Source: an uncultured Olsenella sp. (GTDB lineage Bacteria; Actinomycetota; Coriobacteriia; Coriobacteriales; Atopobiaceae). From it: a stretch of DNA of 50,598 nt. The translations under genes were made by a program, and so were the position numbers. Position 1 is the stretch's first letter, and each line of letters starts with the position of its first letter. This document shows positions 1 to 50,598 of this stretch, piece by piece. Location of the stretch: assembly GCA_900314575.1 (NCBI GenBank), contig OMVS01000005.1:1-50598 (forward strand). Reading direction: 5' to 3'. The notes under the pieces are model-generated. The model made no database searches. It saw nothing but the letters and a program-made list of their open reading frames with translations, and was not told where the DNA came from.

Positions 1-1
1 C

Positions 2-1096
2 GCCGGGCGGGCGCGCACGAGGCGCAGGGCCGAGGGCGCGGACGACCTGCGCGCCGCCCGCTCCGGGGCCTACGGGCGCGGTCCGTCGGCGGGCGCCTAC
101 GACGCCTTCGACCGCGGTCGCGGCGACATCTCCACGATGCCGGTGCGCGAGGAGGACTACCAGGACGACCTCAGGTTCGGCATGGACGCGCGCTCCTATC
201 GCTCGGCGTCGACCCGGGAGGGGAGCCGCGCCTCGCGCAACATCGCCTCCACGAGCCGCCCGAACGTGCGCCGCCGCCAGCAGGGCGCGCGCGGCCGCAG
301 GCGCGGTCCTTCCTCCAAGGGGTTCTTCTCCGACCCGGTGCGCGCGCTCGTCACGATTGCGATCGGCGTCGTGCTCGTGCTCACGATCGTGATCATCCTC
401 TCCGTGAGCTCGTGCGTCTCCGGCAAGGTCGGGACGGACTCCTCCAGCAAGAGCGTGTCCGTCTCCACGACCTCGACCCCGTCGAGCACGAGCGGCTCGA
501 AGGCCTCCTCCGAGAAGGACGCCGAGGAGGCCGCGGCGGAGAAGAAGATCCAGAGCCAGTCGAACGCGAGCGCCTCCACGACCACGGCGACGGAGACCAA
601 GGTCACGATCAGCGTCGCGGACGGCCAGGTCACCTGGCTCGAGGTCGACAACGGCGACAAGAGCGAGGTCGCCGACACCGTCGACGGCCCCTGGGAGCAG
701 ACCTACACGGTGACCGACACCATGACCATCCGCGCGGGCGACACGACCGCCGTGACCGTGACCCAGAACGGCGTGCAGGTGCCCTTCGAGTCGCGCGTGT
801 CCGGGATAGGCACCATCACGATCCAGGGCACGAAGGCGCAGGGCGCGGGCGGCTCGGCCACGACGTCGGGCACGGACGCGACCTCAGCCCAGGGCTCCTC
901 GGCCTCCGCCTCGGCCACGGGATCCACCTTGGACTCGACGGCGAACGAAGCCTCGGGCACCACCGACGGCTCCGGCGCCACCCCGTCGGCGAGCTCCTCC
1001 ACGAACTCTGCGCAGGGGAGCGCGACCTCCACGTCGGGCTCGTCGTCCGCTAAGATGGGTGGTTCGAGCTCGACGGGCTCGGGGTCCGGCCGGTAG
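2..1096 (+). CDS. RodZ-like protein, C-terminal part (DUF4115), 5' end outside window
   Basis: The reading frame is open from the first bases of the window, so the gene begins upstream; the first ATG inside is at 137. From that ATG there is an Arg/Ser-rich cytoplasmic stretch, one membrane helix (about residues 69-92, 'TIAIGVVLVLTIVIILSV'), a Ser/Thr/Glu-rich linker, then a small beta domain (about 153-232, 'KVTISVADGQVTWLEV' to 'GIGTITIQG') matching the periplasmic DUF4115 domain of RodZ. RodZ proteins link the MreB cytoskeleton to the cell wall through an N-terminal helix-turn-helix; that part would lie outside the window. Unusually, about 85 residues of Ser/Thr/Gly/Ala-rich low-complexity sequence follow the domain. 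Position before rimO-pgsA-cinA-recA is the usual place for a RodZ/HTH gene. Domain call fairly sure; true start unknown. Confidence 0.75.
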   Translation, partial: AGRARTRRRAEGADDLRAARSGAYGRGPSAGAYDAFDRGRGDISTMPVREEDYQDDLRFGMDARSYRSASTREGSRASRNIASTSRPNVRRRQQGARGRRRGPSSKGFFSDPVRALVTIAIGVVLVLTIVIILSVSSCVSGKVGTDSSSKSVSVSTTSTPSSTSGSKASSEKDAEEAAAEKKIQSQSNASASTTTATETKVTISVADGQVTWLEVDNGDKSEVADTVDGPWEQTYTVTDTMTIRAGDTTAVTVTQNGVQVPFESRVSGIGTITIQGTKAQGAGGSATTSGTDATSAQGSSASASATGSTLDSTANEASGTTDGSGATPSASSSTNSAQGSATSTSGSSSAKMGGSSSTGSGSGR

Positions 1097-1177
1097 GCCG
1101 CAGCAGGGGTCCCTTCGCAGGCAGCGGGCGGCGGGACCGAGAGGGGCGCGGGAGGCGCGCCGGGGAGGGAGGCACCT

Positions 1178-1675
1178 ATGGCCAAGGAGTTCAGCTTCGA
1201 CGTCGTCTCGCAGGTGGACATGCAGGAGGTGGACAACGCCTTCCAGCAGGCGGCCAGGGAGCTCGCCCAGCGCTACGACCTGAAGGGCACCGGCGCCGCG
1301 CTCGAGTTCGACCGCAAGGCGGCGGCCTTCGTCGTTTCGGCCCCCTCGGAGTTCGTCGCACAGCAGGTGGCGGACGTCCTTGCGGGCAAGCTCGCCAAGC
1401 GCGGCGTCGACCTCGGCGCCCTGAGGTGGGGCGCCTGCGTGCCGGCGGCCGGCTCCTCGGTGAGGCGCACGGGCACGCTCGTGCAGGGCATCGAGCAGGA
1501 CGTCGCCAAGAGGATCGCCAAGGACCTCAGGGCCCAGAAGATCAAGGCCAAGGCGACGGTCGAGAAGGACAAGCTGCGCGTGAGCTCCGCCTCCAAGGAC
1601 GCGCTCCAATCTGCAATCTCCTATCTGAAGGAACAGGACTATGGCCAACCCCTCCAATACGTCAACTACCGCTAG
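1178..1675 (+). CDS. yajQ: YajQ family nucleotide-binding protein (DUF520)
   Basis: 165 residues, the normal family length. The N-terminus 'FSFDVVSQVDMQEVDNAF' and the C-terminus 'GQPLQYVNYR' are the two family signatures, and 'LAKRGVDLGAL' plus 'GIEQDVAKRIAKDLR' fit the double ferredoxin-like fold. YajQ proteins have been reported to bind cyclic di-GMP in some bacteria and RNA or nucleotides in others; the role here is not known. A GGAGG ribosome site sits 5 bases before the ATG. The last 35 bases overlap the start of rimO, so the two genes are probably translated together. The window also carries c-di-GMP-type proteins near 37-43 kb, but no direct link is visible. Confidence 0.93.
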   Translation: MAKEFSFDVVSQVDMQEVDNAFQQAARELAQRYDLKGTGAALEFDRKAAAFVVSAPSEFVAQQVADVLAGKLAKRGVDLGALRWGACVPAAGSSVRRTGTLVQGIEQDVAKRIAKDLRAQKIKAKATVEKDKLRVSSASKDALQSAISYLKEQDYGQPLQYVNYR

Positions 1676-3065
1676 CGCCGACGGGTTCGGCACCGCCCCC
1701 GTGGCGCGCTTCTACTTCGTCACGCTCGGCTGCGCCAAGAACGAGGTCGACACCGACCGCATGCGCTCGCTGCTCCTCGACGCCGGCCTCGAGGAGGCCG
1801 ACGACGTCGCCTCCTGCGACGTGGCGCTGATCAACACCTGCTCCTTCCTCGCCTCCGCCACGGAGGAGGGGGTGGAGACCACGCTCGCCCTCGCCGAGGA
1901 GGCCTCCTCTGGGGTCCGCAGGAAGCCGATCGTCATGTGCGGCTGCATGCCCTCCCGCTACGGCGACGAGCTCGCCGAGGAGCTCCCGGAGGTCGCGGCC
2001 TTCGTGCGCAGCGACGAGGAGGACGGCATCGTGGACGTCGTCTGCGGCGTGCTCGGCGTAGAGCCCAGCCGGGACGCCGCCCCCGTCCTCGCGGGCCGGA
2101 CGCTGCGCACCATCGACGGCGCCTCCGCCTACGTGAAGATCTCCGAGGGCTGCGACCGCTTCTGCGCCTTCTGCGCGATCCCCTACATCAGGGGCCGCTA
2201 CGTCTCGCGCCCGGCCGAGGAGGTCGTCTCCGAGGTGGCCGCCCTGATGGAGGGCGGCGTCAGGGAGGTGGTCCTCATCGGCCAGGACACGGGCATCTGG
2301 GGCAGCGACCTCGCGGGGGACGAGAAGACCCTCGCGTGGCTGCTCCGCCGCGTTGCAGAGGCGGTGCGCCCCTACGGGGGGTGGATCCGCGTGCTGTACC
2401 TGCAGCCCGAGGGCATGACCGACGAGCTCATCGCCACCATCCGCGACACCCCGGAGGTCCTGCCCTACATCGACATCCCGATCCAGCACTGCGACGAGCG
2501 GGTGCTCGCCTCCATGGGGCGCACGGGCTCGCGCGAGCAGCTCCGCGAGCTCTTCGCGCGCCTTCGCGAGGAGATTCCCGGCATGGTCCTCAGGACGACG
2601 GGCATGTGCGGCTTCCCGGGCGAGACGGAGGAGGAGGCCGACGAGCTGCTGGACTTCGTCCAGGAGGAGGAGTTCGACTACACGTCCGTCTTTGCCTACT
2701 CGCGCGAGGAGGGCACCGCGGCGGCGGACCTGCCCGGCCAGGTCGACGAGGACGTGAAGCTCGAGCGCACGCAGAGGCTCCAGGACCTCGCCGAGGAGCT
2801 CGGCTTCGCCTCGACCGCCAAGCACGTGGGCGAGCGGGTAGACGTGATCGTCGACGGCGTCGAGGAGACCGAGGACGGCGCCGAGCTCGTCGGGCACGCC
2901 TGGTTCCAGGCCCCCGACTGCGACGGCGCGGTCCACATCGAGAGCGGCGAGGCGGCCGTGGGCGACATAGTCACCTGCGACCTCGTCGACTCCTTCTGCT
3001 ACGAGCTCATCGGCGTCCCCGTCGCGGACGCCACCGACGGGGAGGCGCCTTCGGATGTCAGGTAA
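1641..3065 (+). CDS. rimO: Ribosomal protein S12 methylthiotransferase RimO
   Basis: 474 residues. Radical-SAM enzyme that adds a methylthio group to an aspartate of ribosomal protein S12. Order of domains: N-terminal UPF0004/MTTase domain ('YFVTLGCAKNEVD', with Cys residues in 'NTCSFL' and 'CGCMPSR' for the second iron-sulfur cluster), radical-SAM core with the CxxxCxxC motif ('CDRFCAFCAIPYIRG'), and a C-terminal TRAM domain (about residues 395-460). 'LGCAKNEVD' and 'CDRFCAFC' resemble RimO more than MiaB; a true MiaB is present at 9643. Starts inside yajQ and ends 11 bases inside pgsA, indicating translational coupling. Confidence 0.95.
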   Translation: MANPSNTSTTASADGFGTAPVARFYFVTLGCAKNEVDTDRMRSLLLDAGLEEADDVASCDVALINTCSFLASATEEGVETTLALAEEASSGVRRKPIVMCGCMPSRYGDELAEELPEVAAFVRSDEEDGIVDVVCGVLGVEPSRDAAPVLAGRTLRTIDGASAYVKISEGCDRFCAFCAIPYIRGRYVSRPAEEVVSEVAALMEGGVREVVLIGQDTGIWGSDLAGDEKTLAWLLRRVAEAVRPYGGWIRVLYLQPEGMTDELIATIRDTPEVLPYIDIPIQHCDERVLASMGRTGSREQLRELFARLREEIPGMVLRTTGMCGFPGETEEEADELLDFVQEEEFDYTSVFAYSREEGTAAADLPGQVDEDVKLERTQRLQDLAEELGFASTAKHVGERVDVIVDGVEETEDGAELVGHAWFQAPDCDGAVHIESGEAAVGDIVTCDLVDSFCYELIGVPVADATDGEAPSDVR

Positions 3066-3702
3066 CGCTGGTTCTCGTGCGGACGGTGCCGCCAAGGGCG
3101 CGGGCGGCTCCAAGGGCGGCATCTGGACGCCGGCCAACGTGGTGACGGTCGCGCGCATCGTCCTCGTGCCCCTCTGGCTGCTCGCCGCGGAGCTCGCCGG
3201 GGCTGGCGCGGAGGGGGTGGCCCCGGGCCCGGCGCTGGCCGTCTTCGCCTTCTTCGTGGTGCTCTCCCTGACCGACAAGCTCGACGGCTACCTCGCGAGG
3301 AGCCGGCACGAGGTGACAACCTTCGGGAAGTTCCTAGACCCGATCGCCGACAAGCTCGTGGTCGTCGTGGCCCTGTGCTACCTGCTCGAGGCCGGCAGCG
3401 TCAGCTCGTGGGTGCTCCTCGTGGTCGTCGCCCGGGAGTTCCTGGTGAGCGGGCTTAGGATGGTCGTCGCCAGCAGGGGGGTCGTCGTCGCCGCGAGCAA
3501 CCTCGGCAAGTGGAAGACCGCGACGACCATGGTCTCCATCAGTGCCATCCTGCTCGCCCGCGGCCTCATCGGCGCGCCGGCGACCTTCTTCTGGTGGTTC
3601 GGGCAGCTGCTCCTGGTGGCCGCGGTCGTGCTCACCGCGTGGTCGGGCGTCGACTACTTCGTGAGGTGCCGCAGGTACGTGACGGATGTGGAGGAGGCCT
3701 AG
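3055..3702 (+). CDS. pgsA: CDP-diacylglycerol--glycerol-3-phosphate 3-phosphatidyltransferase
   Basis: 215 residues. Integral membrane enzyme that makes phosphatidylglycerol phosphate from CDP-diacylglycerol and glycerol 3-phosphate. The CDP-alcohol phosphotransferase motif DG-x2-AR-x8-G-x3-D-x3-D is complete ('DGYLARSR' ... 'GKFLDPIAD'). About five hydrophobic segments follow 'WTPANVVTVARIVLVPL', the usual N-terminus. The first 15 residues (Gly/Ala-rich) are an extension beyond the normal start, but the ATG at 3055 overlaps the end of rimO by 11 bases, typical of a coupled operon gene. Followed after one base by cinA. Confidence 0.93.
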   Translation: MSGNAGSRADGAAKGAGGSKGGIWTPANVVTVARIVLVPLWLLAAELAGAGAEGVAPGPALAVFAFFVVLSLTDKLDGYLARSRHEVTTFGKFLDPIADKLVVVVALCYLLEAGSVSSWVLLVVVAREFLVSGLRMVVASRGVVVAASNLGKWKTATTMVSISAILLARGLIGAPATFFWWFGQLLLVAAVVLTAWSGVDYFVRCRRYVTDVEEA

Positions 3703-3703
3703 C

Positions 3704-4261
3704 ATGGGCGTGCGCGTGGACGGGGCCGCGAGGGGGCTGGCGTTCGAGGACGCGGGCGACGTTGCGCTGCCGGACGGCGGCGAGCGCTACGAGCTCGCCC
3801 GCAGGCTCGTAGCCGAGGCTACCCGGGCAGGCGTCACGCTGGCGAGCGCCGAGTCCTGCACGGGAGGGCTCGTCTCTGCGGCCGTGACCGACGTGCCTGG
3901 CTCCTCCACGCCCTGGCGCGGCGGCGTCGTCTCCTACGCGATCCCCGTGAAGCGCGCGGTGCTGGGCGTCCCCGACGAGGTGCTGGACGCCCCGGGCGTC
4001 GGCGCCGTCTCGAGCGAGTGCGCCGCGGCCATGTGCGAGGGCGCCCGGAGGGTGCTCGGGGCCGACGTGGCCGTCTCCACGACGGGCATCGCCGGTCCGA
4101 GAGGGGCCGAGGAGGGCAAGCCCGTGGGCACCGTCTGGTTCGGCGTGACCTCGGACGCGGGCACCCACACGGAGGCGCACCTCCTCACCGGGGATCGCGA
4201 CGAGGTCAGGCGGAAGGCGGTCGCGATCGCCCTCGGCCTCCTGCTCTCCCGCGTCGGCTAG
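3704..4261 (+). CDS. cinA: CinA C-terminal-type nicotinamide-nucleotide amidohydrolase
   Basis: 185 residues. Matches the stand-alone CinA C-terminal (PncC) domain, which deamidates nicotinamide mononucleotide to nicotinic acid mononucleotide for NAD recycling. Family motifs: 'TLASAESCTGGLVSAAVTDVPG', the 'GGVVSYA' strand, 'AVSSECAAAMCEGAR' and 'VSTTGIAGPRG'. The N-terminal MoCF/ADP-ribose pyrophosphatase domain of full CinA is absent; that is common. An in-frame ATG at 3686 exists, but the ATG at 3704 lies directly after an AGGAGG site and the pgsA stop, so it is preferred. In many bacteria this gene precedes recA, as here. Confidence 0.9.
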   Translation: MGVRVDGAARGLAFEDAGDVALPDGGERYELARRLVAEATRAGVTLASAESCTGGLVSAAVTDVPGSSTPWRGGVVSYAIPVKRAVLGVPDEVLDAPGVGAVSSECAAAMCEGARRVLGADVAVSTTGIAGPRGAEEGKPVGTVWFGVTSDAGTHTEAHLLTGDRDEVRRKAVAIALGLLLSRVG

Positions 4262-4347
4262 GACGCCCCGAGGAGGGCTCCGTGCCAGGTCGGGAACGCC
4301 ACGGCGCGTCGCCGCAGCCCAGGGGCGCCAGCCGCCCGAAACCGCCA

Positions 4348-4375
4348 GGCAGTCGCGAGGGTTCCGCGAGCTGCC
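4348..4375 (+). terminator. GC-rich hairpin after the rodZ-cinA gene run
   Basis: GGCAG/CTGCC and CGCG/CGCG arms form an interrupted 9-bp stem with a 7-base loop, between the cinA stop and the recA promoter. There is no clear T-run, so it may be a weak or factor-assisted terminator, or only local structure. Confidence 0.35.
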
Positions 4376-4432
4376 TGCGAGGCCTCTCCCCGCGCCGTCC
4401 CATCAGGCCCCTATAATCTCAAGGCGTCGAGG

Positions 4433-4461
4433 TTGACACCGAACGGTTGTTCTTATACCAT
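4433..4461 (+). promoter_or_regulatory. recA promoter
   Basis: TTGACA at 4433-4438, a 17-base spacer and TACCAT at 4456-4461, about 25 bases before the recA ATG. The LexA box lies between the two hexamers. A second possible -10 (perfect TATAAT, 4412-4417) lies just upstream but has no recognisable -35. Confidence 0.75.
4440..4453 (+). promoter_or_regulatory. LexA (SOS) box of recA
   Basis: CGAACGGTTGTTCT contains the perfect GAAC-N4-GTTC core used by actinobacterial and Bacillus-type LexA. It overlaps the spacer of the recA promoter, so bound LexA would block RNA polymerase. lexA itself is at 14152-14802. Confidence 0.88.
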
Positions 4462-4485
4462 GTCCTGGAGTGGATTGGGGTAGAG

Positions 4486-5580
4486 ATGGCAAAGAGCAAG
4501 AACGCAGTCAAGGAAGTGCACGAGCGCACCTACGGCGCCGAGCGCGAGAAGGTCGTGGAGGCCACCACGGCCGAGATAGTGAAGAAGTTCGGCACGGGCG
4601 CGATCATGAAGTTCGGGGACGACAACGCGGCCCTCGACATCGAGGCCATACCCACGGGGTCGCTCGCGCTTGACGCGGCGCTCGGGATCGGCGGGGTGCC
4701 GCGCGGGCGCATCGTCGAGATCTACGGGCCCGAGTCCTCCGGCAAGACCACCCTCTCGCTGGAGATCCTCGCCGAGGCGCAGAACCTCGGCGGCGTCGTC
4801 GCCTTCATCGACGCGGAGCACGCGCTCGACCCCGGCTACGCCGCCCGCATCGGGGTGGACATAGACGAGGTCCTCATCTCGCAGCCAGACACCGGCGAGC
4901 AGGCGCTAGAGATCTGCGACATGCTCGTGCGCTCCGGGGCGATCGACGTCGTGGTCGTGGACTCCGTCGCCGCGCTCGTCCCGCGCGCGGAGATAGAGGG
5001 CGAGATCGGCGACACCACGGTGGGCCTCCAGGCGCGCCTCATGAGCCAGGCGCTGAGGAAGCTCGCCGGCTCCCTCTCCAAGTCAAAGACGACCTGCATC
5101 TTCATCAACCAGCTGCGCGAGAAGATCGGCGTCATGTTCGGCAACCCCGAGACCACGACGGGCGGGCGCGCCCTCAAGTTCTTCTCGTCCGTGCGCATGG
5201 ACATCAGACGCATCGACACGATCAAGAAGGACGGGGAGATCGTCGGCAACCGCGTGCGCGTCAAGGTCGTCAAGAACAAGGTGGCGCCCCCGTTCAAGCA
5301 GGCGGAGTTCGACATCATGTACGGGGAGGGCATCTCCAAGGAGGGCTCCATCCTCGACATGGGCGTCGAGTACGGCATCGTCAACAAGTCGGGCGCCTGG
5401 TTCAACTACGGTGACGAGCGGCTCGGACAGGGCAGGGAGGCCGCGAAGGAGTTCCTGCGCGAGAACCCCGACATCAGGGACACCATCGAGCACGAGATCC
5501 GCGTGGCCTGCGGCCTCGAGCTGGGTGACGAGCGCGTTGGCGCACCCACCGAGGGCGAGGGCGACGCCCTGGAGCAGTGA
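4486..5580 (+). CDS. recA: Recombinase A
   Basis: 364 residues, ATP-dependent DNA strand-exchange protein and co-protease for LexA. Visible motifs: Walker A 'GPESSGKTT', Walker B region '[12 protein letters not shown]', loop L1/L2 region '[20 protein letters not shown]' and '[22 protein letters not shown]'. The ATG at 4486 gives the canonical start 'MAKSKNAV'; a TTG at 4447 would place the start inside the promoter and is rejected. The ribosome site is modest (GGGG, 6 bases before the ATG). The stop overlaps a GTG of the recX frame, but recX more likely starts at 5628. Regulated by the LexA box at 4440. Confidence 0.98.
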
Positions 5581-5627
5581 GCGGGCGGGGGAGCCTGGGC
5601 TCTGCGGCCCTCGCGTGGGAGGTGGTG

Positions 5628-6260
5628 ATGCCCGAGCGGCGAGGCTCCTCCTTCGGCGGCTACAAGCCGCAGGCGACGCTCTCGTGGGAGCAGGGCGGCA
5701 ACGTGGGAAGCCTTCGCGTCCCCGCGCGCGTCGGCAGGCGCCTCGAGCAGATGGGCGAGGAGGAGGGCTTCGAGCCCGGGAGCGCCGGGGAGCTCGAGGG
5801 CTACGTGCGCGAGCTCGAAGCGAGGATGGCCTCCTCCCGCCTGGCGGAGCTCGCCTCGAGGCGGGAGGTCTCGACCAAGGAGGCTGGGGAGCGCCTCCGC
5901 AGGGAGGGGTTCCCGCCCGAGGTCGTCGCCTCTGCGGTCGGGCGCGCGGCGGAGTGCGGCCTCGTGGACGACGCGAGGTTCGCCGACTCCTTCGTCCGCT
6001 CCAAGCTCGCCTGCGGCTGGGGTGCCCAGCGCATCGAGCGCGAGCTCTCGGCGCGTGGGATAGAGGCCACCGCGCTCGAGGGCTGGCCCTACGAGTACTT
6101 CGACCCAGCCGAAGAGCGCTCGAGGGCGCTCGCGCTCGCGTCCCGAAAGAGGCTCACCGGTAAGAACGACTACGCCAAGATAGTGAGGTTCCTCGTCGGC
6201 CGGGGCTTCGGCATGGGCGTCGCGTGCGACGCGGCGCACCAGGTCCTCGAGGAGGCGTAG
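5628..6260 (+). CDS. recX: RecA regulatory protein RecX
   Basis: 210 residues. RecX binds RecA filaments and limits recombinase activity. The three-helix tandem repeats are visible: 'EAGERLRREGFPPEVVASAV' followed by 'GLVDDARFADSFVRSKL' and 'GAQRIERELSARGIE', ending with 'IVRFLVGRGFGMGVACDA'. The frame is open back to a GTG overlapping the recA stop (5577), but the ATG at 5628 has a GGGAGG site 5 bases upstream and gives a more normal length. Its place directly after recA supports the name. Confidence 0.88.
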   Translation: MPERRGSSFGGYKPQATLSWEQGGNVGSLRVPARVGRRLEQMGEEEGFEPGSAGELEGYVRELEARMASSRLAELASRREVSTKEAGERLRREGFPPEVVASAVGRAAECGLVDDARFADSFVRSKLACGWGAQRIERELSARGIEATALEGWPYEYFDPAEERSRALALASRKRLTGKNDYAKIVRFLVGRGFGMGVACDAAHQVLEEA

Positions 6261-6535
6261 GGCCGCCGCCGTCGGCGGGGCGGACGGGCGCGTCAATTGA
6301 CAGTTCCATATCCTGTACTTAGGATAGAAGGGCCATAGAGCATTCTCGTCTTCCCTCTTTCGGTTGACGATTTTCATTTGCGTTGGTTGATCGCTCGTCT
6401 GATCACTCGTACAACATAGCCATCTGAACAGATGGTGGCCGGGATGTGCCTCGAATGGCGGGTTCCGACGCGTGCCAGGACTGGGTCCTGGGCGCTCGGA
6501 TTCCTGAACTCTTGAGATTCGTTTGAGGAGCAGCC
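6261..6535. other. 275-base leader region before rny
   Basis: AT-richer than its surroundings. It holds a promoter (6297-6325) and a small perfect hairpin, CCATCT-GAAC-AGATGG (6420-6435), inside the predicted long leader. No ORF with a ribosome site is visible. A leader of about 200 nt on the RNase Y transcript might allow control of its own decay; that is speculation. Confidence 0.5.
6297..6325 (+). promoter_or_regulatory. Probable promoter upstream of rny
   Basis: Perfect -35 TTGACA (6297-6302), a 17-base spacer and TAGGAT (6320-6325) as -10. The predicted transcript has a leader of about 200 bases. Confidence 0.6.
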
Positions 6536-8092
6536 ATGGTACAGATCATCATCGGAATCATCATCGGGGCGCTAGTCGGCGCCGTCGCCGCAGTCGCCTA
6601 CGCAACGAGCAAGAACAACGAGCGCGTCCGCGCCGCCAACGCCGAGGTGGACGCCGCGCGCGCCCAGGCGGAGAAGATCACGAGCGACGCGCGCGAGCAG
6701 GCGGAGACGGCCAAGAAGAGCGCCCTCGTCGAGGCCCGCGAGCAGATCCTGCAGCTGCGCCAGTCCTCCGAGGCTGAGGACCGCAAGCGCAAGGCGGAGC
6801 TGCAGACCCTCGAGAACCGCGTGATGCAGCGCGAGGAGTCCCTCGACCACAGGAACGACGCCCTCGACAAGCGCGAGCACCAGCTCTCCAGCATGCAGAG
6901 CTCCATCGACAAGCGCAAGAACGAGGTGGACGGGCTCTACGAGCGCCAGACCGCCGAGCTCGAGCGCATCTCCGCAATGACCAAGCAGGACGCCCACGAC
7001 GAGCTCCTCGACCGCGTCCGCGCGGACACCGTGCGCGAGGAGGCCAAGATCCTGCGCGAGAGCGAGCAGCGCGTGCGCGCCCAGGCGGACAAGACCGCCC
7101 GCGAGATCGTCTCCACCGCCATCCAGCGCTGCGCCTCCGACCAGGCGGGGGAGATCACGGTGACCACCGTGCACATCCCCTCGGACGACCTCAAGGGCCG
7201 CATCATCGGACGCGAGGGCAGAAACATCAGGACCTTCGAGCAGATCTCGGGCGTCTCGCTCGTGATCGACGACACGCCCGAGACCGTCGTGCTCTCGAGC
7301 TTCAACCCCGTGCGCAGGGAGACCGCGCGCGTCGCCCTCGAGAACCTCATCGCCGACGGCCGCATCCACCCCGCCCGCATCGAGGAGCTCTACAAGAAGG
7401 CGGAGAAGCTCGTCAACGAGCGCGTCCAGGAGGCCGGCGAGCAGGCCGCGTTCGACGCGAATATCCACGACCTGCACCCCGAGCTCGTGAAGACGCTCGG
7501 CGCCCTCAAGTACCGCACCTCCTTCGGCCAGAACGTCCTGCAGCACTCCATCCAGGTCTCCGCGCTCTGCGGCACCATGGCCTCCGAGCTCGGGCTCGAC
7601 CCCGCGCCTGCGAAGAGGGCCGGCCTCCTGCACGACCTCGGAAAGGCGATAGACCATGAGGTCGAGGGCCCGCACGCCGTGATCGGCGCGGACCTCGCGC
7701 GCCGCTACGGCGAGAAGCCCGCCATCGTCCACGCCATCGAGGCGCACCACGCCGACGTCGAACCCAACACGGTCCTCGACGTGCTCGTGCAGGCTGCGGA
7801 CGCCATCTCCGCGGCGCGCCCCGGCGCCCGCAGGGAGTCCGCCGAGACCTACATCAAGCGCCTCGAGAAGCTCGAGGAGATCTCCAACGCGCACGAGGGC
7901 GTCGAGCGGACCTACGCCATGCAGGCGGGCCGCGAGCTCCACGTCATGGTCGAGCCGGAGAAGATCTCCGACGCCGAGGCGACGGTCCTCGCGCACGACA
8001 TCGCGAAGCAGATCGAGGACGAGATGGAGTACCCCGGACAGGTCCGCGTCGTCGTCATCCGCGAGTCGCGCGCCGTCGACATCGCCAAGTAG
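6536..8092 (+). CDS. rny: Ribonuclease Y
   Basis: 518 residues, the usual length. Membrane-anchored endoribonuclease that starts mRNA decay. Domains in order: N-terminal membrane helix (about 2-22, 'IIIGIIIGALVGAVAAVAYA'), a long charged coiled coil (about 25-200), a KH RNA-binding domain with 'GRIIGREGRNIR', and an HD phosphohydrolase domain with 'LLHDLGKAIDHE' and 'AIEAHHADVE'. The ATG follows a GAGGAG site. Located downstream of recA-recX as in many bacteria, and followed after 5 bases by the GHKL protein. Confidence 0.97.
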   Translation: MVQIIIGIIIGALVGAVAAVAYATSKNNERVRAANAEVDAARAQAEKITSDAREQAETAKKSALVEAREQILQLRQSSEAEDRKRKAELQTLENRVMQREESLDHRNDALDKREHQLSSMQSSIDKRKNEVDGLYERQTAELERISAMTKQDAHDELLDRVRADTVREEAKILRESEQRVRAQADKTAREIVSTAIQRCASDQAGEITVTTVHIPSDDLKGRIIGREGRNIRTFEQISGVSLVIDDTPETVVLSSFNPVRRETARVALENLIADGRIHPARIEELYKKAEKLVNERVQEAGEQAAFDANIHDLHPELVKTLGALKYRTSFGQNVLQHSIQVSALCGTMASELGLDPAPAKRAGLLHDLGKAIDHEVEGPHAVIGADLARRYGEKPAIVHAIEAHHADVEPNTVLDVLVQAADAISAARPGARRESAETYIKRLEKLEEISNAHEGVERTYAMQAGRELHVMVEPEKISDAEATVLAHDIAKQIEDEMEYPGQVRVVVIRESRAVDIAK

Positions 8093-8097
8093 CGCCC

Positions 8098-9180
8098 ATG
8101 GCGGAAGATTCCTCGCTCCTGGGCTTCGTCTCCTCCCTCGGCGGGGGAGACCCGCTCAGGGTCGAGGAGAACCTCGGGGACGGCTACGTCCGGCTGCGCG
8201 TCCTGGAGGCCGAGAGGCGCCAGGCGAAGCACGACATCCGCTGCGTCGAGGACGTCCTCATCGAGCTCCTGAGGAACGCCCGCGACGCGGGAGCGCGCAA
8301 GGTCCTCGTCGCGAGCGCGCGCGAGGGGGCCTTGCGGACCCTCGTCGTCCTCGACGACGGCTGCGGCATCCCCGAGGAGATGCAGGAGCGCGTCTTCGAC
8401 GCGCGCGTCACCTCCAAGCTCGACAGCGTCCACGTGGACCGCTGGGGGGTGCACGGCAGGGGCATGGCGCTCTTCTCGATCAGGGAGAACGCCGAGTCCG
8501 CCGAGGTGCTCGCATCCGCCCCGGGCCGGGGCACGGCGGTCCGCGTCGTCTGCGACACGGGGAGGCTCCCCGAGCGGGCGGACCAGTCCACCTGGCCGAG
8601 GCTGTCGTCCCGCGCGCACGGGGCCGGCGCGGAGTCGCTCGGCAGGGGTCCCCACAACCTCGTGCGCACCTGCTGTGAGTTCGGGCTCGAGTCCGAGGGC
8701 GCCTGCAGGGTCTACGTGGGGTCGCCTGCGCAGGTCGTGAGCACGGTCGTCGCGCGCTGCGCAGCGGCCCCCGCCTCGGACGCCACGGGGGCGCGGCGGG
8801 CGCCCACGCTCCTCGAGGAGCTCGCGGCGAGCCCCGGTGCGGCGGCGCTCGCGGAGGCCGCCGGAAGGCTGGGGCTCAGGATGTCCGAGCGCAACGCCCT
8901 CCGCATCCTCTCGGGGGAGGTCGCGCCCCTGGCGAACGTCTGCGCCACGCTTCGCGCGAGCAGGGACGGACGAAGGGAGCCTGCGAGCGCCCGTGCGGGC
9001 GCCGGCCTGGGGCGTCCGGTCGGCCTATCGCGCGAGGACTCCGAGTCCCTCGCGCGCAGCGTCACCAGGGACGTCCGCGCGCTCGGCGAGCGCTACTACT
9101 TTCGGCCGTGCGGCGAGGCGAGGGTCAGTGTGCGCGACGGCCTGCTCCAGATCACGGTGCCGATAGCGGACGACGAGTGA
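8098..9180 (+). CDS. GHKL-family ATPase, function unknown
   Basis: 360 residues. The N-terminal half (about 40-155) is a GHKL (histidine-kinase/Hsp90/MutL-like) ATP-binding fold: N box 'ELLRNARDAG' (56-65), G1 box 'DDGCGIP' (86-92), G2 region 'GVHGRGMAL' (117-125) and 'GRGTAVRV' (143-150). There is no His phosphoacceptor domain, membrane helix or MutL C-terminus. The second half (about 160-360) has no motif I recognise. It starts 5 bases after rny, and a spoVS promoter follows it. In Bacillus the gene between rny and spoVS is the phosphodiesterase ymdB; here an unrelated ATPase fills that place. ATPase fold fairly sure, biological role unknown. Confidence 0.82.
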   Translation: MAEDSSLLGFVSSLGGGDPLRVEENLGDGYVRLRVLEAERRQAKHDIRCVEDVLIELLRNARDAGARKVLVASAREGALRTLVVLDDGCGIPEEMQERVFDARVTSKLDSVHVDRWGVHGRGMALFSIRENAESAEVLASAPGRGTAVRVVCDTGRLPERADQSTWPRLSSRAHGAGAESLGRGPHNLVRTCCEFGLESEGACRVYVGSPAQVVSTVVARCAAAPASDATGARRAPTLLEELAASPGAAALAEAAGRLGLRMSERNALRILSGEVAPLANVCATLRASRDGRREPASARAGAGLGRPVGLSREDSESLARSVTRDVRALGERYYFRPCGEARVSVRDGLLQITVPIADDE

Positions 9181-9260
9181 GGCGCGCCACGCCACCCGGT
9201 GCAAATTGCCCGGCTGAATTGGCCGGCGGGACTTCTCACGTGCGCGGCGGACCGTTAGAA

Positions 9261-9290
9261 TTGACGATTGTTTAAATGCGACACTAATGT
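9261..9290 (+). promoter_or_regulatory. Possible spoVS promoter
   Basis: TTGACG (9261-9266), an 18-base spacer and a weak -10 TAATGT (9285-9290) in an AT-rich patch 35 bases before the spoVS ATG. Confidence 0.45.
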
Positions 9291-9324
9291 ACAAAGGGTG
9301 TTCGTAGCATCCAGGAGCCGGAAC

Positions 9325-9639
9325 ATGGATTTTCTCAAAGTCTCGAGCAAGTCGTCGCCCGCCTCGGTGGCCGGAGCGATAGCCGGCATGGTGAAGGACG
9401 GCGTGCCCGTCAACATCCAGTGCGTGGGCGCAGGCGCCGTCAACCAGGCCATCAAGGCGGTCGCGATCGCGAGGGGCTTCCTCATCCCCACGGGCGTCGA
9501 CGTCTCCTGCGCGCCGACCTTCTCGGACATCGAGATAGGCGGGGAGAGCAGGACCGCGATACGCATCGCAGTGTACGTGCACAAGCTCGTCCCCCAGGCC
9601 TCCCAGATGCTCGGACAGGACGGGGCGAGGACGGTTTAG
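9325..9639 (+). CDS. spoVS: Stage V sporulation protein S (SpoVS) family protein
   Basis: 104 residues. 'MDFLKVSSKSSPASVAGAIA', 'GAGAVNQAIKAVAIARGF' and 'GESRTAIRIAVY' match the small SpoVS/Alba-like family almost along its whole length. The frame extends back to 9268, but the ATG at 9325 has an AGGAG site 8 bases upstream and gives the family start. The C-terminus is about 18 residues longer than the Bacillus protein. SpoVS affects sporulation in Bacillus, but the family is also found in non-sporulating lineages, where its job is unclear. It is flanked by the GHKL ATPase and, after 3 bases, miaB. Confidence 0.92.
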   Translation: MDFLKVSSKSSPASVAGAIAGMVKDGVPVNIQCVGAGAVNQAIKAVAIARGFLIPTGVDVSCAPTFSDIEIGGESRTAIRIAVYVHKLVPQASQMLGQDGARTV

Positions 9640-9642
9640 CGG

Positions 9643-11013
9643 ATGAGCAACACCTACCCAGTGCTGAGGGGAAAGACCTACTTCATCAGGACCTTCGGCT
9701 GCCAGATGAACATGCACGACTCGGAGCGCGTCTCCGGCCTGCTTGACGACTGCGGCCTCCTCGAGGTGGCGACTCCCGAGGAGGCCGACGTCGTCATCTT
9801 CATGACCTGCTGCGTGCGCGAGAACGCCGACACCCGCCTGTACGGCCAGGCGTCCGCCATGGTGAGCGCACCCGTGCCCCCCTCGGGCAGGCGCGTCGTC
9901 GCCGTTGGTGGCTGCATCGCGCAGCGCGACGGCGAGAGGCTCCGCGAGCACGTCCCCAACGTGGACGTGGTCTTCGGGACGAGCGCACTCGCCTCGGTGC
10001 CGAGGCTCATCGCCGAGGCGTTCGAGTCCGAGCCCGGCGCGATCGAGGTCGACACAGTCGAGGAGGGGCGCGGCTTCTCCACCGACCTGCCGAGCCACAG
10101 GGCCCAGAGCTTCCACGCGTGGGTCCCGATCATGACGGGCTGCAACAACTTCTGCACCTACTGCATCGTGCCCTACGTGCGCGGCCGCGAGCGGAGCCGC
10201 TCGATGGAGAGCGTCGTCTCGGAGTGCGGGCGCCTCGTCGCGGACGGCGTCCGCGAGATCACGCTGCTCGGACAGAACGTCAACTCCTACGGGCGCGACC
10301 GCTACGGGGAGCCGCGCTTCGCCGAGCTGCTGCGCAAGGTGGGGGAGACTGGGGTCGACAGGATCCGCTTCACCTCGTCGAACCCCAAGGACCTCTCCGA
10401 GGAGACCATCCGCGCGATGGCGGAGACGCAAGACGTGATGCCCCACCTGCACCTCGCCGTGCAGAGCGGCTCGACGCGCGTCCTCAGGGCCATGAACCGC
10501 AGCTACACGCGAGACGGCTACCTCAGGCTCGCGGAGTCCCTGCGCCGAGCCATCCCCGACATCGCGCTCACGACCGACATCATCGTCGGCTTCCCCGGGG
10601 AGACCGAGGAGGACTTCCAGCAGACGCTCTCCCTCGTGGAGGAGGTGGGCTTCTCGGCCGCCTACACCTTCATCTACTCCAAGCGCCCCGGGACGCCGGC
10701 GGCTCGCATGCAGGACGACACGCCCCATGAGGTCATCCAGGACCGCTTCGACCGCCTGGTCGCCCTCGTCGAGCGCCTCGCGCACGACGCCAACCAGGGC
10801 GAGCTCGGCCGCGAGGTCGGGGTGCTCGTGGAGGGGACCTCGAAGAGGGACGACGCGGTCCTCGTGGGCCACAGCGAGAAGAACGTGACGGTCCACTTCC
10901 CCGCGCCCGATGGGACCTCGCTCGACTCGCTCGTGGGCAAGATCGTGCCTGTGCACGTCGACGAGGCCAGGACCTGGTACCTCAGGGGCACCGTGTGCGG
11001 CGAGGCCAGATGA
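9643..11013 (+). CDS. miaB: tRNA-2-methylthio-N6-dimethylallyladenosine synthase MiaB
   Basis: 456 residues. Radical-SAM methylthiotransferase that converts i6A37 of tRNA to ms2i6A37. N-terminal MTTase domain 'FIRTFGCQMNMHDSER' is the MiaB signature, with further cluster Cys in 'MTCCVREN' and 'GGCIAQR'; the radical-SAM motif is 'CNNFCTYCIVPYVRGRERSR'; a TRAM domain lies in the last 70 residues. Its substrate is made by MiaA, whose gene overlaps its stop by ATGA. Starts 3 bases after spoVS. Confidence 0.96.
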   Translation: MSNTYPVLRGKTYFIRTFGCQMNMHDSERVSGLLDDCGLLEVATPEEADVVIFMTCCVRENADTRLYGQASAMVSAPVPPSGRRVVAVGGCIAQRDGERLREHVPNVDVVFGTSALASVPRLIAEAFESEPGAIEVDTVEEGRGFSTDLPSHRAQSFHAWVPIMTGCNNFCTYCIVPYVRGRERSRSMESVVSECGRLVADGVREITLLGQNVNSYGRDRYGEPRFAELLRKVGETGVDRIRFTSSNPKDLSEETIRAMAETQDVMPHLHLAVQSGSTRVLRAMNRSYTRDGYLRLAESLRRAIPDIALTTDIIVGFPGETEEDFQQTLSLVEEVGFSAAYTFIYSKRPGTPAARMQDDTPHEVIQDRFDRLVALVERLAHDANQGELGREVGVLVEGTSKRDDAVLVGHSEKNVTVHFPAPDGTSLDSLVGKIVPVHVDEARTWYLRGTVCGEAR

Positions 11014-12005
11014 CGCAGCGCCCGCACGATCCCGCGACCCTGGACCGCGACGCCGGGGCGCCAGAGGGCGCCCCGGCGGGCCCCGTCCCCTGCGTCGTGG
11101 GCCCGACCGCCTCGGGCAAGAGCGACCTTGCCGAGCAGCTCGCGCTGCGCCTGGGCACGATGGTCGTCTCGGTCGACGCCATGCAGGTCTACCGCGGCAT
11201 GGACGTCGGCACCGCGAAGACGCCCGTGGCCGAGCGCCGCGTCCCGCTCGAGATGGTGGACGTCGCGGACGTCGACGAGGAGTACTCGGCGGCGCTCTTC
11301 CAGCGCGCGGCGCGACGGGTCGTGGACGGGGCGCTCGCGGCGGGGCTCGTGCCCGTCCTCTGCGGCGGCACCGGGCTCTACCTCGACGCCGTCATAGACG
11401 AGATGACCTTCCCGGACGGCGGCACCACGACGGAGAGCCGCCTTCGCTACGAGGGGCTGGCGGAGCGGCTCGGCCCCCAGGGCCTCCACGACCTTCTCGC
11501 CCGGCGCGACCCCAGGAGCGCGGAGCTCATCCACCCCAACAACGTGCGCAGGGTCGAGCGCGCCCTCGAGATGCTCGACGAGGGGAGGAGCTACGCCGAC
11601 CAGCACGCGGGGCTCAGGGCGCACCGCCCGCACTACGACGCGCGCATCTGGGCGATAGAGGTCGCAAGGGGCGAGCTCTACCGCAGGATCGAGGAGCGCG
11701 TGGACGAGATGTTCGACCGAGGACTGGTCGAGGAGGTGGCCTCGCTTGCGGCTGCAGGGCTCGTCCGCGACTCCACGGCGGGCCAGGCCATCGGCTACAA
11801 GGAGGTCCTCGCGGCCCTCGCGGGCGAGTGCACGCTCGATGAGGCGCGCGACAAGATCAAGGTGCGCACCAGGCGCTACGCCAAGCGGCAGCTCTCGTGG
11901 CTGCGCAGGGACGGCCGGGCGCGCTGGCTGGACGTGGAGGCCATCGGCACGGACGCGGCCGTGGCGGCCATAGTGGACGACCTCTCGCGTCCGAGGGAGG
12001 CATAG
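11010..12005 (+). CDS. miaA: tRNA dimethylallyltransferase MiaA
   Basis: 331 residues. Transfers a dimethylallyl group to A37 of tRNAs reading U-starting codons. P-loop 'GPTASGKSDLAEQLA', then 'VVSVDAMQVYRGMDVGTAK' and 'HLLD'-equivalent 'MVDVADVDEEYSAALFQ', and the C-terminal 'RTRRYAKRQLSWLR' are family hallmarks. The N-terminus is about 20 residues longer than usual and Pro/Ala-rich. The ATG at 11010 overlaps the miaB stop (ATGA) and is chosen over an in-frame GTG at 10995. Confidence 0.95.
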   Translation: MTQRPHDPATLDRDAGAPEGAPAGPVPCVVGPTASGKSDLAEQLALRLGTMVVSVDAMQVYRGMDVGTAKTPVAERRVPLEMVDVADVDEEYSAALFQRAARRVVDGALAAGLVPVLCGGTGLYLDAVIDEMTFPDGGTTTESRLRYEGLAERLGPQGLHDLLARRDPRSAELIHPNNVRRVERALEMLDEGRSYADQHAGLRAHRPHYDARIWAIEVARGELYRRIEERVDEMFDRGLVEEVASLAAAGLVRDSTAGQAIGYKEVLAALAGECTLDEARDKIKVRTRRYAKRQLSWLRRDGRARWLDVEAIGTDAAVAAIVDDLSRPREA

Positions 12006-12007
12006 GC

Positions 12008-13306
12008 TTGGGTCGCTTCGAGCCACAGTCCACGGCACCCGTGCCGGAGAGGGCCATCATCGTGGGCGTCGACATGGGCGCCTCGGAGTGGCCGGTGGAG
12101 GAGTCCCTCGCGGAGCTCGCGCGCCTTGCGGAGACGGACGGCGCCGAGGTCGTGGCGGAGGTGACGCAACGCCTCGACAAGCCCGTGCCCAAGACCTTCG
12201 TGGGGAGCGGCAAGGCGGAGGAGATCGCGCGGCTGGCGCGCAGCCTCGACGCAGACGTGGTCATCTTCGACGACGAGCTCACGCCCTCCCAACAGTCCAA
12301 CCTCGAGGGAGTCATCGGCAAGAGGTGCAAGGTCATCGACCGCACCGCCCTCATCCTTGACATCTTCGGCGCCCACGCAAAGACGCGCGAGGGGCGCCTG
12401 CAGGTCGAGCTCGCCCAGAACCAGTACCTCCTGCCCCGCCTACGCGGCATGTGGGGCCACCTCGTGCGCGAGCAGACGCGCGGCGGCATCGGGAGCAGGT
12501 TCGGCCAGGGCGAGAGCCAGCTCGAGGTGGACCGGCGCCTCGTGCGCGACCGCATCTCCACGCTGAGGCGGGAGCTCGCCGCCCTCGACCTCAGGCGTGG
12601 CGTCCAGAGCAAGGCGCGCTGGGACTCGGGGGTCTTCCGCGTCGCTCTCGTGGGCTACACCAACGCGGGAAAGTCGACGCTGCTGAACCGGCTGACCGGC
12701 TCCGACGTCTACGCGAGGGACGAGCTCTTCGCCACCCTCGACCCGACGACGAGGTCACTCGACCTCGAGGAGGGGCGCAAGGTCACCGTCACGGACACGG
12801 TCGGCTTCATCCAGAAGCTGCCGACGATGCTCGTGGAGGCCTTCAAGTCCACCCTGGCCGAGGTGACCGCCGCCGACCTCATCCTGCTCGTGGTCGACGC
12901 CGCAGACCCGAACGCGGCGAAGGAGGCAAGCGCGGTGAGGGGCATCCTCGGCGAGATAGGTGCGTCGGGCATCCGGTGCGTGGAGGTCTACAACAAGTGC
13001 GACCTCCTGGACGAGGGGGAGAGGTCCTCCCTCGCCACGTCCCACCCTCAGGCCGAGCTCATCTCGGCCAGCACGGGGTTCGGCGTGCGCTCCCTGCTCT
13101 ACCGGGTGGCCAAGGAGGCCTCCGCGGACGACGTGACCATGACCGTGCAGCTGCCCTACGACAGGGGGTTCCTCATCAAGATGGCGCACGAGCGCTGCCG
13201 CGTGGTGAGGGAGCGCTACGAGCAGGCGGGGCTCGTCGCCACGGTCATGGCGCCGAGGCGCATGGCTTCGGCCCTCGCCCCCTACGAGCTCGCGGACGAG
13301 GGGTAG
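12008..13306 (+). CDS. hflX: GTPase HflX
   Basis: 432 residues with a TTG start. Ribosome-associated GTPase that rescues or splits stalled ribosomes in several bacteria. N-terminal HflX domain: 'FVGSGKAEEIARLA', 'DDELTPSQQSNLE', 'RTALILDIFGAHAKTREGRL', 'RLRGMWGHL'. G domain: G1 'GYTNAGKST', G3 'DTVGFIQKLP', G4 'NKCD'. The frame is open upstream into miaA, but TTG at 12008 has a GGGAGG site 7 bases before it and sits right after the miaA stop. Last gene of the plus-strand run; the next gene is convergent. Confidence 0.94.
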   Translation: MGRFEPQSTAPVPERAIIVGVDMGASEWPVEESLAELARLAETDGAEVVAEVTQRLDKPVPKTFVGSGKAEEIARLARSLDADVVIFDDELTPSQQSNLEGVIGKRCKVIDRTALILDIFGAHAKTREGRLQVELAQNQYLLPRLRGMWGHLVREQTRGGIGSRFGQGESQLEVDRRLVRDRISTLRRELAALDLRRGVQSKARWDSGVFRVALVGYTNAGKSTLLNRLTGSDVYARDELFATLDPTTRSLDLEEGRKVTVTDTVGFIQKLPTMLVEAFKSTLAEVTAADLILLVVDAADPNAAKEASAVRGILGEIGASGIRCVEVYNKCDLLDEGERSSLATSHPQAELISASTGFGVRSLLYRVAKEASADDVTMTVQLPYDRGFLIKMAHERCRVVRERYEQAGLVATVMAPRRMASALAPYELADEG

Positions 13307-13322
13307 GGGGAGGAAAGCCCCC
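13306..13322 (+). terminator. Possible hflX terminator
   Basis: GGGGG-AGGAAAG-CCCCC stem-loop starting at the last base of the hflX stop codon, followed only by TTGG. A further GC-rich stem, CCCGGC/GCCGGG, lies near 13374. Weak without a T-run. Confidence 0.35.
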
Positions 13323-13411
13323 TTGGTCCCGTGATGCCACGCGGCCCGCGCGGCGGCCCGCCACCCTGGAGCCCCGGCCTCGCGCCGGGCCTGGCTGGCT
13401 GGCGGAGACGG

Positions 13412-14143
13412 CTAGGCCCTGAGCGCCAGCCAGAGGGCCGCGAGGATCAGCGGCTGGTGCGCCACGTAGAACGCGAGGGCGTGCCTGCCCACGAACTCGA
13501 GCGGACGGCAGACGGGCCCGCGCAGGCGCTCGGGGTAACCGCGCCCCTTCCACCAGGCGTTGAAGGAGGCGCCGCTCAGGTACATGAGCAGGTAGGGGAG
13601 GACGGGGTAGTAGTCGCCCGACTCGAAGGTCGGACCCGGGAAGCCCAGCCAGGAGAGACGGTCCGTGGCGTAGAGGGAGGCGGGGAGGTCGACCGTGAGG
13701 GGACCCACGCCGACGAAGCCCCTCGTCACGCCGAGGGAGACCACGAAGAGGGCGAGGAGGACCAGGCCGGCCACAGGGCCCCTCGGAGCGAGGCGAAGCC
13801 GCTCGAGCAGGGCGTAGGCGAGGGTGCATGCCGACATGCAGAAGATGATTCCGAAGCTGATCGGGACGTCTGCCGCGGCGACGCTCGTCGCGACGAAGAT
13901 GAGAAGGGCGAAGGCGCCGTAGACGAGGCCACGTCGCAGGTTGCTGCGCGAGAGGACGCACATGCAGCCGGCGACGAAGAGGAAGGTCCAGGAGATGCTC
14001 GCCCTCCACACGTCTAGGAAGGGCGAGGCAAACCACGCCATCGGCAGCCCGTAGAGGTACCTCAGGTCGTAGCAGAGGTGGAAGGCCATCATAGAGAGGA
14101 CCGAGAAGCCCCTCACCGCGTCGAAGACGCGCACGCGCCCCAT
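13412..14143 (-). CDS. DUF1624 / heparan-alpha-glucosaminide N-acetyltransferase-like membrane protein
   Basis: 243 residues, about seven hydrophobic helices. The N-terminus 'VFDAVRGFSVLSMMAFHLCYDL' (Asp-x-x-Arg-Gly and a conserved His in the first membrane segment) and the end 'FVGRHALAFYVAHQPLI' match the DUF1624 membrane acyltransferase family, which moves acyl groups across the membrane onto sugars. The acceptor is unknown. The start codon is 8 bases after the lexA stop on the same strand, so it is probably transcribed with lexA and could be SOS-influenced; whether that has meaning is open. Confidence 0.8.
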   Translation of the reverse strand: MGRVRVFDAVRGFSVLSMMAFHLCYDLRYLYGLPMAWFASPFLDVWRASISWTFLFVAGCMCVLSRSNLRRGLVYGAFALLIFVATSVAAADVPISFGIIFCMSACTLAYALLERLRLAPRGPVAGLVLLALFVVSLGVTRGFVGVGPLTVDLPASLYATDRLSWLGFPGPTFESGDYYPVLPYLLMYLSGASFNAWWKGRGYPERLRGPVCRPLEFVGRHALAFYVAHQPLILAALWLALRA

Positions 14144-14151
14144 CCGAGCCC

Positions 14152-14802
14152 CTAGGAGATCGAGCGGATGAGGGCGGTCACCCTGCCGAGGATCTGCGGG
14201 TTGTCGGCGTAGATGGGCTCCATGGCGTCGTTCTCCGGCTGGAGCCTCACGCGGTCCTTCTCCTTGTAGAAGGTCTTGACCGTCGCCGAGTCGTCGATGA
14301 GGGCGACGACGATCTCCCCGTTGTGGGCCTCGTGCTGCTCCTTGACCACGATGTAGTCACCGTCGAAGATGCCTGCGTTGATCATCGACTGTCCGCGGAC
14401 CTTGAGGATGAAGGAGCTCGAGTCCCCCACGATGCTCGTGGGGAGCGTCAGCACCTCCTCCACGTTCTGCTCCGCGAGGATAGGGAGGCCGGCCGCGACG
14501 CGGCCCACGAGCGGGAGCCTGATCGTGTTTGCGTCCACGTCCTCAGAGACGTCCACGAGGCGGTCGGGGCGCTGCTCCTGCTCGCCCTCGACGACCTCGA
14601 TGGTGCGGGGCTTCTTGGAGTCGCGGTGGATGTAGCCCATCCCCTCGAGCGACTTGAGGTGCATGTGGACCGTGGAGGGCGAGGCGAGCCCAACCGCGGT
14701 GCCGATCTCGCGCACCGAGGGCGGGTAGCCGTGGTCTCGCGTGTAAGCGCAGATGAAGTCGTAGATGCTCTGCTGACGTGCGCTGAGTTTGCCCTTGGCC
14801 AT
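14152..14802 (-). CDS. lexA: LexA repressor
   Basis: 216 residues. SOS repressor that cleaves itself when RecA filaments form. N-terminal winged helix 'SARQQSIYDFICAYTRDHGY', 'PSVREIGTAVGLASPSTVHMH'; Ala-Gly cleavage site in 'RVAAGLPILAE'; catalytic Ser in 'GQSMINAGIFDGDYIVVK'; catalytic Lys in 'SATVKTFY'. The ATG at 14802 has a perfect AGGAGG site; the open frame further upstream runs through the promoter and is rejected. Its own promoter region carries a LexA-like box (14825-14838), implying autoregulation. recA (4486) and the divergent LysM gene (14967) are the visible partner targets. Confidence 0.97.
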   Translation of the reverse strand: MAKGKLSARQQSIYDFICAYTRDHGYPPSVREIGTAVGLASPSTVHMHLKSLEGMGYIHRDSKKPRTIEVVEGEQEQRPDRLVDVSEDVDANTIRLPLVGRVAAGLPILAEQNVEEVLTLPTSIVGDSSSFILKVRGQSMINAGIFDGDYIVVKEQHEAHNGEIVVALIDDSATVKTFYKEKDRVRLQPENDAMEPIYADNPQILGRVTALIRSIS

Positions 14803-14824
14803 CCGAGCCTCCTGTTTGGGTCTC

Positions 14825-14838
14825 CAAACGAATGTTCT
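14825..14838 (-). promoter_or_regulatory. LexA-type box before lexA
   Basis: On the minus strand the site reads AGAACATTCGTTTG: GAAC-N4-GTTT, one mismatch from the GAAC-N4-GTTC core. It lies 23 bases before the lexA ATG. Confidence 0.7.
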
Positions 14839-14846
14839 AGGTTCTC

Positions 14847-14874
14847 TTGACACGAACCTCTGTACGTAAATAAT
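14847..14874 (+). promoter_or_regulatory. Promoter of the LysM (SOS) gene
   Basis: TTGACA (14847-14852), a 16-base spacer and AATAAT (14869-14874), directed at the LysM gene at 14967. A LexA-like box fills the spacer, the same layout as at recA. Confidence 0.65.
14853..14866 (+). promoter_or_regulatory. LexA-type box before the LysM gene
   Basis: CGAACCTCTGTACG: GAAC-N4-GTAC, one mismatch from the core, inside the spacer of the divergent promoter and 15 bases from the box of lexA. Confidence 0.65.
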
Positions 14875-14966
14875 GGTAGCAGAAGTTGGGTACAGAAGTT
14901 CGGACTTCTTTTCTTGTCCCGTCCCTTCCGTATAACAGTCACGAAGCAAAGGAGAGGGGATAGAAG

Positions 14967-15446
14967 ATGAGCACACAGGCATACGAGTTCGACGGTTCCG
15001 CGGCGATCGAGCACGAGGCGGGCCCGAGGTTCAACGTCGTCGAGGGCGGGCTTGCGGGCGTCCCGGTGAGCGGCCGCAACGCGGGCGCGAGGAGGTCCGG
15101 GAGGCCCCAGTCGTGCCTCCAGGGCGCACCTCGGGGCCATGCCATGCAGGGCAGGTCGGCATGGCTCGGCGCAATCGCCCTGCTCGCGGCAGGCGCCCTC
15201 GTCGCCGTCGCCGTCAGCCTCGGGCAGTCCGCGGCCAGGGACGCGCGCTCCGCGAGCCTGCTCGGAGCGGCCCCCGAGCAGGCGGTCTCCGTGGCCCCCG
15301 GGGACACGCTCACCTCGATAGCGGAGCGCCAGTCGGGCGGGGAGGTCGACACCTACGCCGTCGTGGACTGGATCCGCGAGAGGAACGGCCTCGAGGACGC
15401 CGACCTCGTTCCGGGGCAGATCCTCGAGGTTCCCGTTCTCGGATAG
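14967..15446 (+). CDS. LysM membrane protein, probable SOS cell-division inhibitor (YneA/ChiZ/DivS-like)
   Basis: 159 residues: a poorly conserved cytoplasmic part (1-62), one membrane helix (about 65-86, 'AWLGAIALLAAGALVAVAVS') and a C-terminal LysM peptidoglycan-binding domain (about 105-157, 'VSVAPGDTLTSIAERQSGG' ... 'LVPGQILEVPVL'). The architecture and position divergent from lexA and upstream of nrdR match YneA of Bacillus, Rv2719c (ChiZ) of Mycobacterium and DivS of Corynebacterium, which stop division during the SOS response. The sequence itself shows only the domains and the LexA-like box in its promoter; the division role is inferred. A GGAG-rich ribosome site precedes the ATG. Confidence 0.82.
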   Translation: MSTQAYEFDGSAAIEHEAGPRFNVVEGGLAGVPVSGRNAGARRSGRPQSCLQGAPRGHAMQGRSAWLGAIALLAAGALVAVAVSLGQSAARDARSASLLGAAPEQAVSVAPGDTLTSIAERQSGGEVDTYAVVDWIRERNGLEDADLVPGQILEVPVLG

Positions 15447-15506
15447 CGTTGCAGCGGAGCCGCGATGTGCTCGGATAGAGGATTGGGTCGTCTGACAGAT
15501 TAAATA

Positions 15507-15536
15507 TTGAACTCGAATGAACTTTTGTCGCATAAT
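15507..15536 (+). promoter_or_regulatory. Probable nrdR promoter
   Basis: TTGAAC (15507-15512), an 18-base spacer and CATAAT (15531-15536) in the 151-base AT-richer gap before nrdR. I found no clear NrdR box in this gap. Confidence 0.5.
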
Positions 15537-15597
15537 ACCGCTAAATTTGTGGACGAAATGTGTTACTGTGCCTAGGTGGTTTTTCCTAGGAGGTTAG

Positions 15598-16050
15598 ATG
15601 CGCTGTCCCAACTGCGGTTGCGAAGAGTCGAAGGTCGTGGATTCACGTCCATCGGAGGGCAACGACGCCATACGTCGTAGACGCGAGTGCTCGCGGTGCG
15701 GGTTCCGCTTCACGACGTACGAGCGCAAGGAGGAGATGCCGCTCCTCGTGGTCAAGCGGGACGGCACCAAGGAGACGTTCGACCGACAGAAGATCATGCG
15801 CGGCCTCGTGCGCGCGACCGTGAAGCGCAACATACCAATAAAGAGGCTCGACCAGCTCATCGACTCCATCGAGTCCGAGCTCAGGGACGAGGGCGTCGGC
15901 GAGGTGAGCTCCCAGGAGATCGGAAGCATGGTGCTGAAGAAGCTCCTCGACGTCGACAAGGTCGCCTACGTGCGGTTCGCCTCGGTCTACCGAGACTTCA
16001 AGGACATCGACGAGTTCAGCGCCGAGCTGAGGAGCCTTTCCAATGAATGA
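15598..16050 (+). CDS. nrdR: Transcriptional repressor NrdR
   Basis: 150 residues, standard length. Zinc-binding and ATP/dATP-sensing repressor of ribonucleotide reductase genes. N-terminal zinc ribbon '[18 protein letters not shown]' with the second pair of Cys in '[13 protein letters not shown]'; ATP-cone domain from about residue 49 ('[17 protein letters not shown]' ... '[19 protein letters not shown]'). AGGAGG site 6 bases before the ATG. Its stop overlaps the dut start by 8 bases, joining two genes of dNTP control. Confidence 0.97.
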
Positions 16051-16492
16051 CGCTGAGGTCAAGCTCAGGGTCAGGAGGCTCGACGGAGGAGTCGAGCTTC
16101 CTGCGTACGCCTACGCTGGCGACGCCGGTCTCGACCTGAGGTCGGCAGAGGACGTCACGCTCGAGCCTGGCGAGCGCAGGCTCGTCTCGACGGGCCTCGC
16201 CGTCGCGATCCCGGACGGCTATGCGGGATTCGTGATGCCGCGGAGCGGCCTCGCCCTTCGGGAGGGCCTCTCGATGGCCAACACCCCCGGGCTCATCGAC
16301 GCGCACTACCGCGGCGAGCTCAAGATCTGCGCGATCAACCTGGACCCCTCGCGGCCCATCCGCATCGAGCGCGGCGAGCGGGTCGCGCAGCTCGTAATCA
16401 TCAAAGTCCCCCGCGTCGAGCTCGTCGAGGTCTCCTCGCTCGACGAGACGGACCGCGGGACGGGCGGCTTCGGTTCAAGCGGCGTCGACTAG
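16043..16492 (+). CDS. dut: Deoxyuridine 5'-triphosphate nucleotidohydrolase
   Basis: 149 residues. Hydrolyses dUTP to dUMP, keeping uracil out of DNA. All five dUTPase motifs are present: I '[10 protein letters not shown]', II 'PRSGLA', III '[11 protein letters not shown]', IV '[10 protein letters not shown]', V '[10 protein letters not shown]'. A GAGGAG site inside the end of nrdR serves the ATG at 16043. Coupling with nrdR suggests joint expression. Confidence 0.97.
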
Positions 16493-16583
16493 CGGCGCCC
16501 TCGAATATGCGCGGAAGGCTCGGCAGGGCCCGGAGGGGGTCAGGTCGCCGCGCGGTCTTGGCAAGAAGGAAGGAAAGAAGCTG

Positions 16584-17897
16584 ATGGAAAAGTTCTTCAA
16601 GATGAGCGAGAGGGGCTCGAGCGTCGGTACCGAGATTCGTGCCGGCCTGACGACGTTCCTCGCGATGGCCTACATCATCGCGGTGAACCCCGCCCTGCTC
16701 ATGGACGCCGGCATCGCTCCCGCCGCCGCCGTCACCTCGACCTGCCTCGGCGCGGGCATCATGACCATCCTCATGGGCCTCTTCTCCAACAGGCCCGTGG
16801 CCTGCGCCTCCGGCATGGGCATCAACGCCATCCTCGCGTACACGCTCGTGGGGATGACGGGTGGCGACTGGCACGCCGCGATGGCCGTCATCTTCGTCGA
16901 GGGCATCGCGATCCTCGTCCTGGTCCTGTGTGGCCTGCGCGAGGCGATCATGGACGCGATCCCCGTGTCGCTGCGCCACGCCATCTCGGTCGGCCTCGGC
17001 CTCTTCATCGCGATGATCGGCCTCGCTGACGGCGGCGTCATCGTCGCCAACGAGAGCACCATGGTTGCCCTCGGCAACGTGAGCGACCCCAAGTTCATCG
17101 TCGGCCTCGTCTCCATCGTCGCCTCCATCATCCTGTACGCCATGAACGTCAAGGGCTCCCTGCTCTGGGGCATCCTGATCGCGGTCGTGGCTGGCATTCC
17201 GCTGGGCGTCACCCAGATCCCCACCGGCGTCGTCTCGTTCCTCGACTTCTCCTCCTTCGGCGCACCCTTCCAGGCCGACGCCAGCGGCGTCATGGGCATC
17301 GCCAAGGTCGTGACCACGCCCACGCTGCTCGTCTTCGCGTTCTCCCTCATGATGTCCGACTTCTTCGACACCATGGGCACCGCCATGGCCATCGGCAAGC
17401 AGGGCAAGTTCCTGAACGAGGACGGCACCGTCGAGAACATCAAGGAGATCCTCACCGTCGACTCCGCGGCTGCGGCCGTGGGCGGCTTCATCGGCGCCTC
17501 CTCGATCACGACCTTCGTCGAGTCCGCGTCCGGCGCAGCCGACGGCGGCCGCACCGGTCTCTCCTCGATCATGGCCGGCGCCCTCTTCATCATCGCCTCG
17601 TTCTTCTCGCCCCTCATCACCATGATCAGCTCCGCCGCCACCTGTGGCGCCCTCGTCGTGGTCGGCTTCCTCATGATGGGCGACGTCGTCGACATCGACT
17701 GGACCGACCTCCTGCAGGGCTTCCCCGCGTTCATGATCGTCGCTGGCATCCCCCTGACCTACTCCATCTCGAACGGCATCGGCATGGGCTTCATCTGCTA
17801 CGTGCTGGTCGCCATCGTCACCGGACAGGTGAAGAAGGTCAAGCCGCTCATGTGGGTGGCCACGGCGGCCTTCGTCCTCTACTTCCTGCTCGTCTAG
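16584..17897 (+). CDS. NCS2/AzgA-like nucleobase permease (purine type)
   Basis: 437 residues, about 12-14 membrane helices. 'IRAGLTTFLAMAYIIAVNP' at the N-terminus, 'PVACASGMGINAILAYT', 'DFFDTMGTAMAIGKQGKFLNEDG' and 'IGASSITTFVESASG' are typical of the AzgA/PbuG/PbuO branch that imports adenine, guanine or hypoxanthine by proton symport. The substrate cannot be read from sequence. The start has a purine-rich AAGGAAGGAAAG ribosome site. A strong terminator follows at 17912, so it is a separate unit from uraA. Purine-salvage enzymes are encoded at 25.8 and 28.1 kb. Confidence 0.92.
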   Translation: MEKFFKMSERGSSVGTEIRAGLTTFLAMAYIIAVNPALLMDAGIAPAAAVTSTCLGAGIMTILMGLFSNRPVACASGMGINAILAYTLVGMTGGDWHAAMAVIFVEGIAILVLVLCGLREAIMDAIPVSLRHAISVGLGLFIAMIGLADGGVIVANESTMVALGNVSDPKFIVGLVSIVASIILYAMNVKGSLLWGILIAVVAGIPLGVTQIPTGVVSFLDFSSFGAPFQADASGVMGIAKVVTTPTLLVFAFSLMMSDFFDTMGTAMAIGKQGKFLNEDGTVENIKEILTVDSAAAAVGGFIGASSITTFVESASGAADGGRTGLSSIMAGALFIIASFFSPLITMISSAATCGALVVVGFLMMGDVVDIDWTDLLQGFPAFMIVAGIPLTYSISNGIGMGFICYVLVAIVTGQVKKVKPLMWVATAAFVLYFLLV

Positions 17898-17911
17898 CCT
17901 GAGAGCCACCA

Positions 17912-17940
17912 GGGACCCGGCGACACCGGGTCCCTTTTTT
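17912..17940 (+). terminator. Rho-independent terminator
   Basis: GGGACCCGG-CGACA-CCGGGTCCC: a perfect 9-bp stem, 5-base loop, then TTTTTT. The strongest classical terminator in the window. Confidence 0.93.
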
Positions 17941-17979
17941 GTGCCGGCGCGTCGCCGGCGCATAAGATTGGAGGTCACA

Positions 17980-19272
17980 ATGCCGCACAGGCAGAGAGAG
18001 ATCATCGGCGTCGACGACCACGTGTCGGTCGGTCGCGCCATACCGCTCGGCATACAGCACATGATGTCGATGTTCGGCTCGACCGTCCTGGTGCCAGCCC
18101 TGACGGGGCTCAACCCCAACGTCGCCATCATGTGCTCGGGCATCGGCACGATCGTGTACCTGCTCGTCACCCGCCACAGGATCCCGAGCTACCTAGGAAG
18201 CTCCTTCGCCTTCATCAGCCCGATCCTCATTGCCACGGCGATGACGGGAAGCCTCAGCATGGCCCTGTCCGGCGTGGTCGTCTCGGGTCTCGTCTATCTC
18301 GTGGTAGCGGGCATCGTCAAGCTGGTCGGCTCCGGCTGGCTCGACAAGCTCCTTCCGCCGGTGCTCGTGGCTTCGGTCATGGTCGTCATCGGCGTCGGCC
18401 TGTCAGCCACGGCGGTCAAGATGGCGCTCAACTCGTCGACCGACGGGTTCCAGGCGGTGGGTGCGCTCGTCGCGATGATCACCCTCGTGGCCGCGGTCGC
18501 ATTCTCCAGCATGGGCGGCCTCTTGGGCACCATGCCCATCCTCATGGCGATCATCGTCGGCTACGTCATCTCCGCCGCCTTCGGCCTCGTGGACTTCGCG
18601 CCAGTGGCTGCGGCCCCCTGGGTTGGCCTGCCTCCCATCACGACGCCGACCTTCAGCCTCAAGGCCATCAGCCTGATCGCGCCGGTGACGCTGGTCGTCG
18701 TGATCGAGCACATCGGCCATCTCCTCGCCGTCGGCGAGATCGTCGGCAAGGACTACCGTGACATGCTGCCCCGCTCGCTCATGGGCGACGGCATCTCGAC
18801 CATCATCTCCGGCTTCCTCGGCGGCCCTCCGACCACGACCTACGCGGAGAACATCGGCGTCATGAGCGTGACGCGCGTCTACGCGACGCAGGTCTTCTGG
18901 TACGCGGCCGGCTTCGCGCTCGTCGTGGGCGGCTTCTGCCCCAAGGTAGCGGCCTTCATCAGCTCGATCCCGACGCCCGTCATGGGCGGCGTCAGCCTGC
19001 TCATGTTCGGCCTCATCGCCTCCAACGGCCTGCGCATGCTGGTGACGAACAAGGTCAACTTCGACGAGAACCGCAACCTCATGATCGCCTCGGTCGTCAT
19101 CATCCTCGGCGTCGGCATGGAGACCACGGGAATCACCATCCCGGTGGGCGACTACGTGCTGCCCGGCATGGCGACCTCGGCCGTCATCGGCGTAATCCTC
19201 AACCTGCTGCTCCCGCATGAGAAGGCGGAGGAGCAGGGCGCGGAGGCCTCTGGGGACACCCTAGGGGCCTAG
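17980..19272 (+). CDS. uraA: Uracil/xanthine permease (UraA/NCS2 family)
   Basis: 430 residues, 12-14 membrane helices. 'AIPLGIQHMMSMFGSTVLVP' at the start, 'YLGSSFAFISP' and the signature 'GGPPTTTYAENIGVMSVTRV' mark the UraA/PyrP branch, proton symporters for uracil; the Glu in 'TYAENIG' is a conserved substrate-site residue. ATG 17980 has a GGAGGT site; the in-frame GTG at 17941 sits inside the preceding terminator and is rejected. A perfect 7-bp GC-rich hairpin (17943-17959, loop CGT) lies between the terminator and the ribosome site; no known riboswitch is recognised. Confidence 0.93.
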   Translation: MPHRQREIIGVDDHVSVGRAIPLGIQHMMSMFGSTVLVPALTGLNPNVAIMCSGIGTIVYLLVTRHRIPSYLGSSFAFISPILIATAMTGSLSMALSGVVVSGLVYLVVAGIVKLVGSGWLDKLLPPVLVASVMVVIGVGLSATAVKMALNSSTDGFQAVGALVAMITLVAAVAFSSMGGLLGTMPILMAIIVGYVISAAFGLVDFAPVAAAPWVGLPPITTPTFSLKAISLIAPVTLVVVIEHIGHLLAVGEIVGKDYRDMLPRSLMGDGISTIISGFLGGPPTTTYAENIGVMSVTRVYATQVFWYAAGFALVVGGFCPKVAAFISSIPTPVMGGVSLLMFGLIASNGLRMLVTNKVNFDENRNLMIASVVIILGVGMETTGITIPVGDYVLPGMATSAVIGVILNLLLPHEKAEEQGAEASGDTLGA

Positions 19273-19330
19273 GTCCCGGCGAGCGGCCCTCCGTCGAAGG
19301 GAGGGGCGCCGAGGGCGCGCAACCACAGAG

Positions 19331-19358
19331 CGGGGGCGTCGGGAGGCCGGCGCCCCCG
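19331..19358 (+). terminator. Probable uraA terminator
   Basis: CGGGGGCG / CGCCCCCG arms (8 bp) with a 12-base loop, then TTCGCTTTCC, an imperfect T-rich tail. Confidence 0.6.
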
Positions 19359-19468
19359 TTCGCTTTCCTAGGCGGGCGAGAAGGACGTCCCGCGCGCGAG
19401 TTTTCGCAGTCTGCGGGGGTGTCGGTGCCAATCTCAAGCGCCCTCCTTGAACGCCGTAGGACATACTA

Positions 19469-19480
19469 GAACAAATGTAC
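19469..19480 (+). promoter_or_regulatory. LexA-box-like site in a gene-poor gap
   Basis: GAACAAATGTAC: GAAC-N4-GTAC, the same one-mismatch form as the box before the LysM gene. No clear gene follows within 300 bases, so it may be chance or may serve an unrecognised transcript. Confidence 0.35.
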
Positions 19481-19556
19481 TGAAGGGGAGAAGGACCTGG
19501 GCTCGAGCGGCGCCATGCTGTTCGGAGGGCGATCCCGGGGGTGCGTCTCAAGCCGA

Positions 19557-19664
19557 GCAGGCCCCGCGGGGCGCACAGGTACCGCAAGCCGCACGGACCC
19601 CACAAGCTGCATGGGCCCCGCAGGACGCACCGGCCTCGCAGACCATGCGCGCCCGCAAGCATGC
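19557..19664 (+). repeat. Degenerate 18-bp tandem repeat, about six units
   Basis: Units begin at 19557, 19575, 19593, 19611, 19629 and 19647. Examples are ACAGGTACCGCAAGCCGC, ACGGACCCCACAAGCTGC and ATGGGCCCCGCAGGACGC. Units differ at many positions but keep a common G(G)-x-CCC(G/A)CA(A/G)G core and exact 18-base phase. The multiple-of-three length keeps frames open, giving hexapeptide-like repeats on both strands. Confidence 0.75.
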
Positions 19665-19928
19665 ACGGCGCCTCTCGCATGTCGACGACGGCGGTTGCGC
19701 AGGCTGCCGCAGTCAGGTGCGATGTGTACCTCGCTCACGGACGGCTGCGAGGAGGACGCAGGATGGGATCGCCCTGGGATTCGGGGGCCTCCGTCCGGAC
19801 CCATCCGGCTGCTTAACGTCCATTCGCTTCTCCCCTAAAAACCGGATAATATATCTTATGTAAAGTAGAAGTCTAAGGCCCAACCCTGTGGCTGGTAGCA
19901 GTCCCCTGGGGACGACCGCGTCGAGGCG

Positions 19929-21572
19929 TCAGTCGCGCTGCGGCGCCCACTCGGTCTCGATAGAGCCACGGCAGAGGCGCCGGAGCCTGGGCATGGCCTC
20001 GTCGGCGATATCGGAGCCCATGATGACGGTCAGCGTATCGAGCGCCTGGAGGCGCGTGTCGCCGCGCGGCAGGATCTCGTCGCTGCCGCGCTCGATGGTG
20101 ACCACGAGCGTGTCGTCGGGCCACCGCACGTCCTTTATGAGCTTGCCCTCGAGGCTGCTGCCCGCACCGACCACGAAGCTGTGGAGCTCCTTCTCGCCCG
20201 CGCGTCCCGAAGTTCCGGTGGCGGGCGCGCCGCCGTCGGAGGCACCGACGAGGTTGGCGTAGAGGTGCTCGTAGAACGGGTCAACCTTGAGCATGTTCGC
20301 GGTCACATACGAGATGATCGAGACGACCGACGTGGCGAGGAGCGCGTCGAGCGAGCCGGTGAGCTCGAACACGAGCACGACCGCCGTCACCGGCGCCCTC
20401 ACGACCGACGAGAAGAGCCCGGCCACGCCGAGGACGATGAAGCTGTTCATGTACGCCGTGGCGTTCCCCGTGAAGAGGCCCACGACGGACGAGAAGATCG
20501 CGCCGGAGAGGGCGCCCATGACGACCAGCGGGAAGAGCGTGCCGCCGGGTGCCCCCGAGGCGAAGCTCACGTTGGTGAAGAGGTACTTCCCCACGAGGAG
20601 CGCCACCAGCACGGCGAGCGACGGCTCCAAGACGCCCGGCGCGAGGATGAGGTCGATGATCGCGTCGCCGCCGCACATGAGGCTTGGGGACGCGAAGGCC
20701 ACGACGCCGGCGACGGCGAAGGGCACGGCGAGGCGCGCGTACGGCAGGTGGCGGCGGATCCTCCCGTAGAGGCGCTCCTGGCAGAGGAACATCCCCTTGT
20801 TGTGGAGCGCCCCCAGAACGCCGCAGTAGAGCCCCATCAGCAGCACGAGGGCGTACTCGTGGTGCGGGATGTCGTTCAGGAACGAGAGGGTCAGCACCGG
20901 CTTCACGCCGAGGACCTGCGAGACGAGGAAGTCGGAGACGACCGAGGCGGCCATGACCGAGATGATCAGGGGCGCCGTGAACTCCTTGTGGATCTCCTCG
21001 ATGGCGAAGAGGACGCCGGTGAGCGGGGCGTGGAAGGCGGCTGACATGCCGGCTGCGGCGCCGCAGGTCACGAGGAGGCGCTCCTCGCCCCTCTTGCGCC
21101 CGAGCAGCTTGGAGACGGCCTTGCCCGCCATGCCGCCGAGCTGGACCGAGGGGCCCTCGCGGCCGAGCGAGAGCCCGCCGAGCGCGCAGAGGGTGCCCTC
21201 CACGAACTTCGCCGCGAGCACGCGGTGCCAGGGCATGTCGATCTTGCCTGCGACCTCGGCATCCACCTGCGGGATGCCCGAGCCCTGCGTGTAGGGCTCC
21301 CAGAGCATCAGCCGGCACACGACGAAGCAGATGGCCGCGAGCGCGCAGGCCCAGAGCGCCACGAGGAGCGGGTTGCCCGCGGCCGCGGAGGTGAGCGAGC
21401 GCAGCAGGCGCTCCGCGTGGCTGAGGGAGAAGCGGTAGAGCGACACGACCCCGCCGCCGAAAAGGCCCACGAGCGCCCCCTCGCCGACGAGGTTCATCTG
21501 GTAGGTGTGGCTCAGGTGGCTTGCGGTGCCCCGCGGCCCGTCTGCCTCCCCCTTCGACTCATGGCTGCGCAC
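19929..21572 (-). CDS. ClC-family chloride channel/antiporter with C-terminal TrkA-C domain
   Basis: 547 residues. Membrane part (about 25-440) carries the ClC selectivity motifs 'GSGIPQ', 'GREGPSVQLGG' (with the gating Glu) and 'GAPGGTLFP'; the inner proton-glutamate of antiporters is present in 'LFAIEEIHKEF', suggesting a proton/chloride exchanger rather than a passive channel. A TrkA-C (RCK C-terminal) regulatory domain fills about residues 465-540 ('KLIKDVRWPDDTLVVTIERG'). The start is a GTG with a TAAGGG site; the exact start is less sure. Likely role: anion or pH homeostasis, such as acid resistance. Confidence 0.92.
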   Translation of the reverse strand: MRSHESKGEADGPRGTASHLSHTYQMNLVGEGALVGLFGGGVVSLYRFSLSHAERLLRSLTSAAAGNPLLVALWACALAAICFVVCRLMLWEPYTQGSGIPQVDAEVAGKIDMPWHRVLAAKFVEGTLCALGGLSLGREGPSVQLGGMAGKAVSKLLGRKRGEERLLVTCGAAAGMSAAFHAPLTGVLFAIEEIHKEFTAPLIISVMAASVVSDFLVSQVLGVKPVLTLSFLNDIPHHEYALVLLMGLYCGVLGALHNKGMFLCQERLYGRIRRHLPYARLAVPFAVAGVVAFASPSLMCGGDAIIDLILAPGVLEPSLAVLVALLVGKYLFTNVSFASGAPGGTLFPLVVMGALSGAIFSSVVGLFTGNATAYMNSFIVLGVAGLFSSVVRAPVTAVVLVFELTGSLDALLATSVVSIISYVTANMLKVDPFYEHLYANLVGASDGGAPATGTSGRAGEKELHSFVVGAGSSLEGKLIKDVRWPDDTLVVTIERGSDEILPRGDTRLQALDTLTVIMGSDIADEAMPRLRRLCRGSIETEWAPQRD

Positions 21573-21730
21573 GTGCCCTTACCCCGGTTTCCTCGCGGCC
21601 CGCCGAAGGCGCGCCCCGCCGGGTTGGCGGGGCGGCGGCGCTTCGCGCGGTCGCGCTGTGTTTCTTGGCTGACGTCACTAGGGTACGACAAGAACGCGCG
21701 CTCGCGCGACCTCTTTCGCGACGAGGCGTG

Positions 21731-22567
21731 CTACCGCCGTGACTTGAGCGCGGACAGGATGCTCGAGAGCCGCTCGCCCACCTCGGGCCGCTCCGGGCTT
21801 CGGAAGCCCCTGATCCGGCCCACGACGCTCCTGTGCACGGCGTCCATGGAGCCCACGAAGGCGTCGGCGGCGATACGCTCGAGTCTCTCCCCTCCACCGA
21901 CGATCCTTGCGGAGGCGTCGGCGGCCGTCTGGGCGACCTCGCCCCTGATCCTGCCGGGTGCGCTCGACACGGTGGTGGCGACGCGCTCGGTCACGGCCTC
22001 CGCCCTGTCGTTGAACGACCTGTCGGCGCTGGCGACGCGCTCCTCGAAGTCGGTGAGCACGGCCACCGTGAGCGTGGCGTCCACGGACATGAGCAGGACG
22101 ACGAGGTAGGAGCAGGCCTCGAGGGCGACCTCGGGGACGCTTGCGGAGACCTGTGCCATAGCGGGCATGAGCACGTAGACCGCGAGGAGCCCTCCGCCGC
22201 CGAACAGCAGGCCCGCGGGCACGCACGTCCTGCCGCGGATGTTGAGGGGTACGTTGGAGTAGTCCCACCAGTAGGCGTGGAAGGCGCGCTCCATCGCCCA
22301 GGATGTCGCGTACTCGAGCGCCATGCTCCCGGCGAACGAGACGAGAAAGACCTGCCACCAGTCCGTGAGCTCGCACCCGAGGGAGCCTGCTGCCTGGAGC
22401 GCGAGGATGATCGAGACGACGCCCACGCCGTAGATGGGGCAGACGGGCCCGAAGAGGAAGCCGCGCCGCTCCCACCTGCCGGTCCTCAGGATGGCGAAGA
22501 GGGTCTCCCAGAGCCAGCCGCCGAGGCTGCAGGCGGCGAAGAGGCAGATGGTCGAGGCCATCGTCAT
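21731..22567 (-). CDS. CmpB-type putative ABC-transporter (type IV) membrane protein
   Basis: 278 residues. The first 170 residues hold about five hydrophobic helices with 'SLGGWLWETLFAILRTGRWERRGFLFGPVCPIYG' broken into the family's W-E and GP-x-P-IYG motifs, as in the PF06541 'ABC_trans_CmpB' family. The C-terminal 100 residues are charged, Ala-rich and probably helical. Despite its family name no ATPase partner is nearby and the function is unknown. The ATG at 22567 overlaps the stop of the HD gene (ATGA), so the two are co-translated. Confidence 0.8.
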   Translation of the reverse strand: MTMASTICLFAACSLGGWLWETLFAILRTGRWERRGFLFGPVCPIYGVGVVSIILALQAAGSLGCELTDWWQVFLVSFAGSMALEYATSWAMERAFHAYWWDYSNVPLNIRGRTCVPAGLLFGGGGLLAVYVLMPAMAQVSASVPEVALEACSYLVVLLMSVDATLTVAVLTDFEERVASADRSFNDRAEAVTERVATTVSSAPGRIRGEVAQTAADASARIVGGGERLERIAADAFVGSMDAVHRSVVGRIRGFRSPERPEVGERLSSILSALKSRR

Positions 22568-23124
22568 CTTCGTGCGCCCCCCTCGGGCGTCGTGGGGGCA
22601 AGGCCGCCGTCCAGCGCGAGGCCGGAGGCCGCGACCGTCGTGTCCTTCTCGCCCCGCGGAGCGCGCCTCATGAGCAGCGTCTCGCCGAGGCTGCACCACT
22701 TGTCCGCCGCGCACAGGATGAGCGCCTCGCGGCTGCGCGGCGGCCGGCTAGGCGGCAGCGGCCACATGTGGGACTCGATGATCGCCCTCACGCGGTCGCT
22801 CACGCCGAGGAGCTCCACGGCGTTCTCGGCGGCGTAGAGCGGGTGCATGGTGGCGTGGTGCGGGCGCGAGGTCGAGCGGTCGTGCCAGTCGTAGAGGTAG
22901 AAGTCGTGCAGGAGCGCCCCCACGACGAGGTCCTCCATGTCGACGCGTGCGCCGAGGGCGCTCGCCCACGCGTAGCAGGTGCGCGCGACGCGCAGGCAGT
23001 GCGCCAGCGTCGAGACGGTCCCGTGCTGTACGAAGTCCCCCATGCGGAGGACCTCCTGGCGGGACAGGTATGGTTTGACGATGCGCGAGAAGTCCGCGCG
23101 CTGGTCTGCCGTGAGCTCTCTCAT
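22564..23124 (-). CDS. HD-domain phosphohydrolase
   Basis: 186 residues from the ATG at 23124 (AGGATGG site); an ATG three codons upstream at 23133 is also possible. The HD superfamily metal-site pattern is visible: His in 'TLAHCLRVARTCY', the HD pair in 'VGALLHDFYLYDWHD', His in 'HHATMHPLYAAENA' and Asp in 'ILCAADKWCSL'. Such proteins hydrolyse nucleotides or phosphoesters; the substrate is unknown. Coupled to the CmpB-type membrane gene downstream, suggesting joint function. Confidence 0.85.
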   Translation of the reverse strand: MRELTADQRADFSRIVKPYLSRQEVLRMGDFVQHGTVSTLAHCLRVARTCYAWASALGARVDMEDLVVGALLHDFYLYDWHDRSTSRPHHATMHPLYAAENAVELLGVSDRVRAIIESHMWPLPPSRPPRSREALILCAADKWCSLGETLLMRRAPRGEKDTTVAASGLALDGGLAPTTPEGGARR

Positions 23125-23493
23125 GGGGACCATCCTACCATCGGGCTCCGGCGGGGCCCGCGTGCGGAGGGTCGCACACGGTATCGCTACGAGCCGCCTT
23201 GCGAAGGGCCCGCGTCGGGGCGTGCGGCGACCGGTCCTGGCCGACCTAGGCTGAATTTCCCGTTCGGGGAGAAAGCGTGGAGAGAGCGAGAACTGCGTTG
23301 TGAGTTTAGGAATATAATGAGAAGCACGTTCTAAGTTAAAGAATATTATTAGAATATGAGGCGCGATGAGAATATAGCAACGTCGGATAATCGCGTCAAG
23401 CTTTTAGGCATATTTTTAGCACAGGATGCCACCAAGGGCGCCGCGGTCGCCGCCGGGCGTCCGAGGCCTCGGAAAGGCGGGAGAGGGACAGCC
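23125..23493. other. 369-base divergent intergenic region, AT-rich in its right half
   Basis: The part 23300-23420 is strikingly AT-rich for this genome. It holds a perfect TATAAT (23313-23318), four copies of GAATAT (23310, 23341, 23352, 23370) and a TTCTAA/TTAGAA inverted repeat around 23329-23356. It probably contains the promoter and operators of the regulator at 23494. An ATG at 23356 is in frame with that gene but has no ribosome site. Confidence 0.55.
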
Positions 23494-24834
23494 ATGAACC
23501 CAAGAGTGGTCGCAATCGTGAGCGAGTACCTCGAGGACTCGATGAGGGAGACGTTCGCCGGCATGGGCTACAACCCGCCGGTCAAGGTCGTCCCCTACGA
23601 GAGCTTCTCCACCATCTCGGAGGTCTACGACGAGTACGCCCGCGACGTCGACGGCTTCCTCGTGAGCGGCCCCATCGCGATGGCCGCCATCCGCGAGGGT
23701 AGCCACGAGCTCGCGCGGCCGATGCTCGCCTTCGAGACCGACCTCTCGAGCCTCTACCGAACCCTCCTGGACCTTCTCCTCAAGGACCGGGACCTCGACC
23801 TCTCGCGCGTCGTCTACGACTACCTCATCCCGGTGTTCGACGGCTGCACGGCGGACTACTTCCTCAATACGATGGACAGCGCGGAGAACCAGCGCGCCTA
23901 CCAGCGCTGGAGCCGCTCGCTCACCTCCGACGCCATCCGCGAGCTCGAGCCCACGATCGTGGGGAGGCTCAGGGAGATGCGCGAGCGCGGCGAGCTAGAT
24001 GTGGTGGTCTGCCAGTACAGCAACATCATCCCCGACCTCGAGCGGGCGGGCGTTCCCTACGTGTACCCCGTCCCCCGCCGCTCCTACTTGAGCGGCCTCA
24101 TGGAGCACCTCTTCTCCCTCATCGAGCTCGAGCGCATCCGCGCGAGCCTGCCCGTCTGCATCGGCCTCGTGCCCAAGGGCTACCGCCGCGGCGAGTTCGA
24201 CGAGGAGGAGGCGGGCCGCAGGTCGCGGGAGCTCGCGCGCGCTGTCGGCGAGTTCTTCCGCGACAACCTGCTGGACTGCGAGCCGGAGGCGGACGGGGCG
24301 TTCTGCAGGGTCAGCACCGACGTCCGCGTCCTGCAGTTCCTGACCGAGAAGGGGACGGTCTGCAAGATTGCGACCGAGCTGGCCGACAAGGTCGACTTCC
24401 CCTTCCTCGTCGGGTACGGCGTGGGCGTCCGCTACGAATACGCCGTGGCCAACTCCGACGCCGCGCTGCGCGAGGCCGCCCGGGCCGGCGGCTCCTTCAT
24501 CGTGAACGAGAACGGCGACATGACCGGGCCGCTCGGCTGCGAGCGCCGCATGGTCGTGGAGAACCTCCCCTCCGGCGCCGCGGGGCGGATCGCGCGCGCC
24601 TGCCACCTCAACCCCGCGACGGTCAACAAGGTCGTCGCCGTCACGCGCCTCGAGAACACGAACAAGATCACCGCCCAGGAGCTGGCGGGCCACCTCGGGA
24701 GCACGGTGCGCAACGCGAGCCGCATCCTCTTCAACCTCGAGACGGGCGGCTACGCTCGGCAGGTCTCGACCGGCCCGGGCACCAAGGCCAAGGGCCGGCC
24801 CGTGAAGGTGTACGAGGTCATGTTCGAGGAGTGA
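23494..24834 (+). CDS. Unclassified transcriptional regulator with degenerate nucleotide-cyclase-like domain and winged helix
   Basis: 446 residues. I do not recognise the exact family. Residues 1-60 look like an alpha/beta sensor fold; residues about 215-348 show the pattern of a degenerate GGDEF/GTP-cyclohydrolase-III-like domain ('FPFLVGYGVGVRYEYAVANS', 'AALREAARAGGSFIVNENGDMTGPL'); the last 95 residues look like a helix-turn-helix ('SGAAGRIARACHLNPATVNK') plus a winged helix ('KITAQELAGHLGSTVRNASR', 'RPVKVYEVMF'). The ATG at 23494 has a GGGAGAGGG site. The gene converges on the SDR gene with a 6-base gap and may control a neighbour, but no operator is proven. Possibly senses a nucleotide or metabolite. 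Confidence 0.65.
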   Translation: MNPRVVAIVSEYLEDSMRETFAGMGYNPPVKVVPYESFSTISEVYDEYARDVDGFLVSGPIAMAAIREGSHELARPMLAFETDLSSLYRTLLDLLLKDRDLDLSRVVYDYLIPVFDGCTADYFLNTMDSAENQRAYQRWSRSLTSDAIRELEPTIVGRLREMRERGELDVVVCQYSNIIPDLERAGVPYVYPVPRRSYLSGLMEHLFSLIELERIRASLPVCIGLVPKGYRRGEFDEEEAGRRSRELARAVGEFFRDNLLDCEPEADGAFCRVSTDVRVLQFLTEKGTVCKIATELADKVDFPFLVGYGVGVRYEYAVANSDAALREAARAGGSFIVNENGDMTGPLGCERRMVVENLPSGAAGRIARACHLNPATVNKVVAVTRLENTNKITAQELAGHLGSTVRNASRILFNLETGGYARQVSTGPGTKAKGRPVKVYEVMFEE

Positions 24835-24840
24835 CGGCCC

Positions 24841-25638
24841 CTAACGCTTGGCGTCCATCTCGGCCATGTCGCCGAAGATCGGGGTCGGCATGCCGAAGCC
24901 GCCGGAGACGTCCATGATCTGGCCCGTGGTGTAGGCCGCGTCGTCGCTTGCGAAGTAGGCGACTGCGGCCGCGATCTCCTCGGGCTTGCCCATGCGCTTG
25001 ATGGGGATGTGCTTGAGGAAGAACTCGCGGAACTCCGGCGAGAGGTTGCCGGAGACCGCCTCCGTCGCCGTCATGCCCGGGAGCACGGCGTTGCAGCGGA
25101 TGTTGTCGCGCGCGCACTGCGTGGCGATGAGCTTGGTCAGGTAGTTGATCGCGGCCTTGCTCGTGCCGTAGGCGATCTGCGAGATGTCCGGGCGGATGCC
25201 GCCGACCGAGGAGATGTTAACGATGCTGCCGCCGCCGGCCGCCGCCATGTGGGGGATGACCGCCTGGGAGGCGAGGAAGACGCTCGCGAGGTTCATGTCC
25301 ACCGTGCGGATGAACTCGTCGTACTCGGTCGTCTTGATGTCCTTGTCCTTCTGGGGGTTGGAGGTGCCGAAGTTGTTCACGAGGACGTCCACCCTGCCCT
25401 CGGCGGCGACGACCTCCTCCACCATGGACTCGTAGGTCTCGCGCTTGGAGGCGTCGTTGTAGACCGGGTGCACCGTGCAGCCCTCCTCGTTCAGCTCCGC
25501 GGCGCGCGCCTCGGCGCGCTCCATGTTGCGGGCGCCGAGGTAGACGGTCGCGCCGTCGCGCGCGAGGCGCTGCGCGCAGGCGAGGCCGATGCCCCTCGTC
25601 GCGGCAGTCACGATGGCGACCTTTCCGTTGAGGCTCAT
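24841..25638 (-). CDS. Short-chain dehydrogenase, 7-alpha-hydroxysteroid dehydrogenase-like
   Basis: 265 residues, classical SDR. Cofactor motif 'TAATRGIG', 'NNFGTSN' in place of the usual NNAG, catalytic Ser in 'NISSVGG' and Tyr-x-x-x-Lys in 'YGTSK'. The unusual NNFG, 'SVGGIRPDISQIAYGTSKAA', 'IRCNAVLPGM' and the 'VSGGFGMPTP' ending resemble, from memory, the NADP-dependent 7-alpha-HSDHs of bile-acid-modifying clostridia more than fatty-acid or sugar SDRs. The Arg in 'GARNMERA' after strand 2 would fit NADP. Single gene with an AAGGGAG ribosome site. SDR is certain; the steroid substrate is inference. Confidence 0.85.
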   Translation of the reverse strand: MSLNGKVAIVTAATRGIGLACAQRLARDGATVYLGARNMERAEARAAELNEEGCTVHPVYNDASKRETYESMVEEVVAAEGRVDVLVNNFGTSNPQKDKDIKTTEYDEFIRTVDMNLASVFLASQAVIPHMAAAGGGSIVNISSVGGIRPDISQIAYGTSKAAINYLTKLIATQCARDNIRCNAVLPGMTATEAVSGNLSPEFREFFLKHIPIKRMGKPEEIAAAVAYFASDDAAYTTGQIMDVSGGFGMPTPIFGDMAEMDAKR

Positions 25639-25826
25639 TGCGGACTCCCTTCTCGTTGGGGGGACTCACGTTTTTGCAGGTGAGATGCCCCATATGTGTC
25701 TTGGCGAGCATGGTAGCACGCGCTGGGCGGCAGATAAACGAAGAATTTAGGAAGAATGACGGTCGCCGCCGGGCGGGCGGGCGGTTGAGGAGGGGCGGCC
25801 CGTCTGCTACACGCGGGGACGGGCGC

Positions 25827-26783
25827 CTAGCGTGCCTTGGCGAGGAGGCTGCCGATGCGGGACATGAACTCCGCGAGGAACCGCTCGACGTCCACGCGGA
25901 CCGCGACCTCCATGGTCTTCTCCGGGTCGTTCAGCCGCCTCTCGTCGCCGATGGTGCGGCCGCGCGTGGCGCCCTCGGTTTCGACCTTCATGTTGATGGG
26001 CAGGCACTCGACGAGCGTGGGGTCCAAGGCGACGGCGGCGGCCAACGGGTCGTGCAGGCCGCAGCCCCCGAGGTGCGGCGCGGTCGTCTCGTACGCCTTG
26101 ATGTAGAAGTCCGTCATGTCGGCGTAGGCCTCCCCCGCCCGCGTGCCGAGCTGGCGCCATTGACGCGTCTCGTCGTAGGTGAGCAGCGTCTGGTGGGTGA
26201 CGTCGAGCCCGACCATGGTCGCGCGCACGCCCGAGCGGAAGACCTCGTTCGCGGCCTCGGGGTCCTGGCCGATGTTCGCCTCGGTCCAGGCGTTGACGTT
26301 GCCGGGCTGGGTGAGCGCGCCGCCCATGAGCACCACGCGGCCGATGAGGTCCTTGACCTCGGGGTCCTTGCGCAGGGCGGCGGCGACGTTGGTCAGCGGG
26401 CCCGTGGGGACGAGGACGAGGTCTGCTCCGTACTCGTGCGCCGCGCGGACGATGAAGTCCACGGCCGGCACCTCCTCCGCCGTCCGGCGGGGCGCTGGCA
26501 ACTCGACCCCTCCGACGCCGTCGGGACCGTGGATCAGGGCGGTGGCCGCGCTCACTCGGAAGCCTTCCGCGGCCTGGGCGTGCGGCTCGCCCCGGAAGAC
26601 GGGGACCTCCGGGTGACCGAGGAGGTCGGTGAGGGCGAGGCTGTTGCGGACGCCCTGGTCAAGTAGGACGTTGCCGTAGGTCCCGGTGATGCCGACGAGC
26701 TCCGCGTCGGGGCTGCCGAGCACGTAGGCGATGGCCAGCGCGTCGTCGATTCCGGTGTCTAGGTCGAGGATGATCTTCTTCAT
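25827..26783 (-). CDS. Inosine/uridine-preferring nucleoside hydrolase family protein
   Basis: 318 residues. Splits ribonucleosides into base and ribose. Calcium-site motif 'LDLDTGIDDALAIAYV' (DxDxGxDD) at the N-terminus, 'TGPLTNVAAALR', the substrate-site 'AWTEANIGQDPEAA' and C-terminal 'HDPLAAAVALDP' are all present. Purine or pyrimidine preference cannot be told. Monocistronic, preceded on its strand by a 450-base gap. Together with adenine deaminase (28067) and the permeases it forms a nucleobase-salvage set. Confidence 0.93.
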   Translation of the reverse strand: MKKIILDLDTGIDDALAIAYVLGSPDAELVGITGTYGNVLLDQGVRNSLALTDLLGHPEVPVFRGEPHAQAAEGFRVSAATALIHGPDGVGGVELPAPRRTAEEVPAVDFIVRAAHEYGADLVLVPTGPLTNVAAALRKDPEVKDLIGRVVLMGGALTQPGNVNAWTEANIGQDPEAANEVFRSGVRATMVGLDVTHQTLLTYDETRQWRQLGTRAGEAYADMTDFYIKAYETTAPHLGGCGLHDPLAAAVALDPTLVECLPINMKVETEGATRGRTIGDERRLNDPEKTMEVAVRVDVERFLAEFMSRIGSLLAKAR

Positions 26784-27232
26784 GTCAGGTTCGCCTTCCG
26801 TCTGCGTTTGCGGCGGCGCTCCGTGCGTCCGGCGTACCGCTCACTGATTGCGTACATGTTAAGGCTGGCGGGGGCCGGGATGCCCCGAACGGCCGAGGCG
26901 CTGAGAGGCCCTCTAAGGCCCCCGCGCCAGACCAATGGACTGCGGGACCTGCGGGACCTTCTCCCCTCTGCGACGGTAGCGTGAGCAAATCGCTTTTATC
27001 CGACAAAAAGTCGAAAAATTGTTCGGTAAAAGCGATTTGCCCACCCAGCAAAAGACGTTTTCCGGACAATTTTGGAGAAAATTGTTCGGAAAAAGCGATT
27101 TGCGTGGTGTCAGTACCGCAATTGATGTGCGCCGGCGCGGGCCGGGGCCGGCCCGAGGGCTATCCTTACGAGGTGGATTGGGGGCAGGCGCCGACGGCTC
27201 GCCGGCGCCGTGTCAAGTGAGGGGGCAGGTCC
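26784..27232. other. 449-base divergent gap with an AT-rich hairpin element
   Basis: Promoters of the nucleoside hydrolase (minus) and the TMEM175-like gene (plus) must lie here. The central 26985-27103 is the hairpin element described separately. Open frames through it have no ribosome site and are driven by the repeats. Confidence 0.6.
26985..27103. repeat. AT-rich element: three copies of one 22-bp motif in two long hairpins
   Basis: The core AAAAGCGATTTGC occurs at 27028-27040 and 27091-27103 on plus and at 26985-26997 on minus. Full 22-base copies span 26985-27006 (inverted), 27019-27040 and 27082-27103; the latter two differ at one base. Copies 1 and 2 form a stem of about 20 bp. A further stem pairs 27058-27073 with 27078-27093: 16 bp, one G-U pair, loop GGAG. 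The AT content is unlike the flanking DNA. Function unknown: operator, RNA structure or a small mobile repeat. Confidence 0.85.
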
Positions 27233-27947
27233 ATGGACAAGGGCCGCATGGAGGCGTTCAGCGACGGCGTCATCGCGATCATCATAACCGTCATGGTTCT
27301 CGGCATCGGGGCGCCCGTGGGCGACGGGCTCTCGGACCTCGCCGGCGTCTTCCCGGCGCTCGGCGCCTACGCGCTGAGCTTCGTCGGGGTGGGCACCTAC
27401 TTGGAACAACCACCACCACCTGCTCAAGCTGGTGAGGCGCGTCGACGGCCGCATGCTCTGGCTCAACCTCGGCTTCCTCTTCGTGCTCTCGCTCGTGCCG
27501 CTCGCGACGGAGTGGATGGAGAAGAGCGTCTTCTCCGCAATTCCCACGACCACCTACGTCGTGCTCAACGTGCTGCTCTCCCTCTCCTACATGGCGCTGG
27601 AGAGCGACATCCACCACAGCATCGCGAGCGGCTGCTCGCGCAAGGCGCCGGAGGAGGTCTTGAGGCGCTCGACCATGAAGGAGAGGCTCACCCTGGTCGC
27701 GGAGGCGGCGGCCTTCGTCCTCTCGCTGGCGCTCCCCTCCTCGCACCTCGCGCTCGTGCCGCTGGCCCTGGGATATGCGCTCTGGATCGTGCCGGACATG
27801 CGCATCGTGCACCTGCTCGACTTCCTCGCGGATGCGGACGACGCCGCAGGCGTCGAAGTCGCGGAGGAGCCCGGCGCGAGCGCCGCAGGTGCGGACGCCG
27901 CCGCTGGTGACCTCGGGTCGGAGAGGGGCGGCGGCGCCGCGGCGTGA
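27233..27947 (+). pseudogene. TMEM175/DUF1211-like potassium channel gene with a 1-base frameshift
   Basis: The first frame begins 'MDKGRMEAFSDGVIAIIITV' (F-S-D signature of TMEM175 channels) and runs well to 'YALSFVGVGTY'; the second frame resumes at 'VRRVDGRMLWLNLGFLF'. Removing one T of the TT at 27401-27402 restores 'YWNNHHHLLKLVRRVDG', the conserved family segment, and one frame of 237 residues with about six membrane helices and an Ala/Gly/Glu-rich tail. As sequenced, the first frame would give a truncated protein. It is either a real pseudogene or a base-call error. GGGGGCAGG site before the ATG. Confidence 0.85.
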
Positions 27948-28066
27948 TAGGCTTGCACCACCTGCCCGCCGATGGGCTCGCCCCCGGCGGGCGCCCTCCC
28001 GGCGGGCGCGCGCAGGGTGATCGGAACTGACGGGAGCGCGGCCAGGCCGCGCGGACGGGAGGGAAG

Positions 28067-29881
28067 ATGACAAACACGTTCTGCAGGCAGCCCCTCTGGG
28101 AGTGCAACGACCGGCTCGTGCGCGTGGCGCAGGGCCAGGAGCCGGCGGACCTCGTCATCAGGCATGCGAGCCTGGTCTCGGTCCCCACCCACGAGATCCT
28201 CCCCGACACGGACATCGCCGTGGCCGCGGGCAGGGTCGCCTACCTGGGCGTCGGCGAGCACACGGCCGAGCACTGCATCGGAGAGGGGACCGTGGTCGTG
28301 GACGCGGGCGGCCTCTTCGCCACCCCCGGCTTCATGGACTCGCACATGCACGTGGAGAGCTCGATGGTGGGCGTCTCCGAGTACGCGCGCGCGGTCGTGC
28401 CGCACGGCACCGTCGGCGTCTACGCCGACCCGCACGAGTGCGCCAACGTCTGCGGCCTCGCCGGCGTGCGGGAGATGTTCAAGGACGCCAGGCGCGTGCC
28501 CCTCAAGGCCATGCTCACGACCCCCTCGTGCGTGCCTGCCGTACGCGGCGTCGAGGACACCGGCTCCTCGATCGACGCGGCCCAGATCGCCGAGACCATG
28601 GGGTGGGACGACGTCGTGGGCCTCGGCGAGATGATGAACTTCCCCGGCATCCTCTCCTGCGAGCCCAACGCGATCGACGAGGTCCGCGAGACCCTCAAGG
28701 CCGGCAAGTCCGTGACCGGCCACTACGCCGTGTCCGAGACCGACCGCGGCCTCAACGCCTACATCGCCTCCGGCGTCTCGTCCTGCCACGAGTCCACGAC
28801 GGTGGACGACGTGGTCTCCAAGCTCCGCCTCGGCATGTACGTGCAGCTCAGGCAGGGCTCGGCGTGGCACAACCTGCCGAACTACCTGCCCGGCGTCCTC
28901 GCTTCGGGGGTCGACACGCGCCACCTCGTGCTCTGCTCCGACGACGACCACCCCGCGACCATCGTCGGCGACGGGCACATGGACCTCATCCTGCGCCTGG
29001 CGGTGAGCCTCGGCTGCGACCCCGTCACCGCGGTGCAGATGTGCACGATCAACTGCGCCGAGTGCTTCGGCATGGGTTCGGACCTCGGCAGCATCGCCCC
29101 GGGCAAGTGCGCCGACATCAACCTCGTCGAGGACCTGGAGAGCTTCCGCGTGCGCAAGGTCTTCATCGACGGCGAGCTCGTCGCCGAGGACGGTCGCGCC
29201 CTCTTCGACGTCGAGCCCTACGCGTGGCCGGACTTCATGACCCACACGATGAACCTGGGCATCGACGTCACGCCCGAGACGTTCCGCTTCGAGACCGAGA
29301 AGCCCGACGGGTCGCGTGCCCGCGTGCGCGCGATCGGCATCGAGTCGGGCCAGACCCTCACCAAGGACGCCGTCGTCGAGGTCCCGGTGGAGGGCGGCCA
29401 GCTCCTCGCAGACCCCGCGCACGACGTCTGCAAGGTCTGCGTCTTCGACCGCCACCACGGGGCGGCGGGCGTCCACTCCGAGGGCTTCGTCACCGGCTTC
29501 GGCATCCACGGCGCCCTCGCGCAGACGGTCAGCCACGATGCTCACAACCTGCTGGTAGTCGGCGACAACGAGGAGGACATGGCGCTCGCGGCCCGCACGC
29601 TCGCCGAGTGCGGCGGCGGCGAGGTGGCCGTCTCCGACGGGCGCGTCCTCGCCCTGGTGGAGCTGCCAGTCTGCGGCCTCATGAGCGACGAGCGCGTGGA
29701 GGTCGTGGCGGAGAAGGTCTCGCGCATGGAGGAGGCCTGGAGGGAGATGGGCTGCTCCATGCCCTCGCCGTTCATGACCATGGGCGTCATGTCGCTCGCG
29801 TGCGTCCCCGTACTGCGGCTCACCAACCGCGGCTACGTGAACTGCCTGACGTTCGAGATGGAGCCGCTCGAGGTGGACTAG
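28067..29881 (+). CDS. ade: Adenine deaminase
   Basis: 604 residues, the usual length. Converts adenine to hypoxanthine and ammonia. Amidohydrolase fold with the metal motif 'GFMDSHMHVESSMV', then 'DPHECANVCGLAG', 'GHYAVSETDRGLNAYIASG', 'CSDDDHPATIVGDGHMD' and the C-terminal Ade domain 'HDAHNLLVVGDNEEDMALAA'. GGGAGGGAAG ribosome site directly before the ATG. Monocistronic, closed by the long palindrome at 29929. Works with the nucleoside hydrolase and purine permease in salvage, or as a nitrogen source. Confidence 0.96.
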   Translation: MTNTFCRQPLWECNDRLVRVAQGQEPADLVIRHASLVSVPTHEILPDTDIAVAAGRVAYLGVGEHTAEHCIGEGTVVVDAGGLFATPGFMDSHMHVESSMVGVSEYARAVVPHGTVGVYADPHECANVCGLAGVREMFKDARRVPLKAMLTTPSCVPAVRGVEDTGSSIDAAQIAETMGWDDVVGLGEMMNFPGILSCEPNAIDEVRETLKAGKSVTGHYAVSETDRGLNAYIASGVSSCHESTTVDDVVSKLRLGMYVQLRQGSAWHNLPNYLPGVLASGVDTRHLVLCSDDDHPATIVGDGHMDLILRLAVSLGCDPVTAVQMCTINCAECFGMGSDLGSIAPGKCADINLVEDLESFRVRKVFIDGELVAEDGRALFDVEPYAWPDFMTHTMNLGIDVTPETFRFETEKPDGSRARVRAIGIESGQTLTKDAVVEVPVEGGQLLADPAHDVCKVCVFDRHHGAAGVHSEGFVTGFGIHGALAQTVSHDAHNLLVVGDNEEDMALAARTLAECGGGEVAVSDGRVLALVELPVCGLMSDERVEVVAEKVSRMEEAWREMGCSMPSPFMTMGVMSLACVPVLRLTNRGYVNCLTFEMEPLEVD

Positions 29882-29928
29882 CCGGTACGGAGCCGGGCGC
29901 GGCGGCAAGGACGGGAAAGGTTGAGGAC

Positions 29929-29968
29929 GGGAGGCCCCCGTCGTCCGATCGGACGACGGGGGCCTCCC
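29929..29968. terminator. Perfect 40-bp palindrome, probable bidirectional terminator
   Basis: Both 20-base arms are perfectly complementary (GGGAGGCCCCCGTCGTCCGA and its complement) with no loop base. It lies between the ends of ade (plus) and the 3-hydroxyacyl-CoA dehydrogenase gene (minus). There is no T-run on either side, so it is not a textbook terminator. Confidence 0.7.
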
Positions 29969-30041
29969 TCGTACAGGTCTACCGTGACGACCGGCAGTTA
30001 GTGATGGTCACCAGTCGCGGGTGCCGGGACTTGCGAACGGC

Positions 30042-30986
30042 CTACTTCTTGCCGTAGTCGTAGAAGCCCTTGCCGGCGTTGAGGCCGAGCTCACCCTTGT
30101 CGATCTTCTCCTTGAGCCTGCTGACGATGCGGTACTGCACGGTCGACGGGTCCTTGGAGCGCGGGTCCATGATGCCGATGTTGTAGGCGGTCGTGAGGCC
30201 GACGATGTCGAGGATGCGGAACGGGCCGGCGGGGGCGCCGGTGCCGAGCGTCCAGGCGCGGTCGATGTCGACGGGGTCGCCGACCTCGTTGGCCCACAGC
30301 GCCTCGGCTGCGTTCAGGAACGGGACGAGCATGGAGTTGAGCAGGTAGCCCGGCTGCTCCTTGTTGACGCGAAGCGGAATCATGCGGATGGAGCTGGCGA
30401 AGGCGATCGTGGTCTCGAAGGTCTCGTCGCTCGTGCCTGCGTGGCGCATGACCTCGGCGGTCGGGTGCGACCAGATCTCGTTGGCGAAGTGGAGGGCGCC
30501 GTACTTGGCGGGACGGCCCGTGGCCTCCGCGAACTGCGAAGGCAGCAGCGTGGAGGAGTTGGTGACGACGAGGGTCTTCTCGGGGAGGTGCTTTGCGAGC
30601 TCCTCGTAGAAGGCGACCTTCTGCTCGACGCTCTCGGCGACGGCCTCGATCACGAAGTCCGCGTCGCCGAAGGCCTCGTCCCAGTCGGTCGTGAGCTTGA
30701 GGTTCTTATAGGCCGCCTCGACCTTGGCCTTGGCCGCCTCGCAGCTCTCGGGGGTGACGTCCTCCTGGGCCATGAGGCCGTAGGCGTAGGCCCTCGGGTC
30801 GGTCTTCATCGCGTCGAGCGTCTTGAGGTAGGTCTCGCGCAGGTAGTCGATCTTGGGCTTGCAGCGGCCGATGGAGCCCTCGCTGCGCAGCCAGATGGTC
30901 ACGTTGTACCCGCTGTACGCGCTCTGGAACGCGATCTGGCTGCCCAGCACGCCACCACCGGCTACGGTTACGTTCTTGATTTCCAT
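30042..30986 (-). CDS. 3-hydroxyacyl-CoA dehydrogenase family protein
   Basis: 314 residues. NAD-binding Rossmann domain with 'VAGGGVLGSQIAFQSA' (GxGxxG), catalytic region 'NSSTLLPSQFAEATGRP' and 'GALHFANEIWSHPTAEVM' in place of the more usual HFFNP, then the C-terminal 3HCDH domain ('LLNSMLVPFLNAAEAL', ending 'LNAGKGFYDYG'). Family members oxidise 3-hydroxyacyl-CoA or related L-3-hydroxy acids. No thiolase, crotonase or acyl-CoA dehydrogenase gene is near, so the substrate stays open. Strong GAGGAGG ribosome site. Convergent with ade. Confidence 0.88.
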   Translation of the reverse strand: MEIKNVTVAGGGVLGSQIAFQSAYSGYNVTIWLRSEGSIGRCKPKIDYLRETYLKTLDAMKTDPRAYAYGLMAQEDVTPESCEAAKAKVEAAYKNLKLTTDWDEAFGDADFVIEAVAESVEQKVAFYEELAKHLPEKTLVVTNSSTLLPSQFAEATGRPAKYGALHFANEIWSHPTAEVMRHAGTSDETFETTIAFASSIRMIPLRVNKEQPGYLLNSMLVPFLNAAEALWANEVGDPVDIDRAWTLGTGAPAGPFRILDIVGLTTAYNIGIMDPRSKDPSTVQYRIVSRLKEKIDKGELGLNAGKGFYDYGKK

Positions 30987-31191
30987 GCTGCCTCCTCTTG
31001 GGACCTCGTCCCGTCGTGGTTGTTACACCCTGCACGATACCCAGTGCGTGGCGCCGGCTTTCAGCGGGGCGCGCGGAGCGGTCGGGAAACGCCCGCAGGC
31101 GTTGAGTTATGGTCGCATCCGGCGTATGTCCACTTTGAGGTGGCGGGCATCGCGGAACGCGTGGTGTTTGCCCCGCATTACCATCGATTGC

Positions 31192-32604
31192 ATGGATACC
31201 CAACATGACAACGCTACGGAGAAGTTCCGGCAGATGACCGAGGAGCCCATCAGGCCCCTGATCCTCTCGCTCGCCGCCCCCTCGATCGCATCGAACCTCG
31301 TGACGAGCCTCTACAACCTGTGCGACACCTTCTTCGTGGGGTCGCTGGGCACCTCGGCGGAGGGCGCCATCGGCATCTCCTTCGTGGTCATGACCGCCAT
31401 CCAGGCGGTGGGCTTCGGCATGGGGCAGGGCACCGGCAACGCCATCTCCCGCTACCTCGGCGCCAGGCAGCGGGAGCGCGCCTGCGTGATGGCGACCAAC
31501 GGCCTCGTCTGGACGCTCGCAATCGGCGCACTCATCGCGCTGGTGGGCAACGTCCTCATCGAGCCCATCTGCCGCCTGGCTGGCTCCACCGAGACCATCC
31601 TCCCCTACGCCAAGACCTTCGTGGGCATCATCCTGCTCGGCGCCCCCTTCATGTGCAGCTCGCTGATGCTCAACATGCAGCTGCGCTTCGAGGGGGAGGC
31701 GCTCCACTCCATGATCGCCATAGTCACGGGCGCCCTGCTCAACATCGCGCTCGAGCCGCTGCTCATCTATGGCGCCGGCCTCGGGATCGCGGGCAGCGCC
31801 ATCGCGACGGTCGTCTGCCAGTTCGTGAGCTTCTCCATCCTCGTGTGGCAGATTCAGCACGTGGGGATAACGCCGCTCTCGCCCAAGTGGCTGAGAAGGC
31901 CGACGCGCTCCGCGCTGAGGACGATAGTGAACGGCGGCCTCCCCTCCTTCGTCCGCCAGTGCATGCTCGGCGTGGCCACGACCCTCCTGAACGGTGCCGC
32001 TCGCCCGTTCGGCGACGCCGCGATAGCCGCCCTCGCCGTGGTGCAGCGGATCGCGGGCATCGGCAACTACGTACAGATCGGCATCGGCCAGGGCTTCCAG
32101 CCGGTGATCGGGTACAACTTCGGCGCCAGGATATACGGGCGCATCCGCGAGGGCTACCGCTTCTCCGTGGGGACGGCGTTCGTCGCCGTGGCCCTCATGG
32201 GCGTCTTCTCGTTCGCGTTCGCGCCGCAGCTCGTCGGCCTCTTCTCCAGCGACCCGGAGGTCATAGGGATCGGCACCCTCGCCCTGCGCGTCGAGAGCGT
32301 CACACTCCCCATCACGGGCACCGCGATGATCACCAACTTCCTGCTCCAGACGATGGGGCGCATGTGGCGTGCGACCGTCCTCGGCGCCTGCCGGCTCGGC
32401 CTCGTCCTCGGTCCCGTCGTGCTCGTGCTGCCGCCCCTGCTCGGGCTCCTCGGCGTCCAGCTCGCCCAGCCGGTGACCGACGTCATCACCTTCCTGGTGG
32501 CGCTCCCCATGGCCGCCTCGGCCCTGCGCGACCTCGCAAGGGGCGAGCACGAGGCCGCCGCCGGCAAGGGCGGCCTCGCGGAGGGTGAGCGCGAGGCCTG
32601 CTGA
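31192..32604 (+). CDS. MATE-family multidrug/Na+ antiporter
   Basis: 470 residues, 12 membrane helices in two MatE repeats. 'PIRPLILSLAAPSIASNLVTSLYNLCDTFFVG' region (N-terminal motif split over helix 1-2), 'GMGQGTGNAISRYLGARQ' and 'IGIGQGFQPVIGYNFGAR' are the classical MATE motifs of the DinF/NorM-like exporters. The ATG at 31192 has no ribosome site; a TACCAT -10-like hexamer ends 7 bases before it, so the message may be leaderless. An ATG at 31234 ('MTEEPIRP') is the alternative. The long open frame upstream to 30853 crosses the divergent promoter and is rejected. Confidence 0.92.
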   Translation: MDTQHDNATEKFRQMTEEPIRPLILSLAAPSIASNLVTSLYNLCDTFFVGSLGTSAEGAIGISFVVMTAIQAVGFGMGQGTGNAISRYLGARQRERACVMATNGLVWTLAIGALIALVGNVLIEPICRLAGSTETILPYAKTFVGIILLGAPFMCSSLMLNMQLRFEGEALHSMIAIVTGALLNIALEPLLIYGAGLGIAGSAIATVVCQFVSFSILVWQIQHVGITPLSPKWLRRPTRSALRTIVNGGLPSFVRQCMLGVATTLLNGAARPFGDAAIAALAVVQRIAGIGNYVQIGIGQGFQPVIGYNFGARIYGRIREGYRFSVGTAFVAVALMGVFSFAFAPQLVGLFSSDPEVIGIGTLALRVESVTLPITGTAMITNFLLQTMGRMWRATVLGACRLGLVLGPVVLVLPPLLGLLGVQLAQPVTDVITFLVALPMAASALRDLARGEHEAAAGKGGLAEGEREAC

Positions 32605-32633
32605 GCGCAGTACGGGCGCGGCCTCCCGGCGGC

Positions 32634-32673
32634 CCCCGTCGCGGGCGGGCCTGCGAACCCTCTCGCGACGGGG
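32634..32673. terminator. Hairpin between convergent MATE and lipoprotein genes
   Basis: CCCCGTCGCG / CGCGACGGGG, a perfect 10-bp stem with a 20-base loop, between two converging gene ends. No T-run. Confidence 0.55.
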
Positions 32674-32685
32674 CGCGTCCGTGGC

Positions 32686-33567
32686 CTACTGTGCGTTCGG
32701 CGAGTAGTAGTCGGACCCGATGCTGAAGCCCTGCACCTCGACCTTCACCGAGTCCGCCGCCTCGGAGATGTTGGAGTCAAGGTAGGCGTCGAACTTGACG
32801 GACTCCCCCGCACCCCAGGAGTTGGTGCTGGCGTAGGTCTCCCCGATGCGCGTGCCGCCTGCGTCGTAGACGCCGAGGACGAGGGAGACGTTGCTGTAGT
32901 CGTTCTCGGTCGTGTTGCTCACGGTCGCCTCGTACTCGTAGTTGCCGTATCCCGAGACGTCGACCTTCTCCCACGTGACGTCCGAGAAGAGGGACTGCAT
33001 CGCCTCGACCTGCGTCTGCTGCGGACTCTTGACCGACTCGTCGATGGAGTCCGCCTTGACGCCGGGGATCGACACCTGGCCGCCGAGCGCCGACTGGTAG
33101 GAGACCTGTCCCGTGCAGCGCCCGTAGACGCCGACGTACTGTCCCTCGACGACGTGGTTGCCTTGTATCACCGCGGGGTCGAAGGTCACGTAGTAGACGT
33201 CCTGGTACCCGTCGACGCTCGTGGCGACCCTGAGCACCGTCTCGTGGTCGCTATTCTCGACCACCTGCAAGACCTTGCCCTCGAAGTGGAGCATCTTGTC
33301 CTTGTAGTCCTCCGGGCTACGGGCGACCGCCGCGTAGTCGGCCTCCTCGTAGTTCGCCGGGTCGAAGGGCTTCTTCTCCTCCTCCTTGGAGCAGCCCGCG
33401 AGCGAGGCGATGACGACGATGGCGGCCGCCACGGGGACGGTCGCGAGGGCGAGGGGGCCGCGACGCCTCCTGCGTGACCTCTCGTGCCTGCCGCTCCGGG
33501 CTCCTTGCGCTACTTCGGTGGTCGCCCCTGCCATCGGTGACACTGAAAGCATGACGTCCTTATCCAT
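32686..33567 (-). CDS. Lipoprotein with C-terminal FxLYD-like domain
   Basis: 293 residues. A long basic N-region ('RHERSRRRRRGP') is followed by a hydrophobic segment and the lipobox 'LAGC' (Cys near residue 59), so the protein should be anchored outside the membrane. Residues about 75-170 hold a beta-rich domain ('YKDKMLHFEGKVLQVVEN', 'VYYVTFDPAVIQGNHVVEGQ') like OB-fold domains of small Gram-positive lipoproteins; residues about 205-285 resemble FxLYD ('GNYEYEATVSNTTENDYSNV'). Function unknown. GGGGAGGCAG site before the ATG supports this start although it lengthens the signal region. Confidence 0.75.
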   Translation of the reverse strand: MDKDVMLSVSPMAGATTEVAQGARSGRHERSRRRRRGPLALATVPVAAAIVVIASLAGCSKEEEKKPFDPANYEEADYAAVARSPEDYKDKMLHFEGKVLQVVENSDHETVLRVATSVDGYQDVYYVTFDPAVIQGNHVVEGQYVGVYGRCTGQVSYQSALGGQVSIPGVKADSIDESVKSPQQTQVEAMQSLFSDVTWEKVDVSGYGNYEYEATVSNTTENDYSNVSLVLGVYDAGGTRIGETYASTNSWGAGESVKFDAYLDSNISEAADSVKVEVQGFSIGSDYYSPNAQ

Positions 33568-33818
33568 GGTCTGCCTCCCCTGCTCCCGCCGCGGCCTCGC
33601 CGCGGTCCTTGTCGCACATCGTAGGGAGAGAAGGCGGCTTGCCTGTCCTGCGGCGCGTACAGTACCGTTTATGGGTCAGGTCTTTCAGGGAGCTTGAATT
33701 GGCCTATGGTGGTCCGAAGTACGGCGCGAACGGTCGAGCCCGACGGGGTCGCACGAGATGGCGCGGACGCGCGCCCCGAGGCGCGCCCGGCGCGGCGCGC
33801 ACGAGGCGAGGAGGCTCC

Positions 33819-34817
33819 ATGCCCGGCAACGGATCGAGGTCGAAGCTCAAGATCCTCTACCTGCTCAAGATCTTCCAGGAGGAGACCGACGCGGAGCACG
33901 GCCTCACGATGCCGCAGCTCATCGGCCGCCTTGCGGACTACGGCATCTCTGCGGAGCGCAAGAGCGTCTACTCGGACATCGCGGCGCTCAGGGAGTTCGA
34001 CGTGGACATAAGGACCTACGAGCGCCACCCGGTCGAGTACGCGCTCGCCCGCCCCGACTTCTCGCTCGGCGAGCTCATGCTGATGGTCGACGCCATCGAG
34101 TCGTGCCGGGCCATCACGGACCGCCAGGCCCAGCTCCTGGTCTGCAACGTCAAGACCCTCGCCAACAACTTCGAGCAGGAGAAGCTCGACAGGCGCATCC
34201 ACGTCGTGGGCCGGATCAAGTCTCGCAACGAGAGCGTCTTCGGGAGCATCGACGCGATCCACGAGGCCATGAGGCTGCGCCGCCAGGTCGCGTTCCCCTA
34301 CTTCAGGCGCCGCCCGGACGGGAGCCTCGAGCCCACCCACGAGGGGCGCCCGTACCACGTGACGCCGCTCGACGTGGTCTACGACGGCGGGTTCTACTAC
34401 CTGACCGCCTGGGACGGCCAGCGCCGGCGCATCGCCGAGTTCAGGGTCGACCGCATCGGGCGCGTGCGGGTCACCGACGTGCCGGCGGACTCCAACGACA
34501 CGATCCGCGCCTACCGCTACGAGGAGAGCACCTACGAGTCCTTCGGCCGCTTCAAGGGCGAGAAGTTCGTGGCGACCCTGGCGGTCAGGCCGGACAAGAC
34601 GGAGATCATCACCGACCGCTTCGGCTCCGCCGCGCGCTTCTCGACCCGCGAAGACGGCACCGTCCTCGCGCAGGTGAAGGTCTACAAGTCCGATCAGTTC
34701 TTCGGCTGGGTCGCGGGCATGGGGACGATGGTCTCCATCGTGGGGCCGGAGAAGCTCGTGCGAGAATGGAAGGCTTTCTTGAGGAAGCTCCTCGCGCAGG
34801 CCGAGGCGACGGGCTAA
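33819..34817 (+). CDS. WYL-domain transcriptional regulator (DeoR/YafY-like)
   Basis: 332 residues. N-terminal winged helix ('KLKILYLLKIFQEETDAEHG', 'PQLIGRLADYGISAERKSVYSDIAAL'), then a WYL domain ('GRPYHVTPLDVVYDGGFYYLTAW', with 'FRVDRIGRVRV') and a C-terminal WCX-type extension ('FGSAARFSTREDGTVLAQVKV'). WYL proteins often sense nucleic acids or nucleotides and control DNA-damage or phage-defence genes; no such system is adjacent here. GCGAGGAGG site fixes the ATG at 33819. Target genes unknown. Confidence 0.92.
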   Translation: MPGNGSRSKLKILYLLKIFQEETDAEHGLTMPQLIGRLADYGISAERKSVYSDIAALREFDVDIRTYERHPVEYALARPDFSLGELMLMVDAIESCRAITDRQAQLLVCNVKTLANNFEQEKLDRRIHVVGRIKSRNESVFGSIDAIHEAMRLRRQVAFPYFRRRPDGSLEPTHEGRPYHVTPLDVVYDGGFYYLTAWDGQRRRIAEFRVDRIGRVRVTDVPADSNDTIRAYRYEESTYESFGRFKGEKFVATLAVRPDKTEIITDRFGSAARFSTREDGTVLAQVKVYKSDQFFGWVAGMGTMVSIVGPEKLVREWKAFLRKLLAQAEATG

Positions 34818-35151
34818 CATGGGCCCCGTCGCGCCGTGCCCTCCCGCGCGCCCCCTTGGGCTGGCGGGTGTTGTCTAAGCACTGATGATTCTAGCCATTC
34901 GCCCAGACTCGGCGTCTCGCGGAGGTTTCGCGACGGAGTCGCTCCCAAAAACTACGCACGACTGAGTTCCGGACCCCTTATGGATCCCTCAATCCTGGGG
35001 TTTTGGCAAATGCCAATTCAGCCGTGCGTAACTCGCGCTCGATCAGGACGACGGGCTCGTGCCGACGGCTCGTAATGGCGGGTTCGCGAGCCGCGTCTCG
35101 CGCGTCACGTCGCAGGGAAGGCTAGCGCTTGGGACCCCAATCCGGCTTGCC
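34818..35151. other. 334-base gap between converging WYL and azlD genes
   Basis: No gene with a ribosome site is visible. The right part (34953-35030) holds nested inverted repeats, described separately; the rest shows nothing I can interpret. Confidence 0.5.
34953..35030. repeat. Nested inverted repeats between wyl and azlD
   Basis: Outer arms TACGCACGACTGAGTT (34953-34968) and AATTCAGCCGTGCGTA (35015-35030) pair at 14 of 16 positions. Inside the right side is a perfect TTGGCA-AA-TGCCAA palindrome (35003-35016). Could be a bidirectional terminator, or the remnant ends of a small element. Confidence 0.5.
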
Positions 35152-35460
35152 CTACGCCAGCAGTAGCTCCAGCACGAAGACCACTCCGCAGCAGCCTGCG
35201 GCGACCTGCGGAAGGCTCGCGCCCATCCAGGCGGCGGCAATCCCCACGGCGAGCGCGGCGGCGCCGGCCAGGGGCGAGTCCGTCGCGGTGAGGATGGCCG
35301 GGAAGGTCATCACGGCGAGCGTGACGTACGGCACGTAGAAGAGGAACGACCTCAGGAAGCGGTTGGTGATTGGGCGGCGGATGAGCGTGAGCGGCAAGAT
35401 CCTGGTGCCGAGGGTGATCGCCGACATTACCGCGAGGTAGGCGAGGATGCTAGGCCGCAC
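35152..35460 (-). CDS. azlD: AzlD-family branched-chain amino-acid exporter subunit
   Basis: 102 residues with three to four membrane helices. 'AVMSAITLGTRILPL', 'LRSFLFYVPYVTLAVMTFPAIL' and the short Ala/Gly-rich C-terminus match AzlD, the small partner of AzlC. The GTG at 35460 lies 7 bases after a GGGAGG site and overlaps the azlC end by 11 bases, giving the expected length; the longer open frame upstream is azlC's shadow. Confidence 0.88.
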   Translation of the reverse strand: MRPSILAYLAVMSAITLGTRILPLTLIRRPITNRFLRSFLFYVPYVTLAVMTFPAILTATDSPLAGAAALAVGIAAAWMGASLPQVAAGCCGVVFVLELLLA

Positions 35461-36397
35461 GGCGAACCTCCCGCCTCGGGGGCGTGGGGGCAGCCGCGTG
35501 GGCCTCGGTCGGGGCGCCGGGGCCGCATGCGTCGGCTGCGGCTGCACCCATGTCCGTTGCGGCCGCGCCTGCGACGCCAGCGTCCTCCCCCTCGCCCACC
35601 GGCGCGAGCGCGGCTGCGAGCGCGGAGAGCGCCACCGTGAGGACGATCGTGCGCGTGCCCTCCGAGACGCCCGAGAGCTGCGGCGCCCAGGCGACAAGCG
35701 CGCTGGCCGCGAACCCGCCGAGCACCACCGCGGCCACGGCGCGGTCCTTGCGCGCGGGCGGCACGATGATCGCGAGGAACATGCCGAAGAGCGCGACGGA
35801 GAGGGCGCTCACCACCCGCTCCGGAAGGACGCTGCCGGCGATGACCCCGAGGGCGCCGCCGAACGCCCAGCCAGGCAGCGCCACCGACATGGCGCCGTAG
35901 CTGTAGTACGGGTCGACCTGCCCCGGGCGTCCGATAGCGATGCCGAAGAGCTCGTCGGTGAGGTCGAAGCCGACGAGGACGCGGTGGAGAAGCGGCGTCC
36001 CCGGCGCGAAGCGCTGCGCCATGGAGCAGCCCATGAGGAGGTAGCGGGCGTTTGCGACGAGCATGACCACGGCCATCTCGAGCAACGATCCACCGGCCCC
36101 GATCACGGCGAAGCCGGCGAACTCGCCCGCCGACGCGTTGTTGAGCAGGCTCGCGAAGAAGCATTGGACGGCGTCGAGCCCCACCTTGCGGGCGGCGATG
36201 CCGAGCGAGAAGGACACGGCGAGGTAGCCGAGGGCGATGGGTACGCCGTCGCGCAGCCCCTCGCGCAGGCTGCCGCCGTGTCGGGCGGCGATCCCGTGGA
36301 GCCGAGCGAGGGTCCCACGGCGGTGGGCGCACCCCTCTCCGCCCGCGAGCGTGCCTGCAGAAAGCGTCCCGCCCTCAGAGGTCCCCATCTCGACCAC
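35450..36397 (-). CDS. azlC: AzlC-family branched-chain amino-acid exporter subunit
   Basis: 315 residues. 'EGLRDGVPIALGYLAVSFSLGI' and 'NNASAGEFAGFAVIGAGGS', 'NARYLLMGCSMAQRF' and 'VGFDLTDELFGIA' are AzlC signatures. AzlCD exports branched-chain amino acids or analogues such as azaleucine. The family is usually about 230-250 residues; here there are extra tails at both ends, the C-terminal one Ala/Pro-rich. GTG 36397 has GGAG 7 bases upstream; ATG 36388 is the alternative. Divergent from a LysR regulator that probably controls it. Confidence 0.9.
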   Translation of the reverse strand: MVEMGTSEGGTLSAGTLAGGEGCAHRRGTLARLHGIAARHGGSLREGLRDGVPIALGYLAVSFSLGIAARKVGLDAVQCFFASLLNNASAGEFAGFAVIGAGGSLLEMAVVMLVANARYLLMGCSMAQRFAPGTPLLHRVLVGFDLTDELFGIAIGRPGQVDPYYSYGAMSVALPGWAFGGALGVIAGSVLPERVVSALSVALFGMFLAIIVPPARKDRAVAAVVLGGFAASALVAWAPQLSGVSEGTRTIVLTVALSALAAALAPVGEGEDAGVAGAAATDMGAAAADACGPGAPTEAHAAAPTPPRREVRRAA

Positions 36398-36450
36398 CGT
36401 CCGTCTCCGTGCGCGTCTTTCCCGTCGTGCCCATTAAGCAACAGATGCGA

Positions 36451-36499
36451 GCATAAGTAAAACGAATGATTCTTATCGGTTGTGTAGATATACTTATGC
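36451..36499. promoter_or_regulatory. Inverted repeat in the azlC/lysR divergent promoter region
   Basis: GCATAAGTA (36451-36459) and TACTTATGC (36491-36499) are perfect 9-bp inverted arms, 40 bases between matching positions. A third partial copy, TCTTATCG, lies at 36471-36478. Placement between a LysR gene and its divergent neighbour suggests LysR operator sites. Confidence 0.55.
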
Positions 36500-36568
36500 A
36501 AAGCAGGGACGCGGGCGTAGGATCGGGTGCACGAGAGCCGGTGCGTCCGCGACGGAGGGAGAAGACCA

Positions 36569-37570
36569 ATGGCGAGAAGGACGACCGGCCGTGACAGGGG
36601 GCGGGCGGTGACGCGGGAGCCCGGCGCCCCGGGGGAGCTCGAGGCGGCGGCGCCCGGATCGCCCATCACGGCTGCGGTGAGCCCTGCCGCCTCCCCCGCT
36701 CGCCTCTCTCGCTACGCGATCTTCGTCGAGGTGGTCGAGGAGGGCAGCTTCACCAAGGTCGCCGAGAGGATCGGCTACACGCAGAGCGCCGTCTCGCAGA
36801 CCGTCAAGGCGCTCGAGAGGGAGCTGGGCTGCACGCTCGTCGAGCGCGGCCGCGACGGCGTCTCGCTCACCAAGGACGGCCGGCAGTTCATGCCCTACCT
36901 GCAGGCCGTCGCGCGCGACGAGCGCGCCCTGGCCGAGAAGCGCCGCGAGGTCTTGGGCCTTGGCAGCGCGACGATCACCATCGGCACCTTCACCAGCGTG
37001 AGCAGGAACCTCCTGCCACGCCCCATGCGCGAGTTCCGCAGGCTCTACCCCTCGGTGCGCTTCAACCTCAGGCAGAGCGAGTACACCTCCATCGCGGAGT
37101 GGGTGCGCACCGGCGCGTGCGACCTGGGCTTCACCAACCTCACGGACGCGGAGTCGGCCGGCCTCGAGTACCGCCCCCTCGGCACCGACCGCATGATGGC
37201 CGTGGTGCCGCACGCAAACCCGCTGGCAGAGAAGGACGTGCTCTCCCTCGCGGACCTCGCCGAGCAGCCGTTCATCCTTCTGGACGAGGGTCGCGAGTCG
37301 GTCACCCTGCACGCCTTCGCACAGGCGGGCCTCTCTCCGCACGTGTGCTACGAGGTCACGGACGACTACTCGATCCTGGCGATGGTGCGCCAGGGCCTGG
37401 GCGTCACGATCCTGTACGAGATGATGCTCGTGGGCTTCGAGGCCGGCGTGGAGGTGCGCCCCATCCTGGAGGAGCCCCGCCGGACGATAACGCTGGGATG
37501 GCGCGACTCCGCGACGCTGCCGCTCGCGGCACGGCGCTTCTCGGAGTACCTCGTCCGGGAGCTGGGATAG
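36569..37570 (+). CDS. LysR-family transcriptional regulator
   Basis: 333 residues. HTH at about residues 47-105 ('YAIFVEVVEEGSFTKVAERIGYTQSAVSQTV'), then a substrate-binding domain ('ATITIGTFTSVSRNLLPRPMREF', 'GLEYRPLGTDRMMAVVPHANPLA'). About 45 residues of Ala/Pro/Arg-rich sequence precede the HTH, longer than normal, but the ATG at 36569 has a good GGAGGGAGAAG site. Divergent from azlCD, so probably its regulator. Its 3' end abuts the broken end of the GGDEF gene on the other strand. Confidence 0.92.
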   Translation: MARRTTGRDRGRAVTREPGAPGELEAAAPGSPITAAVSPAASPARLSRYAIFVEVVEEGSFTKVAERIGYTQSAVSQTVKALERELGCTLVERGRDGVSLTKDGRQFMPYLQAVARDERALAEKRREVLGLGSATITIGTFTSVSRNLLPRPMREFRRLYPSVRFNLRQSEYTSIAEWVRTGACDLGFTNLTDAESAGLEYRPLGTDRMMAVVPHANPLAEKDVLSLADLAEQPFILLDEGRESVTLHAFAQAGLSPHVCYEVTDDYSILAMVRQGLGVTILYEMMLVGFEAGVEVRPILEEPRRTITLGWRDSATLPLAARRFSEYLVRELG

Positions 37571-38492
37571 CCGCCCCGGTCTCGGCTCGCACCGCGGCCA
37601 CCTTCGCCGTCACGGCGGCCGCGTCGAGGTCCCGGCAGAACGACACGAACTCGTCCCCTCCGATTCGGTAGGTGTCGTCGCCGCCGAACGCAGAGCTCAG
37701 CATGGCTGCGACGCACTTCAGGCGCTCGTCTCCCACGGAGTGCCCGCTCTCCTCGTTGAGCTCGTGGAGGCCATTCAGGTCGGCGAACACGCAGGTCAGG
37801 GAGAGCTTGCAGCTCGATGCCAGGCCGGCGAGCGCCCTCTCGTAGGGGTTTCGGTTCCTGACCCCCGTCAGAAGGTCGATCCAGCTGAGCTCGGAGAGCC
37901 TGACCTGGGCGTACTCGTGCTTGAGCTTCACGTTGAGCAGATAGGAGTTGATGCCTACGCTCACCGCGGAGAAGAGGCAGGAGTTGGTGACGTCGTCCAC
38001 GACGAAGCGAGGGCTGTCGAACGCGAGCGCCATGCAGACGAAGAACAGGGTGTGGATGCCGATGCAGGCGACGAGCCGCCTCCGCCTGTCCATGAAGAGG
38101 AGGGGCGAGGCGAGGACGAAGGCGGGGAAGGAGGCGGCTATCTGGTCGGAGTTGAAGAGCGTCCCCAGTATCGTGGAGTAGACGAGGAGGCCGCTGATCG
38201 TTACGTAGGTCAGGACGCTGACTGCCCGCTCGTCCCCATCGTCGACCTTGGAGGCGATTGCGTACATCGCGATGGAGCACCCCAGCGAGACGACGTAGAG
38301 GGGCAGGGCGTTGCTCATCTTGCTGCTGAAGTTCGAGATGAGGATGCAGATGAGCATCATCAGCGAGAAGGCGACGGAGACCACCCTGACGCTCCGGCGG
38401 TTCGCCTTCGTCACCGACGGAAGAATCCGGCACCACTGCTCGTCGGACGTCTTACTCCATGCCTCGTACCGGCCGCTCCTTGCGGAAGCCAT
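37404..38492 (-). pseudogene. Membrane GGDEF protein truncated at its C-terminus
   Basis: The frame is 362 codons. Residues about 35-190 form five or six membrane helices; the diguanylate-cyclase domain starts at 'SWIDLLTGVRNRNPYE', contains 'FADLNGLHELNEESGHSVGDERL' (split metal and substrate residues) and the active-site 'RIGGDEFV', then breaks off after 'AKVAAVRAETG'. The last 60-70 residues of a normal GGDEF domain are missing; from about 37571 the frame runs antisense through the lysR end as Pro/Arg/Ser-rich nonsense. Probably inactive. It lies on the same strand downstream of two other signalling genes. Confidence 0.75.
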
Positions 38493-38591
38493 GTCCTGGA
38501 TAACCCCCTTCCCGCACGTCCCTCCGACTCGCGCGGCGGCCGCTTGTCGGCCGTGCGCTTCCGCGGACGGGGCGCGACGTCGTCTAGGTCC

Positions 38592-41107
38592 CTACCGCCG
38601 GTCCTTCTCGCCCCGCGTGTCCCGTGCGCCCGGCCCAGTCGCCTTGCGCTCCGCTGCGTCGCTGCACTCCCCGACGGGCGCGAAGAGGGAGACGAGCTCT
38701 CGGATCCTCCCCGTGTTGTCCTTCATGGGTAGCACAACCTCGCGGAGAAGGACGTCTTCGCCGGTCTTGGTGTGGGCGCGCAGCTGCGCGTTCGAGGGCC
38801 TACCGGTCGCCAGCGCTATGGCGGTCGGCGTGCGGCTCTCCGGGACCTCGTCGCCGTCGGCGTCGACGCAGCCGAGGGGCAGGTCCGCGCACCTGCTCCC
38901 GAGGAGCTCCTCGGAGGGGACCCCAAGGAGCCGCTCGGCCTCGTGGCTCCAGTACAGGACGGTATGGTCCGGTCCAAGGACCGAGCAACCCAAGGGCGCC
39001 GAGTCGAGAAGGGCGCGGAAGCCCCGCTCTGTCCCCAGGGACATCGCCCCCGCGTCGGTGTCGCCCGACAGTTCGCCGGCCACCAGCGAGCGGTTGAGCT
39101 TCTTCACGAAGTCGTCCAGGGCCTCCGCGTAGATGACGCGCACGTCGGCGAAGATGGTGAGGTCGTAGGCCCCGACCCTGTGGATCGACTCCACGGCCCT
39201 GCGGACCTGCTCCCCGAGCTCGAGGATCTCTTCACGCGAGCGGTACTTGCCGAGGATGGCGAAGCACCCCGTGGAGAGGCGGGCTACGCTGCCGCGGTTG
39301 CCGACGAGCTCCAGGATGGCGGAGCTACAGGCCGAGTCCAGGAGCGAGGCCGCTTCCGGCCCGCACTCCTTGGCGATGCGGGGAAACTCGGGCAGCTTCA
39401 CCCTCACCATGCCGAAGGGGCTGCGGTTGAGCTCGTAGTCGACCTCGTAGGATAGGAAGTCGTCCATGAACCTGCCCGTCTCGCAGATGCCGCCGGCATC
39501 CGTCCCGCGAGGGTCCGGACGCCGCCCGGCGGCGGGGTCCTCGCGGAAGTAGCCCATGAGGCCGGCGATCCGCCCGTCGCGGTAGATGGGCCACTTCGTC
39601 GCCAGGATCGCGTGGCTGGCGCCCTTTGCGATGCACTTGCCGGGCACGTCGCGGGACATGCGCCCATGCCTGAGGACCTCGAGCTCCGCGTCCCGGTAGC
39701 TCTGCTCGATCGGGTGCCACCTGAGGTCGTCGTCCGTCTTGCCGAGCAGATCGTGGACGGAGTCGAGACCATAGTAGTCGAGGAAGGACCTGCTCGCCCC
39801 AAGGAACCTGCGGTCCTTGTCCTTCCAGAAGACCTTCAGGGGCGAGTGCGCCATGAGGCTGTCCCAGAGGATGCCCCCCGTGCCCTCGTCCCTGCTGAAC
39901 TGCGCGGCGACGGCGTTGTCGTTGGCGCTCGAGAGCTCGCGCTCGAGGTCCTGGATGTCGAGCGGGCGGATGCCGTAGAGGGCCTGGGTCCCGTCGGAGC
40001 CCTGGAGCAGGACCAGCATGTGCTCCATCCACCTAAAGCCGCCGTCCCTTTCCATTGTGCGGAAGATGCTGCGCAGCACCCCGTCCCGCTCGTCAGCGAG
40101 CCTGCCCTCGAGCGTGTCGGGGTCGAGGAAGGTGCGGTAGCGGGCCTCGTCCACGTCCAGGACCTTCGGCAGCAGGTCGTTGTAGCTGCCGTCCGCTCCC
40201 CGCAGAGGCACGAAGTCCTTGTCGAGCCCGCCCGTCAGGTTGTTGCCGTACCTGAGGCTGCGGATGGCCTGGCGCCTGAGGTCGAGAAAGAAGACGTTGC
40301 GGTAGAACTCGAGGATCCTTGTCGTCGCCTTGGCCATGCTCGTAATCTCCGACAGGCGCTCGGTGACGTCGAAGTACTTCGCTACGATGAGGCTGTGGCC
40401 CTCCATGTGGGCGAGGGAGCGGAAGCGGAAGAGCATCTCCTTGCCGGAGAAGGTGATGGCCTGCTCCCCCGCCTTCCCCGTGCGGTCGGCGTAGCTCATG
40501 GCGTAGTCGAGCGCGTTGTTGGACGACTTGTTCCAATCGTTGACCGCGTCCTCGAACTGCTGGGCGTCCTCTAGCCCGTAGTGGCTGAACATCTGGCGGG
40601 CGGCGGCGTTCGTCTGGAGGATGCGGAAGTGGCTCCGGTGGAAGTCGTAGAGGACGAGGGGTGCGTCCGTGAGGAAGTCGACGCCCGCGGCGGCTTCGTA
40701 GTAGGCCTCGCGCCGAGGGCGACCACGAGGTTGACGACGACGCGGTGGCCGTCTGCGGTGGTCCGGCCCTCGGACAGGACGCGGGCGAGGCGGATGCGAT
40801 GGTCCATCGTCGCGATGTGGCACTCGTAGGTCACCCGATCGCCCTCCGACTCGAGCGCACGGAGGCTGCTGTCGCGCACCAGGCCGAGGTCCGACGAAAG
40901 GAAGAAATTCCGCATGCTGCCCTCGTAGAAGGCGATTGCGTCGTCGAGCGAGGCGGCGCCCAGCATGTCGAGGCAGCGCTGGTTCATGTAGATGGGGACG
41001 TACCTGTCCCCATCCGGCGCGTAGGCGTACATGGGGACGGGCAGGACTTCGAGCAGCTCGAAGAGCATCTCGTTGGTATACCTGTTCGCATCTATCTGCG
41101 GTGACAT
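38592..41107 (-). pseudogene. Soluble multi-PAS protein with degenerate GGDEF domain, frameshifted
   Basis: The upstream frame begins 'MSPQIDANRYTNEMLFELLE' (ATG 41107, GAGGGGAAGG site), a PAS-like sensor of about 120 residues, and stays sensible to 'HRVVVNLVVALGA'. Sense resumes one frame over at 'EAYYEAAAGVDFLTDAPL'; one missing base near 40711 explains both. The rest reads PAS-like segments ('SPLKVFWKDKDRRFLGASRS'), a GGDEF-like domain whose signature is replaced by 'STGCFAIL' (about 39080-39450), and a C-terminal PAS ('LLDSAPLGCSVLGPDHTVLY'). No membrane helix. Probably a sensor or receptor rather than a cyclase if the frame were intact. Confidence 0.72.
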
Positions 41108-41292
41108 GACCTTCCCCTCACAGAGCGAAGCCATGGCCAAGGGCGTCGCGTTCTTTGTCAGCAGGCCCCGGGCAGTTTCGGCAACGTGTTCGTCTTATTC
41201 CTGCGAGGGCGAAAAAGCAAACCCGGCGCGGGACGAGTTGGTCACGCGCCTGCCCCACGCCCCTAGCGGAAGCGCCGCCCGTAGTACGCCGT

Positions 41293-43269
41293 CTAGCGCC
41301 GGTCGCTCCGCCTCCTGTGGAAGCTGTGTCCCTTGTCCAGGTACATGTTGAAGTCTGCCCTCGTGAGCAGGGCGTCGGTCAGGAGCTGCCGGAACCTTCC
41401 GCGCAGCGGGTACCTCGCATCCCCGAGGTTGGCGTTCGCCTCGGCCATGTCCTGCGTGCCGGTGCTCCTGAGCTCCCTCAGGTAGGCGTCGTTCTCCTGC
41501 AGGAGGGCGATGTTCGCCCCGTCGAAGCTGAAGATCGCCGTCGGGGACTCGGAGTTCACGTTGACGCATTCCACGGAGCTCATGAGGTGGGCTTCCTTGG
41601 GATTCTCAAGCTGGAGGCCCTTGTCGTGCATGTAGGAGAGCGTGTCCTCGTACATCATCGGGCGCCCGTAGAAGTATCCCTGGATCTGGCCGCACCCGAT
41701 CTTCTTGAGGAAGGAGACCTGCTCTTTGGTCTCCACGCCCTCGGCAAGCGTGCGCACGCCGAGCGTCCGGGCCATCGTCACGACGGAGGTGATGATCTGG
41801 CGGCTACGGTCGTCGAAGTGGCTGAAGAAGCCCATGTCGATCTTGATCACGTCGAAGTGGTAGTTGTGCAGCAAGCTCAGCGACGAGTACTCGCTCCCGA
41901 AGTCATCCATCCACACCTGGTAGCCGGCCTGCTGGAACTGGTGGACGGTCTTCGCCATCCTCGGGTGGTTGCGGGTCATGACACGCTCGGTGACCTCGAG
42001 GCAGAGGACCGCCCTCGGGATCCGGTAGCGCCTCACCACGCCCTCGATGGTGTCGATCGGATCCGCCACGTCGAAGTCGCAGGCGGAGAGGTTCAAGGAG
42101 ACGGGCACCAGCGGCAGCCCGTTGTCCATGCGGTCGCGGATGAGACGGGCCACCTGCTCCAGGACGTAGCGGTCGAGGCGGTTGATCAGCTGGGCCTCCT
42201 CGAGCACCGGCACGAACACGTGCGGGAGGATCATGCCGAGCGCGGGGTCCTCCCAGCGTGCCAGCGCCTCGAAGCCGCTCAGCCTTCCCGTGAGGGTCCT
42301 CACGATCGGCTGGTAGTACACCTTGATATAGTGCTTCTCCAACGCCTCGCTGAAGTGGCGCAGCACGTAGGTCTTGTTCGCCTCGGTCTTCCCCATCGAG
42401 GGCTCGTAGACGGCGACGCTCCGGTTGCCGTCCGCCTTGATGCTGTCGCAGGCAAGCTTCGCGGCGTCGAACCCATGCCTAAGGACGTCGAGGGAGTCCC
42501 CCTCCGAGGGCGCGTAGATGCCCGCCTTGAGGTGAATCCCGTCATCGTCGATGTAGCGGTTCACCTCTCTGCAGACCTTTTCCAGCCGCTCCTTCAGCTC
42601 CTGCGACGGAAGCAGGGCGACAAAGCGGTCCGCCGCGAGGTGACCGACGAGGGCACCTGGAAAGCCGCTGGTGATGGTCTCGACGACCTTCTCAAGGCAC
42701 GCGTCCCCCCGGTGCAGCCCATACAGCCGGTTGTACTCCTTGAAGTCGGTCAGGTTGAAGCTGACCGGGCAGTAGTCGCGCACCGCGGGGCGACCCCTTC
42801 GCCTCTCCGTCTGCTCGAGCGCCTCCTTGTAGAAGTCGTGCATGCCGAGCACGCCCGTCTTGTCCTGACCCTTCAGGTCGCTGGAGAGCTGCTCGGCCGA
42901 GAAGAGCAAGATCACGTAGGCGCTTCCGAAGGGGGTGTCCTTCAGTGACCCCACGCCCTCCGCCTTCCGGAAGTGCCCTTGCTTCGTCTGGTAGCAGTAT
43001 GAGAATGCGAAGCGCTCCGGATGACTGCCCGAAGACTCCAACAGGGCCCTGTAGTCCTCGCCCTCCATCAGGCCGCGGAAGCTGGACGAGCAGAGCCGCA
43101 TGAGGTCCCTCTCGTCCTCGCACCCGTACAGCGAGGCCGCCCTCCCGTTGGCGAAGACGATCCTCCCTGACCCGTCGGCGCGGACGATGAGGACGCCCGC
43201 CTCGATCAGGTCGTAGAGCTCCTGGCACTGCGCCCTCAGGCGCTCGTTATGCTCCGGTTCTTCCGTCAT
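41293..43269 (-). CDS. PAS - degenerate GGDEF - EAL protein, putative c-di-GMP phosphodiesterase
   Basis: 658 residues from ATG 43269; a GTG at 43305 is in frame but lacks a ribosome site. PAS-like domain (about 15-125), GGDEF-like domain with the signature replaced by 'GHLAADRFVALL', then an EAL domain (about 310-550). EAL catalytic residues are mostly present: 'GFEALARW', Asn in 'SLNLSACDF', Glu in 'LEVTER', 'DDFGSEYSS', Lys in 'VIKIDMGF', 'AEGVETKEQ' and 'QGYFYGRP'. The loop-6 motif has Glu for the usual Gly (GSEYSS). The last 100 residues show no known domain. No membrane helix, so cytoplasmic. Probably active. Confidence 0.85.
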   Translation of the reverse strand: MTEEPEHNERLRAQCQELYDLIEAGVLIVRADGSGRIVFANGRAASLYGCEDERDLMRLCSSSFRGLMEGEDYRALLESSGSHPERFAFSYCYQTKQGHFRKAEGVGSLKDTPFGSAYVILLFSAEQLSSDLKGQDKTGVLGMHDFYKEALEQTERRRGRPAVRDYCPVSFNLTDFKEYNRLYGLHRGDACLEKVVETITSGFPGALVGHLAADRFVALLPSQELKERLEKVCREVNRYIDDDGIHLKAGIYAPSEGDSLDVLRHGFDAAKLACDSIKADGNRSVAVYEPSMGKTEANKTYVLRHFSEALEKHYIKVYYQPIVRTLTGRLSGFEALARWEDPALGMILPHVFVPVLEEAQLINRLDRYVLEQVARLIRDRMDNGLPLVPVSLNLSACDFDVADPIDTIEGVVRRYRIPRAVLCLEVTERVMTRNHPRMAKTVHQFQQAGYQVWMDDFGSEYSSLSLLHNYHFDVIKIDMGFFSHFDDRSRQIITSVVTMARTLGVRTLAEGVETKEQVSFLKKIGCGQIQGYFYGRPMMYEDTLSYMHDKGLQLENPKEAHLMSSVECVNVNSESPTAIFSFDGANIALLQENDAYLRELRSTGTQDMAEANANLGDARYPLRGRFRQLLTDALLTRADFNMYLDKGHSFHRRRSDRR

Positions 43270-43387
43270 CGCTTCTTCGCGCCCCTCACGACCCTCCGGC
43301 GACACGCACGGGAGGCCCTTGGCAGACCCACTATTTGGTACCCAGTAAACAACCTTTCCGCCCGGCCGGGCAGCGTGGCCCCGGCGC

Positions 43388-45919
43388 CTACCCCGAGGCC
43401 AGCTCCTCGGCGAGGTAGCGCCCGGTCAGCGACTCCGCGCACCCCGCCACGTCCTCGGGGGTCCCCGCGCACACGACGCGCCCACCGGCCTCGCCGCCGC
43501 CCGGTCCGAGGTCGATCACGTAGTCCGCGTTGGCGATCATGTCCAGGTCGTGCTCGATGACCACCACGGTCGCGCCGTGCTCCACCAGCCCCTGCAGCAC
43601 GCGGAGCAGGACCTCGACGTCGAGCGGGTGCAGGCCGATCGTGGGCTCGTCGAAGACGAAGAGCGTGCCCTCCTGGCTGCGGCCCATCTCGCTCGAGAGC
43701 TTGAGCCGCTGTGCCTCGCCGCCGGAGAGCGCCGGCGTGGCCTCGCCCAGCGTGAGGTAGCCGAGGCCGATGTCGGAGAGCGTCCGGAGCCTCTCAGACG
43801 CTCGGCGCAGCCCACCTAGCTGGCCGAGCGCCTCGTCTACGGTCATCTCCATGAGCTGGGGCAGGCTCACGCCGCCGTCCTTGTCGCCCGCGCCGCGCTT
43901 CGTGTGCCGGCGGACGTCCCAGGCCTCCCGTGAGAAGCGCGACCCGCGGCAGTCGGGGCAGTCGATCTCGACGTCCGGGAGGAACTGCACGTCGAGGGAG
44001 ATCGTGCCGGTGCCGTCGCAGGTGGGACACCTGAGCGACCCCGTGTTGTACGAGAAGTCCCCCGCCTTCAGGCCGAGCGCCTTGGCCGCCGCGGTCTGCG
44101 CGAAGGCGCGCCTGAGGTCGTCCATGACGCCGGAGTACGTGGCCACCGTGGAGCGCACGTTCGCGCCGATGGGCGTGGAGTCGATGAGGCACACGCGGCC
44201 GATGCCCGGCGCGTCACAGGCGCGGACGTGCGCGGGTAGCGCCTCCCCCGCGATGCTCGCCTGGAGGGCGGGCACGAGGCACTCGAGCACGAGCGTGGTC
44301 TTCCCCGACCCCGAGACTCCGGTCACGGCTACCAGCCGCCCCTGCGGCACGTCCACGGAGAGCGGGCGCACGGTGTGGACCTGGCCGGTCTCGAGGTGGA
44401 TGCGCCCCAGGTCGAACAGGGCATCGCTCGTGGCGCGGCCGCGCGTGCGGATCACGCGCTCGCCCGACAGGAAGGGGGCGATGCGGGAGGCGGGGTCCTT
44501 CTCGACCTCACGTACGCTCCCCTGGCAGATGACGGTGCCGCCGTCCTTGCCCGAGCCGGGCCCCACCTCTATCAGGTGGTCCGCATGGCGCAGCACCCGC
44601 ACGTCGTGGTCGACCACCACGACGGAGTTGCCGTCCGAGAGGAGGTCGTCCACCACGCCGAGAAGCCCCTCGACGTTAGAGGGGTGCAGGCCGATGGACG
44701 GCTCGTCGAGCACGTAGAGGACACCCGTCGTGCGGTTGCGCACGGCTCGTGCGAGCTGCACCCGCTGGCGCTCGCCGTTGGAGAGCGTGGAGCTCGCGCG
44801 GTCGAGCGCCAGGTATCCGAGGCCCAGCTGCTGCAGGCGCGCGACGGGCTCCGCCATGGTCGCAACGATCTGCTCGGCCATGGCGGCGACCTCGGGAGGA
44901 AGCGACGGCGCCACGCGGGGCAGCCAGGCCGCGAGCTCGTCCAGCGTCATGGCCGTGGCCTCCGCCAGGTTGATTCCGAGCACCTGTGGGTCGCGCGCCC
45001 GCGCGGAGAGGCGGGTCCCGTGGCAGTCGGGGCAGGGCCCCTCCCGCAGGAACCTGGCCACGCGCTTCATGCCCTTCTCGTCCTTCACGCGCGCGAGCGC
45101 GTTCTCGACCGAGTAGACGGCGTTGTAGTAGGTGAAGTCCATCTCGCCGGCGGTGTTGGTCTTCTCGTTGTGATAGAGCAGGTGGTGCTTCTCCGCGGGG
45201 CCGTGGAGGACGAACTCTCGCTCGCGAGGGGTGAGGTCGCGGAAGGGGACGTCCGTGCGGACGCCGCAGTCGCGCGCGATGTCGGCCATGAGGCTCCACA
45301 TGAGGCTGCCCCAGGGCTTGACCGCGCCCTCGTCGATGGTGAGCGAGTCGTCGGGCACGAGCGAGGCCTCGTCCACCACGCGCGAGACGCCCGTGCCCTG
45401 GCAGGTCGGGCAGGCGCCCGTCGAGTTGAAGGCCAGCTCCTCGGCCCCCTGGCCGTAGAAGGTGGCGCCGCAGGTGGGGCAGGTGATGGGACGCTCGAGC
45501 GCCACGCTCGTGGTGGGCGGGCAGCGGTGGCCGTTGGGGCAGGTGTAGGAGCCTGCGCGCGAGAAGAGCAGGCGCAGTCCGTTCAAGAGCTCGGTCGAGG
45601 TGCCGAAGGTCGAGCGCACCCCCGGGACGCCCGGGCGCTGCCTGAGCGCGAGGGCAGCGGGCACGTGCTCGACGAGGTCGACGTCGGCCCGGGTGGACTG
45701 CGTGAGGCGGCGGCGCGTGTAGGTCGAGAGCGCCTCGAGGTAGCGGCGGCTGCCCTCGGCGTAGAGCACGCCCAGCGCGAGGCTCGACTTGCCCGAACCC
45801 GAGACGCCCGCGACTCCTACGAGCTCTCCGAGCGGTACGGAGACGTCGACGTTCCTGAGGTTGTGCACGCGCGCGCCGCGGACCTCGATGGCGCGCGGGG
45901 CGGAGCTGGCGCTAGACAT
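43388..45919 (-). CDS. UvrA-like ABC ATPase (class III excinuclease A paralogue)
   Basis: 843 residues. Two ABC ATPase halves: Walker A 'GVSGSGKSSL' and 'GVSGSGKTTL', signatures 'LSNGERQRVQLARA' and 'LSGGEAQRLKLSSE', and four CxxC zinc pairs ('CPTCGATF', 'CPTCQGTG', 'CPDCHGTR', 'CPTCDGTG'/'CPDCRGSR'). It is about 100 residues shorter than housekeeping UvrA (about 940) and opens with 'IEVRGARVHNLRNVDVSVP', as in the UvrA-like proteins linked to drug self-resistance or DNA-binding-antibiotic tolerance. It probably does not replace true UvrA. ATG 45919 is chosen; the preceding nitroreductase frame overlaps its 5' end by 103 bases. Confidence 0.9.
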   Translation of the reverse strand: MSSASSAPRAIEVRGARVHNLRNVDVSVPLGELVGVAGVSGSGKSSLALGVLYAEGSRRYLEALSTYTRRRLTQSTRADVDLVEHVPAALALRQRPGVPGVRSTFGTSTELLNGLRLLFSRAGSYTCPNGHRCPPTTSVALERPITCPTCGATFYGQGAEELAFNSTGACPTCQGTGVSRVVDEASLVPDDSLTIDEGAVKPWGSLMWSLMADIARDCGVRTDVPFRDLTPREREFVLHGPAEKHHLLYHNEKTNTAGEMDFTYYNAVYSVENALARVKDEKGMKRVARFLREGPCPDCHGTRLSARARDPQVLGINLAEATAMTLDELAAWLPRVAPSLPPEVAAMAEQIVATMAEPVARLQQLGLGYLALDRASSTLSNGERQRVQLARAVRNRTTGVLYVLDEPSIGLHPSNVEGLLGVVDDLLSDGNSVVVVDHDVRVLRHADHLIEVGPGSGKDGGTVICQGSVREVEKDPASRIAPFLSGERVIRTRGRATSDALFDLGRIHLETGQVHTVRPLSVDVPQGRLVAVTGVSGSGKTTLVLECLVPALQASIAGEALPAHVRACDAPGIGRVCLIDSTPIGANVRSTVATYSGVMDDLRRAFAQTAAAKALGLKAGDFSYNTGSLRCPTCDGTGTISLDVQFLPDVEIDCPDCRGSRFSREAWDVRRHTKRGAGDKDGGVSLPQLMEMTVDEALGQLGGLRRASERLRTLSDIGLGYLTLGEATPALSGGEAQRLKLSSEMGRSQEGTLFVFDEPTIGLHPLDVEVLLRVLQGLVEHGATVVVIEHDLDMIANADYVIDLGPGGGEAGGRVVCAGTPEDVAGCAESLTGRYLAEELASG

Positions 45920-46833
45920 GTTGCGACCCCCTTGCTTTGACTGCCGCTCCGCATTGTACGGCAGCGGCACGGTTCGCTAGCTTTGGCGGAAGGGCGGGCC
46001 GAGCCGTCAGGCGCGCGGGCCTCGGTGGAGGTCACGAACGTGGTCACGTAGCTGGTGTCCTCGGGTGTCCTGAGGCCGGGGTCCTCCTTGAGGAACTCGC
46101 CGGGCAGGCCCGCCTCCTCTGCGGCGATCTGGAAGTGGCACGCCGCGATGCCCATGTCGACCTTCTGGATGTCGCCGGTCGACTCCCGTGCGTACCCCTT
46201 GGTCCTGTGCTCGAAGAAGTGGACCTTGTCGCCCTCGATGACGAGCCGCCACGGCTGCTTGTTGGTCGCCGAGGGGGACCAGCGCACCATCTGGAGCGGC
46301 TCCAGGAGGCCGCCCGCCTCGCCCTCGGCGAGGGGATGGTCGAAGTCGCCCCTGAAGAAGAGGGACTCGAACGGGGCGCGATCGTCCGCCCTCATGTTCT
46401 TCCGCATGAGGGTCTCACGCAAGGACCTCTTGTCGGCGGCGTAGCCGAGGGGGGTCACGGCAGGCATGACCTCGTCGGCCCCCACGCCCAAGGCGCGCTC
46501 GAAGGCCTTGCGGTCGATCGTCGCGGCGAGCCACACCGTCCCCAGCCCCAACGACGTGGCGAGAAGGACGAACCTCTCGAAGGAGTAGCCAAAGCCCAGC
46601 TCCGCGTCCTCCTGCCGCCTGTACTTTGCGGCGACGTACGTATCGGCACCGACGATCACGGGGCTGGATACGCCGTCGCGCTTGCGGTCGAGGAACTTGA
46701 ACGTCACGGGCACCCCGAAGGGGTTGGTGTCGTGCTTGGTGAAGTCCTCGAGCTTCGCCAGCACCTCGTCCGGGATGGGCCTGTCGTTGAAGGTGCGCAC
46801 GCTCTTGCGTGCCTTGATGGTGCTGGAATCCAT
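45817..46833 (-). CDS. Nitroreductase family protein (TM1586 type) with abnormal C-terminal tail
   Basis: 338 residues. Residues 1-268 match the FMN nitroreductase fold ('SVRTFNDRPIPDEVLAKL', 'FERFVLLATSLGLGTVWLAA', 'RWSPSATNKQPWRLVIEG', 'MGIAACHFQIAAEEAGL'). From about residue 270 the sequence becomes Ala/Ser/Arg/Pro-rich ('EARAPDGSARPSAKAS') and runs into the start of the UvrA-like gene in another frame. A stop at 46007-46009 in the alternate frame would give a normal length of about 275, so a single-base change or stop loss near 46.03 kb is likely. AGGGGA site before the ATG. The enzyme core looks intact. Confidence 0.82.
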   Translation of the reverse strand: MDSSTIKARKSVRTFNDRPIPDEVLAKLEDFTKHDTNPFGVPVTFKFLDRKRDGVSSPVIVGADTYVAAKYRRQEDAELGFGYSFERFVLLATSLGLGTVWLAATIDRKAFERALGVGADEVMPAVTPLGYAADKRSLRETLMRKNMRADDRAPFESLFFRGDFDHPLAEGEAGGLLEPLQMVRWSPSATNKQPWRLVIEGDKVHFFEHRTKGYARESTGDIQKVDMGIAACHFQIAAEEAGLPGEFLKEDPGLRTPEDTSYVTTFVTSTEARAPDGSARPSAKASEPCRCRTMRSGSQSKGVATCLAPAPPRAPSRSAARACTTSGTSTSPYRSESS

Positions 46834-46887
46834 ATGGTGTTCCCCTGCTCTTCTCGCTACTGCGTGCTGCGTCTTGCCTGAGTGACC

Positions 46888-47898
46888 CTAGTCCTGCGAA
46901 ATGCGCAGGAGGGTCTTGCCCTGGGAGTGGCCCGACCTCACGCGCTCGAGCGCGTCGTTGACCTGGTCGAGCCCGTAGGTGCCGTCGATGGAGGCCTGCA
47001 GCGGGCGCTCCGCAGGGAAGAGCTCCCCCACGCGCTCGAGCTGCGCGCCGTCCTCGTGGACGAAGACGAAGTCGTACGTCTGGCCCCTCTGCGCCGCCAT
47101 CTTGTCGAACTTGCGGCCGGCGATGCCGAAGAGCGCGCGCTTCACGGGCGAGAGGCCCGCCCGCCTGGCGAAGCGGCCGTTGGGCAGCCCGCGCAGCGAC
47201 ACGAGGTGCCCGCCGCGCCTGAGCACGCGGAACTCGTCCGGCAGCTCGCGCTCGCCCAGGGTGTCGAGCACGCAGTCGACGTCGTGGAGCACGTCGACGT
47301 AGCGCTCCGCCTTGTAGTCGACGAAGGTGCTGGCGCCGAGCTCGCGGACGCGCTCCTCGTTGCGGGCGCTGCCGTTGGTCGCCACCACGAGGCCCATGCG
47401 CGCGGCGATGGGGATGGACATTGCGCCGAGACTCCCCGTCCCGCCCGAGATGAAGAGCGACTGGCCCGCCTTCGCCTGCATGAGCTCGAGCGCCTGCATG
47501 GCGGTGAGCGCCGTGAGGGGCACGCATGCGGCCTCCTCCATCGAGAGGTAGTCCGGCACGATGGCCAAGGCCGACTCGTCCACGGCAGCGTACTCGGCGA
47601 ACGCGCCGATCTTCGCGAGCGGCATGCGTCCGTACACACGGTCGCCGGCCTTGAACCTTCCTGCCGCAGAGCCCGCCTTTACGACGGTGCCCGAGAACTC
47701 GTTGCCCATCACGAGAGGCGTGCGGTACGGCACGATGAGACGCACCTCACCGCGGACGATCATGTTGTCCAGCGGGTTCACCGCCGCCGTGTGGACGCGC
47801 ACGAGAACCTCGTGCGCCGCGGGCTCGGGGACGGGGATGTCGCGCACCGCGAGGGTCGCGCCGCTCTTGTCGTAGCCGTCCAGAATCGCTGCCTTCAT
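46888..47898 (-). CDS. NADP-dependent MDR oxidoreductase (zinc-free alcohol dehydrogenase/quinone reductase family)
   Basis: 336 residues. N-terminal GroES-like domain 'MKAAILDGYDKSGATLAVRD' with 'AAVNPLDNMIVRGE' and 'PLVMGNEFSGTVVKAG', then a Rossmann domain ('QSLFISGGTGSLGAMSIPIA', 'VDCVLDTLGERELPDEF'). Structural and catalytic zinc ligands of alcohol dehydrogenases are absent, so it belongs to the quinone-oxidoreductase-like group; substrate unknown. Its ATG overlaps the stop of the Rrf2 remnant (ATGA), a typical regulator-enzyme pair. Confidence 0.9.
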   Translation of the reverse strand: MKAAILDGYDKSGATLAVRDIPVPEPAAHEVLVRVHTAAVNPLDNMIVRGEVRLIVPYRTPLVMGNEFSGTVVKAGSAAGRFKAGDRVYGRMPLAKIGAFAEYAAVDESALAIVPDYLSMEEAACVPLTALTAMQALELMQAKAGQSLFISGGTGSLGAMSIPIAARMGLVVATNGSARNEERVRELGASTFVDYKAERYVDVLHDVDCVLDTLGERELPDEFRVLRRGGHLVSLRGLPNGRFARRAGLSPVKRALFGIAGRKFDKMAAQRGQTYDFVFVHEDGAQLERVGELFPAERPLQASIDGTYGLDQVNDALERVRSGHSQGKTLLRISQD

Positions 47899-48203
47899 CG
47901 CATGCCGCCTTCCTGCTGGTGCGAGCTCTTCTCGTCCCTCTCGATCCGTTCGCGCATGCGCGCCATGCAGTCCGCGAGCGTCGCGCCCGCGAGCTCCGCC
48001 TCCACCACCTGCTCCGCGTGGCGGAACATCCCCCCGAGCACGGGGCGGATGTTCCTGCCCACGATGCACGAGTCGCTGGGGTTGTGGTGGATGTCGAACA
48101 CGTGGACGTCATCCGTCTCCTCGACCGCGCGGTACACGTCGAGGGGCAGATGGCTCTCTACGTCAAGCTCACTTGCTGCACTCGCGCACCAGCCTCTGCC
48201 CAA
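47895..48203 (-). pseudogene. Rrf2-family regulator remnant lacking its DNA-binding domain
   Basis: 102-codon frame. The part after about 48165 ('LDVYRAVEETDDVHVFDIHH', 'SCIVGRNIRPVLGGMF', 'AGATLADCMAR') matches the C-terminal half of Rrf2 regulators, including the Cys and 'VGRNI'. The N-terminal winged helix, about 75 residues, is missing: the frame instead overlaps the last 35 bases of the flavoprotein gene at 48169. A deletion has apparently joined the two genes. The remnant may still couple translation of the MDR gene but should not bind DNA. Confidence 0.78.
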
Positions 48204-48816
48204 TCGCGTAGGCGCTCTCCAGGTCCTTGGGGAAGCTCTTCTCGCGCGAGAGCTGCTTCCTCTCGGCGTCGAAGCCCGCCATGGAGTACTTGGAGTAATC
48301 CGCCACCTGCAGCGTGTCGAAGCACGGGTACAGGCAGACCTCGCCGTTGAGCATCTGCAGCTCCTGCGCGTAGCCCTCGAACGCGTCCTTGTAGAGCCTG
48401 TCGTAGAACTCCTTCGACGCGTTCATGCTGACGAAGAGCCCCACGTTCACCTTCCCGGTGAAGTAGTTGCTGTAGTCGTCGTATGACAGCGCGCAGAAGT
48501 GCAGCCGCTCCATCACCTCGAAGTAGCGGCTCGTCGGCCTTCCCAGGTAGATTGCCGTGCCGATGAGAAGGACGTCCGCCTGGAAGATCCTGTCAATGAT
48601 CGGGGACAGGTCGTCCTTCCAGTAGCAGTGGCACCTCTCGGCACCCTTCCTCTTACAGAGCATGCAGCTCCTGCAGCCAGTGAAGTCGAGGTCGTAGAGG
48701 TCTATGTACTCGACCTCGGATCCGGCGCTCCTGGCGCCCTCGGCCGCCGACTTCAAGAGCTTTGCCGTGTTCCAGGCCTTGCGAGGGCTCGCGTTCAGCA
48801 CCAGGGTCTGCGCCAT
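48169..48816 (-). CDS. NAD(P)H-dependent flavodoxin-fold oxidoreductase, iron-sulfur flavoprotein-like
   Basis: 215 residues. 'LVLNASPRKAWNTAKLLKSA' is the FMN phosphate loop; a compact Cys cluster 'CRSCMLCKRKGAERCHC' resembles iron-sulfur flavoproteins (Isf); 'ADVLLIGTAIYLGRPTSRYF' is the flavin-binding strand. Such proteins shuttle electrons in anaerobes or reduce quinones and oxidants. The GGGGAAGGGGG site fixes the start. The stop is immediately followed by the broken Rrf2 gene. Confidence 0.88.
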   Translation of the reverse strand: MAQTLVLNASPRKAWNTAKLLKSAAEGARSAGSEVEYIDLYDLDFTGCRSCMLCKRKGAERCHCYWKDDLSPIIDRIFQADVLLIGTAIYLGRPTSRYFEVMERLHFCALSYDDYSNYFTGKVNVGLFVSMNASKEFYDRLYKDAFEGYAQELQMLNGEVCLYPCFDTLQVADYSKYSMAGFDAERKQLSREKSFPKDLESAYAIGQRLVRECSK

Positions 48817-48907
48817 GGGTCCCCCTTCCCCGTGGATCTCGTCCGCACATGCTCATTCTACGTGTGGCGTGGAGCGCCTTAAGGCTGGACTCGACCAGCT
48901 TGGCGCG

Positions 48908-49396
48908 CTATCGAGGCCTCAGGCCCGCTAGGGCCAGGCCCACACGGCGTCGCAGTCGGCGGCAGGACCCTAAAAGGGCGACGCGCGCTCTCCAGGGACG
49001 GCACCAAAGGGCGACGTAAGCGCGGTATCGGCAGGTCCCGAGGACGTTCGCCCGGCCGTTTGGTCGATAAAGGCCCACGAGCACGCCACGCACCTGCGAG
49101 GACGAGACCTCCTCGAGCCACGTGCAGTTGTCGCCGAGCGCTAAGACGCCGTGGGCCTCGCCCGCCACGACCCGATGCAGCACGTACGTGCCGTCCCCCT
49201 CGGCGCCCTCTCGCTCGTAGAGGACCACGTCCATCGGCACGAGGTCGCCAGCCGAGCAGGGCGACACGACGATGGTGTCGAGCCCCTCGCGGATGAGGGG
49301 CAGCATGCTCGTCCCGCGTGCGGCGTCCGCGAAGACGCCCTCGGTGGAGAGGACTTCCCCTATCGAGCGCGGTCGTCCAACGCCGGACGCCACCAC
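48908..49396 (-). CDS. S24/S26-type serine peptidase-like protein
   Basis: 162 residues from a GTG at 49396 with an AGGGG site 7 bases upstream; the frame is open to 49465 without a better site. 'GTSMLPLIREGLDTIVVSP' holds the nucleophile Ser of S26 signal peptidases, 'GDLVPMDVVLYERE' the next strand and 'YVLHRVVAGEAHGVLALGDN' the box in which SipW-type enzymes use His instead of Lys. No N-terminal membrane helix is visible, unlike signal peptidase I. The basic C-terminus ('RLRRRVGLALAGLRPR') may touch the membrane. Substrate unknown; could be a maturation protease for a secreted peptide. Confidence 0.7.
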   Translation of the reverse strand: MVASGVGRPRSIGEVLSTEGVFADAARGTSMLPLIREGLDTIVVSPCSAGDLVPMDVVLYEREGAEGDGTYVLHRVVAGEAHGVLALGDNCTWLEEVSSSQVRGVLVGLYRPNGRANVLGTCRYRAYVALWCRPWRARVALLGSCRRLRRRVGLALAGLRPR

Positions 49397-49465
49397 GCCG
49401 GAACCCCTCCCCTTCCCATCGAAGCCCGTCCTTCTCCCCTTCCCCTCGACATTACGAATGTACAC

Positions 49466-50023
49466 TTACGCGGCAGCGAAGCTTGCGCTGATGGAGCCGC
49501 TTCCCACCACGGCCGCCAAATCCGAAGCATCCGCTATCTTGCCGATGCGCGTATAGGCATAGGAGGTGGCGTGGCATTCGTAGAAGACCACCAGGCAGTT
49601 GTTCCCATAGAGCATCACATCCCCTACCTCGATGGTACCGGGGTTGGACGCGTTGCTCGGGAGCGAGCTGTCCAGATAGACGTACTTCTCGTTCCCGTTG
49701 AGCTCGCTCATCTCCGTCTGCAGCGGGAGGATCGCCGCGAAGGCTGCTGCCGTCTCATTATCAGCAAGGTCGATGGCGAACTGGTGTCCCTCAACCGAGA
49801 GCATGACCGTTGAAATGGACGGGTTCATAGAGGACTCCTCCCCTTGGTTGGTAGCCGATGCCGTTGCATCCTGGTTCGCAGGATCGATCTCTTGAGGTGC
49901 TATCGCATTCGCACTGGATGCATTCACGCCATTCATATCGCTGGATTGCTCCTGAGCGCATCCTCCAAGGAAGGAGACACAGAGCGCGGACGCTAAGGCA
50001 GCAGTCAGCAGGATTTTCTTCAC
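49466..50023 (-). CDS. Cyclophilin-like-fold lipoprotein
   Basis: 185 residues. GTG start with a GGAGGAAGG site. A short signal peptide, 'KKILLTAALASALCVSFLGG', ends at the lipobox 'LGGC' (Cys near 19). A Ser/Asn/Gln-rich linker leads to a cyclophilin-like domain (about 75-185): 'IDLADNETAAAFAAILPLQT', 'MSELNGNEKYVYLDSSLP', 'IEVGDVMLYGNNCLVVFYE' and 'YAYTRIGKI'. This bacterial family lacks shown isomerase activity. It is 16 bases downstream of a flavodoxin-fold gene, a pairing consistent with redox or chaperone work outside the membrane. Confidence 0.85.
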   Translation of the reverse strand: MKKILLTAALASALCVSFLGGCAQEQSSDMNGVNASSANAIAPQEIDPANQDATASATNQGEESSMNPSISTVMLSVEGHQFAIDLADNETAAAFAAILPLQTEMSELNGNEKYVYLDSSLPSNASNPGTIEVGDVMLYGNNCLVVFYECHATSYAYTRIGKIADASDLAAVVGSGSISASFAAA

Positions 50024-50039
50024 GGGGGTGCCTTCCTCC

Positions 50040-50558
50040 TCACAAGCTCCGGCCGAACTGGCGAACCTCTTCCAGGTTCTGGGGAGAGGACGCGGCTGCG
50101 CCGGGATATTCGAAGATGCCGCAGTCCTCCGCGCCGTACCAGCCTTGCAGGAACCCATGGTAGATGCGCTCGGCCGCGGCATACACGCCCGAAGATCCGG
50201 AATCCAGGATCATTGCCATCTTCTTGCATGCCTTCGGGATCCCAAGGGCATAGGTCCTATGGATGGCGCAGTGCAGCTGCCCCGTGAACGAGCCGTAGTA
50301 GATCGGGCTTGCCAGCACGATCATGTCAGCGCTGGCGTAATGGGGGTAGATCTGCTGCATGTCATCCTTTTGGATGCATTCGCCGTTCCCTTGGGTGTGG
50401 CACCACTCGCACCCGATGCACCCATGAATGTCCATGGAGGCAACGTCGAACACGGTCACTTCATGGCCCGCTTCGCGCGCTCCCTCGGCGAACGCCTGGG
50501 CCAACGCGGTCGTATGCCCATTCTTGCGGGCACTTCCCTGCAGGACGAGTATCTTCAT
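50040..50558 (-). CDS. NADPH-dependent FMN reductase/flavodoxin-family protein
   Basis: 172 residues. 'KILVLQGSARKNGHTTALAQ' is the FMN phosphate-binding loop; 'GCIGCEWCHTQGNGECIQKDDM' (here split: CxxCxxC then Cys) and 'ADMIVLASPIYYGSFTGQLH' are typical of the NAD(P)H-dependent oxidoreductase family. ATG 50558 has an AGGAAGG site and lies one base after an upstream stop; the frame's longer start is rejected. Forms an operon with the cyclophilin-like lipoprotein. Confidence 0.9.
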   Translation of the reverse strand: MKILVLQGSARKNGHTTALAQAFAEGAREAGHEVTVFDVASMDIHGCIGCEWCHTQGNGECIQKDDMQQIYPHYASADMIVLASPIYYGSFTGQLHCAIHRTYALGIPKACKKMAMILDSGSSGVYAAAERIYHGFLQGWYGAEDCGIFEYPGAAASSPQNLEEVRQFGRSL

Positions 50559-50559
50559 G

Positions 50560-50598
50560 CTATGCCTTCCTGATCGTGATGTCATAGGATCCCTTCAG
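50560..50598 (-). CDS. C-terminal end of an upstream gene, cut by the window edge
   Basis: On the minus strand the last bases read 'LKGSYDITIRKA' then TAG, one base before the start of the FMN reductase gene. The tight spacing and the ribosome site lying inside this stretch suggest a real operon gene continuing beyond the window. Too short to name. Confidence 0.4.
   Translation of the reverse strand: MKGSYDITIRKA

Follow-up and report, generated by a model that had tools for sequence, protein, structure and literature searches.

A probable MITE-like palindromic intergenic repeat of four alternating units in an uncultured Olsenella

ERIC, RUP and Correia/NEMIS are small bacterial MITE-like repeats (PMC2229807, PMC10969869). 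In the Caulobacter CIR, two long inverted repeats give two arms that are joined by a linker (PMC2229807), and the REP/BIME repeats, which occur with RAYT transposases, are made of palindromic units with a GTAG (or CGTC) tag at one end (PMC3733652, PMC2817692). How palindromic repeats that carry no enzyme of their own move is called unresolved in the literature (PMC2229807). The element described here was found in contig C67 of the draft assembly (2.125 Mb in 144 contigs, 96% complete) of an uncultured Olsenella sp., the analysed stretch of 50,598 nucleotides being referred to as the window. Named relatives of the contig (Olsenella, Parafannyhessea, Olegusella and uncultured rumen Atopobiaceae) assign it to the Atopobiaceae. 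The element probably belongs to a MITE-like family of palindromic intergenic repeats that is species-specific and non-autonomous.

Layout, copies and distribution

The element is composed of four alternating units of about 22 nt (Table 1). In the 119-column alignment of the copies unit 1 is forward and unit 2 reverse, a 7-nt spacer follows, and unit 3 is again forward and unit 4 reverse, so that the units pair up into two 56-bp palindromes joined via the 7 nt. The core is bounded by 13-bp inverted repeats (GCAAATCGCTTTT and AAAAGCGATTTGC), and each of its halves also starts and stops with the terminal repeat sequence. AAAAGCGATTTGC occurs with zero mismatches at 26985 (-), 27028 (+) and 27091 (+), and these three sites are the sole matches within the window even at up to two mismatches, with 0.31 expected. 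The initial annotation had recorded three copies of a 22-bp motif, all of which lie where it had put them; a fourth, GCAAAAGACGTTTTCCGGACAA, was overlooked because this unit 3 is decayed in the window. The alternation that it had described is borne out by the four-unit alignment. Both of its hairpins are present as well, the first over the whole first palindrome and the second at 27059-27094, with a 16-bp stem that includes one G-T pair and with the loop GGAG, and the composition is as foreign as it had been said to be (GC 0.40 against about 0.68 in the surroundings). The neighbouring TMEM175-family gene (27233-27947, with PF06736 on the first 67 codons) consists of two different frames meeting near 27410-27435, probably because the gene is disrupted or the sequence contains an error.

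Table 1. Features of the element and its flanks, in window coordinates
Feature	Position	Strand	Basis or remark
Whole repeat, a nested palindrome of 119 bp; C67 copy, one of ten	26985..27103	-	minus strand bears the G-rich spacer, the family orientation
Outer terminal inverted repeat GCAAATCGCTTTT	26985..26997	+	motif search and alignment; outer 13 columns 96-99% majority residue
Outer terminal inverted repeat, opposite end	27091..27103	-	motif search, alignment, column conservation
First 56-bp palindrome, units 1 and 2	26985..27040	.	folding
7-nt C/G-rich spacer; central-arm loop in the cloverleaf	27041..27047	.	alignment columns 57-63
Second 56-bp palindrome, units 3 and 4, 16-bp stem with GGAG loop	27048..27103	.	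folding
Decayed unit GCAAAAGACGTTTTCCGGACAA	27048..27069	+	alignment; inner arm pairs 10/13
Flanking R module; best-kept piece CTTAGAGGGCCTCTCAGCGCCTCG at 26894-26917	26888..26984	-	only beside cores
Short AT-leaning L module with TTGATG at 27122-27127	27104..27130	+	by eye; common to about seven copies

A genome-wide search with the core 13-mer, as the initial annotation had proposed, returned 21 exact and 7 one-mismatch matches, 28/28 of them inside ten dispersed elements; the reversed pattern, used as a control, gave no exact and one single-mismatch match. Solo units were not encountered, all core matches in the genome belonging to the ten tetrameric elements. The copies lie on C37, C41, C45, C52, C54, C67, C114, C134 (a and b) and C141, and all but one of 118 bp are 119 bp long. 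As for the intergenic placement that had been put forward for checking, 10/10 copies sit in gaps between genes, which are divergent in three cases, convergent in two and tandem in five. The neighbouring genes are unrelated (nucleoside hydrolase, gltD, Asp23, Dps, MFS, SBF symporter, Hsp20-like); since C134 shares 83 bp with C133 at their ends, copy C134b is placed upstream of a C133 gene that, going by its sequence, is putatively Hsp20-like. The chance or decayed remnant that a unique and unconserved sequence would have implied is at odds with ten copies in the genome.

The family was found in none of the 395 genomes searched within the order, which include two of the same genus. The exact terminal-repeat pattern had zero matches in the GTDB genomes and IMG/VR, and no family member was found in plasmid and phage collections, the species itself being possibly absent from all these collections. 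No Rfam covariance model matched above its gathering score over the element. At 828 bp, the spacer between rpmB and asp23 is longer here than in most of 22 relatives (median 359 bp, range 200-1080 bp), a length that by itself is weak evidence of insertion; the core sequence is present in 0/22 of these relatives. In both same-genus genomes the orthologues of the locus in the window sit on separate contigs.

Two weak model hits were rejected. One, in a genome of another genus (G124, E 1.5e-5), is a different repeat, with ACACAAATCGCCTTTTGTGT palindromes about 143 bp apart that are present in three species of that genus, and the CAAATCGCYTTTT that it has in common with the element may be due to chance; the other (G107) looks like GC-rich coding-type sequence. 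Palindromes of the form ACACAAATCGCCTTTTGTGTATGNGGCGTACACAAAAGGCGATTTGTGT, in pairs about 143 bp apart that enclose a conserved middle, were seen in three species of another Atopobiaceae genus (L056 4697-4888, also L058-L062), and a related-looking arrangement has another core, ACCCAAATCC (L063 3858-4039). The other genus also has long perfect palindromes, with GGGACA/TGTCCC or CAATTGGGGAC as their basis (L059 3584-3664 and L061 1408-1479), which are separate repeat types. Near a contig end of a same-genus genome there is a pair of strong hairpins, beginning GAGCTACCCCACAACCG and spanning about 120 bp overall (L093 36-165), that is similar to the element in plan and unrelated in sequence.

Conservation and fold

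Over the ten copies conservation is 96-99% in the outer 13 columns at either end, 82-85% in the inner units, which repeat the terminal sequence, and 57-78% in the arms and loops. Judged from the alignment, this gradient fits ends that would be recognised by an enzyme better than it fits four equal binding sites. The copy in the window folds much more stably than shuffled versions of it, with z values of -8.3 as DNA and -8.9 as RNA. Three pairings were compared over the copies: a cloverleaf, in which the ends are paired together and three internal arms are formed, two separate hairpins, and one long hairpin. The cloverleaf pairs 81.4% of the cells and shows 20 pairs with two-sided changes, its covariation score being reached by 0/500 shuffles. 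The two-hairpin form pairs 76.0%, with 12 such pairs and a score that 20/500 shuffles reach, and the one long hairpin pairs 75.7%. Covariation thus favours the cloverleaf over the two-hairpin form, without proving it, as two copies keep their pairing in a wholly different inner arm. In C37 and C52, from which the advantage of the cloverleaf mainly comes, the inner AAATCGC units are lost, and both inner units are swapped for unrelated sequences that still complement each other (11 and 10 pairs out of 13). The energies computed copy by copy gave no consistent preference for the cloverleaf, several copies, that of the window included, being more stable as two hairpins.

Flanking modules and orientation of the core

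Most copies carry on one side an R module of about 100 bp, in which a GC-rich hairpin is followed by CTAGATGTCATGG and CTTAGAGGGCTCTCAGCGGCTCG; C67 and C37 show weak identity to it. Away from the cores the module was not found in the genome or the family beyond short, chance-level matches, and its interpretation as an independent repeat was rejected, since it is present only beside the cores. The L tail was recognised in other copies as it was in the window (Table 1). C134b and C141 match at 94% over core and R module, and at 62% over their left flanks, which is the random level (61 +/- 3.5). The likeness of the cores, combined with flanks at random level, indicates a putative duplication into unrelated sites.

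One core orientation is common to most copies. The R modules of C54 and C134b occupy the same side and are 92% identical, and the cores of these two copies are 93% identical when that of C54 is inverted versus 73% when it is read forward; against C141 the R module is 90% identical and the core 87% inverted versus 70% forward. By these identities the core of C54 appears clearly inverted relative to flanks common to two other copies. C37 may be a second, weaker case (69% forward and 76% inverted against C45). Misassembly is an unlikely source of the inversion because the exact shared ends, of 13-17 bp, are probably shorter than the assembly word lengths. The C54 element and its modules are bracketed by a 23-bp direct repeat, CGCGCCCAAGCCCGCGCCGGCCG, at -195 and +170 (L013, around 3827-4332), which could represent the ends of a larger insertion.

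Explanations and comparison with known repeats

The features described place the element most likely among the MITE-like palindromic intergenic repeats, formal MITE membership being unproven. With MITEs it has in common the short, strongly conserved 13-bp terminal inverted repeats of all ten copies, and it is small, dispersed, intergenic, multi-copy and non-coding. It is filed as MITE-like and not as a proven MITE because two other features were looked for and not found: no direct repeat adjoins the core of any copy, the only one being the distant repeat around C54, and the assembled genome, a 96% complete draft, contains no larger element that shares these ends. The parent element might have disappeared, might be missing from the assembly or might belong to a type whose ends differ. 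As to mechanism, the outer repeats would be recognised by a transposase or recombinase provided in trans, the core would extrude as hairpins or as a cloverleaf once single-stranded, and it would flip through recombination or template switching between the outer inverted repeats. The small palindromic mobile repeat was one of three options in the initial annotation, and it gains support from the dispersed intergenic copies, their fixed length, the conserved ends and the relatives without a homologue.

A different emphasis, which seems unlikely, would assign the element to a class of DNA repeats, tetrameric and able to form a cloverleaf, that spread as folded single strands, flip their core and are mobilised by a putative host enzyme; viral hairpin telomeres also flip, and have been likened here to core flipping between the terminal repeats of such a folded intermediate. 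The strictly kept unit sequence and 119-bp spacing could also be accounted for if the four units were predicted binding sites of a protein, in a local operator or in a dispersed chromosome-organising site, and having ten sites spread over the genome would be in keeping with a protein of the nucleoid or of segregation. However, a binding element is improbable: the neighbouring genes lack a common function, two copies lie between convergent genes, C37 and C52 are without the inner AAATCGC units, both same-genus genomes are without the family, unlike conserved chromosomal sites, and neither the flips of the core nor a co-travelling R module would be expected. The multi-site operator of the initial annotation is accordingly disfavoured.

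Its third option, a structured RNA, here an untranslated-region regulator or small RNA dispersed over several transcripts, is equally doubtful. The fold is very stable, the cloverleaf covaries and the wobble pairs lean slightly to one strand (19 vs 11), yet this bias is small; no Rfam family matched, neither a promoter-like nor a terminator-like site was found near the C67 element, the contexts include divergent and convergent gaps, and the inverted core of C54 would place the opposite strand in the same transcript. Least probable of all is a substrate of site-specific inversion or recombination acting as a phase-variable switch. Perfect short inverted repeats and a core inversion that is clear between homologous loci speak for such a switch, but the C67 region has no promoter-like site, the downstream genes belong to no common class, integron-like gene cassettes are missing and a single orientation is common to most copies. 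The hairpins should not be taken for an operator or a riboswitch.

The MITE-like repeat proposed here resembles ERIC, RUP and Correia/NEMIS, which are likewise about 100-200 bp long, AT-rich, mostly intergenic and multi-copy, with terminal inverted repeats, stable stem-loops and no protein. It differs from them in its unrelated sequence, in having four alternating units instead of one end-to-end stem-loop, and in occurring in only ten copies in one host species, without detected target duplication or TA ends. The two-arm form with a linker recalls the Caulobacter CIR; however, CIR has a GANTC motif and no terminal inverted repeats, whereas the ends of the element are strongly conserved and the cloverleaf is the better supported pairing. 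Palindromic units alternate in orientation between genes in REP/BIME as well, but the element is a fixed tetrameric unit without solo units. Assignment to REP/RAYT was rejected, the conserved GTAG (or CGTC) tetranucleotide being absent from the alignment and the REP-type Y1 transposase (PF01797) from the genome, and so were integron attC sites, no conserved core of the GTTRRRY form being present in the alignment and the neighbours being ordinary chromosomal genes. The literature search found no named repeat of this kind for this group, and the element adds an undescribed repeat family to the little-studied Atopobiaceae. Its inverted core and its covarying, replaced inner arms offer testable handles on the movement of palindromic repeats that lack an enzyme. 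Set beside the known systems, the repeat family is new and the sort of element already known, and what is unusual is the four-unit fold and the flippable core.
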